Source: Meghimatium bilineatum
Taxonomy: Eukaryota; Mollusca; Gastropoda; Stylommatophora; Philomycidae
Length of the DNA stretch: 64,000 bases
Assembly (NCBI GenBank): GCA_034231615.1
Contig: CM067298.1
Span: forward strand, 62,960,387 to 63,024,386
Direction: 5' to 3'
Below are positions 1 through 64,000 of the stretch, piece by piece (positions within the stretch are counted from its first letter, which is position 1; every line of letters starts with the position of its first letter). Under the pieces are notes generated by a model, which worked only from the letters and a program-made list of their open reading frames with translations, was not told where the DNA came from and did no database searches. The position numbers and the translations under genes are program-made.

Positions 1-1090
1 TTCTTTTCCAAACCTTTCAACACATTTCATAAATGTATCTAGTTTATCATTAGAAATGTATTTTTTGATTTTCAAACTTTTCAACACATTTCATAAGTGT
101 ATATAGTGTATCAATAGAAATTTATTTTTCATTTTCTTTTTCAAACTTTTCAAGACATTTCATAAATGTATCTTGTTTATTATTAGACATATGTTTTTTA
201 TTTCCTTTTTCAAACTTTTCAACACATCTCATAAATGTATCTACCGGTAGATTATCACTAGAAATATATCTTTTCATTTTCTTTCTCAAACTTTTCAACA
301 AATTTCAAGAATGTATATAGTTTATCATTAGAAATATATTTTTTAAATTTTCTTGTTCAAACTTTTCAACATATTTCATAAATGTATCTAGTTTATCATT
401 AGAAATATATTGTTTTGATTTTCAAATTTTTCAACACATTTCATAAATGTATCTAGTTTATCATTAGAAATATATTTTCTTTAAATTTCAAACTTTTCAA
501 CACATTTCATAAATGTATGTAGTTTATCACTAGAAATATATCTTTTCACTTTCCTTTTCAAACTTTTCAACACCTCTCATAAATGTATATAGTTTATCAT
601 TAGAAATATTTGTTTTTATTTTATTTTTCAAACTTTTCAACACATCTCATAAATGTATCTACAGGTAGTTTCACATTAGAAATATATTTTTTTATTTTCT
701 TTTTCAAACTTTTCAACACATCTCATAAATGTATCTACCAGTAGTTTATCATTAGAAATATATTTTTTTATTTTCTTTATCAAACTTTTCAACACTTCTC
801 ATAAAGGTATCTACCAGTAGTTTATCATTAGAAATATATTTTTTTATTTTCTTTTTCAAACTTTTCAACACTTCTCATAAATGTATCTACCAGTAGTTTA
901 TCATTAGAAATATATTTTTTTATTTTCTTTTTCAAACTTTTCAACACATCTCATAAATGTATCTACCGGTAGATTATCACTAGAAATATATCTTTTCATT
1001 TTCTTTTTCAAACTTTTCAACGCATTTCATAAATGTATATAGTTTATCATTAGAAATATTTTTTTTTGATTTTGAAACTTTTCAACACAT

Positions 1091-1900
1091 TTCATAAATG
1101 TATCTTGTTTATTATTAGACATATATTTTTTATTTCCTTTTTCAAACTATTCAACACATCTCATAAATGTATCTAGTTTATCATTAGAAATATATTTTTT
1201 TTATTTTCAATCTGTAACACATCTCATAAATGTATCTACAGGTAGAGTATCACTAGAAATATATTTTGATTTTTCATTTTCAAACATTTCAACACATTTC
1301 ATAAATGTATATAGTTTATCATTAGAAATATTTTTATTTTATTTTCTTGTTCAAACTTTTCAACATATTTCATAAATGTATATAGTTTATCACTAGAAAT
1401 ATATTTTATGATTTTCTTTTCCAAACCTTTCAACACATTTCATAAATGTATCTAGTTTATCATTAGAAATGTATTTTTTGATTTTCAAACTTTTCAACAC
1501 ATTTCATAAGTGTATATAGTGTATCAATAGAAATTTATTTTTCATTTTCTTTTTCAAACTTTTCAAGACATTTCATAAATGTATCTTGTTTATTATTAGA
1601 CATATGTTTTTTATTTCCTTTTTCAAACTATTCAACACATCTCATAAATGTATCTAGTTTATCATTAGAAATATATTTTTTTTATTTTCAATCTGTAACA
1701 CATCTCATAAATGTATCTACAGGTAGAGTATCACTAGAAATATATTTTTTGATTTTTCATTTTCAAACATTTCAACACATTTCATAAATGTATATAGTTT
1801 ATCATTAGAAATATTTTTATTTTATTTTCTTGATCAAACTTTTCAACATATTTCATAAATGTATATAGTTTATCACTAGAAATATATTTTATGATTTTCT
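1091..1900 (+). repeat. ~482-bp tandem higher-order repeat pair
   Basis: The run of monomers from about 1091 recurs at about 1573. The segment starting ACTATTCAACACATC at 1146 returns 481 bases later, and the unusual ATATTTTATG tail at 1401 returns at 1884 (shift 483; the difference is T-run length). The two copies share a CAATCTGTAACAC monomer and a CTACAGGTAG module, which supports copying of a multi-monomer block rather than independent drift. Confidence 0.75.
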
Positions 1901-2789
1901 TTTCCAATCTTTTCAACACATTTCATGAATCTATATAGTTTATCATTAGAAATATTTTTTTTTTATTTTCAAACTTTTCAACACATTTCATAAGTGTATA
2001 TAGTTTATCAATAGAAATTAATTTTTTAAATTTTCTTTTTGAAACTTTTCAACACATTTCATAAATCTATCTAGTTTTTATCATTAGAAATATATTTTTT
2101 TGATTTTGAAACTTTTCAACATATTTCATAAATGTATCTTGTTTATTATTATACATATATTTTTTATTTCCTTTTTCACACTATTCAACACATCTCATAA
2201 ATGTATCTAGTTTATCATTATAAATATATTTTTTTGATTTTCAAACTGTTCAACACATCTCATAAATGTATCTACCGGTAGTTTACCATTAAAAATATAT
2301 TTTTAAATTTTCTTTTTCAATCTTTTCAACAGATCTCATAAATGTATCTACCGGCAGATTATCACTATAAATATATCTTTTTATTTTCTTTTTCAAACTT
2401 TTCAACACATCTCAGAAATGTATCTACCAGTAGTTTATCATTAGAAATATATTTTTTTATTTTCTTTTTCAAACTTTTCAACACTTCTCATAAATGTATC
2501 TACCAGTAGTTTATCATTAGAAATATATTTTTATTTTCTTTTTCAAACTTTTCAACACATCTCATAAATGTATCTACTGGTAGTTTATCATTAGAAATAT
2601 ATTTTTTTATTATCTTTTTCAATCTTTTCAACACTTCTCATAAATGTATCTACCGGTAGATTATCACTAGAAATAAATTTTTTTATTTTCTTTTTCAAAC
2701 TTTTCAACACATTTCATAAATGTATATAGTTTATCATTAGAAATATTTTTTTTTTATTTTCTTTTTTAAACTTTTCAGCACATTTCATA

Positions 2790-4165
2790 AATGTATCTAG
2801 TTTATCATAAGAAATATATTTTTTTTAAATTTCAAACTTTTCAACACATCTCATAAATGTATCTACCAGTAGATTATCACTAGAAATATATCTTTTCATT
2901 TTCTTTTTCAAACTTTTCATATATGTATATAGTTTATCATTAGAAATATTTTTTTAATTTTCTTTTTGAAACTTTTCAACACATTTCATAAGTGTATATA
3001 GTTTATCAATAGAAATTAATTTTTTAATTTTCTTTTTGAAACTTTTAAACACATTTCATAAATGTATCTTGTTTATTATTATACATATATTTTTTATTTC
3101 CTTTTTCAAACTATTCAACACATCTCATAAATGTATCTAGTTTATCATTAGAAATATATTTTTTGATTTTCAATCTGTAACACATCTCATAAATGTATCT
3201 ACCGGTAGAGTATCACTAGAAATATATTTTTTGATTTTTCATTTTCAAACTTTTCAACACATTTCATAAATTTATATAGTTTATCACTAGAAATATATCT
3301 TTTCATTTTCTTTTTCAAACTTTTCAACACATTTGATAAATGTATATAGTTTATCATTAGAAATATTTTTTTTAAATGTTCTTGTTCAAACTTTTCAACA
3401 CATTTCATACATGTATTTAATTTATCATTAGAAACATATTTCTTTGATTTTGAAACTTTTCAACATATTTCAGCAATGTATCTAGTTTATCATAAGAAAT
3501 ATATTTTTTTTAAATTTCAAACTTTTCAACACATCTCATAAATGTATCTACCAGTAGATTATCACTAGAAATATATCTTTTCATTTTCTTTTTCAAACTT
3601 TTCATAAATGTATATAGTTTATCATTAGAAATATTTTTTTTTTATTTTCAAACTTTTCAACACATTTCATAAGTGTATATAGTTTATCAATAGAAATTAA
3701 TTTTTTAATTTTCTTTTTGAAACTTTTAAACACATTTCATAAATGTATCTTGTTTATTATTATACATATATTTTTTATTTCCTTTTTCAAACTATTCAAC
3801 ACATCTCATAAATGTATCTAGGTTATCATTAGAAATATATTTTTTGATTTTCAATCTGTAACACATCTCATAAATGTATCTACCGGTAGAGTATCACTAG
3901 AAATATATTTTTTGATTTTTCATTTTCAACCTTTTCAACACATTTCATAAATTTATATAGTTTATCACTAGAAATATATCTTTTCATTTTCTTTTTCAAA
4001 CTTTTCAACACATTTGATAAATGTATATAGTTTATCATTAGAAATATTTTTTTTAAATTTTCTTGTTCAAACTTTTCAACACATTTCATAAATGTATTTA
4101 ATTTATCATTAGAAACATATTTCTTTGATTTTGAAACTTTTCAACATATTTCAGCAATGTATCTA
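2790..4165 (+). repeat. ~0.68-kb tandem higher-order repeat pair
   Basis: Two copies of a unit of about ten monomers. The rare TTTATCATAAG variant at 2801-2811 recurs at 3486-3496 (shift 685), and further along the shift is 681 because T-runs differ. Each copy gives a 69-residue open frame on the minus strand (3199-3408 and 3880-4089). These encode nearly the same lysine-rich peptide because the DNA was duplicated; they are not genes. Confidence 0.75.
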
Positions 4166-4810
4166 GTTTATCATTAGAAATATATTTTTTTATTTTCTTT
4201 TTCAAACTTTTCAACACATCTCATAAATGTATCTACCGGTAGTTTATCATTATAAATATATTTTTTTATTATCTTTTTCAATCTTTTCAACACTTCTCAT
4301 AAATGTATCTACCGGCAGTTTACCATTAAAAATATATTTTTAAATTTTCTTTTTCAATCTTTTCAACACATCTCATAAATGTATCTACCGGCAGATTATC
4401 ACTAGAAACATATCTTTTCATTTTCTTTTTCAAACTTTTCAACACATTTCAGAAATGTATTTAATTTATCATTAGAAAAATATTTCTTTGATTTTGAAAC
4501 TTTTCAACACATTTCAGCAATGTATCTAGTTTATCATTAGAAATATATTTTTTTATTTTCTTTTTCAAACTTTTCAACACATCTCATAAATGTATCTACC
4601 GGTAGATTATCACTAGAAATATATCTTTTCATTTTCTTTCTCAAACTTTTCAACACATTTCATGAATGTATATAGTTTATCATTAGAAATATATTTTTTT
4701 AATTTTCTTGTTCAAACTTTTCAACATATTTCATAAATGTATCTAGTTTATCATTAGAAATATATTGTTTTGATTTTCAAACTTTTCAACACATTTCATA
4801 AATGTATCTA

Positions 4811-4850
4811 GTATACATTTATCATTATCATTAAAAATAACATTTAAATT
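4811..4850 (+). repeat. Aberrant monomer with AT-rich insertion, copy 1
   Basis: After CTA the monomer carries about 40 extra bases, beginning GTATACATTTATCATTATC and ending before a normal TATCATTAGAAAT. The insertion looks like partial re-copying of TTTATCATTA. The same oddity occurs at 9978-10017 and 12156-12195 with a small difference (ATTTAAATTT here, ATTAACATTT there), so it is a useful lineage tag between blocks A and B. Confidence 0.7.
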
Positions 4851-6244
4851 TATCATTAGAAATATTTTTTCTTTAAATTTCAAACTTTTCAACACATTTC
4901 ATAAATGTATGTAGTTTATCATTAGAAATATTTTTTTTTATTTTCTTTTTCAAACTTTTCAACACATCTCATAAATGTATATACCGGTAGTTTATCATTA
5001 GAAATATATTTTTTTATTATCTTTTTCAATCTTTTCAACACTTCTTATAAATGTATCGAGTTTATCATAAGAAATATATTTTTTTTTAAATTTCAAACTT
5101 TTCAACACATCTCATAAATGTATCTACCAGTAGATTATCACTAGAAATATATCTTTTCATTTTCTTTTTCAAACTTTTCATAAATGTATATAGTTTATCA
5201 TTAGAAATATTTTTTTTTATTTTCAAACTTTTCAACACATTTCATAAGTGTATATAGTTTATCAATAGAAATTAATTTTTTAATTTTCTTTTTGAAACTT
5301 TTCAACACATTTCATAAATCTATCTAGTTTTTATCATTAGAAATATATTTTTTTGATTTAGAAACTTTTCAACACATCTCATAAATGTATCTAGTTTATC
5401 ATTAGAAATATATTTTTTGATTTTCAATCTGTAACACATCTCATAAATGTATCTACCGGTAGAGTATCACTAGAAATATATTTTTTTATTATCTTTGTCA
5501 ATCTTTTCAACACTTCTCATAAATGTATCTACCGGTAGATTATCACTAGAAATATATCTTTTCATTTTCTTTTTCAAACTTTTCAACGCATTTCATAAAT
5601 GTATATAGTTTATCATTAGAAATATTTTTTTTTTATTGTGAAACTTTTTAACACATTTCATAAATGTATCTTGTTTATTATTAGACATATATTTTTTATT
5701 TCCTTTTTCAAACTTTTCAACACATTTCATAAATGTATATAGTTTATCATTAGAAATATTTTTTTTTAATTTTCTTGTTCAAACTTTTCAACATATTTCA
5801 TAAATGAATATAGTTTATCACTACAAATATATTTTTTTATTTTCTTTTCCAAACTTTTCAACACATTTCAGAAATGTATCTAGTTTATCATTAGAAATGT
5901 ATTTTTTGATTTTCAAACTTTTCAACACATATCATAAGTGTATATAGTGTATCAATAGAAATTTATTTTTTCATTTTCTTTTTCAAACTTTTCAAGACAT
6001 TTCATAAATGTATCTTGTTTATTATTATACATATATTTTTTATTTCCTTTTTCACACTATTCAACACATCACATAAATGTATCTAGTGTATCATTAGAAA
6101 TATATTTTTTTGATTTTCAAACTGTTCAACACATCTCATAAATGTATCTACCGGTAGTTTACCATTAAAAATATATTTTTAAATTTTCTTTTTCAATCTT
6201 TTCAACACATCTCATAAATGTATCTACCGGCAGATTATCACTAG

Positions 6245-7497
6245 AAATATATCTTTTCATTTTCTTTTTCAAACTTTTCAACACATTTCATAAAAGTATA
6301 TAGTTTATCATTAGAAATATATCTTTTCATTTTCTTTTTCAAACTTTTCAACACATTTCAGAAATGTATTTAATTTATCATTAGAAAAATATTTCTTTGA
6401 TTTTGAAACTTTTCAACACATTTCAGCAATGTATCTAGTTTATCATTAGAAATATATTTTTTTATTTTCTTTTTCAAACTTTTCAACACATCTCATAAAT
6501 GTATCTACCGGTAGATTATCACTAGAAATATATCTTTTCATTTTCTTTCTCAAACTTTTCAACACATTTCATGAATGTATATAGTTTATCATTAGAAATA
6601 TATTTTTTTAATTTTCTTGTTCAAACTTTTCAACATATTTCATAAATGTATCTAGTTTATCATTAGAAATATATTGTTTTGATTTTCAAACTTTTCAACA
6701 CATTTCATAAATGTATCTAGTTTATCATTAGAAATATATTTTCTTTAAATTTCAAATTTTCAACACTTCTCATAAATGTATATATTTTATCATTAGAAAT
6801 ATTTTTTTTATTTTCTTTTTCAAACTTTTCAACACATCTCAGAAATGTATCTACCAGTAGTTTATCATTAGAAATATATCTTTTCATTTTCTTTTTCAAA
6901 CTTTTCAACACATTTCATAAAAGTATATAGTTTATCATTAGAAATATATCTTTTCATTTTCTTTTTCAAACTTTTCAACACATTTCAGAAATGTATTTAA
7001 TTTATCATTAGAAAAATATTTCTTTGATTTTGAAACTTTTCAACACATTTCAGCAATGTATCTAGTTTATCATTAGAAATATATTTTTTTATTTTCTTTT
7101 TCAAACTTTTCAACACATCTCATAAATGTATCTACCGGTAGATTATCACTAGAAATATATCTTTTCATTTTCTTTCTCAAACTTTTCAACACATTTCATG
7201 AATGTATATAGTTTATCATTAGAAATATATTTTTTTAATTTTCTTGTTCAAACTTTTCAACATATTTCATAAATGTATCTAGTTTATCATTAGAAATATA
7301 TTGTTTTGATTTTCAAACTTTTCAACACATTTCATAAATGTATCTAGTTTATCATTAGAAATATATTTTCTTTAAATTTCAAATTTTCAACACTTCTCAT
7401 AAATGTATATATTTTATCATTAGAAATATTTTTTTTATTTTCTTTTTCAAACTTTTCAACACATCTCAGAAATGTATCTACCAGTAGTTTATCATTA
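6245..7497 (+). repeat. 627-bp tandem higher-order repeat pair
   Basis: Two adjacent copies of a unit of about nine monomers, at about 6245-6870 and 6872-7497. The marker TAAAAGTATATAG near 6291 returns near 6918 (shift 627). The minus-strand 64-residue open frames at 6717-6911 and 7344-7538 are the same stretch duplicated. Confidence 0.75.
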
Positions 7498-7736
7498 GAA
7501 ATATATTTTTTTATTTTCTTTTTCAAACTTTTCAACACTTCTCATAAATGTATCTACCGGTAGTTTATCATTAAAAATATATTTTTTTATTTTCTTTTTC
7601 AAACTTTTCAACACTTCTCATAAATGTATCTACCAGTAGTTTATCATTAGAAATATATTTTTTTATTTTCTTTTTCAAACTTTTCAACACATCTCATAAA
7701 TGTATCTACCGGTAGTTTATCATTAGAAATATATTT

Positions 7737-7743
7737 ACCGGTA
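7737..7743 (+). repeat. Displaced ACCGGTA module inside a T-run
   Basis: ACCGGTA interrupts the T-rich tail of a monomer, where other monomers have an uninterrupted T-run before TTATTATC. The normal module is present upstream in the same monomer as CTACCGGTAG. I found this arrangement only once by eye. It may record a template switch between neighbouring monomers. Confidence 0.6.
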
Positions 7744-8639
7744 TTTATTATCTTTGTCAATCTTTTCAACACTTCTCATAAATGTATCTACCGGTAGATT
7801 ATCACTAGAAATATATCTTTTCATTTTCTTTTTCAAACTTTTCAACGCATTTCATAAATGTATATAGTTTATCATTAGAAATATTTTTTTTTGATTGTGA
7901 AACTTTTCAACACATTTCATAAATGTATCTTGTTTATTATTAGACATATATTTTTTATTTCCGTTTTCAAACTATTCAACACATCTCATAAATGTATCTA
8001 CCGGTAGATTATCACTAGAAATATATCTTTTCATTTTCTTTCTCAAACTTTTCAACACATTTCATGAATGTATATAGTTTATCATTAGAAATATATTTTT
8101 TAAATTTTCTTGTTCAAACTTTTCAACATATTTCATAAATGTATCTAGTTTATCATTAGAAATATATTGTTTTGATTTTCAAACTTTTCAACACATTTCA
8201 TAAATGTATCTAGTTTATCATTAGAAATATATTTTCTTTAAATTTCAAACTTTTCAACACATTTCATAAATGTATGTAGTTTATCACTAGAAATATATCT
8301 TTTCACTTTCTTTTTCAAACTTTTCAACACCTCTCATAAATGTATATAGTTTATCATTAGAAATATTTTTTTTATTTTATTTTTCAAACTTTTCAACACT
8401 TCTCATAAATGTATCTACCAGTAGTTTATCATTAGAAATATATTTTTTTATTTTCTTTTTCAAACTTTTCAACACTTCTCATAAATGTATCTACCAGTAG
8501 TTTATCATTAGAAATATATTTTTTTATTTTCTTTTTCAAACTTTTCAACACATCTCATAAATGTATCTACCGGTAGATTATCACTAGAAATATATCTTTT
8601 CATTTTCTTTTTCAAACTTTTCAACGCATTTCATAAATG

Positions 8640-10817
8640 TATATAGTTTATCATTAGAAATATTTTTTTTTGATTTTGAAACTTTTCAACACATTTCATA
8701 AATGTATCTTGTTTATTATTAGACATATATTTTTTATTTTCTTTTTCAAACTATTCAACACATCTCATAAATAATGTATCTAGTTTATCATTAGAAATAT
8801 ATTTTTTTTATTTTCAATCTGTAACACATCTCATAAATGTATCTACAGGTAGAGTATCACTAGTAATATATTTTTTGATTTTTCATTTTCAAACATTTCA
8901 ACACATTTCATAAATGTATATAGTTTATCATTAGAAATATTTTTTTTTTATTTTCTTGTTCAAACTTTTCAACATATTTCATAAATGTATATAGTTTATC
9001 ACTAGAAATATATTTTATGATTTTCTTTTCCAAACTTTTCAACACATTTCATAAATGTATCTAGTTTATCATTAGAAATGTATTTTTTGATTTTCAAACT
9101 TTTCAACACATTTCATAAGTGTATATAGTGTATCAATAGAAATTTATTTTTTGATTTTCTTTTTCAAACTTTTCAAGACATTTCATAAATGTATCTTGTT
9201 TATTATTATACATATATTTTTTATTTCCTTTTTCACACTATTCAACACATCTCATAAATGTATCTAGTTTATCATTAGAAATATATTTTTTTGATTTTCA
9301 AACTGTTCAACACATCTCATAAATGTATCTACCGGTAGTTTACCATTAAAAATATATTTTTAAATTTTCTTTTTCAATCTTTTCAACACATCTCATAAAT
9401 GTATCTACCGGCAGATTATCACTAGAAATATATCTTCTCATTTTCTTTTTCAAACTTTTCAACACATTTCATAAATGTATATAGTTTATCATTAGAAATA
9501 TTTTTTTTTAATTTTCTTGTTCAAACTTTTCAACACATTTCATAAATGTATTTAATTTATCATTAGAAAAATATTTCTTTGATTTTGAAACTTTTCAACA
9601 CATTTCAGCAATGTATCTAGTTTATCATTAGAAATAAATGTTTTTATTTTCTTTTTCAAACTTTTCAACACATCTCATAAATGTATCTACCGGTAGTTTA
9701 TCATTAGAAATACATTTTTTTATTTTCTTTTTCAAACTTTTCAACACATCTCATAAATGTATCTACCGGTAGATTATCACTAGAAATATATCTTTTCATT
9801 TTCTTTCTCAAACTTTTCAACACATTTCATGAATGTATATAGTTTATCATTAGAAATATATTTTTTTAATTTTCTTGTTCAAACTTTTCAACATATTTCA
9901 TAAATGTATCTAGTTTATCATTAGAAATATATTGTTTTGCTTTTCAAACTTTTCAACACATTTCATAAATGTATCTAGTATACATTTATCATTATCATTA
10001 AAAATAACATTAACATTTATCATTAGAAATATTTTTTCTTTAAATTTCAAACTTTTCAACACATTTCATAAATGTATGTAGTTTATCACTAGAAATATAT
10101 CTTTTCACTTTCTTTTTCAAACTTTTCAACACTTCTCATAAATGTATATAGTTTATCATTAGAAATATTTTTTTTTATTTTCTTTTTCAAACTGTTCAAC
10201 ACATCTCATAAATGTATCTACCGGTAGTTTACCATTAAAAATATATTTTTAAATTTTCTTTTTCAATCTTTTCAACACATCTCATAAATGTATCTACCGG
10301 TAGATTATCACTAGAAATATATCTTTTCATTTTCTTTCTCAAACTTTTCAACACATTTCATGAATGTATATAGTTTATCATTAGAAATATATTTTTTAAT
10401 TTTCTTTTTCAAACTTTTCAACACATCTCATAAATGTATCTACAGGTAGTTTATCATTAGAAATATATTTTTTTATTTTTTTTTTTCAAACTTTTCAACA
10501 CATCTCAGAAATGTATCTACCAGTAGTTTATCATTAGAAATATATTTTTTTATTTTCTTTTTCAAACTTTTCAACACTTCTCATAAATGTATCTACCAGT
10601 AGTTTATCATTAGAAATATATTATTTTATTTTCTTTTTCAAACTTTTCAACACTTCTCATAAATGTATCTACCAGTAGTTTATCATTAGAAATATATTTT
10701 TTTATTTTCTTTTTCAAACTTTTCAACACATCTCATAAATGTATCTACCGGTAGTTTATCATTAGAAATAAATTTTTTTATTATCTTTTTCAATCTTTTC
10801 AACACATTTCATGAATG
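8640..10817 (+). repeat. 2178-bp higher-order unit, copy 1
   Basis: A unit of about 30 monomers followed directly by its second copy. Two private markers fix the period. TCTCATAAATAATGTATC, with an extra AAT, is at 8763 and again at 10941. TACAGGTAG near 10441 returns at 12619. Both give exactly 2178 bp. The copy also holds the 40-bp aberrant monomer at 9978-10017. The start is placed where similarity to copy 2 begins and may be off by tens of bases. Confidence 0.85.
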
Positions 10818-12995
10818 TATATAGTTTATCATTAGAAATATTTTTTTTTGATTTTGAAACTTTTCAACACATTTCATAAATGTATCTTGTTTATTATTAG
10901 ACATATATTTTTTATTTTCTTTTTCAAACTATTCAACACATCTCATAAATAATGTATCTAGTTTATCATTAGAAATATATTTTTTTTATTTTCAATCTGT
11001 AACACATCTCATAAATGTATCTACAGGTAGAGTATCACTAGTAATATATTTTTTGATTTTTCATTTTCAAACATTTCAACACATTTCATAAATGTATATA
11101 GTTTATCATTAGAAATATTTTTTTTTTATTTTCTTGTTCAAACTTTTCAACATATTTCATAAATGTATATAGTTTATCACTAGAAATATATTTTATGATT
11201 TTCTTTTCCAAACTTTTCAACACATTTCATAAATGTATCTAGTTTATCATTAGAAATGTATTTTTTGATTTTCAAACTTTTCAACACATTTCATAAGTGT
11301 ATATAGTGTATCAATAGAAATTTATTTTTTGATTTTCTTTTTCAAACTTTTCAAGACATTTCATAAATGTATCTTGTTTATTATTATACATATATTTTTT
11401 ATTTCCTTTTTCACACTATTCAACACATCTCATAAATGTATCTAGTTTATCATTAGAAATATATTTTTTTGATTTTCAAACTGTTCAACACATCTCATAA
11501 ATGTATCTACCGGTAGTTTACCATTAAAAATATATTTTTAAATTTTCTTTTTCAATCTTTTCAACACATCTCATAAATGTATCTACCGGCAGATTATCAC
11601 TAGAAATATATCTTCTCATTTTCTTTTTCAAACTTTTCAACACATTTCATAAATGTATATAGTTTATCATTAGAAATATTTTTTTTTAATTTTCTTGTTC
11701 AAACTTTTCAACACATTTCATAAATGTATTTAATTTATCATTAGAAAAATATTTCTTTGATTTTGAAACTTTTCAACACATTTCAGCAATGTATCTAGTT
11801 TATCATTAGAAATAAATGTTTTTATTTTCTTTTTCAAACTTTTCAACACATCTCATAAATGTATCTACCGGTAGTTTATCATTAGAAATACATTTTTTTA
11901 TTTTCTTTTTCAAACTTTTCAACACATCTCATAAATGTATCTACCGGTAGATTATCACTAGAAATATATCTTTTCATTTTCTTTCTCAAACTTTTCAACA
12001 CATTTCATGAATGTATATAGTTTATCATTAGAAATATATTTTTTTAATTTTCTTGTTCAAACTTTTCAACATATTTCATAAATGTATCTAGTTTATCATT
12101 AGAAATATATTGTTTTGCTTTTCAAACTTTTCAACACATTTCATAAATGTATCTAGTATACATTTATCATTATCATTAAAAATAACATTAACATTTATCA
12201 TTAGAAATATTTTTTCTTTAAATTTCAAACTTTTCAACACATTTCATAAATGTATGTAGTTTATCACTAGAAATATATCTTTTCACTTTCTTTTTCAAAC
12301 TTTTCAACACTTCTCATAAATGTATATAGTTTATCATTAGAAATATTTTTTTTTATTTTCTTTTTCAAACTGTTCAACACATCTCATAAATGTATCTACC
12401 GGTAGTTTACCATTAAAAATATATTTTTAAATTTTCTTTTTCAATCTTTTCAACACATCTCATAAATGTATCTACCGGTAGATTATCACTAGAAATATAT
12501 CTTTTCATTTTCTTTCTCAAACTTTTCAACACATTTCATGAATGTATATAGTTTATCATTAGAAATATATTTTTTAATTTTCTTTTTCAAACTTTTCAAC
12601 ACATCTCATAAATGTATCTACAGGTAGTTTATCATTAGAAATATATTTTTTTATTTTTTTTTTTCAAACTTTTCAACACATCTCAGAAATGTATCTACCA
12701 GTAGTTTATCATTAGAAATATATTTTTTTATTTTCTTTTTCAAACTTTTCAACACTTCTCATAAATGTATCTACCAGTAGTTTATCATTAGAAATATATT
12801 ATTTTATTTTCTTTTTCAAACTTTTCAACACTTCTCATAAATGTATCTACCAGTAGTTTATCATTAGAAATATATTTTTTTATTTTCTTTTTCAAACTTT
12901 TCAACACATCTCATAAATGTATCTACCGGTAGTTTATCATTAGAAATAAATTTTTTTATTATCTTTTTCAATCTTTTCAACACATTTCATGAATG
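10818..12995 (+). repeat. 2178-bp higher-order unit, copy 2
   Basis: Tandem copy of the preceding unit, with the same order of variant monomers, the same AAATAATG oddity and the same 40-bp aberrant monomer (12156-12195). The two copies looked nearly identical by eye, which implies a recent duplication. After about 13018 the sequence switches to a different monomer order (TATTTTCATTC instead of TGATTTTGAAAC). Confidence 0.85.
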
Positions 12996-15900
12996 TATAT
13001 AGTTTATCATTAGAAATATTTTTTTTTTATTTTCATTCTTTTCAACACATTTCATAAGTGTATATAGTTTATCAATAGAAATTAATTTTTTAAATTTTCT
13101 TTTTGAAACTTTTCAACACATTTCATAAATCTATCTAGTTTTTATCATTAGAAATATATTTTTTTGATTTTGAAACTTTTCAACACATTTCATAAATGTA
13201 TCTTGTTTATTATTATACATATATTTTTTATTTCCTTTTTCACACTATTCAACACATCTCATAAATGTATCTAGTTTATCATTATAAATATATTTTTTTG
13301 ATTTTCAAACTGTTCAACACATCTCATAAATGTATCTACCGGTAGTTTACCATTAAAAATATATTTTTAAATTTTCTTTTTCAATCTTTTCCACACATCT
13401 CATAAATGTATCTACCGGCAGATTATCACTATAAATATATCTTTTTATTTTCTTTTTCAAACTTTTCAACACATCTCAGAAATGTATCTACCAGTAGTTT
13501 ATCATTAGAAATATATTTTTTTATTTTCTTTTTCAAACTTTTCAACACTTCTCATAAATGTATCTACCAGTAGTTTATCATTAGAAATATATTTTTATTT
13601 TCTTTTTCAAACTTTTCAACACATCTCATAAATGTATCTACTGGTAGTTTATCATTAGAAATATATTTTTTTATTATCTTTTTCAATCTTTTCAACACTT
13701 CTCATAAATGTATCTACCGGTAGATTATCACTAGAAATATATTTTTTTATTTTCTTTTTCAAACTTTTCAACACATTTCATAAATGTATATAGTTTATCA
13801 TTAGAAATATTTTTTTTTAATTTTCTTTTTTAAACTTTTCAGCACATTTCATAAATATATCTAGTTTATCATAAGAAATATATTTTTTTTAAATTTCAAA
13901 CTTTTCAACACATCTCATAAATGTATCTACCAGTAGATTATCACTAGAAATATATCTTTTCATTTTCTTTTTCAAACTTTTCATAAATGTATATAGTTTA
14001 TCATTAGAAATATTTTTTTTTTATTTTCAAACTTTTCAACACATTTTATAAGTGTATATAGTTTATCAATAGAAATTAATTTTTTAATTTTCTTTTTGAA
14101 ACTTTTCAACACATTTCATAAATGTATCTTGTTTATTATTATACATATATTTTTTATTTCCTTTTTCAAATTATTCAACACATCTCATAAATGTATCTAG
14201 TTTATCATTAGAAATATATTTTTTGATTTTCAATCTGTAACACATCTCATAAATGTATCTACCGGTAGAGTATCACTAGAAATATATTTTTTGATTTTTC
14301 ATTTTCAAACTTTTCAACACATTTCATATATGTATATAGTTTATCATTACAAATATTTTTTTAAAATTTTCTTGTTCAAACTTTTCAACATATTTCATAA
14401 ATGTATATAGTTTATCACTAGAAATATATTTTTTGATTTTCTTTTCCAAACTTTTCAACACATTTCATAAATGTATCTAGTTTATCATTAGAAATGTATT
14501 TTTTGATTTTCAAACTTTTCAACACATTTCATAAGTGTATATAGTGTATCAATAGAAATTTATTTTTTGATTTTCTTTTTCAAACTTTTCAAGACATTTC
14601 ATAAATGTATCTTGTTTATTATTATACATATATTTTTTATTTCCTTTTTCACACTATTCAACACATCTCATAAATGTATCTACCGGTAGTTTACCATTAA
14701 AAATATATTTTTAAATTTTCTTTTTCAATCTTTTCAACACATGTCATAAATGTATCTACCGGCAGATTATCACTAGAAATATATCTTTTCATTTTCTTTT
14801 TCAAACTTTTCAACACATTTCATAAATGTATATAGTTTATCATTAGAAATATTTTTTTTTAATTTTCTTGTTCAAACTTTTCAACACATTTCATAAATGT
14901 ATTTAATTTATCATTAGAAAAATATTTCTTTGATTTTGAAACTTTTCAACACATTTCAGCAATGTATGTAGTTTATCACTAGAAATATATCTTTTCACTT
15001 TCTTTTTCAATCTTTTCAACACTTCTTATAAATGTATATAGTTTATCATTAGAAATATTTTTTTTAATTTTCTTTTTCAAACTTTTCAACACTTCTCATA
15101 AATGTATCTACCGGCAGTTTACCATTAAAAATATATTTTTAAATTTTCTTTTTCAATCTTTTCAACACATCTCATAAATGTATCTACCGGCAGATTATCA
15201 CTAGAAATATATCTTTTCATTTTCTTTTTCAAACTTTTCAACACATTTCAGAAATGTATTTAATTTATCATTAGAAAAATATTTCTTTGATTTTGAAACT
15301 TTTCAACACATTTCAGCAATGTATCTAGTTTATCATTAGAAATATATTTTTTTATTTTCTTTTTCAAACTTTTCAACACATCTCATAAATGTATCTACCG
15401 GTAGATTATCACTAGAAATATATCTTTTAATTTTCTTTCTCAAACTTTTCAACACATTTCATGAATGTATATAGTTTATCATTAGAAATATATTTTTTTA
15501 ATTTTCTTGTTCAAACATTTCAACATATTTCATAAATGTATGTAGTTTATCATTAGAAATATATTGTTTTGATTTTCAAACTTTTCAACACATTTCATAA
15601 ATGTATCTAGTTTATCATTAGAAATATATTTTCTTTAAATTTCAAATTTTCAACACATTTCATAAATGTATGTAGTTTATCACTAGAAATATATCTTTTC
15701 ACTTTCTTTTTCAAACTTTTCAACACTTCTCAGAAATGTATATATTTTATCATTAGAAATATTTTTTTTTATTTTCTTTTTCAAACTTTTCAACACATCT
15801 CAGAAATGTATCTACCAGTAGTTTATCATTAGAAATATATTTTTTTATTTTCTTTTTCAAACTTTTCAACACTTCTCATAAATGTATCTACCAGTAGTTT

Positions 15901-17040
15901 ATCATTAGAAATATATTTTTTTATTTTCTTTTTCAAACTTTTCAACACATCTCATAAATGTATCTACAGGTAGTTTATCATTAGAAATATATTTTTTTAT
16001 TTTTTTTTCAAACTTTTCAACACATCTCAGAAATGTATCTACCAGTAGTTTATCATTAGAAATATATTTTTTTATTTTCTTTTTCAAACTTTTCAACACT
16101 TCTCATAAATGTATCTACCAGTAGTTTATCATTAGAAATATATTATTTTATTTTCTTTTTCAAACTTTTCAACACTTCTCATAAATGTATCTACCAGTAG
16201 TTTATCATTAGAAATATATTTTTTTATTTTCTTTTTCAAACTTTTCAACACATCTCATAAATGTATCTACCGGTAGTTTATCATTAGAAATAAATTTTTT
16301 TATTATCTTTTTCAATCTTTTCAACACATTTCATGAATGTATATAGTTTATCATTAGAAATATTTTTTTTTTATTTTCAAACTTTTCAACACATTTCATA
16401 AGTGTATATAGTTTATCAATAGAAATTAATTTTTTAAATTTTCTTTTTGAAACTTTTCATAAATCTATCTAGTTTTTATCATTAGAAATATATTTTTTTG
16501 ATTTTGAAACTTTTCAACAAATTTCATAAATGTATCTTGTTTATTATTATACATATATTTTTTATTTCCTTTTTCACACTATTCAACACATCTCATAAAT
16601 GTATCTAGTTTATCATTATAAATAAATATATTTTTTTGATTTTCAAACTGTTCAACACATCTCATAAATGTATCTACCGGTAGTTTACCATTAAATATAT
16701 ATTTTTAAATTTTCTTTTTCAATCTTTTCAACAGATCTCATAAATGTATCTACCGGCAGATTATAACTATAAATATATCTTTTTATTTTCTTTTTCAAAC
16801 TTTTCAACACATCTCAGAAATGTATCTACCAGTAGTTTATCATTAGAAATATATTTTTTTATTTTCTTTTTCAAACTTTTCAACACTTCTCATAAATGTA
16901 TCTACCAGTAGTTTATCATTAGAAATATATTTTTATTTTCTTTTTCAAACTTTTCAACACATCTCATAAATGTATCTACTGGTAGTTTATCATTAGAAAT
17001 ATATTTTTTTTTTATTATCTTTTTCAATCTTTTCAACACT
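12996..17040 (+). repeat. Satellite block C
   Basis: Satellite only. It resembles parts of blocks A and D. The TTTATCATAAG variant at 13864 is followed by the same monomer order that surrounds the insert about 3.36 kb later. It contains the empty insertion site at 14065-14076. The 64-residue minus-strand frame at 15905-16099 is a by-product of the repeat. Confidence 0.8.
14065..14076 (+). other. Empty version of the insertion site
   Basis: A single copy of ATCAATAGAAAT, preceded by GTTT and followed by TAATTTTTTAATTTTC. Both flanks match those of the two insert-bearing sites over tens to about a hundred bases. The only left-flank difference I noticed is ACATTTTATAAG here against ACATTTCATAAG. 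This is what the locus should look like before insertion, and it shows that the 12-bp repeats beside the inserts are a duplication of one target. Confidence 0.75.
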
Positions 17041-17426
17041 TCTCATAAATGTATCTACCGGTAGATTATCACTAGAAATATATTTTTTTTATTTTCTTTT
17101 TCAAACTTTTCAACACATTTCATAAATGTATATAGTTTATCATTAGAAATATTTTTTTATTTTTTTTTTATTTTCTTTTTTTAAAAAACTTTTCAGCACA
17201 TTTCATAAATGTATCTAGTTTATCATAAGAAATATATTTTTTTTAAATTTCAAACTTTTCAACACATCTCATAAATGTATCTACCAGTAGATTATCACTA
17301 GAAATATATCTTTTCATTTTCTTTTTCAAACTTTTCATAAATGTATATAGTTTATCATTAGAAATATTTTTTTATTTTTTTTTTATTTTCAAACTTTTCA
17401 ACACATTTCATAAGTGTATATAGTTT

Positions 17427-17438
17427 ATCAATAGAAAT
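17427..17438 (+). repeat. Target-site duplication, left, insert 1
   Basis: ATCAATAGAAAT directly before the non-satellite insert. An exact copy lies at 18764-18775 on the other side. The preceding base differs (T on the left, A on the right), so the repeat is exactly 12 bp as seen. Confidence 0.8.
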
Positions 17439-17817
17439 GGGGTGCAAAGGGAACGCATTGCTCTAGGCGGACCCAGGGTTAGCAGATAACCAAGATCCCA
17501 AATGTACCTCCACGCGGTGCACCCTGGAAACAGAAATACAGCAGCTCGAGCTGATTCTGGCCAAATCATTTGGGGATCGTGTCCGAGAATGTGGAGGTAG
17601 CAGATGGAAAGAGATTTGACTGCACAAGAGACAGACAATATCTCCGATACCACCAGCATCACCACATATAGCGACACTGTCAACATACAGTGAAGCTAGT
17701 CAGTCCAGTCCGAACATTGGAGGGGCGGCCAATGTAAAATGCACGTAAAGGTAAATGCATGGCGAGAGACAAATATGTTTCATACAGAGTACAATGAAAC
17801 AATGAAAGGGCAGAACA

Positions 17818-17831
17818 GCGCTAGAGGGCAG
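17818..17831 (+). promoter_or_regulatory. CTCF-like motif in insert 1
   Basis: GCGCTAGAGGGCAG matches the known bilaterian CTCF consensus CCASYAGRKGGCRS at 12 of 14 positions, including the whole YAGRKGGCRS core. Binding is not shown; a 1.3-kb sequence can contain such a match by chance. Confidence 0.3.
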
Positions 17832-17987
17832 CGCGAACTGCAAATAGAAAGTAAAAAGTCCCTAGGAAAGGGAACTACAAGCTCCGTCAGCTCGAGACGG
17901 GCTTCTAGTCACCAGAGTTCCTAACAGGCAGAGACTCAGACCCATCCATCGGCGTTTGGTAAAGCAAAAGACCTAAACTAACTCTAA

Positions 17988-18488
17988 TGTCGAGCCTTCC
18001 TAAACCGGAAATATGCTTGCAAAGAGAAAGGGTTCTGTACCCGATGGGTGAAGGCAAGAAAGGGACAACGATGGCAGTCCTGGCCCAACTCTACTGTCAA
18101 GGTTTCCTATACCGGAAGTAACTTGCAGAGAGAAAGGGTTCCATACTCGATTCGCTCAGGCACAAAAGGGACAACGATTTAGCCCTGGCCCAACTCTACT
18201 GTCAGGTTTTCCTACACCGGAAATACACTTGAAGAGAGAAAGGGTTCAGTACCTGATGGGCTCAGGCGCTATTGGGACAAGGACGCTCAGCTCGAGAACG
18301 CCTTGCTCTCAAACACGTGGTGTGAGACTCGAACTTGGACAAGGGGTACACGTCGGAGAATGACACCTCGGCTAAGAGGGCGAAAGAGCCAGTGTCCAAC
18401 TCCTCTGTTGAGTTCTTCCCCTTAAGGAACCAGGCTCACGGATGAGAAACGGTTCGGTACCCAATGGGCACAGGCACAGCACGTCCAA
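17988..18488 (+). repeat. Degenerate ~107-bp tandem repeat inside insert 1
   Basis: Units start at about 17988, 18095 and 18200 (spacings 107 and 105). A diverged unit lies at about 18416, two periods later, with a very decayed one between. Shared words in order are TGTC, TTCCTA, ACCGGAA, AGAGAAAGGGTTC, GGGACAA and CTGGCCCAACTCTAC. ETS-type ACCGGAAAT/ACCGGAAGT sits at 18004, 18111 and 18216. The element therefore contains an older minisatellite. Confidence 0.75.
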
Positions 18489-18763
18489 TTACACGAGGCA
18501 AGTTCATAGACAGTGGAACACCTCGTTTGAGTCAGACTAAGAGCAAGAAAATCGTCTGGGCGAAGAGTCTCCACCACGCGTGCCTGGAGACAGATATAGA
18601 GGCTGTCACAGGCTAAGGGTAGCCCACCCGAATTGTCAAGGCATGCCGAAATCGGATGTGCTAGGCCTACAAGGCGCATAACGGTGGCACAACGTAATCA
18701 CGCTCCCGGCGGAAATCGCACGGATATCCGTGATGGTTACAATGGAGCGAACGAAAAACAAAA

Positions 18764-18775
18764 ATCAATAGAAAT
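18764..18775 (+). repeat. Target-site duplication, right, insert 1
   Basis: Second exact copy of ATCAATAGAAAT, immediately after the A-rich end of the insert. The satellite resumes with TAATTTTTTAATTTTC exactly as at the empty site after 14076. Confidence 0.8.
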
Positions 18776-21322
18776 TAATTTTTTAATTTTCTTTTTGAAA
18801 CTTTTCAACACATTTCATAAATGTATCTTGTTTATTATTATACATATATTTTTTATTTCCTTTTTCAAACTATTCAACACATCTCATAAATGTATCTAGT
18901 TTATCATTAGAAATATATTTTTTGATTTTCAATCTGTAACACATCTCATAAATGTATCTACCGGTAGAGTATCACTAGAAATATATTTTTTGATTTTTCA
19001 TTTTCAAACTTTTCAACACATTTCATAAATGTATATAGTTTATCATTAGAAATATTTTTTTTTAATTTTCTTGTTCAAACTTTTCAACATATTTCATAAA
19101 TGTATATAGTTTATCACTAGAAATATATTTTTTGATTTTCTTTTCCAAACTTTTCAACACATTTCATAAATGTATCTAGTTTATCATTAGAAATGTATTT
19201 TTTGATTTTCAAACTTTTCAACACATTTCATAAGTGTATATAGTGTATCAATAGAAATTTATTTTTTGATTTTCTTTTTCAAACTTTTCAAGACATTTCA
19301 TAAATGTATCTTGTTTATTATTATACATATATTTTTTATTTCCTTTTTCACACTATTCAACACATCTCATAAATGTATCTACCGGTAGTTTACCATTAAA
19401 AATATATTTTTAAATTTTCTTTTTCAATCTTTTCAACACATCTCATAAATGTATCTACCGGCAGATTATCACTAGAAATATATCTTTTCATTTTCTTTTT
19501 CAAACTTTTCAACACATTTCATAAATGTATATAGTTTATCATTAAAAATATTTTTTTTAAATTTTCTTGTTCAAACTTTTCAACACATTTCATAAATGTA
19601 TTTAATTTATCATTAGAAAAATATTTCTTTGATTTTGAAACTTTTCAACACATTTCAGCAATGTATCTAGTTTATCATTAGAAATATATCTTTTCACTTT
19701 CTTTTTCAATCTTTTCAACACTTCTTATAAATGTATATAGTTTATCATTAGAAATATTTTTTTTAATTTTCTTTTTCAAACTTTTCAACACTTCTCATAA
19801 ATGTATCTACCGGCAGTTTACCATTAAAAATATATTTTTAAATTTTCTTTTTCAATCTTTTCAACACATCTCATAAATGTATCTACCGGCAGATTATCAC
19901 TAGAAATATATCTTTTCATTTTCTTTTTCAAACTTTTCAACACATTTCAGAAATGTATTTAATTTATCATTAGAAAAATATTTCTTTGATTTTGAAACTT
20001 TTCAACACATTTCAGCAATGTATCTAGTTTATCATTAGAAATATATTTATTTATTTTCTTTTTCAAACTTTTCAACACATCTCATAAATGTATCTACCGG
20101 TAGATTATCACTAGAAATATATCTTTTCATTTTCTTTCTCAAACTTTTCAACACATTTCATGAATGTATATAGTTTATCATTAGAAATATATTTTTTTAA
20201 TTTTCTTGTTCAAACTTTTCAACATATTTCATAAATGTATCTAGTTTATCATTAGAAATATATTGTTTTGATTTTCAAACTTTTCAACACATTTCATAAA
20301 TGTATCTAGTTTATCATTAGAAATATATTTTCTTTAAATTTCAAATTTTCAACACATTTCATAAATGTATGTAGTTTATCACTAGAAATATATCTTTTCA
20401 CTTTCTTTTTCAAACTTTTCAACACTTCTCATAAATGTATATATTTTATCATTAGAAATATTTTTTTTTATTTTCTTTTTCAAACTTTTCAACACATCTC
20501 AGAAATGTATCTACCAGTAGTTTATCATTAGAAATATATTTTTTTATTTTCTTTATCAAACTTTTCAACACTTTTCATAAAGGTATCTACCAGTAGTTTA
20601 TCATTAGAAATATATTTTTTTATTTTCTTTTTCAAACTTTTCAACACTTCTCATAAATGTATCTACCAGTAGTTTATCATTAGAAATATATTTTTTTATT
20701 TTCTTTTTCAAACTTTTCAACACATCTCATAAATGTATCTACCGGTAGATTATCACTAGAAATATATCTTTTCATTTTCTTTTTCAAACTTTTCATAAAT
20801 GTATATAGTTTATCATTAGAAATATATTTTTTTATTTTCTTTTTCAAACTTTTCAACACTTCTCATAAATGTATCTACCAGTAGTTTATCATTAGAAATA
20901 TATTTTTTTATTTTCTTTTTCAAACTTTTCAACACATCTCATAAATGTATCTACCGGTAGATTATCACTAGAAATATATTTTTTTTATTTTCTTTTTCAA
21001 ACTTTTCAACACATTTCATAAATGTATATAGTTTATCATTAGAAATATTTTTTTATTTTTTTTTTATTTTCTTTTTTTAAAAAACTTTTCAGCACATTTC
21101 ATAAATGTATCTAGTTTATCATAAGAAATATATTTTTTTTAAATTTCAAACTTTTCAACACATCTCATAAATGTATCTACCAGTAGATTATCACTAGAAA
21201 TATATCTTTTCATTTTCTTTTTCAAACTTTTCATAAATGTATATAGTTTATCATTAGAAATATTTTTTTATTTTTTTTTTATTTTCAAACTTTTCAACAC
21301 ATTTCATAAGTGTATATAGTTT

Positions 21323-21334
21323 ATCAATAGAAAT
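21323..21334 (+). repeat. Target-site duplication, left, insert 2
   Basis: ATCAATAGAAAT, the same as at 17427 shifted by 3896. It was copied with the segment and is not evidence of a second insertion. Confidence 0.8.
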
Positions 21335-21713
21335 GGGGTGCAAAGGGAACGCATTGCTCTAGGCGGACCCAGGGTTAGCAGATAACCAAGATCCCAAATG
21401 TACCTCCACGCGGTGCACCCTGGAAACAGAAATACAGCAGCTCGAGCTGATTCTGGCCAAATCATTTGGGGATCGTGTCCGAGAATGTGGAGGTAGCAGA
21501 TGGAAAGAGATTTGACTGCACAAGAGACAGACAATATCTCCGATACCACCAGCATCACCACATATAGCGACACTGTCAACATACAGTGAAGCTAGTCAGT
21601 CCAGTCCGAACATTGGAGGGGCGGCCAATGTAAAATGCACGTAAAGGTAAATGCATGGCGAGAGACAAATATGTTTCATACAGAGTACAATGAAACAATG
21701 AAAGGGCAGAACA

Positions 21714-21727
21714 GCGCTAGAGGGCAG
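21714..21727 (+). promoter_or_regulatory. CTCF-like motif in insert 2
   Basis: Exact copy of the motif at 17818-17831, shifted by 3896. If it is functional, the array has two such sites 3.9 kb apart in the same orientation. Confidence 0.3.
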
Positions 21728-21883
21728 CGCGAACTGCAAATAGAAAGTAAAAAGTCCCTAGGAAAGGGAACTACAAGCTCCGTCAGCTCGAGACGGGCTT
21801 CTAGTCACCAGAGTTCCTAACAGGCAGAGACTCAGACCCATCCATCGGCGTTTGGTAAAGCAAAAGACCTAAACTAACTCTAA

Positions 21884-22384
21884 TGTCGAGCCTTCCTAAA
21901 CCGGAAATATGCTTGCAAAGAGAAAGGGTTCTGTACCCGATGGGTGAAGGCAAGAAAGGGACAACGATGGCAGTCCTGGCCCAACTCTACTGTCAAGGTT
22001 TCCTATACCGGAAGTAACTTGCAGAGAGAAAGGGTTCCATACTCGATTCGCTCAGGCACAAAAGGGACAACGATTTAGCCCTGGCCCAACTCTACTGTCA
22101 GGTTTTCCTACACCGGAAATACACTTGAAGAGAGAAAGGGTTCAGTACCTGATGGGCTCAGGCGCTATTGGGACAAGGACGCTCAGCTCGAGAACGCCTT
22201 GCTCTCAAACGCGTGGTGTGAGACTCGAACTTGGACAAGGGGTACACGTCGGAGAATGACACCTCGGCTAAGAGGGCGAAAGAGCCAGTGTCCAACTCCT
22301 CTGTTGAGTTCTTCCCCTTAAGGAACCAGGCTCACGGATGAGAAACGGTTCGGTACCCAATGGGCACAGGCACAGCACGTCCAA
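21884..22384 (+). repeat. Degenerate ~107-bp tandem repeat inside insert 2
   Basis: Units start at about 21884, 21991, 22096 and 22312. The content matches the 17988-18488 repeat apart from the A/G difference at 22211, which lies in the decayed unit. Confidence 0.75.
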
Positions 22385-22659
22385 TTACACGAGGCAAGTT
22401 CATAGACAGTGGAACACCTCGTTTGAGTCAGACTAAGAGCAAGAAAATCGTCTGGGCGAAGAGTCTCCACCACGCGTGCCTGGAGACAGATATAGAGGCT
22501 GTCACAGGCTAAGGGTAGCCCACCCGAATTGTCAAGGCATGCCGAAATCGGATGTGCTAGGCCTACAAGGCGCATAACGGTGGCACAACGTAATCACGCT
22601 CCCGGCGGAAATCGCACGGATATCCGTGATGGTTACAATGGAGCGAACGAAAAACAAAA

Positions 22660-22671
22660 ATCAATAGAAAT
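22660..22671 (+). repeat. Target-site duplication, right, insert 2
   Basis: ATCAATAGAAAT following the A-rich end of insert 2, copied with the segment from 18764. Confidence 0.8.
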
Positions 22672-24716
22672 TAATTTTTTAATTTTCTTTTTGAAACTTT
22701 TCAACACATTTCATAAATGTATCTTGTTTATTATTATACATATATTTTTTATTTCCTTTTTCAAACTATTCAACACATCTCATAAATGTATCTAGTTTAT
22801 CATTAGAAATATATTTTTTGATTTTCAATCTGTAACACATCTCATAAATGTATCTACCGGTAGAGTATCACTAGAAATATATTTTTTGATTTTTCATTTT
22901 CAAACTTTTCAACACATTTCATAAATGTATATAGTTTATCATTAGAAATATTTTTTTTTAATTTTCTTGTTCAAACTTTTCAACATATTTCATAAATGTA
23001 TATAGTTTATCACTAGAAATATATTTTTTGATTTTCTTTTCCAAACTTTTCAACACATTTCATAAATGTATCTAGTTTATCATTAGAAATGTATTTTTTG
23101 ATTTTCAAACTTTTCAACACATTTCATAAGTGTATATAGTGTATCAATAGAAATTTATTTTTTGATTTTCTTTTTCAAACTTTTCAAGACATTTCATAAA
23201 TGTATCTTGTTTATTATTATACATATATTTTTTATTTCCTTTTTCACACTATTCAACACATCTCATAAATGTATCTACCGGTAGTTTACCATTAAAAATA
23301 TATTTTTAAATTTTCTTTTTCAATCTTTTCAACACATCTCATAAATGTATCTACCGGCAGATTATCACTAGAAATATATCTTTTCATTTTCTTTTTCAAA
23401 CTTTTCAACACATTTCATAAATGTATATAGTTTATCATTAAAAATATTTTTTTTAAATTTTCTTGTTCAAACTTTTCAACACATTTCATAAATGTATTTA
23501 ATTTATCATTAGAAAAATATTTCTTTGATTTTGAAACTTTTCAACACATTTCAGCAATGTATCTAGTTTATCATTAGAAATATATCTTTTCACTTTCTTT
23601 TTCAATCTTTTCAACACTTCTTATAAATGTATATAGTTTATCATTAGAAATATTTTTTTTAATTTTCTTTTTCAAACTTTTCAACACTTCTCATAAATGT
23701 ATCTACCGGCAGTTTACCATTAAAAATATATTTTTAAATTTTCTTTTTCAATCTTTTCAACACATCTCATAAATGTATCTACCGGCAGATTATCACTAGA
23801 AATATATCTTTTCATTTTCTTTTTCAAACTTTTCAACACATTTCAGAAATGTATTTAATTTATCATTAGAAAAATATTTCTTTGATTTTGAAACTTTTCA
23901 ACACATTTCAGCAATGTATCTAGTTTATCATTAGAAATATATTTATTTATTTTCTTTTTCAAACTTTTCAACACATCTCATAAATGTATCTACCGGTAGA
24001 TTATCACTAGAAATATATCTTTTCATTTTCTTTCTCAAACTTTTCAACACATTTCATGAATGTATATAGTTTATCATTAGAAATATATTTTTTTAATTTT
24101 CTTGTTCAAACTTTTCAACATATTTCATAAATGTATCTAGTTTATCATTAGAAATATATTGTTTTGATTTTCAAACTTTTCAACACATTTCATAAATGTA
24201 TCTAGTTTATCATTAGAAATATATTTTCTTTAAATTTCAAATTTTCAACACATTTCATAAATGTATGTAGTTTATCACTAGAAATATATCTTTTCACTTT
24301 CTTTTTCAAACTTTTCAACACTTCTCATAAATGTATATATTTTATCATTAGAAATATTTTTTTTTATTTTCTTTTTCAAACTTTTCAACACATCTCAGAA
24401 ATGTATCTACCAGTAGTTTATCATTAGAAATATATTTTTTTATTTTCTTTATCAAACTTTTCAACACTTTTCATAAAGGTATCTACCAGTAGTTTATCAT
24501 TAGAAATATATTTTTTTATTTTCTTTTTCAAACTTTTCAACACTTCTCATAAATGTATCTACCAGTAGTTTATCATTAGAAATATATTTTTTTATTTTCT
24601 TTTTCAAACTTTTCAACACATCTCATAAATGTATCTACCGGTAGATTATCACTAGAAATATATCTTTTCATTTTCTTTTTCAAACTTTTCATAAATGTAT
24701 ATAGTTTATCATTAGA

Positions 24717-27700
24717 AATATTTTTTTTTTATTTTCAAACTTTTCAACACATTTCATAAGTGTATATAGTTTATCATTAGAAATGTATTTTTTGATTTTC
24801 AAACTTTTCAACACATATCATAAGTGTATCGAGTTTATCATAAGAAATATATTTTTTTTAAATTTCAAACTTTTCAACACATTTCATAAATGTATGTAGT
24901 TTATCACTAGAAATATATCTTTTCACTTTCTTTTTCAAACTTTTCAACACTTCTCATAAATGTATATATTTTATCATTAGAAATATTTTTTTTTATTTTC
25001 TTTTTCAAACTATTCAACATACCTCTGAAATGTATCTACCAGTAGTTTATCATTAGAAATATATTTTTTTTTCTTTTTCAAACTTTTCAACACTTCTCAT
25101 AAATGTATCTACCAGTAGTTTATCATTAGAAATATATTTTTTAATTTTCTTTTTCAAACTTTTCAACACTTCTCATAAATATATCTACCAGTAGTTTATC
25201 ATTAGAAATATATTTTTTTATTTTCTTTTTCAAACTTTTCAACACATCTCATAAATGTATCTACTGTTACTTTATCATTAGAAATATATTTTTTTATTAT
25301 TTTTGTCAATCTTTTCAACACTTCTCATAAATGTATCTACCGGTAGATTATCACTAGAAATATATCTTTTCATTTTCTTTTTCAAACTTTTCAACGCATT
25401 TCATAAATGTATATAGTTTATCATTAGAAATATTTTTTTTTGATTGTTAAACTTTTCAACACATTTCATAAATGTATCTTGTTTATTATTAGACATATAT
25501 TTTTTATTTCCTTTTTCAAACTTTTCAACACATCTCATAAATGTATCTAGTTTATCATTAGAAATATATTTTCTGATTTTCAATCTGTAAAACATCTCAT
25601 AAATGTATCTACCGGTAGAGTATCACTAGAAATATATTTTTTGATTTTCATTTTCAAACTTTTCAACACATTTCATAAATGTATATAGTTTATCATTAGA
25701 AATATATTGTTTTGATTTTCAAATTTTTCAACACATTTCATAAATGTATCTAGTTTATCATTAGAAATATATTTTCTTTAAATTTCAAACTTTTCAACAC
25801 ATTTCATAAATGTATGTAGTTTATCACTAGAAATATATCTTTTCACTTTCTTTTTCAAACTTTTCAACAACTCTCATAAATGTATATAGTTTATCATTAG
25901 AAATATTTGTTTTTATTTTATTTTTCAAACTTTTCAACACATCTCATAAATGTATCTACAGGTAGTTTCACATTAGAAATATATTTTTTTATTTTCTTTT
26001 TCAAACTTTTCAACACATCTCAGAAATGTATCTACCAGTAGTTTATCATTAGAAATATATTTTTTTATTTTCTTTATCAAACTTTTCAACACTTCTCATA
26101 AAGGTATCTACCAGTAGTTTATCATTAGAAATATATTTTTTTATTTTCTTTTTCAAACTTTTCAACACTTCTCATAAATGTTTCTACCAGTAGTTTATCA
26201 TTAGAAATATATTTTTTTATTTTCTTTTTCAAACTTTTCAACACATCTCATAAATGTATCTACCGGTAGATTATCACTAGAAATATATCTTTTCATTTTC
26301 TTTTTCAAACTTTTCATAAATGTATATAGTTTATCATTAGAAATATTTTTTTTTTATTTTCAAACTTTTCAACACATTTCATAAGTGTATATAGTTTATC
26401 ATTAGAAATGTATTTTTTGATTTTCAAACTTTTCAACACATATCATAAGTGTATCGAGTTTATCATAAGAAATATATTTTTTTTAAATTTCAAACTTTTC
26501 AACACATCTCGTAAATGTATCTACCAGTAGATTATCACTAGAAATATATCTTTTCATTTTCTTTTTCAAAATTTTCATAAATGTATATAGTTTATCATTA
26601 GAAATATTTTTTTTTATTTTCAAACTTTTCAACACATTTCATAAGTGTATATAGTTTATCATTAGAAATGTATTTTTTTATTTTCAAACTTTTCAACACA
26701 TTTCATAAGTGTATATAGTTTATCAATAGAAATTAATTTTTTAATTTTCTTTTTGAAACTTTTCAACACATTTCATAAATCTATCTAGTTTTTATCATTA
26801 GAAATATATTTTTTTGATTTTGAAACTTTTCAACACATTTCATAAATGTATCTTGTTTATTATTAGACATATATTTTTTATTTCCTTTTTCAAACTATTC
26901 AACACATCTCATAAATGTATCTAGTTTATCATTAGAAATATATTTTTTTTATTTTCAATCTGTAACACATCTCATAAATGTATCTACAGGTAGAGTATCA
27001 CTAGAAATATATTTTTTGATTTTTCATTTTCAAACATTTCAACACATTTCATAAATGTATATAGTTTATCATTAGAAATATTTTTATTTTATTTTCTTGT
27101 TCAAACTTTTCAACATATTTCATAAATGTATATAGTTTATCACTAGAAATATATTTTATGATTTTCTTTTTCAAACTTTTCAAGACATTTCATAAATGTA
27201 TCTTGTTTATTATTATACATATATTTTTTATTTCCTTTTTCACACTATTCAACACATCTCATAAATGTATCTAGTTTATCATTAGAAATATATTTTTTTG
27301 ATTTTCAAACTGTTCAACACATCTCATAAATGTATCTACCGGTAGTTTACCATTAAAAATATACTTTTAAATTTTCTTTTTCAATCTTTTCAACACATCT
27401 CATAAATGTATCTACCGGCAGATTATCACTAGAAATATATCTTTTCAATTTCTTTTTCAAACTTTTCAACACATTTCATAAATGTATATAGTTTATCATT
27501 AGAAATATTTTTTTTAAATTTTCTTGTTCAAACTTTTCAACACATTTCATAAATGTATTTAATTTATCATTAGAAAAATATTTCTTTGATTTTGAAACTT
27601 TTCAACACATTTCAGCAATGTATCTAGTTTATCATTAGAAATAAATGTTTTTATTTTCTTTTTCAAACTTTTCAACACATCTCATAAATGTATCTTCCGG

Positions 27701-28640
27701 TAGATTATCACTAGAAATATATCTTTTCATTTTCTTTCTCAAACTTTTCAACACTTCTCATAAATGTATATAGTTTATCATTAGAAATATTTTTTTTAAT
27801 TTTCTTTTTCAAACTGTTCAACACATCTCATAAATGTATCTACCGGTAGTTTACCATTAAAAATATATTTTTTTATTTTCTTTTTCAATCTTTTCAACAC
27901 ATCTCATAAATGTATCTACCAGTAGATTATCACTAGAAATATATCTTTTCATTTTCTTTCTCAAACTTTTCAACACATTTCATGAATGTATATAGTTTAT
28001 CATAAGAAATATATTTTTTTTTAAATTTCAAACTTTTCAACACATCTCATAAATGTATCTACAGGTAGTTTATCATTTGAAATATATTTTTTTATTTTTT
28101 TTTTCAAACTTTTCAACACATCTCAGAAATGTATCTACCAGTAGTTTATCATTAGAAATATATTTTTTTATTTTCTTTTTCAAACTTTTCAACACTTCTC
28201 ATAAATGTATCTACCAGTAGTTTATCATTAGAAATATATTATTTTATTTTCTTTTTCAAACTTTTCAACACTTCTCATAAATGTATCTACCAGTAGTTTA
28301 TCATTAGAAATATATTTTTTTATTTTCTTTTTCAAACTTTTCAACACATCTCATAAATGTATCTACCGGTAGTTTATCATTAGAAATAAATTTTTTTATT
28401 ATCTTTTTCAATCTTTTCAACACATTTCATGAATGTATATAGTTTATCATTAGAAATATTTTTTTTTTATTTTCAAACTTTTCAACACATTTCATAAGTG
28501 TATATAGTTTATCAATAGAAATTAATTTTTTTAGTTTTCTTTTTGAAACTTTTCAACACATTTCATAAATCTATCTAGTTTTTATCATTAGAAATATATT
28601 TTTTTGATTTTGAAACTTTTCAACACATTTAATAAATGTA
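24717..28640 (+). repeat. Satellite transition zone between blocks D and E
   Basis: Satellite only, with no fixed period over the whole stretch. TTTATCATAAG variants at about 24836 and 26459 sit in similar surroundings, suggesting a ~1.6-kb partial duplication. From about 27.2 kb the monomer order becomes that of block E; the ATCTTCCGGTAG variant near 27691 recurs near 32731 and 35360. The 64-residue minus frame at 25401-25595 is repeat-derived. Confidence 0.75.
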
Positions 28641-30901
28641 CCGTATCTTGTTTATTATTAGACATATTTTTTATTTCCTTTTTCAAACTATTCAACACAT
28701 CTCATAAATGTATCTAGTTTATCATTAGAAATATATTTTCTGATTTTCAATCTGTAAAACATCTCATAAATGTATCTACCGGTAGAGTATCACTAGAAAT
28801 ATATTTTTTGATTTTCATTTTCAAACTTTTCAACACATTTCATAAATGTATATAGTTTATCATTAGAAATATATTTTTTTATTTTATTTTTCAATCTTTT
28901 CAACACTTCTCATAAATGTATCTACCGGTAGATTATCACTAGAAATATATCTTTTCATTTTCTTTTTCAAACTTTTCAACGCATTTCATAAATGTATATA
29001 GTTTATCATTAGAAATATTTTTTTTTAATTTTCAAATTTTTCAACACATTTCATAAGTGTATATAGTGTACCAATAGAAATTTATTTTTTGATTTCCTTT
29101 TTCACACTATTCAACACATCTCATAAATGTATCTAGTTTATCATTAGAAATATTTTTTTTGATTTTTAAACAGTTCAACACATCTCATAAATGTATCTAC
29201 CGGTAGTTTACCATAAAAAATATATTTTTAAATTTTCTTTTTCAATCATTTCAACACATCTCATAAATGTATCTACCGGCAGATTATCACTAGAAATATA
29301 TCTTTTCATTTTCTTTTTTAAACTTTTCAACACATTTCATAAATGTATATAGTTTATCATTAGAAATATTTTTTTTAAATTTTCTTGTTGAAACTTTTCA
29401 ACACATTTCATAAATGTATTTAATTTATCATTAGAAAAATATTTCTTTGATTTTGAAACTTTTCAACACATTTCAGCAATGTATCTAGTTTATCATTAGA
29501 AATATATTTTTTTATTTTCTTTTTCAAACTTTTCAACACATCTCATAAATGTATCTACCGGTAGTTTATCATTAGAAATACATTTTTTAATTTTCTTTTT
29601 CAAACTTTTCAACACATCTCATAAATGTATCTACCGGTAGATTATCACTAGAAATATATCTTTTCATTTTCTTTCTCAAACTTTTCAACACATTTCATGA
29701 ATGTATATAGTTTATCATTAGAAATATATTTTTTTAATTTTCTTGTTCAAACTTTTCAACATATTTCATAAATGTATCTAGTTTATCATTAGAAATATAT
29801 TGTTTTGATTTTCAAACTTTTCAACACATTTCATAAATGTATCTAGTTTATCATTAGAAATATATTTTCTTTAAATTTCAAACTTTTCAACACATTTCAT
29901 AAATGTATGTAGTTTATCACTAGAAATATATCTTTTCACTTTCTTTTTCAAACTTTTCAACACTTCTCATAAATGTATGTAGTTTATCATTAGAAATATT
30001 TTTTTTAATTTTCTTTTTCAAACTATTCAACACATCTCATAAATGTATCTAGTTTATCATTAGAAATATATTTTTTTGATTTTCAAACTGTTCAACACAT
30101 CTCATAAATGTATCTACCGGTAGTTTACCATTAAAAATATATTTTTAAATTTTCTTTTTCAATCTTTTCAACACATCTCATAAATGTATCTACCGGCAGA
30201 TTATCACTAGAAATATATCTTTTCATTTTCTTTTTCAAACTTTTCAACACATTTCATAAATGTATATAGTTTATCATTAGAAATATTTTTTTAAAATTTT
30301 CTTGTTGAAACTTTTCAACACATTTCATAAATGTATTTAATTTATCATTAGAAAAATATTTCTTTGATTTTGAAACTTTTCAACACATTTCAGCAATGTA
30401 TCTAGTTTATCATTAGAAATATATTTTTTAATTTTCTTTTTCAAACTTTTTAACACATCTCATAAATGTATCTACCAGTAGTTTATCATTAGAAATATAT
30501 TATTTTATTTTCTTTTTCAAACTTTTCAACACTTCTCATAAATGTATCTACCAGTAGTTTATCATTAGAAATATATTTTTTTATTTTCTTTTTCAAACTT
30601 TTCAACACATCTCATAAATGTATCTACCGGTAGTTTATCATTAGAAATAAATTTTTTTATTATCTTTTTCAATCTTTTCAACACATTTAATGAATGTATA
30701 TAGTTTATCATTAGAAATATTTTTTTTTTATTTTCAAACTTTTCAACACATTTCATAAGTGTATATAGTTTATCAATAGAAATTAATTTTTTTAGTTTTC
30801 TTTTTGAAACTTTTCAACACATTTCATAAATCTATCTAGTTTTTATCATTAGAAATATATTTTTTTGATTTTGAAACTTTTCAACACATTTAATAAATGT
30901 A
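28641..30901 (+). repeat. Block E unit 1, 2261 bp
   Basis: Units in this block are marked by a 5-bp CCGTA insertion in GTACCGTATCTTG. The marker at 28641 is followed 2261 bases later by the next. The contents are satellite monomers only. The internal order (TATTTTATTTTTCAATC near 28880, ACCATAAAAAAT near 29210) is repeated in unit 2 at the same offset. Confidence 0.8.
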
Positions 30902-33900
30902 CCGTATCTTGTTTATTATTAGACATATTTTTTATTTCCTTTTTCAAACTATTCAACACATCTCATAAATGTATCTAGTTTATCATTAGAAATATATTTT
31001 CTGATTTTCAATCTGTAAAACATCTCATAAATGTATCTACCGGTAGAGTATCACTAGAAATATATTTTTTGATTTTCATTTTCAAACTTTTCAACACATT
31101 TCATAAATGTATATAGTTTATCATTAGAAATATATTTTTTTATTTTATTTTTCAATCTTTTCAACACTTCTCATAAATGTATCTACCGGTAGATTATCAC
31201 TAGAAATATATCTTTTCATTTTCTTTTTCAAACTTTTCAACGCATTTCATAAATGTATATAGTTTATCATTAGAAATATTTTTTTTTAATTTTCAAATTT
31301 TTCAACACATTTCATAAGTGTATATAGTGTACCAATAGAAATTTATTTTTTGATTTCCTTTTTCACACTATTCAACACATCTCATAAATGTATCTAGTTT
31401 ATCATTAGAAATATTTTTTTTGATTTTTAAACAGTTCAACACATCTCATAAATGTATCTACCGGTAGTTTACCATAAAAAATATATTTTTAAATTTTCTT
31501 TTTCAATCATTTCAACACATCTCATAAATGTATCTACCGGCAGATTATCACTAGAAATATATCTTTTCATTTTCTTTTTTAAACTTTTCAACACATTTCA
31601 TAAATGTATATAGTTTATCATTAGAAATATTTTTTTAAAATTTTCTTGTTGAAACTTTTCAACACATTTCATAAATGTATTTAATTTATCATTAGAAAAA
31701 TATTTCTTTGATTTTGAAACTTTTCAACACATTTCAGCAATGTATCTAGTTTATCATTAGAAATATATTTTTTTATTTTCTTTTTCAAACTTTTCAACAC
31801 ATCTCATAAATGTATCTACCGGTAGTTTATCATTAGAAATACATTTTTTAATTTTCTTTTTCAAACTTTTCAACACATCTCATAAATGTATCTACCGGTA
31901 GATTATCACTAGAAATATATCTTTTCATTTTCTTTCTCAAACTTTTCAACACATTTCATGAATGTATATAGTTTATCATTAGAAATATATTTTTTTAATT
32001 TTCTTGTTCAAACTTTTCAACATATTTCATAAATGTATCTAGTTTATCATTAGAAATATATTGTTTTGATTTTCAAACTTTTCAACACATTTCATAAATG
32101 TATCTAGTTTATCATTAGAAATATATTTTCTTTAAATTTCAAACTTTTCAACACATTTCATAAATGTATGTAGTTTATCACTAGAAATATATCTTTTCAC
32201 TTTCTTTTTCAAACTTTTCAACACTTCTCATAAATGTATGTAGTTTATCATTAGAAATATTTTTTTTAATTTTCTTTTTCAAACTATTCAACACATCTCA
32301 TAAATGTATCTAGTTTATCATTAGAAATATATTTTTTTGATTTTCAAACTGTTCAACACATCTCATAAATGTATCTACCGGTAGTTTACCATTAAAAATA
32401 TATTTTTAAATTTTCTTTTTCAATCTTTTCAACACATCTCATAAATGTATCTACCGGCAGATTATCACTAGAAATATATCTTTTCATTTTCTTTTTCAAA
32501 CTTTTCAACACATTTCATAAATGTATATAGTTTATCATTAGAAATATTTTTTTAAAATTTTCTTGTTCAAACTTTTCAACACATTTCATAAATGTATTTA
32601 ATTTATCATTAGAAAAATATTTCTTTGATTTTGAAACTTTTCAACACATTTCAGCAATGTATCTAGTTTATCATTAGAAATAAATGTTTTTATTTTCTTT
32701 TTCAAACTTTTCAACACATCTCATAAATGTATCTTCCGGTAGATTATCACTAGAAATATATCTTTTCATTTTCTTTCTCAAACTTTTCAACACATTTCAT
32801 GAATGTATATAGTTTATCATTAGAAATATATTTTTATAATTTTCTTGTTCAAACTTTTCAACATATTTCATAAATGTATCTAGTTTATCATTAGAAATAT
32901 ATTGTTTTGCTTTTCAAACTTTTCAACACATTTCATAAATGTATCTAGTTTATCATTAGAAATATTTTTTCTTTAAATTTCAAACTTTTCAACACATTTC
33001 ATAAATGTATGTAGTTTATCACTAGAAATATATCTTTTCACTTTCTTTTTCAAACTTTTCAACACTTCTCATAAATGTATATAGTTTATCATTAGAAATA
33101 TTTTTTTTTATTTTCTTTTTCAAACTGTTCAACACATCTCATAAATGTATCTACCGGTAGTTTACCATTAAAAATATATTTTTTTATTTTCTTTTTCAAT
33201 CTTTTCAACACATCTCATAAATGTATCTACCAGTAGATTATCACTAGAAATATATCTTTTCATTTTCTTTCTCAAACTTTTCAACACATTTCATGAATGT
33301 ATATAGTTTATCATAAGAAATATATTTTTTTTTAAATTTCAAACTTTTCAACACATCTCATAAATGTATCTACAGGTAGTTTATCATTAGAAATATATTT
33401 TTTTATTTTTTTTTTCAAACTTTTCAACACATCTCAGAAATGTATCTACCAGTAGTTTATCATTAGAAATATATTTTTTTATTTTCTTTTTCAAACTTTT
33501 CAACACTTCTCATAAATGTATCTACCAGTAGTTTATCATTAGAAATATATTATTTTATTTTCTTTTTCAAACTTTTCAACACTTCTCATAAATGTATCTA
33601 CCAGTAGTTTATCATTAGAAATATATTTTTTTATTTTCTTTTTCAAACTTTTCAACACATCTCATAAATGTATCTACCGGTAGTTTATCATTAGAAATAA
33701 ATTTTTTTATTATCTTTTTCAATCTTTTCAACACATTTCATGAATGTATATAGTTTATCATTAGAAATATTTTTTTTTTATTTTCAAACTTTTCAACACA
33801 TTTCATAAGTGTATATAGTTTATCAATAGAAATTAATTTTTTTAGTTTTCTTTTTGAAACTTTTCAACACATTTCATAAATCTATCTAGTTTTTATCATT

Positions 33901-33951
33901 AGAAATATATTTTTTTGATTTTGAAACTTTTCAACACATTTAATAAATGTA
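30902..33951 (+). repeat. Block E unit 2, 3050 bp
   Basis: Begins like unit 1 and then carries additional monomers, including the ATCTTCCGGTAG variant at 32731 and a TTGCTTTTC monomer near 32899. The minus-strand 63-residue frame at 30565-30756, just upstream, returns at 38382-38573. That shift of 7817 equals the sum of units 2, 3 and 4 (3050+2629+2138). Confidence 0.8.
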
Positions 33952-36580
33952 CCGTATCTTGTTTATTATTAGACATATTTTTTATTTCCTTTTTCAAACT
34001 ATTCAACACATCTCATAAATGTATCTAGTTTATCATTAGAAATATATTTTCTGATTTTCAATCTGTAAAACATCTCATAAATGTATCTACCGGTAGAGTA
34101 TCACTAGAAATATATTTTTTGATTTTCATTTTCAAACTTTTCAACACATTTCATAAATGTATCTACCGGCAGATTATCACTAGAAATATATCTTTTCATT
34201 TTCTTTTTTAAACTTTTCAACACATTTCATAAATGTATATAGTTTATCATTAGAAATATTTTTTTAAAATTTTCTTGTTGAAACTTTTCAACACATTTCA
34301 TAAATGTATTTAATTTATCATTAGAAAAATATTTCTTTGATTTTGAAACTTTTCAACACATTTCAGCAATGTATCTAGTTTATCATTAGAAATATATTTT
34401 TTTATTTTCTTTTTCAAACTTTTCAACACATCTCATAAATGTATCTACCGGTAGTTTATCATTAGAAATACATTTTTTAATTTTCTTTTTCAAACTTTTC
34501 AACACATCTCATAAATGTATCTACCGGTAGATTATCACTAGAAATATATCTTTTCATTTTCTTTCTCAAACTTTTCAACACATTTCATGAATGTATATAG
34601 TTTATCATTAGAAATATATTTTTTTAATTTTCTTGTTCAAACTTTTCAACATATTTCATAAATGTATCTAGTTTATCATTAGAAATATATTGTTTTGATT
34701 TTCAAACTTTTCAACACATTTCATAAATGTATCTAGTTTATCATTAGAAATATATTTTCTTTAAATTTCAAACTTTTCAACACATTTCATAAATGTATGT
34801 AGTTTATCACTAGAAATATATCTTTTCACTTTCTTTTTCAAACTTTTCAACACTTCTCATAAATGTATGTAGTTTATCATTAGAAATATTTTTTTTAATT
34901 TTCTTTTTCAAACTATTCAACACATCTCATAAATGTATCTAGTTTATCATTAGAAATATATTTTTTTGATTTTCAAACTGTTCAACACATCTCATAAATG
35001 TATCTACCGGTAGTTTACCATTAAAAATATATTTTTAAATTTTCTTTTTCAATCTTTTCAACACATCTCATAAATGTATCTACCGGCAGATTATCACTAG
35101 AAATATATCTTTTCATTTTCTTTTTCAAACTTTTCAACACATTTCATAAATGTATATAGTTTATCATTAGAAATATTTTTTTAAAATTTTCTTGTTCAAA
35201 CTTTTCAACACATTTCATAAATGTATTTAATTTATCATTAGAAAAATATTTCTTTGATTTTGAAACTTTTCAACACATTTCAGCAATGTATCTAGTTTAT
35301 CATTAGAAATAAATGTTTTTATTTTCTTTTTCAAACTTTTCAACACATCTCATAAATGTATCTTCCGGTAGATTATCACTAGAAATATATCTTTTCATTT
35401 TCTTTCTCAAACTTTTCAACACATTTCATGAATGTATATAGTTTATCATTAGAAATATATTTTTATAATTTTCTTGTTCAAACTTTTCAACATATTTCAT
35501 AAATGTATCTAGTTTATCATTAGAAATATATTGTTTTGCTTTTCAAACTTTTCAACACATTTCATAAATGTATCTAGTTTATCATTAGAAATATTTTTTC
35601 TTTAAATTTCAAACTTTTCAACACATTTCATAAATGTATGTAGTTTATCACTAGAAATATATCTTTTCACTTTCTTTTTCAAACTTTTCAACACTTCTCA
35701 TAAATGTATATAGTTTATCATTAGAAATATTTTTTTTTATTTTCTTTTTCAAACTGTTCAACACATCTCATAAATGTATCTACCGGTAGTTTACCATTAA
35801 AAATATATTTTTTTATTTTCTTTTTCAATCTTTTCAACACATCTCATAAATGTATCTACCAGTAGATTATCACTAGAAATATATCTTTTCATTTTCTTTC
35901 TCAAACTTTTCAACACATTTCATGAATGTATATAGTTTATCATAAGAAATATATTTTTTTTTAAATTTCAAACTTTTCAACACATCTCATAAATGTATCT
36001 ACAGGTAGTTTATCATTAGAAATATATTTTTTTATTTTTTTTTTCAAACTTTTCAACACATCTCAGAAATGTATCTACCAGTAGTTTATCATTAGAAATA
36101 TATTTTTTTATTTTCTTTTTCAAACTTTTCAACACTTCTCATAAATGTATCTACCAGTAGTTTATCATTAGAAATATATTATTTTATTTTCTTTTTCAAA
36201 CTTTTCAACACTTCTCATAAATGTATCTACCAGTAGTTTATCATTAGAAATATATTTTTTTATTTTCTTTTTCAAACTTTTCAACACATCTCATAAATGT
36301 ATCTACCGGTAGTTTATCATTAGAAATAAATTTTTTTATTATCTTTTTCAATCTTTTCAACACATTTCATGAATGTATATAGTTTATCATTAGAAATATT
36401 TTTTTTTTATTTTCAAACTTTTCAACACATTTCATAAGTGTATATAGTTTATCAATAGAAATTAATTTTTTTAGTTTTCTTTTTGAAACTTTTCAACACA
36501 TTTCATAAATCTATCTAGTTTTTATCATTAGAAATATATTTTTTTGATTTTGAAACTTTTCAACACATTTAATAAATGTA
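33952..36580 (+). repeat. Block E unit 3, 2629 bp
   Basis: Same marker and overall order as unit 2. It lacks a stretch after about 34150, where CTACCGGCAG follows directly. This makes it 421 bp shorter, as expected from unequal exchange within the array. ATCTTCCGGTAG recurs 2629 bases after its unit 2 copy. Confidence 0.8.
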
Positions 36581-38718
36581 CCGTATCTTGTTTATTATTA
36601 GACATATTTTTTATTTCCTTTTTCAAACTATTCAACACATCTCATAAATGTATCTAGTTTATCATTAGAAATATATTTTCTGATTTTCAATCTGTAAAAC
36701 ATCTCATAAATGTATCTACCGGTAGAGTATCACTAGAAATATATTTTTTGATTTTCATTTTCAAACTTTTCAACACATTTCATAAATGTATATAGTTTAT
36801 CATTAGAAATATATTTTTTAATTTTATTTTTCAATCTTTTCAACACTTCTCATAAATGTATCTACCGGTAGATTATCACTAGAAATATATCTTTTCATTT
36901 TCTTTTTCAAACTTTTCAACGCATTTCATAAATGTATATAGTTTATCATTAGAAATATTTTTTTAAAATTTTCTTGTTGAAACTTTTCAACACATTTCAT
37001 AAATGTATTTAATTTATCATTAGAAAAATATTTCTTTGATTTTGAAACTTTTCAACACATTTCAGCAATGTATCTAGTTTATCATTAGAAATATATTTTT
37101 TTATTTTCTTTTTCAAACTTTTCAACACATCTCATAAATGTATCTACCGGTAGTTTATCATTAGAAATACATTTTTTAATTTTCTTTTTCAAACTTTTCA
37201 ACACATCTCATAAATGTATCTACCGGTAGATTATCACTAGAAATATATCTTTTCATTTTCTTTCTCAAACTTTTCAACACATTTCATGAATGTATATAGT
37301 TTATCATTAGAAATATATTTTTTTAATTTTCTTGTTCAAACTTTTCAACATATTTCATAAATGTATCTAGTTTATCATTAGAAATATATTGTTTTGATTT
37401 TCAAACTTTTCAACACATTTCATAAATGTATCTAGTTTATCATTAGAAATATATTTTCTTTAAATTTCAAACTTTTCAACACATTTCATAAATGTATGTA
37501 GTTTATCACTAGAAATATATCTTTTCACTTTCTTTTTCAAACTTTTCAACACTTCTCATAAATGTATGTAGTTTATCATTAGAAATATTTTTTTTAATTT
37601 TCTTTTTCAAACTATTCAACACATCTCATAAATGTATCTAGTTTATCATTAGAAATATATTTTTTTGATTTTCAAACTGTTCAACACATCTCATAAATGT
37701 ATCTACCGGTAGATTACCATTAAAAATATATTTTTAAATTTTCTTTTTCAATCTTTTCAACACATCTCATAAATGTATCTACCGGCAGATTATCACTAGA
37801 AATATATCTTTTCATTTTCTTTTTCAAACTTTTCAACACATTTCATAAATGTATATAGTTTATCATTAGAAATATTTTTTTAAAATTTTCTTGTTGAAAC
37901 TTTTCAACACATTTCATAAATGTATTTAATTTATCATTAGAAAAATATTTCTTTGATTTTGAAACTTTTCAACACATTTCAGCAATGTATCTAGTTTATC
38001 ATTAGAAATATATTTTTTAATTTTCTTTTTCAAACTTTTTAACACATCTCATAAATGTATCTACCGGTAGTTTATCATTAGAAATATATTTTTTTATTAT
38101 CTTTTTCAATCTTTTCAACACTTCTTATAAATGTATCTACCGGTAGTTTATCATTAGAAATATATTTTTTTATTTTTTTTTTCAAACTTTTCAACACATC
38201 TCAGAAATGTATCTACCAGTAGTTTATCATTAGAAATATATTTTTTTATTTTCTTTTTCAAACTTTTCAACACTTCTCATAAATGTATCTACCAGTAGTT
38301 TATCATTAGAAATATATTATTTTATTTTCTTTTTCAAACTTTTCAACACTTCTCATAAATGTATCTACCAGTAGTTTATCATTAGAAATATATTTTTTTA
38401 TTTTCTTTTTCAAACTTTTCAACACATCTCATAAATGTATCTACCGGTAGTTTATCATTAGAAATAAATTTTTTTATTATCTTTTTCAATCTTTTCAACA
38501 CATTTAATGAATGTATATAGTTTATCATTAGAAATATTTTTTTTTTATTTTCAAACTTTTCAACACATTTCATAAGTGTATATAGTTTATCAATAGAAAT
38601 TAATTTTTTTAGTTTTCTTTTTGAAACTTTTCAACACATTTCATAAATCTATCTAGTTTTTATCATTAGAAATATATTTTTTTGATTTTGAAACTTTTCA
38701 ACACATTTAATAAATGTA
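36581..38718 (+). repeat. Block E unit 4, 2138 bp
   Basis: Same marker. It lacks the ATCTTCCGGTAG section of units 2 and 3 and ends with monomers matching the end of unit 1 (AACACATTTAATGAATG near 38497, as near 30682). Confidence 0.8.
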
Positions 38719-41565
38719 CCGTATCTTGTTTATTATTAGACATATTTTTTATTTCCTTTTTCAAACTATTCAACACATCTCATAAATGTATCTAGTTTAT
38801 CATTAGAAATATATTTTCTGATTTTCAATCTGTAAAACATCTCATAAATGTATCTACCGGTAGAGTATCACTAGAAATATATTTTTTGATTTTCATTTTC
38901 AAACTTTTCAACACATTTCATAAATGTATATAGTTTATCATTAGAAATATATTTTTTTATTTTATTTTTCAATCTTTTCAACACTTCTCATAAATGTATC
39001 TACCGGTAGATTATCACTAGAAATATATCTTTTCATTTTCTTTTTCAAACTTTTCAACGCATTTCATAAATGTATATAGTTTATCATTAGAAATATTTTT
39101 TTTTAATTTTCAAATTTTTCAACACATTTCATAAGTGTATATAGTGTACCAATAGAAATTTATTTTTTGATTTCCTTTTTCACACTATTCAACACATCTC
39201 ATAAATGTATCTAGTTTATCATTAGAAATATTTTTTTTGATTTTTAAACAGTTCAACACATCTCATAAATGTATCTACCGGTAGTTTACCATAAAAAATA
39301 TATTTTTAAATTTTCTTTTTCAATCATTTCAACACATCTCATAAATGTATCTACCGGCAGATTATCACTAGAAATATATCTTTTCATTTTCTTTTTTAAA
39401 CTTTTCAACACATTTCATAAATGTATATAGTTTATCATTAGAAATATTTTTTTAAAATTTTCTTGTTGAAACTTTTCAACACATTTCATAAATGTATGTA
39501 ATTTATCATTAGAAAAATATTTCTTTGATTTTGAAACTTTTCAACACATTTCAGCAATGTATCTAGTTTATCATTAGAAATATATTTTTTTATTTTCTTT
39601 TTCAAACTTTTCAACACATCTCATAAATGTATCTACCGGTAGTTTATCATTAGAAATACATTTTTTAATTTTCTTTTTCAAACTTTTCAACACATCTCAT
39701 AAATGTATCTACCGGTAGATTATCACTAGAAATATATCTTTTCATTTTCTTTTTTAAACTTTTCAACACATTTCATAAATGTATATAGTTTATCATTAGA
39801 AATATTTTTTTAAAATTTTCTTGTTGAAACTTTTCAACACATTTCATAAATGTATTTAATTTATCATTAGAAAAATATTTCTTTGATTTTGAAACTTTTC
39901 AACACATTTCAGCAATGTATCTAGTTTATCATTAGAAATATATTTTTTTATTTTCTTTTTCAAACTTTTCAACACATCTCATAAATGTATCTACCGGTAG
40001 TTTATCATTAGAAATACATTTTTTAATTTTCTTTTTCAAACTTTTCAACACATCTCATAAATGTATCTACCGGTAGATTATCACTAGAAATATATCTTTT
40101 CATTTTCTTTCTCAAACTTTTCAACACATTTCATGAATGTATATAGTTTATCATTAGAAATATATTTTTTTAATTTTCTTGTTCAAACTTTTCAACATAT
40201 TTCATAAATGTATCTAGTTTATCATTAGAAATATATTGTTTTGATTTTCAAACTTTTCAACACATTTCATAAATGTATCTAGTTTATCATTAGAAATATA
40301 TTTTCTTTAAATTTCAAACTTTTCAACACATTTCATAAATGTATGTAGTTTATCACTAGAAATATATCTTTTCACTTTCTTTTTCAAACTTTTCAACACT
40401 TCTCATAAATGTATGTAGTTTATCATTAGAAATATTTTTTTTAATTTTCTTTTTCAAACTATTCAACACATCTCATAAATGTATCTAGTTTATCATTAGA
40501 AATATATTTTTTTGATTTTCAAACTGTTCAACACATCTCATAAATGTATCTACCGGTAGTTTACCATTAAAAATATATTTTTAAATTTTCTTTTTCAATC
40601 TTTTCAACACATCTCATAAATGTATCTACCGGCAGATTATCACTAGAAATATATCTTTTCATTTTCTTTTTCAAACTTTTCAACACATTTCATAAATGTA
40701 TATAGTTTATCATTAGAAATATTTTTTTTAAATTTTCTTGTTGAAACTTTTCAACACATTTCATAAATGTATTTAATTTATCATTAGAAAAATATTTCTT
40801 TGATTTTGAAACTTTTCAACACATTTCAGCAATGTATCTAGTTTATCATTAGAAATATATTTTTTAATTTTCTTTTTCAAACTTTTTAACACATCTCATA
40901 AATGAATCTACCGGTAGTTTATCATTAGAAATATATTTTTTTATTATCTTTTTCAATCTTTTCAACACTTCTTATAAATGTATCTACCGGTAGTTTATCA
41001 TTAGAAATATATTTTTTTATTTTTTTTTCCAAACTTTTCAACACATCTCAGAAATGTATCTACCAGTAGTTTATCATTAGAAATATATTTTTTTATTTTC
41101 TTTTTCAAACTTTTCAACACTTCTCATAAATGTATCGACCAGTAGTTTATCATTAGAAATATATTATTTTATTTTCTTTTTCAAACTTTTCAACACTTCT
41201 CATAAATGTATCTACCAGTAGTTTATCATTAGAAATATATTTTTTTATTTTCTTTTTCAAACTTTTCAACACATCTCATAAATGTATCTACCGGTAGTTT
41301 ATCATTAGAAATAAATTTTTTAATTATCTTTTTCAATCTTTTCAACACATTTCATGAATGTATATAGTTTATCATTAGAAATATTTTTTTTTTATTTTCA
41401 AACTTTTCAACACATTTCATAAGTGTATATAGTTTATCAATAGAAATTAATTTTTTTAATTTTCTTTTTGAAACTTTTCAACACATTTCATAAATCTATC
41501 TAGTTTTTATCATTAGAAATATATTTTTTTGATTTTGAAACTTTTCAACACATTTCATAAATGTA
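38719..41565 (+). repeat. Block E unit 5, 2847 bp
   Basis: Same marker at its start. It is enlarged by a 359-bp internal tandem duplication (39360-40078) and by a monomer near 41040 that begins TTTTTTTTCCAAAC. Confidence 0.8.
39360..40078 (+). repeat. 359-bp local tandem duplication
   Basis: The run starting CTTTTTTAAAC at 39391 recurs at 39750. A visible difference is TGTATGTAAT (39495-39504) against TGTATTTAAT in the second copy. It spans about five monomers and looks like a very recent slippage or exchange event inside one unit. Confidence 0.7.
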
Positions 41566-44500
41566 CCGTATCTTGTTTATTATTAGACATATTTTTTATT
41601 TCCTTTTTCAAACTATTCAACACATCTCATAAATGTATCTAGTTTATCATTAGAAATATATTTTTTGATTTTCAATCTGTAAAACATCTCATAAATGTAT
41701 CTACCGGTAGAGTATCACTAGAAATATATTTTTTCATTTTCATTTTCAAACTTTTCAACACATTTCATAAATGTATATAGTTTATCATTAGAAATATATT
41801 TTTTTATTTTCTTTTTCAATCTTTTCAACACTTCTCATAAATGTATCTACCGGTAGATTATCACTAGAAATATATCTTTTCATTTTCTTTTTCAAACTTT
41901 TCAACGCATTTCATAAATGTATATAGTTTATCATTAGAAATATTTTTTTTTAATTTTCAAATTTTTCAACACATTTCATAAGTGTATATAGTGTACCAAT
42001 AGAAATTTATTTTTTGATTTCCTTTTTCACACTATTCAACACATCTCATAAATGTATCTAGTTTATCATTAGAAATATTTTTTTTGATTTTTAAACTGTT
42101 CAACACATCTCATAAATGTATCTACCGGTAGTTTACCATTAAAAATATATTTTTAAATTTTCTTTTTCAATCATTTCAACACATCTCATAAATGTATCTA
42201 CCGGCAGATTATCACTAGAAATATATCTTTTCATTTTCTTTTTCAAACTTTTCAACACATTTCATAAATGTATATAGTTTATCATTAGAAATATTTTTTT
42301 AAAATTTTCTTGTTGAAACTTTTCAACACATTTCATAAATGTATTTAATTTATCATTAGAAATATATTTCTTTGATTTTGAAACTTTTCAACACATTTCA
42401 GCAATGTATCTAGTTTATCATTAGAAATATATTTTTTTATTTTCTTTTTCAAACTTTTCAACACATCTCATAAATGTATCTACCGGTAGTTTATCATTAG
42501 AAATACATTTTTTTATTTTCTTTTTCAAACTTTTCAACACATCTCATAAATGTATCTACCAGTAGATTATCACTAGAAATATATCTTTTCATTTTCTTTC
42601 TCAAACTTTTCAACACATTTCATGAATGTATATAGTTTATCATTAGAAATATATTTTTTTAATTTTCTTGTTCAAACTTTTCAACATATTTCATAAATGT
42701 ATCTAGTTTATCATTAGAAATATATTGTTTTGATTTTCAAACTTTTCAACACATTTCATAAATGTATCTAGTTTATCATTAGAAATATATTTTCTTTAAA
42801 TTTCAAACTTTTCAACACATTTCATAAATGTATGTAGTTTATCACTAGAAATATATCTTTTCACTTTCTTTTTCAAACTTTTCAACACTTCTCATAAATG
42901 TATGTAGTTTATCATTAGAAATATTTTTTTTAATTTTCTTTTTCAAACTATTCAACACATCTCATAAATGTATCTAGTTTATCATTAGAAATATATTTTT
43001 TTGATTTTCAAACTGTTCAACACATCTCATAAATGTATCTACCGGTAGTTTACCATTAAAAATATATTTTTAAATTTTCTTTTTCAATCTTTTCATCACA
43101 TCTCATAAATGTATCTACCGGCAGATTATCACTAGAAATATATCTTTTCATTTTCTTTTTCAAACTTTTCAACACATTTCATAAATGTATATAGTTTATC
43201 ATTAGAAATATTTTTTTAAAATTTTCTTGTTGAAACTTTTCAACACATTTCATAAATGTATTTAATTTATCATTAGAAAAATATTTCTTTGATTTTGAAA
43301 CTTTTCAACACATTTCAGCAATGTATCTAGTTTATCATTAGAAATATATTTTTTTATTTTCTTTTTCAAACTTTTTAACACATCTCATAAATGTATCTAC
43401 CGGTAGTTTATCATTAGAAATATATTTTTTTATTATCTTTTTCAATCATTTCAACACATCTCATAAATGTATCTACCGGCAGATTATCACTAGAAATATA
43501 TCTTTTCATTTTCTTTTTCAAACTTTTCAACACATTTCATAAATGTATATAGTTTATCATTAGAAATATTTTTTTTAAATTTTCTTGTTGAAACTTTTCA
43601 ACACATTTCATAAATGTATTTAATTTATCATTAGAAAAATATTTCTTTGATTTTGAAACTTTTCAACACATTTCAGCAATGTATCTAGTTTATCATTAGA
43701 AATATATTTTTTTATTTTCTTTTTCAAACTTTTCAACACATCTCATAAATGTATCTACCGGTAGTTTATCATTAGAAATACATTTTTTTATTTTCTTTTT
43801 CAAACTTTTCAACACATCTCATAAATGTATCTACCAGTAGATTATCACTAGAAATATATCTTTTCATTTTCTTTCTCAAACTTTTCAACACATTTCATGA
43901 ATGTATATAGTTTATCATTAGAAATATATTTTTTTAATTTTCTTGTTCAAACTTTTCAACATATTTCATAAATGTATCTAGTTTATCATTAGAAATATAT
44001 TGTTTTGATTTTCAAACTTTTCAACACATTTCATAAATGTATCTAGTTTATCATTAGAAATATATTTTCTTTAAATTTCAAACTTTTCAACACATTTCAT
44101 AAATGTATGTAGTTTATCACTAGAAATATTTCTTTTCACTTTCTTTTTCAAACTTTTCAACACTTCTCATAAATGTATGTAGTTTATCATTAGAAATATT
44201 TTTTTTAATTTTCTTTTTCAAACTATTCAACACATCTCATAAATGTATCTAGTTTATCATTAGAAATATATTTTTTTGATTTTCATACTGTTCAACACAT
44301 CTCATAAATGTATCTACCGGTAGTTTACCATTAAAAATATATTTTTAAATTTTCTTTTTCAATCTTTTCAACACATCTCATAAATGTATCTACCGGCAGA
44401 TTATCACTAGAAATATATCTTTTCATTTTCTTTTTCAAACTTTTCAACACATTTCATAAATGTATATAGTTTATCATTAGAAATATTTTTTTTAAATTTT

Positions 44501-45872
44501 CTTGTTGAAACTTTTCAACACATTTCATAAATGTATTTAATTTATCATTAGAAAAATATTTCTTTGATTTTGAAACTTTTCAACACATTTCAGCAATGTA
44601 TCTAGTTTATCATTAGAAATATATTTTTTTATTTTCTTTTTCAAACTTTTTAACACATCTCATAAATGTATCTACCGGTAGTTTATCATTAGAAATATAT
44701 TTTTTTATTATCTTTTTCAATCTTTTCAACACTTCTTATAAATGTATCTACCGGTAGATTATCACTAGAAATATATTTTTTTTATTTTCTTTTTCAAACT
44801 TTTCAACACATCTCATAAATGTATCTACCGGTAGTTTATCATTAGAAATACATTTTTTTATTTTCTTTTTCAAACTTTTCAACACATCTCATAAATGTAT
44901 CTACCAGTAGATTATCACTAGAAATATATCTTTTCATTTTCTTTCTCAAACTTTTCAACACATTTCATGAATGTATATAGTTTATCATTAGAAATATATT
45001 TTTTTAATTTTCTTGTTCAAACTTTTCAACATATTTCATAAATGTATCTAGTTTATCATTAGAAATATATTGTTTTGATTTTCAAACTTTTCAACACATT
45101 TCATAAATGTATCTAGTTTATCATTAGAAATATATTTTCTTTAAATTTCAAACTTTTCAACACATTTCATAAATGTATGTAGTTTATCACTAGAAATATA
45201 TCTTTTCACTTTCTTTTTCAAACTTTTCAACACTTCTCATAAATGTATGTAGTTTATCATTAGAAATATTTTTTTTAATTTTCTTTTTCAAACTATTCAA
45301 CACATCTCATAAATGTATCTAGTTTATCATTAGAAATATATTTTTTTGATTTTCAAACTGTTCAACACATCTCATAAATGTATCTACCGGTAGTTTACCA
45401 TTAAAAATATATTTTTAAATTTTCTTTTTCAATCTTTTCAACACATCTCATAAATGTATCTACCGGCAGATTATCACTAGAAATATATCTTTTCATTTTC
45501 TTTTTCAAACTTTTCAACACATTTCATAAATGTATATAGTTTATCATTAGAAATATTTTTTTTAAATTTTCTTGTTGAAACTTTTCAACACATTTCATAA
45601 ATGTATTTAATTTATCATTAGAAACATATTTAGTTGATTTTGAAACTTTTCAACACATTTCATAAATGTATCTAGTTTATCATTAGAAATATATTTTCTT
45701 TAAATTTCAAACTTTTCAACACATTTCATAAATGTATGTAGTTTATCACTAGAAATATATCTTTTCACTTTCTTTTTCAAACTTTTCAACACATTTCATA
45801 AATGTATATTGTTTATCATTAGAAATATTTTTTTTTTATTTTCTTGTTCAAACTTTTCAACACATTTCATAA
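41566..45872 (+). repeat. Block E unit 6 and end of block E
   Basis: The marker is present at 41566, but here it is preceded by CATTTCATAAATG, not by the TTTAATAAATG of the other five copies. Inside, the TATATTGTTTTG monomer recurs at 42721, 43996 and 45066 (steps 1275 and 1070), so a shorter unit has been amplified. At about 45621 the E-type GAAAAATATTTCTTTG monomer is replaced by F-type GAAACATATTTAGTTG, the junction with block F. Confidence 0.75.
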
Positions 45873-48800
45873 ATGTATATAGTTTATCAGAAGAAATATA
45901 TTTTTTTATTTTCTTTTTCAATCTTTTCAACACTTCTCATAAATGTATCTACTGGTAGATTATCACTAGAAATATATCTTTTCATTTTCTTTTTCAAAAT
46001 TTTCATAAATGTATATAGTTTATCATTAGAAATATTTTTTTTTATTTTCAAGCTTATCAACACATTTCATAAGTGTATATAGTTTATCATTAGAAATGTA
46101 TTGTTTTATTTTCAAACTTTTCAACACATTTCATAAGTGTATATAGTTTATCAATAGAAATTAATTTTTTAATTTTCTTTTTGAAATTTTCAACACATTT
46201 CATAAATCTATCTAGTTTTTATCATTAGAAATATATTTTTTTGATTTTGAAACTTTTCAACACATTTCATAAATGTATCTTGTTTATTATTAGACATATA
46301 TTTTTTATTTCCTTTTTCAAACTATTCAACACATCTCATAAATGTATCTAGTTTATCATTAGAAATATATTTTTTGATTTTCAATCTGTAACACATCTCA
46401 TAAATGTATCTACCGGTAGAGTATCACTAGAAATATATTTTTTGATTTTAATTTTCAAACTTTTCAACACATTTCATAAATGTATATAGTTTATCACTAG
46501 AAATATATTTTTTGATTTTCTTTTCCAAACTTTTCAACACATTTCATAAATGTATCTAGTTTATCATTAGAAATGTATTTTTTGATTTTCAAACTTTTCA
46601 ACACATATCATAAGTGTATATAGTGTATCAATAGAAATTTATTTTTTGATTTTCTTTTTCAAACTTTTCAAGACATTTCATAAATGTATCTTGTTTATTA
46701 TTATACATATATTTTTTATTTCCTTTTTCAAACTTTTCAACACATTTCATAAATGTATATAGTTTATCATTAGAAATATGTTTTTTAAATTTTCTTGTTC
46801 AAACTTTTCAACATATTTCATAAATGAATATAGTTTATCATTAGAAATATATTTTTTTACTTTCTTGTTCAAACTTTTCAACATATTTCATAAATGTATA
46901 TAGTTTATCACTAGAAATATATTTTTTGATTTTCTTTTTCAAACTTTTCAACACATCTCATAAATGTATCTACAGGTAGTTTATCATTAGAAATATATTT
47001 TTTTATTATCTTTTTCAATCTTTTCAACACTTCTCATAAATGTATCTACCGGTAGATTATTACTAGAAATATATTTTTTTATTTTCTTTTTCAAACTTTT
47101 CAACACATTTCATAAATGTATATAGTTTATCATTAGAAATATTTTTTTTTTATTTTCTTTTTCAAACTTTTCAGCACATTTCATAAATGTATCTAGTTTA
47201 TCATTAGAAATATATTTTTTTAATTTTCTTGTTCAAACTTTTCAACATATTTCATAAATGTATCTAGTTTATCATTAGAAATATATTGTTTTGATTTTCA
47301 AACTTTTCAACACATTTCATAAATGTATCTAGTTTATCATTAGAAATATATTTTCTTTAAATTTCAAACTTTTCAACACATTTCATAAATGTATGTAGTT
47401 TATCACTAGAAATATATCTTTTCACTTTCTTTTTCAAACTTTTCAACACTTCTCATAAATGTATGTAGTTTATCATTAGAAATATTTTTTTTAATTTTCT
47501 TTTTCAAACTATTCAACACATCTCATAAATGTATCTAGTTTATCATTAGAAATATATTTTTTTGATTTTCAAACTGTTCAACACATCTCATAAATGTATC
47601 TACCGGTAGTTTACCATTAAAAATATATTTTTAAATTTTCTTTTTCAATCTTTTCAACACATCTCATAAATGTATCTACCGGCAGATTATCACTAGAAAT
47701 ATATCTTTTCATTTTCTTTTTCAAACTTTTCAACACATTTCATAAATGTATATAGTTTATCATTAGAAATATTTTTTTTTAATTTTCTTGTTGAAACTTT
47801 TCAACACATTTCATAAATGTATTTAATTTATCATTAGAAAAATATTTCTTTGATTTTGAAACTTTTCAACACATTTCAGCAATGTATCTAGTTTATCATT
47901 AGAAATATATTTTTTTATTTTCTTTTTCAAACTTTTTAACACATCTCATAAATGTATCTACCGGTAGTTTATCATTAGAAATATATTTTTTTTATTATCT
48001 TTTTCAATCTTTTCAACACTTCTTATAAATGTATCTACCGGTAGATTATAACTAGAAATATATTTTTTTTATTTTCTTTTTCAAACTTTTCAACACATTT
48101 CATAAATGTATATAGTTTATCATTAGAAATATTTTTTTTTTATTTTCTTTTTCAAACTTTTCAACACATTTCATAAATGTATGTAGTTTATCACTAGAAA
48201 TATATCTTTTCACTTTCTTTTTCAAACTTTTCAACACTTCTCATAAATGTATGTAGTTTATCATTAGAAATATTTTTTTTAATTTTCTTTTTCAAACTAA
48301 TCAACACATCTCTTAAATGTATCTAGTTTATCATTAGAAATATATTTTTTTGATTTTCAAACTGTTCAACACATCTCATAAATGTATCTACCGGTAGTTT
48401 ACCATTAAAAATATATTTTTAAATTTTCTTTTTCAATCTTTTCAACACATCTCATAAATGTATCTACCGGCAGATTATCACTAGAAATATATCTTTTCAT
48501 TTTCTTTTTCAAACTTTTCAACACATTTCATAAATGTATATAGTTTATCATTAGAAATATTTTTTTTAAATTTTCTTGTTGAAACTTTTCAACACATTTC
48601 ATAAATGTATTTAATTTATCATTAGAAACATATTTAGTTGATTTTGAAACTTTTCAACACATTTCATAAATGTATCTAGTTTATCATTAGAAATATATTT
48701 TCTTTAAATTTCAAACTTTTCAACACATTTCATAAATGTATGTAGTTTATCACTAGAAATATATCTTTTCACTTTCTTTTTCAAACTTTTCAACACATTT

Positions 48801-48877
48801 CATAAATGTATATTGTTTATCATTAGAAATATTTTTTTTTTTATTTTCTTGTTCAAACTTTTCAACACATTTCATAA
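45873..48877 (+). repeat. Block F unit 1, 3005 bp, chimeric
   Basis: Block F units are marked by TTTATCAGAAGAAATATAT, which also opens a 69-residue plus-strand by-product frame each time. This unit is F-type up to about 47200, then E-type (GAAAAATATTTCTTTG, CTACCGGCAG) up to about 48620, then F-type again. It records a duplication across the E/F boundary. Confidence 0.78.
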
Positions 48878-51800
48878 ATGTATATAGTTTATCAGAAGAA
48901 ATATATTTTTTTATTTTCTTTTTCAATCTTTTCAACACTTCTCATAAATGTATCTACTGGTAGATTATCACTAGAAATATATCTTTTCATTTTCTTTTTC
49001 AAAATTTTCATAAATGTATATAGTTTATCATTAGAAATATTTTTTTTTATTTTCAAGCTTATCAACACATTTCATAAGTGTATATAGTTTATCATTAGAA
49101 ATGTATTGTTTTATTTTCAAACTTTTCAACACATTTCATAAGTGTATATAGTTTATCAATAGAAATTAATTTTTTAATTTTCTTTTTGAAATTTTCAACA
49201 CATTTCATAAATCTATCTAGTTTTTATCATTAGAAATATATTTTTTTGATTTTGAAACTTTTCAACACATTTCATAAATGTATCTTGTTTATTATTAGAC
49301 ATATATTTTTTATTTCCTTTTTCAAACTATTCAACACATCTCATAAATGTATCTAGTTTATCATTAGAAATATATTTTTTGATTTTCAATCTGTAACACA
49401 TCTCATAAATGTATCTACCGGTAGAGTATCACTAGAAATATATTTTTTGATTTTAATTTTCAAACTTTTCAACACATTTCATAAATGTATATAGTTTATC
49501 ACTAGAAATATATTTTTTGATTTTCTTTTCCAAACTTTTCAACACATTTCATAAATGTATCTAGTTTATCATTAGAAATGTATTTTTTGATTTTCAAACT
49601 TTTCAACACATATCATAAGTGTATATAGTGTATCAATAGAAATTTATTTTTTGATTTTCTTTTTCAAACTTTTCAAGACATTTCATAAATGTATCTTGTT
49701 TATTATTATACATATATTTTTTATTTCCTTTTTCAAACTTTTCAACACATTTCATAAATGTATATAGTTTATCATTAGAAATATGTTTTTTAAATTTTCT
49801 TGTTCAAACTTTTCAACATATTTCATAAATGAATATAGTTTATCATTAGAAATATATTTTTTTACTTTCTTGTTCAAACTTTTCAACATATTTCATAAAT
49901 GTATATAGTTTATCACTAGAAATATATTTTTTGATTTTCTTTTTCAAACTTTTCAACACATCTCATAAATGTATCTACAGGTAGTTTATCATTAGAAATA
50001 TATTTTTTTATTATCTTTTTCAATCTTTTCAACACTTCTCATAAATGTATCTACCGGTAGATTATTACTAGAAATATATTTTTTTATTTTCTTTTTCAAA
50101 CTTTTCAACACATTTCATAAATGTATATAGTTTATCATTAGAAATATTTTTTTTTTATTTTCTTTTTCAAACTTTTCAGCACATTTCATAAATGTATCTA
50201 GTTTATCAATAGAAATTTATTTTTTGATTTTCTTTTTCAAACTTTTCAAGACATTTCATAAATGTATCTTGTTTATATTATACATATATTTTTTATTTCC
50301 TTTTTTTTTCAAACTATTCAACACATCTCATAAATGTATCTAGTTTATCATTAGAAATATATTTTTTGATTTTCAATCTGTTCAACACATCTCATAAATG
50401 TATCTACCGGTAGAGTATCAATAGAAATAAATTTTTTGATTTTCATTTTCAAACTTTTCAACACATTTCATAAATGTATATAGTTTATCATTATAAATTT
50501 TTTTTTTTGATTTTCAAACTTTTCAACACATTTCATAAGTGTATATAGTTTATCAATAGAAATGTATTTTTTGATTTTCTTTGTGAAATTTTTCAACACA
50601 TTTCATAAATGTATCTAGATTTTATCATTAGAAACATATTTAGTTGATTTTGAAACTTTTCAACACATTTCATAAATGTATCTAGTTTATCATTAGAAAT
50701 ATATTTTCTTTAAATTTCAAACTTTTCAACACATTTCATAAATGTATGTAGTTTATCACTAGAAATATATCTTTTCACTTTCTTTTTCAAACTTTTCAAC
50801 ACATTTCATAAATGTATATAGTTTATCATTAGAAATATTTTTTTTTAATTTTCTGGTTCAAACTTTTCAACATATTTCATAAATGAATATAGTTTATCAT
50901 TAGAAATATATTTTTTTACTTTCTTGTTCAAACTTTTCAACATATTTCATAAATGTATATAGTTTATCACTAGAAATATATTTTTTGATTTTCTTTTTCA
51001 AACTTTTCAACACATCTCATAAATGTATCTACAGGTAGTTTATCATTAGAAATATATTTTTTTATTATCTTTTTCAATCTTTTCAACACTTCTTATAAAT
51101 GTATCTACCGGTAGATTATCACTAGAAATATATTTTTTATTTTCTTTTTCAAACTTTTCAACACATTTCATAAATGTATATAGTTTATCATTAGAAATAT
51201 TTTTTTTTATTTTCTTTTTCAAACTTTTCAGCACATTTCATAAATGTATCTAGTTTATCAATAGAAATTTATTTTTTGATTTTCTTTTTCAAACTTTTCA
51301 AGACATTTCATAAATGTATCTTGTTTATTATTATACATATATTTTGTATTTCCTTTTTTTTCAAACTATTCAACACATCTCATAAATGTATCTAGTTTAT
51401 CATTAGAAATATATTTTTTGATTTTCAATCTGTTCAACACATCTCATAAATGTATCTACCGGTAGAGTATCAATAGAAATAAATTTTTTGATTTTCATTT
51501 TCAAACTTTTCAACACATTTCATAAATGTATATAGTTCATCATTATAAATTTTTTTTTTGATTTTCAAACTTTTCAACACATTTCATAAGTGTATATAGT
51601 TTATCAATAGAAATGTATTTTTTGATTTTCTTTGTGAAATTTTTCAACACATTTCATAAATGTATCTAGATTTTATCATTAGAAACATATTTAGTTGATT
51701 TTGAAACTTTTCAACACATTTCATAAATGTATCTAGTTTATCATTAGAAATATATTTTCTTTAAATTTCAAACTTTTCAACACATTTCATAAATGTATGT

Positions 51801-51933
51801 AGTTTATCACTAGAAATATATCTTTTCACTTTCTTTTTCAAACTTTTCAACACATTTCATAAATGTATATTGTTTATCATTAGAAATATTTTTTTTTTAT
51901 TTTCTTGTTCAAACTTTTCAACACATTTCATAA
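48878..51933 (+). repeat. Block F unit 2, 3056 bp
   Basis: Follows unit 1 base for base at a shift of about 3005 until about 50205, then leaves it and continues with F-type monomers. It includes an expanded T-run near 50300 and the ATTTTGTATT variant at 51341, which is shared with 62505. Confidence 0.78.
50631..51681 (+). repeat. ~1051-bp higher-order subunit, copy a
   Basis: Bounded by GAAACATATTTAGTTG at 50631 and at 51682. About 15 monomers long. The same spacing occurs at 53882-54933 and 61796-62846. Confidence 0.75.
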
Positions 51934-54900
51934 ATGTATATAGTTTATCAGAAGAAATATATTTTTTTATTTTCTTTTTCAATCTTTTCAACACTTCTCA
52001 TAAATGTATCTACTGGTAGATTATCACTAGAAATATATCTTTTCATTTTCTTTTTCAAAATTTTCATAAATGTATATAGTTTATCATTAGAAATATTTTT
52101 TTTTATTTTCAAGCTTTTCAACACATTTCATAAGTGTATATAGTTTATCATTAGAAATGTATTGTTTTATTTTCAAACTTTTCAACACATTTCATAAGTG
52201 TATATAGTTTATCAATAGAAATTAATTTTTTAATTTTCTTTTTGAAATTTTCAACACATTTCATAAATCTATCTAGTTTTTATCATTAGAAATATATTTT
52301 TTTGATTTTGAAACTTTTCAACACATTTCATAAATGTATCTTGTTTATTATTAGACATATATTTTTTATTTCCTTTTTCAAACTATTCAACACATCTCAT
52401 TTATCTAGTTTATCATTAGAAATATATTTTTTGATTTTCAATCTGTAACACATCTCATAAATGTATCTACCGGTAGAGTATCACTAGAAATATATTTTTT
52501 GATTTTAATTTTCAAACTTTTCAACACATTTCATAAATGTATATAGTTTATCACTAGAAATATATTTTTTTATTTTCTTTTCCAAACTTTTCAACACATT
52601 TCATAAATGTATCTAGTTTATCATTAGAAATGTATTTTTTGATTTTCAAACTTTTCAACACATATCATAAGTGTATATAGTGTATCAATAGAAATTTATT
52701 TTTTGATTTTCTTTTTCAAACTTTTCAAGACATTTCATAAATGTATCTTGTTTATTATTATACATATATTTTTTATTTCCTTTTTCAAACTATTCAACAC
52801 ATTTCATAAATGTATCTAGTTTTTATCATTAGAAATATATTTAGTTGATTTTGAAACTTTTCAACACGTTTCATAAATGTATCTAGTTTATCATTAGAAA
52901 TATATTTTCTTTAAATTTCAAACTTTTCAACACATTTCATAAATGTATGTAGTTTATCACTAGAAATATATCTTTTCACTTCCTTTTTCAAACTTTTCAA
53001 CACATTTCATAAATGTATATAGTTTATCATTAGAAATATTTTTTTTTAATTTTCTTGTTCAAACTTTTCAACATATTTCATAAATGAATATAGTTTATCA
53101 TTAGAAATATATTTTTTTACTTTCTTGTTCAAACTTTTCAACATATTTCATAAATGTATATAGTTTATCACTAGAAATATATTTTTTGATTTTCTTTTTC
53201 AAACTTTTCAACACATCTCATAAATGTATCTACAGGTAGTTTATCATTAGAAATATATTTTTTTATTATCTTTTTCAATCTTTTCAACACTTCTTATAAA
53301 TGTATCTACCGGTAGATTATCACTAGAAATATATTTTTTATTTTCTTTTTCAAACTTTTCAACACATTTCATAAATGTATATAGTTTATCATTAGAAATA
53401 TTTTTTTTTTATTTTCTTTTTCAAACTTTTCAGCACATTTCATAAATGTATCTAGTTTATCAATAGAAATTTATTTTTTGATTTTCTTTTTCAAACTTTT
53501 CAAGACATTTCATAAATGTATCTTGTTTATTATTATACATATATTTTTTATTTCCTTTTTTTTCAAACTATTCAACACATCTCATAAATGTATCTAGTTT
53601 ATCATTAGAAATATATTTTTTGATTTTCAATCTGTTCAACACATCTCATAAATGTATCTACCGGTAGAGTATCAATAGAAATAAATTTTTTGATTTTCAT
53701 TTTCAAACTTTTCAACACATTTCATAAATGTATATAGTTTATCATAAATTTTTTTTTTTGATTTTCAAACTTTTCAACACATTTCATAAGTGTATATAGT
53801 TTATCAATAGAAATGTATTTTTTGATTTTCTTTGTGAAATTTTTCAACACATTTCATAAATGTATCTAGATTTTATCATTAGAAACATATTTAGTTGATT
53901 TTGAAACTTTTCAACACATTTCATAAATGTATCTAGTTTATCATTAGAAATATATTTTCTTTAAATTTCAAACTTTTCAACACATTTCATAAATGTATGT
54001 AGTTTATCACTAGAAATATATCTTTTCACTTTCTTTTTCAAACTTTTCAACACATTTCATAAATGTATATAGTTTATCATTAGAAATATTTTTTTTAAAT
54101 TTTCTTGTTCAAACTTTTCAACATATTTCATAAATGAATATAGTTTATCATTAGAAATATATTTTTTTACTTTCTTGTTCAAACTTTTCAACATATTTCA
54201 TAAATGTATATAGTTTATCACTAGAAATATATTTTTTGATTTTCTTTTTCAAACTTTTCAACACATCTCATAAATGTATCTACAGGTAGTTTATCATTAG
54301 AAATATATTTTTTTATTAGTTTTTTCAATCTTTTCAACAATTCTCATAAATGTATCTACCGGTAGATTATCACTAGAAATATATTTTTTTATTTTCTTTT
54401 TCAAACTTTTCAACACATTTCATAAATGTATATAGATTATCATTAGAAATATTTTTTTTTTATTTTCTTTTTCAAACTTTTCAGCACATTTCATAAATGT
54501 ATCTAGTTTATCAATAGAAATTTATTTTTTGATTTTCTTTTTCAAACTTTTCAAGACATTTCATAAATGTATCTTGTTTATTATTATACATATATATTTT
54601 ATTTCCTTTTTTTTCAAACTATTCAACACATCTCATAAATGTATCTAGTTTATCATTAGAAATATATTTTTTGATTTTCAATCTGTTCAACACATCTCAT
54701 AAATGTATCTACCGGTAGAGTATCAATAGAAATAAATTTTTTGATTTTCATTTTCAAACTTTTCAACACATTTCATAAATGTATATAGTTTATCATAAAT
54801 TTTTTTTTTTGATTTTCAAACTTTTCAACACATTTCATAAGTGTATATAGTTTATCAATAGAAATGTATTTTTTGATTTTCTTTGTGAAATTTTTCAACA

Positions 54901-56170
54901 CATTTCATAAATGTATCTAGATTTTATCATTAGAAACATATTTAGTTGATTTTGAAACTTTTCAACACATTTCATAAATGTATCTAGTTTATCATTAGAA
55001 ATATATTTTCTTTAAATTTCAAACTTTTCAACACATTTCATAAATGTATGTAGTTTATCACTAGAAATATATCTTTTCACTTTCTTTTTCAAACTTTTCA
55101 ACACATTTCATAAATGTATATAGTTTATCATTAGAAATATTTTTTTTAAATTTTCTTGTTCAAACTTTTCAACATATTTCATAAATGAATATAGTTTATC
55201 ATTAGAAATATATTTTTTTACTTTCTTGTTCAAACTTTTCAACATATTTCATAAATGTATATAGTTTATCACTAGAAATATATTTTTTGATTTTCTTTTT
55301 CAAACTTTTCAACACATCTCATAAATGTATCTACAGGTAGTTTATCATTAGAAATATATTTTTTTATTATCTTTTTCAATCTTTTCAACAATTTTCATAA
55401 ATGTATCTACCGGTAGATTATCACTAGAAATATATTTTTTTATTTTCTTTTTCAAACTTTTCAACACATTTCATAAATGTATATAGATTATCATTAGAAA
55501 TATTTTTTTTTAATTTTCTTTTTCAAACTTTTCAGCACATTTCATAAATGTATCTAGTTTATCAATAGAAATTTATTTTTTGATTTTCTTTTTCAAACTT
55601 TTCAAGACATTTCATAAATGTATCTTGTTTATTATTATACATATATTTTTTATTTCCTTTTTTTTCAAACTATTCAACACATCTCATAAATGTATCTAGT
55701 TTATCATTAGAAATATATTTTTTGATTTTCAATCTGTTCAACACATCTCATAAATCTATCTACCGGTAGAGTATCAATAGAAATAAATTTTTTGATTTTC
55801 ATTTTCAAACTTTTCAACACATTTCATAAATGTATATAGTTTATCATTATAAATTTTTTTTGGGATTTTCAAACTTTTCAACACATTTCATAAGTGTATA
55901 TAGTTTATCAATAGAAATGTATTTTTTGATTTTCTTTGTGAAATTTTTCAACACATTTCATAAATGTATCTAGTTTATCATTAGAAATATATTTTCTTTA
56001 AATTTCAAACTTTTCAACACATTTCATAAATGTATGTAGTTTATCACTAGAAATATATCTTTTCACTTTCTTTTTCAAACTTTTCAACACATTTCATAAA
56101 TGTATATTGTTTATCATTAGAAATATTTTTTTTTTATTTTCTTGTTCAAACTTTTCAACACATTTCATAA
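51934..56170 (+). repeat. Block F unit 3, 4237 bp
   Basis: Longest F unit, because the ~1051-bp subunit is repeated inside it. It carries CAAGCTTTTCAAC near 52111, where most F units have CAAGCTTATCAAC. Private changes are a ~7-bp deletion at 52400 (CATCTCATTTATCTAG), shortened TTTATCATAAATTTT monomers near 53742 and 54793, and TTGGGATTTTC near 55861. Confidence 0.78.
53882..54932 (+). repeat. ~1051-bp higher-order subunit, copy b
   Basis: Bounded by GAAACATATTTAGTTG at 53882 and 54933, the same length as copy a. Its shortened TTTATCATAAATTTT monomer (54793) is also found just before its left boundary (53742), which shows that the 1051-bp step was copied as a block. Confidence 0.75.
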
Positions 56171-58315
56171 ATGTATATAGTTTATCAGAAGAAATATATT
56201 TTTTTATTTTCTTTTTCAATCTTTTCAACACTTCTCATAAATGTATCTACTGGTAGATTATCACTAGAAATATATCTTTTCATTTTCTTTTTCAAAATTT
56301 TCATAAATGTATATAGTTTATCATTAGAAATATTTTTTTTTATTTTCAAGCTTATCAACACATTTCATAAGTGTATATAGTTTATCATTAGAAATGTATT
56401 GTTTTATTTTCAAACTTTTCAACACATTTCATAAGTGTATATAGTTTATCAATAGAAATTAATTTTTTAATTTTCTTTTTGAAATTTTCAACACATTTCA
56501 TAAATCTATCTAGTTTTTATCATTAGAAATATATTTTTTTGATTTTGAAACTTTTCAACACATTTCATAAATGTATCTTGTTTATTATTAGACATATATT
56601 TTTTATTTCCTTTTTCAAACTATTCAACACATCTCATAAATGTATCTAGTTTATCATTAGAAATATATTTTTTGATTTTCAATCTGTAACACATCTCATA
56701 AATGTATCTACCGGTAGAGTATCACTAGAAATATATTTTTTGATTTTAATTTTCAAACTTTTCAACACATTTCATAAATGTATATAGTTTATCACTAGAA
56801 ATATATTTTTTGATTTTCTTTTCCAAACTTTTCAACACATTTCATAAATGTATCTAGTTTATCATTAGAAATGTATTTTTTGATTTTCAAACTTTTCAAC
56901 ACATATCATAAGTGTATATAGTGTATCAAATGAAATTTATTTTTTGATTTTCTTTTTCAAACTTTTCAAGACATTTCATAAATGTATCTTGTTTATTATT
57001 ATACATATATTTTTTATTTCCTTTTTCAAACTTTTCAACACATTTCATAAATGTATATAGTTTATCATTAGAAATATGTTTTTTAAATTTTCTTGTTCAA
57101 ACTTTTCAACATATTTCATAAATGAATATAGTTTATCATTAGAAATATATTTTTTTACTTTCTTGTTCAAACTTTTCAACATATTTCATAAATGTATATA
57201 GTTTATCACTAGAAATATATTTTTTGATTTTCTTTTTCAAACTTTTCAACACATCTCATAAATGTATCTACAGGTAGTTTATCATTAGAAATATATTTTT
57301 TTATTATCTTTTTCAATCTTTTCAACACTTCTCATAAATGTATCTACCGGTAGATTATTACTAGAAATATATTTTTTTATTTTCTTTTTCAAACTTTTCA
57401 ACACATTTCATAAATGTATATAGTTTATCATTAGAAATATTTTTTTTTTATTTTCTTTTTCAAACTTTTCAGCACATTTCATAAATGTATCTAGTTTATC
57501 AATAGAAATTTATTTTTTGATTTTCTTTTTCAAACTTTTCAAGACATTTCATAAATGTATCTTGTTTATTATTATACATATATTTTTTATTTCCTTTTTT
57601 TTCAAACTATTCAACACATCTCATAAATGTATCTAGTTTATCATTAGAAATATATTTTTTGATTTTCAATCTGTTCAACACATCTCATAAATGTATCTAC
57701 CGGTAGAGTATCAATAGAAATAAATTTTTTGATTTTCATTTTCAAACTTTTCAACACATTTCATAAATGTATATAGTTTATCATTATAAATTTTTTTTTT
57801 TGATTTTCAAACTTTTCAACACATTTCATAAGTGTATATAGTTTATCAATAGAAATGTATTTTTTGATTTTCTTTGTGAAATTTTTCAACACATTTCATA
57901 AATGTATCTAGATTTTATCATTAGAAACATATTTAGTTGATTTTGAAACTTTTCAACACATTTCATAAATGTATCTAGTTTATCATTAGAAATATATTTT
58001 CTTTAAATTTCAAACTTTTCAACACATTTCATAAATGTATGTAGTTTATCACTAGAAATATATCTTTTCACTTTCTTTTTCAAACTTTTCAACACATTTC
58101 ATAAATGTATATAGTTTATCATTAGAAATATTTTTTTTTAATTTTCTTGTTCAAACTTTTCAACATATTTCATAAATGAATATAGTTTATCATTAGAAAT
58201 ATATTTTTTTACTTTCTTGTTCAAACTTTTCAACATATTTCATAAATGTATATAGTTTATCACTAGAAATATATTTTTTTATTTTCTTGTTCAAACTTTT
58301 CAACACATTTCATAA
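56171..58315 (+). repeat. Block F unit 4, 2145 bp
   Basis: Marker TTTATCAGAAGAAATATAT at the start, with CAAGCTTATCAAC and standard F order. A small private change, TATCAAATGAAATT near 56924, stands where others have TATCAATAGAAATT. The unit-to-unit step of 2145 is also the spacing of GAAACATATTTAGTTG between 59651 and 61796. Confidence 0.78.
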
Positions 58316-60042
58316 ATGTATATAGTTTATCAGAAGAAATATATTTTTTTATTTTCTTTTTCAATCTTTTCAACACTTCTCATAAATGTATCTACTGGTA
58401 GATTATCACTAGAAATATATCTTTTCATTTTCTTTTTCAAAATTTTCATAAATGTATATAGTTTATCATTAGAAATATTTTTTTTTATTTTCAAGCTTAT
58501 CAACACATTCCATAAGTGTATATAGTTTATCATTAGAAATGTATTGTTTTATTTTCAAACTTTTCAACACATTTCATAAGTGTATATAGTTTATCAATAG
58601 AAATTAATTTTTTAATTTTCTTTTTGAAATTTTCAACACATTTCATAAATCTATCTAGTTTTTATCATTAGAAATATATTTTTTTGATTTTGAAACTTTT
58701 CAACACATTTCATAAATGTATCTTGTTTATTATTAGACATATATTTTTTATTTCCTTTTTCAAACTATTCAACACATCTCATAAATGTATCTAGTTTATC
58801 ATTAGAAATATATTTTTTGATTTTCAATCTGTAACACATCTCATAAATGTATCTACCGGTAGAGTATCACTAGAAATATATTTTTTGATTTTAATTTTCA
58901 AACTTTTCAACACATTTCATAAATGTATATAGTTTATCACTAGAAATATATTTTTTGATTTTCTTTTCCAAACTTTTCAACACATTTCATAAATGTATCT
59001 AGTTTATCATTAGAAATGTATTTTTTGATTTTCAAACTTTTCAACACATATCATAAGTGTATATAGTGTATCAATAGAAATTTATTTTTTGATTTTCTTT
59101 TTCAAACTTTTCAAGACATTTCATAAATGTATCTTGTTTATTATTATACATATATTTTTTATTTCCTTTTTCAAACTTTTCAACACATTTCATAAATGTA
59201 TATAGTTTATCATTAGAAATATGTTTTTTAAATTTTCTTGTTCAAACTTTTCAACATATTTCATAAATGAATATAGTTTATCATTAGAAATATATTTTTT
59301 TACTTTCTTGTTCAAACTTTTCAACATATTTCATAAATGTATATAGTTTATCACTAGAAATATATTTTTTGATTTTCTTTTTCAAACTTTTCAACACATC
59401 TCATAAATGTATCTACAGGTAGTTTATCATTAGAAATATATTTTTTTATTATCTTTTTCAATCTTTTCAACACTTCTCATAAATGTATCTACCGGTAGAT
59501 TATTACTAGAAATATATTTTTTTATTTTCTTTTTCAAACTTTTCAACACATTTCATAAATGTATATAGTTTATCAATAGAAATGTATTTTTTGATTTTCT
59601 TTGTGAAATTTTTCAACACATTTCATAAATGTATCTAGATTTTATCATTAGAAACATATTTAGTTGATTTTGAAACTTTTCAACACATTTCATAAATGTA
59701 TCTAGTTTATCATTAGAAATATATTTTCTTTAAATTTCAAACTTTTCAACACATTTCATAAATGTATGTAGTTTATCACTAGAAATATATCTTTTCACTT
59801 TCTTTTTCAAACTTTTCAACACATTTCATAAATGTATATAGTTTATCATTAGAAATATTTTTTTTTAATTTTCTTGTTCAAACTTTTCAACATATTTCAT
59901 AAATGAATATAGTTTATCATTAGAAATATATTTTTTTACTTTCTTGTTCAAACTTTTCAACATATTTCATAAATGTATATAGTTTATCACTAGAAATATA
60001 TTTTTTGATTTTCTTGTTCAAACTTTTCAACACATTTCATAA
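58316..60042 (+). repeat. Block F unit 5, 1727 bp
   Basis: Shortest F unit. Relative to its neighbours a run of monomers is missing after about 59570, where TTTATCAATAGAAATG follows directly. The minus-strand 67-residue frame at 58330-58533 overlaps the plus-strand one at 58316-58525; both are by-products of the repeat. One private base change is CACATTCCATAAG near 58505. Confidence 0.78.
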
Positions 60043-63000
60043 ATGTATATAGTTTATCAGAAGAAATATATTTTTTTATTTTCTTTTTCAATCTTTTCAA
60101 CACTTCTCATAAATGTATCTACTGGTAGATTATCACTAGAAATATATCTTTTCATTTTCTTTTTCAAAATTTTCATAAATGTATATAGTTTATCATTAGA
60201 AATATTTTTTTTTATTTTCAAGCTTATCAACACATTTCATAAGTGTATATAGTTTATCATTAGAAATGTATTGTTTTATTTTCAAACTTTTCAACACATT
60301 TCATAAGTGTATATAGTTTATCAATAGAAATTAATTTTTTAATTTTCTTTTTGAAATTTTCAACACATTTCATAAATCTATCTAGTTTTTATCATTAGAA
60401 ATATATTTTTTTGATTTTGAAACTTTTCAACACATTTCATAAATGTATCTTGTTTATTATTAGACATATATTTTTTATTTCCTTTTTCAAACTATTCAAC
60501 ACATCTCATAAATGTATCTAGTTTATCATTAGAAATATATTTTTTGATTTTCAATCTGTAACACATCTCATAAATGTATCTACCGGTAGAGTATCACTAG
60601 AAATATATTTTTTGATTTTAATTTTCAAACTTTTCAACACATTTCATAAATGTATATAGTTTATCACTAGAAATATATTTTTTGATTTTCTTTTCCAAAC
60701 TTTTCAACACATTTCATAAATGTATCTAGTTTATCATTAGAAATGTATTTTTTGATTTTCAAACTTTTCAACACATATCATAAGTGTATATAGTGTATCA
60801 ATAGAAATTTATTTTTTGATTTTCTTTTTCAAACTTTTCAAGACATTTCATAAATGTATCTTGTTTATTATTATACATATATTTTTTATTTCCTTTTTCA
60901 AACTTTTCAACACATTTCATAAATGTATATAGTTTATCATTAGAAATATGTTTTTTAAATTTTCTTGTTCAAACTTTTCAACATATTTCATAAATGAATA
61001 TAGTTTATCATTAGAAATATATTTTTTTACTTTCTTGTTCAAACTTTTCAACATATTTCATAAATGTATATAGTTTATCACTAGAAATATATTTTTTGAT
61101 TTTCTTTTTCAAACTTTTCAACACATCTCATAAATGTATCTACAGGTAGTTTATCATTAGAAATATATTTTTTTATTATCTTTTTCAATCTTTTCAACAC
61201 TTCTCATAAATGTATCTACCGGTAGATTATTACTAGAAATATATTTTTTTATTTTCTTTTTCAAACTTTTCAACACATTTCATAAATGTATATAGTTTAT
61301 CATTAGAAATATTTTTTTTTTATTTTCTTTTTCAAACTTTTCAGCACATTTCATAAATGTATCTAGTTTATCAATAGAAATTTATTTTTTGATTTTCTTT
61401 TTCAAACTTTTCAAGACATTTCATAAATGTATCTTGTTTATTATTATACATATATTTTTTATTTCCTTTTTTTTCAAACTATTCAACACATCTCATAAAT
61501 GTATCTAGTTTATCATTAGAAATATATTTTTTGATTTTCAATCTGTTCAACACATCTCATAAATGTATCTACCGGTAGAGTATCAATAGAAATAAATTTT
61601 TTGATTTTCATTTTCAAACTTTTCAACACATTTCATAAATGTATATAGTTTATCATTATAAATTTTTTTTTTTGATTTTCAAACTTTTCAACACATTTCA
61701 TAAGTGTATATAGTTTATCAATAGAAATGTATTTTTTGATTTTCTTTGTGAAATTTTTCAACACATTTCATAAATGTATCTAGATTTTATCATTAGAAAC
61801 ATATTTAGTTGATTTTGAAACTTTTCAACACATTTCATAAATGTATCTAGTTTATCATTAGAAATATATTTTCTTTAAATTTCAAACTTTTCAACACATT
61901 TCATAAATGTATGTAGTTTATCACTAGAAATATATCTTTTCACTTTCTTTTTCAAACTTTTCAACACATTTCATAAATGTATATAGTTTATCATTAGAAA
62001 TGTTTTTTTTTAATTTTCTTGTTCAAACTTTTCAACATATTTCATAAATGAATATAGTTTATCATTAGAAATATATTTTTTTACTTTCTTGTTCAAACTT
62101 TTCAACATATTTCATAAATGTATATAGTTTATCACTAGAAATATATTTTTTGATTTTCTTTTTCAAACTTTTCAACACATCTCATAAATGTATCTACAGG
62201 TAGTTTATCATTAGAATATATTTTTTTATTATCTTTTTCAATCTTTTCAACACTTCTTATAAATGTATCTACCGGTAGATTATCACTAGAAATATATTTT
62301 TTATTTTCCATTTCAAACTTTTCAACACATTTCATAAATGTATATAGTTTATCATTAGAAATATTTTTTTTTATTTTCTTTTTCAAACTTTTCAGCACAT
62401 TTCATAAATGTATCTAGTTTATCAATAGAAATTTATTTTTTGATTTTCTTTTTCAAACTTTTCAAGACATTTCATAAATGTATCTTGTTTATTATTATAC
62501 ATATATTTTGTATTTCCTTTTTTTTCAAACTATTCAACACATCTCATAAATGTATCTAGTTTATCATTAGAAATATATTTTTTGATTTTCAATCTGTTCA
62601 ACACATCTCATAAATGTATCTACCGGTAGAGTATCAATAGAAATAAATTTTTTGATTTTCATTTTCAAACTTTTCAACACATTTCATAAATGTATATAGT
62701 TTATCATTATAAATTTTTTTTTTGATTTTCAAACTTTTCAACACATTTCATAAGTGTATATAGTTTATCACTAGAAATATATTTTTTGATTTTCTTTGTG
62801 AAATTTTTCAACACATTTCATAAATGTATCTAGATTTTATCATTAGAAACATATTTAGTTGATTTTGAAACTTTTCAACACATTTCATAAATGTATCTAG
62901 TTTATCATTAGAAATATATTTTCTTTAAATTTCAAACTTTTCAACACATTTCATAAATGTATGTAGTTTATCACTAGAAATATATCTTTTCACTTTCTTT

Positions 63001-63097
63001 TTCAAACTTTTCAACACATTTCATAAATGTATATTGTTTATCATTAGAAATATTTTTTTTTTATTTTCTTGTTCAAACTTTTCAACACATTTCATAA
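60043..63097 (+). repeat. Block F unit 6, 3055 bp
   Basis: Nearly the same length as unit 2 (3056) and matches it in its later part, including ATTTTGTATT at 62505. A private 1-bp loss is seen at about 62215 (TTAGAATATAT). The minus-strand 87-residue frame at 62135-62398 exists because a T-run indel keeps two monomers in frame; it is not a gene. Confidence 0.78.
61796..62845 (+). repeat. ~1050-bp higher-order subunit, copy c
   Basis: Bounded by GAAACATATTTAGTTG at 61796 and 62846. One base shorter than copies a and b. Confidence 0.72.
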
Positions 63098-64000
63098 ATG
63101 TATATAGTTTATCAGAAGAAATATATTTTTTTATTTTCTTTTTCAATCTTTTCAACACTTCTCATAAATGTATCTACTGGTAGATTATCACTAGAAATAT
63201 ATCTTTTCATTTTCTTTTTCAAAATTTTCATAAATGTATATAGTTTATCATTAGAAATATTTTTTTTTATTTTCAAGCTTTTCAACACATTTCATAAGTG
63301 TATATAGTTTATCATTAGAAATGTATTGTTTTATTTTCAAACTTTTCAACACATTTCATAAGTGTATATAGTTTATCAATAGAAATTAATTTTTTAATTT
63401 TCTTTTTGAAATTTTCAACACATTTCATAAATCTATCTAGTTTTTATCATTAGAAATATATTTTTTTGATTTTGAAACTTTTCAACACATTTCATAAATG
63501 TATCTTGTTTATTATTAGACATATATTTTTTATTTCCTTTTTCAAACTATTCAACACATCTCATAAATGTATCTAGTTTATCATTAGAAATATATTTTTT
63601 GATTTTCAATCTGTAACACATCTCATAAATGTATCTACCGGTAGAGTATCACTAGAAATATATTTTTTGATTTTAATTTTCAAACTTTTCAACACATTTC
63701 ATAAATGTATATAGTTTATCACTAGAAATATATTTTTTGATTTTCTTTTCCAAACTTTTCAACACATTTCATAAATGTATCTAGTTTATCATTAGAAATG
63801 TATTTTTTGATTTTCAAACTTTTCAACACATATCATAAGTGTATATAGTGTATCAATAGAAATTTATTTTTTGATTTTCTTTTTCAAACTTTTCAAGACA
63901 TTTCATAAATGTATCTTGTTTATTATTATACATATATTTTTTATTTCCTTTTTCAAACTATTCAACACATTTCATAAATGTATCTAGTTTTTATCATTAG
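63098..64000 (+). repeat. Block F unit 7, cut by window end
   Basis: Starts with the F marker and carries the CAAGCTTTTCAAC variant (near 63273) otherwise seen only in unit 3. It is still satellite at the last base, so the array continues beyond the window. Confidence 0.78.

Follow-up and report, generated by a model that had tools for sequence, protein, structure and literature searches.

The window analysed here, i.e., the whole stretch of 64,000 nucleotides, is an AT-rich satellite with a period of ~76 bp, and the 1325 bp that interrupt it at 17439–18763 raise the question of what kind of element inserted at this site and by which machinery it was copied. Among the papers listed in literature searches, as distinct from Repbase and Dfam, none showed the element.

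Insertion into the satellite and a dispersed family

The features defining the insertion are the following:

17427–17438, + strand: left target-site duplication ATCAATAGAAAT (from the sequence and the empty site)
17439–18763, + strand: retroposon, 1325 bp (genome search, ends, target duplications)
18764–18775, + strand: right target-site duplication ATCAATAGAAAT (read from the sequence)
14065–14076, + strand: uninterrupted target within the empty satellite segment 13083–15076
21323–22671, + strand: second copy of the element (21335–22659) with the same duplication, in a duplicated inserted satellite segment

As noted in the initial annotation, an exact 12-bp duplication encloses the 1325 bp, whose A-rich right end reads AACGAAAAACAAAA. 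Since the 12-mer ATCAATAGAAAT occurs 63 times within the satellite window, its match alone is weak evidence, and the empty site was therefore aligned directly. The segment 13083–15076, which holds the uninterrupted target proposed earlier with matching satellite on both sides, aligned end to end with the left 1000 bp, the duplication and the right 1000 bp at 97.2% identity (2,022 columns, 7 gap openings), and the element is absent from it. This empty site is the decisive evidence that the insertion at 17439–18763 is real. Including their flanks, the two copies in the window are 98.7% identical over 2,551 columns, and they share both the target-site duplication and the surrounding satellite, from which we infer that the second copy arose by amplification of the already inserted satellite segment and not by a second insertion. 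As this segment was seemingly duplicated together with its insertion, the latter would be older than one round of satellite amplification and could serve to date it. Satellite-like flanks or duplications were also seen at three copies on other contigs (L030 on C14, L035 on C21 and L069 on C1), and the same satellite thus seems to be present on several contigs.

Genome-wide, a search with the element returned 40 places on many contigs at 98–100% identity, these being the places scored of 5,779 first-look candidates. The exact 26-mer of its 5' end occurs 7,372 times (3,724 + 3,648) in the 1.6-Gb genome, and the exact 31-mer of its 3' end 2,326 + 2,313 times, with no occurrence of the reversed control or of the 3' control. 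Assuming a length of 1.2–1.3 kb for most of the copies behind these 5' ends, the family would amount to roughly 9 Mb, or about 0.6% of the genome. When the first 100 entries in the list of 5' ends were matched to the listed exact 3' ends, 46 had a partner; the other 54 presumably have mutated 3' ends. Paired ends give copy sizes clustering near 1,220 and 1,325 bp, two classes apparently separated by a single internal unit of 106 bp, with three copies being shorter.

For the ends and duplications, 68 distinct copies were compared, namely 38 from the genome search with the element, 27 from a search with its 3' end, two from the RF01787 search described below and the window copy; left out were rows L001–L008 (the copy in the window, its duplicate L002 in the satellite and six rows that repeat others), the duplicates L049, L075 and L076 and the diverged L079–L081. 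Both ends were recognized in 67 copies, only L066 lacking the 5' end, and 64 copies start at base 1, the other starts being bases 2, 24 and 67. A target-site duplication (score of at least 8; one mismatch in five cases) flanks 63 of the 64 base-1 copies, L032 having none, while mismatched flank pairs reached this score in 2 of 320 cases. The duplications measure 12 bp (21 copies), 11 bp (20), 13 bp (9), 10 bp (5), 14 bp (4) or 9 bp (1), so that 50 of 63 lie at 11–13 bp, and three more are 21–24 bp long, where the flank itself is apparently repeated. The target sites show a preference for T at position -2 (54/63) and for A as the first duplicated base (47/63). Moreover, 28 of the 30 rows fetched with the exact 120-nt 3' end start at base 1 or 2; these rows were 30 of 40 listed, came from contigs C1–C3 only and included three copies already known from the search with the element.

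The initial annotation had proposed that many dispersed copies with a common right end and differing duplications would establish a retroposon family, and this is what the survey found; neither a single unique locus nor ragged ends lacking duplications, the outcomes named as contrary to it, were observed. A constant 5' start, a common 3' end carrying the simple-repeat tail (CAAA)n and variable-length duplications specific to each site therefore define a LINE-type retroposon family. The family moved recently: the copies L033 and L034 on contigs C25 and C22 differ by zero mismatches and carry different duplications, and the median nearest-neighbor identity in an alignment of 65 rows is 99.5%. 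That the element might instead be a DNA transposon, a Helitron or a unit of the satellite itself could be suggested by its position in the satellite and its duplication with it. This is highly improbable in view of the terminal inverted repeats, of which none were seen here or in the initial annotation, the varying lengths of tail and duplication, the thousands of 5' ends throughout the genome and the other flanking sequence in which most examined copies lie.

Two small arrays were observed among the listed 3' ends. At C25:14946170–14950729, four family 3' ends follow each other at an exact spacing of 1,511 bp, forming a tandem array of which the element is part and which is perhaps a nascent satellite, and at C1:10537681–10543207 three 3' ends lie ~2.1 kb apart in one orientation, forming a small tandem array.

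A predicted HDV-like ribozyme at the 5' end

New in the present analysis is the 5' end of the family: by sequence and pairing, the first 139 nt conform to a complete HDV-like layout, with P1 beginning at base 1.

17439–17577, + strand: predicted HDV-like self-cleaving ribozyme, 139 nt (Rfam RF01787, layout scan, P1 test, pair counts)
17439–17445, + strand: P1 5' strand GGGGTGC (pairing)
17446–17494, + strand: J1/2, 49 nt, with two short predicted hairpins at 17449–17474 and 17477–17491 (folding)
17495–17504, + strand: P2 5' strand ATCCCAAATG (pairing)
17506–17518, + strand: P3 (ACC/GGT) around L3 TCCACGC at 17509–17515 (pairing)
17519–17525, + strand: P1 3' strand GCACCCT (pairing)
17526–17527, + strand: P1.1 3' strand GG, partner of the CC of L3 (invariant in 33 distinct rows)
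17531–17559, + strand: P4 stem-loop (pairing)
17560–17566, + strand: J4/2 GCCAAAT (read from the fold)
17567–17577, + strand: P2 3' strand CATTTGGGGAT with one bulged G (pairing; P2 comprises 10 pairs)

Judged by sequence and pairing, P1, P1.1, P2, P3 and P4 form the nested double pseudoknot together with L3 and a cytosine in J4/2, and by analogy with the HDV ribozyme the C at 17561 or 17562 would be the candidate catalytic residue. In HDV-like ribozymes the cut is described to fall at the first P1 nucleotide (PMC4908430), and here cleavage is predicted immediately 5' of 17439, the first base of the element; such a cut would explain why the copies share one exact 5' start. Cleavage at the 5' end of the element was reported for ribozymes of the R4, L1 and RTE clades and of Drosophila R2 (PMC3774820). 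It is common but not universal, as most of the other R2 elements tested in the same source are cut upstream of the 5' junction. While the initial annotation could not place the element in any family, its predicted HDV-like ribozyme cutting at the first base now groups it with ribozyme-bearing non-autonomous retroposons.

The only Rfam match up to E 1 within 17400–18800 is drz-agam-1 (RF01787) at 17484–17574, scoring 24.2 bits (E=0.036). This falls short of the 37-bit gathering score, which is the curator's cut-off for one family and not a defining feature of the fold. Over the whole genome, and with E allowed to rise to 10, RF01787 gave five matches, all short of the cut-off, the best reaching 31.3 bits; all five resemble the element family, L080 and L081 doing so only in its 5' part. 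Since 11 of the 14 control genomes, from bacteria and archaea, gave equally weak matches in the same search, the Rfam score alone is little proof. With the Rfam model drz-agam-2-2, two places in the genome matched (E 2.87 and 8.38), neither over the cut-off.

The structure line of drz-agam-1 leaves P1 unpaired, and the pairing of P1 is therefore evidence separate from the Rfam match. In fact, of the 1,319 7-mers that the element contains, GGGGTGC at base 1 alone can pair along its whole length with the strand following P3, as compared to 2 of 2,000 random 7-mers. A scan for the layout, devised after the structure was already known, located a single site in the element, its P1 lying at 17439, and nothing on the opposite strand; 60.8 kb of flank (30.4 kb, both strands, scanned in pieces of 400 bases, at whose ends a site would not fit) yielded one site, and among 300 shuffled sequences one had a site and none had P1 at base 1. 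Standard pairs occupy 98.6% of the pair cells in 33 distinct rows, as against 24–46% in slid versions of the structure. Covariation is absent (no pair changed on both sides, shuffle control not exceeded), because these 33 distinct, near-alike rows are too similar, and minimum-energy folding without pseudoknots revealed no excess stability (z -0.50; 61 of 200 shuffles equally stable). The ribozyme region varies less than the rest of the element on average (0.0085 versus 0.0145), a conservation matched by 187 of 1,046 other 140-nt windows; the sampling of copies is biased towards those resembling the window copy, and the apparent conservation of the 3' end is due in part to the selection of copies by it.

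In each of the diverged copies L077–L081, part of P1 or P2 is broken, as would be the case in dead copies. L3 reads TCCACG in 63 aligned young copies and TCCTCG in four of these five diverged ones, L077 having the young form. As a separate observation, L080 and L081 hold only the 5' 340–440 nt of the element, including the ribozyme region, which then give way to microsatellites; they may be broken copies, or a different element may share this 5' module.

Coding content, 3' end and candidate partner LINEs

Downstream of the predicted ribozyme, three further features were found:

17980–18267, + strand: internal tandem repeat, 2.7 units of 106 bp (repeat analysis; copies of ~1220 bp appear one unit short)
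18701–18749, + strand: predicted 3' stem-loop directly before the tail (shuffle test weak)
18750–18763, + strand: 3' tail, with a (CAAA)n extension in other copies

The longest stop-to-stop frame inside the element spans 103 aa, and no reverse transcriptase/endonuclease reading frame as in an autonomous LINE was recognized. Six-frame translation listed 23 ORFs of at least 40 aa; in agreement with the earlier statement that no protein is recognizable, the 10 of them given to Pfam, not strictly the longest, yielded no match over the cut-off. Two sub-threshold Pfam matches (E 0.025 and 0.072) were taken as chance. The 3' stem-loop, with a z of -1.42 and 15 of 200 shuffles equally stable, is a possible candidate for the site at which the reverse transcriptase of a helper would bind.

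An alternative is that the element is a long SINE transcribed by RNA polymerase III, its ribozyme-like fold being incidental or a relic. The element contains a single TTTT run and four B-box-like GGTTC motifs in the window interval 18031–18468 (element bases 593, 699, 805 and 1013), three of them inside the 106-bp repeats, but the resemblance to a B box is partial and no A box was recognized by eye. Neither a tRNA nor, in the Rfam scan up to E 1, a 5S or 7SL match was found, and chance would be expected to place the start of P1 at base 1 in only about 1 of 1,000 cases. Products of polymerase III are, moreover, usually shorter than 1.3 kb. Because no polymerase III gene was found as its source, the element falls outside the SINEs in the strict sense, and we regard this origin as improbable.

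Possible parents or helpers were sought with the profiles RVT_1, Exo_endo_phos_2 and Exo_endo_phos, which found several LINE families among the best 150 places for each profile; 3' stretches were read for some of them, the true 3' end not being recognized in several (L085, L087, L088, L094, L095). An abundant LINE with a 1026-aa frame (L082, L083) has a tail of the type TGATGATGA. Another LINE (L086, L089, L090, L091, L097) has an ORF2 of about 1280 aa and a (CAAA)n tail like that of the element: at least three CAAA units occur in one of the 11 LINE 3' stretches scanned (L086), and the tail was read by eye in L089 and L097. Two side observations concern these LINE loci. Endonuclease matches recur every ~34–54 kb, on one strand per cluster, at C13:4368018–6120736, C13:19711652–19859194 and C17:23252192–23533425, which suggests LINEs caught in large tandem repeats, and one LINE adjoins an STK11-like exon (E 4e-28 to a PDB protein so named).

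One tentative origin is that of a SIDE in the strict sense, internally deleted from a single autonomous LINE with the same ribozyme and 3' end, the parent being now rare or lost. R2 SIDEs and the NARTc and RIME elements of trypanosomatids are described to relate to their LINEs in this way (PMC3414825, PMC4035085), the features of such an element, i.e., a predicted 5' ribozyme, a 3' end and a lack of coding sequence among the 10 of 23 ORFs scanned, are present here, and L080 and L081 share the 5' part before they diverge. The DNA that follows in these two, however, holds no recognized LINE frame. The body of the element is present in all 30 rows fetched by the 3' end (in L066 only from base 564), and therefore none of them is a LINE. 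Also, the pattern of the last 20 nt occurs with foreign upstream bases at 24 sites; 22 of these read CCGTGAT upstream, as a small deletion variant within the element family would give, and the other two do not. In a BLAST comparison of the element with the fetched LINE stretches, only short matches with E of at least 0.098 were obtained, and a relaxed ribozyme scan of the LINE loci gave four weak, chance-like sites (one in L091, two in L084, one in L080), none at a LINE 5' end. Among the LINE stretches examined, nothing of the 3' end is shared beyond the (CAAA)n tail type. We consider a strict SIDE possible, with a probability of roughly one in three.

A comparable degree of caution applies to the proposal that the (CAAA)n-tailed LINE is the helper and the element a hybrid which drew its ribozyme from elsewhere, like the R2/R1 hybrid SIDEs. 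In its favor, this LINE has the same tail, begins with ACTTTGTGATTTAG with no HDV-like layout on its strand, and in one copy (L091 with L097) is flanked by the 12-bp duplication GTCTCCAAAAAC, as read by eye; moreover, a 14-nt motif of the L089 3' end recurs at element bases 928–941 (BLAST E 0.14). This motif sits ~380 nt before the tail of the element and may be chance, the other LINE copy read at both ends (L090 with L086) shows no clear duplication by eye, and tail type and duplication length are unspecific. The (CAAA)n-tailed LINE is the best helper candidate seen, the link to it being weak.

Proposed mobilization and relation to known systems

Taken together, a recently mobile non-autonomous LINE-type retroposon family with a predicted HDV-like self-cleaving ribozyme as its 5' end is the reading we favor, with a probability of about 0.82. 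A copy of this family would be transcribed either as part of a longer RNA or from a promoter lying 5' of base 1, and the nascent RNA would fold and cut itself immediately 5' of base 1, thereby obtaining an identical 5' end whatever lies upstream. A LINE protein supplied in trans could then recognize the 3' stem-loop or the (CAAA)n tail, nick the target DNA and reverse-transcribe the RNA (target-primed reverse transcription), leaving a short duplication. Copying in trans by a LINE is what the duplications and the tail point to.

A more specific version, which we hold to be rather unlikely as it stands, is that of a chimeric ribozyme-capped retroposon, i.e., a non-coding element that acquired its HDV-like ribozyme independently of the helper LINE and needs no promoter of its own, because any host read-through transcript would release an RNA with the right 5' end. 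If true, this would explain how thousands of 5'-complete copies of 1.2–1.3 kb exist in the absence of a ribozyme-bearing parent. In either version, a dispersed, recently active family, mostly 5'-complete among the copies examined, provides a natural experiment on the influence that self-cleavage at the 5' end would have on full-length insertion and promoter independence, and the predicted ribozyme is open to a simple transcription assay.

Ribozyme-bearing non-autonomous LINE-type elements have been described from Drosophila rDNA and from trypanosomatids (PMC3414825, PMC4035085). The R2 SIDEs and R2/R1 hybrid SIDEs of Drosophila are non-coding, with a 5' ribozyme that frees the RNA from a co-transcript and a 3' end that serves the LINE machinery, and the hybrids combine the ribozyme of one LINE with the 3' end of another (PMC3414825). 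The same source reports a U-to-A change in the catalytic region of the hybrid ribozymes, which possibly corresponds in position to the A in L3 of the young copies, where four of the five diverged copies have T. According to its account, Drosophila SIDEs reside in 28S rRNA genes and derive from known R2 and R1 elements, whereas the family described here is dispersed, about 1.2–1.3 kb long and present in thousands of copies, with no parent identified. The element would also work like the NARTc and SIDER elements of trypanosomatids, which carry the Pr77 ribozyme (PMC4035085); NARTc, RIME and SIDER share sequence with L1Tc/ingi LINEs in that description, while no such LINE was found here and the host is unrelated.

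On the level of the fold, the drz-Agam ribozymes (RF01787; PMC4908430) have the same arrangement of P1, P1.1, P2, P3, P4, L3 and J4/2 and an extra J1/2 domain, and large, active HDV-like ribozymes with J1/2 domains are known from this source; the match of the element lies below the gathering score, and the likeness in J1/2 concerns the presence of a domain and not its sequence. Animal retrozymes, as presented in PMC7761336, are likewise non-autonomous non-LTR elements with a self-cleaving ribozyme, here a predicted one, but they use hammerheads and small circular RNAs, whereas the copies of this family are single units with an HDV-like 5' fold, and the Rfam scan of 17400–18800 contained no hammerhead. 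Compared with the SIDEs, NARTc and SIDER, to which it comes closest in its proposed mode of action, the family is thus set apart by being dispersed, longer and without a known ribozyme-bearing parent.
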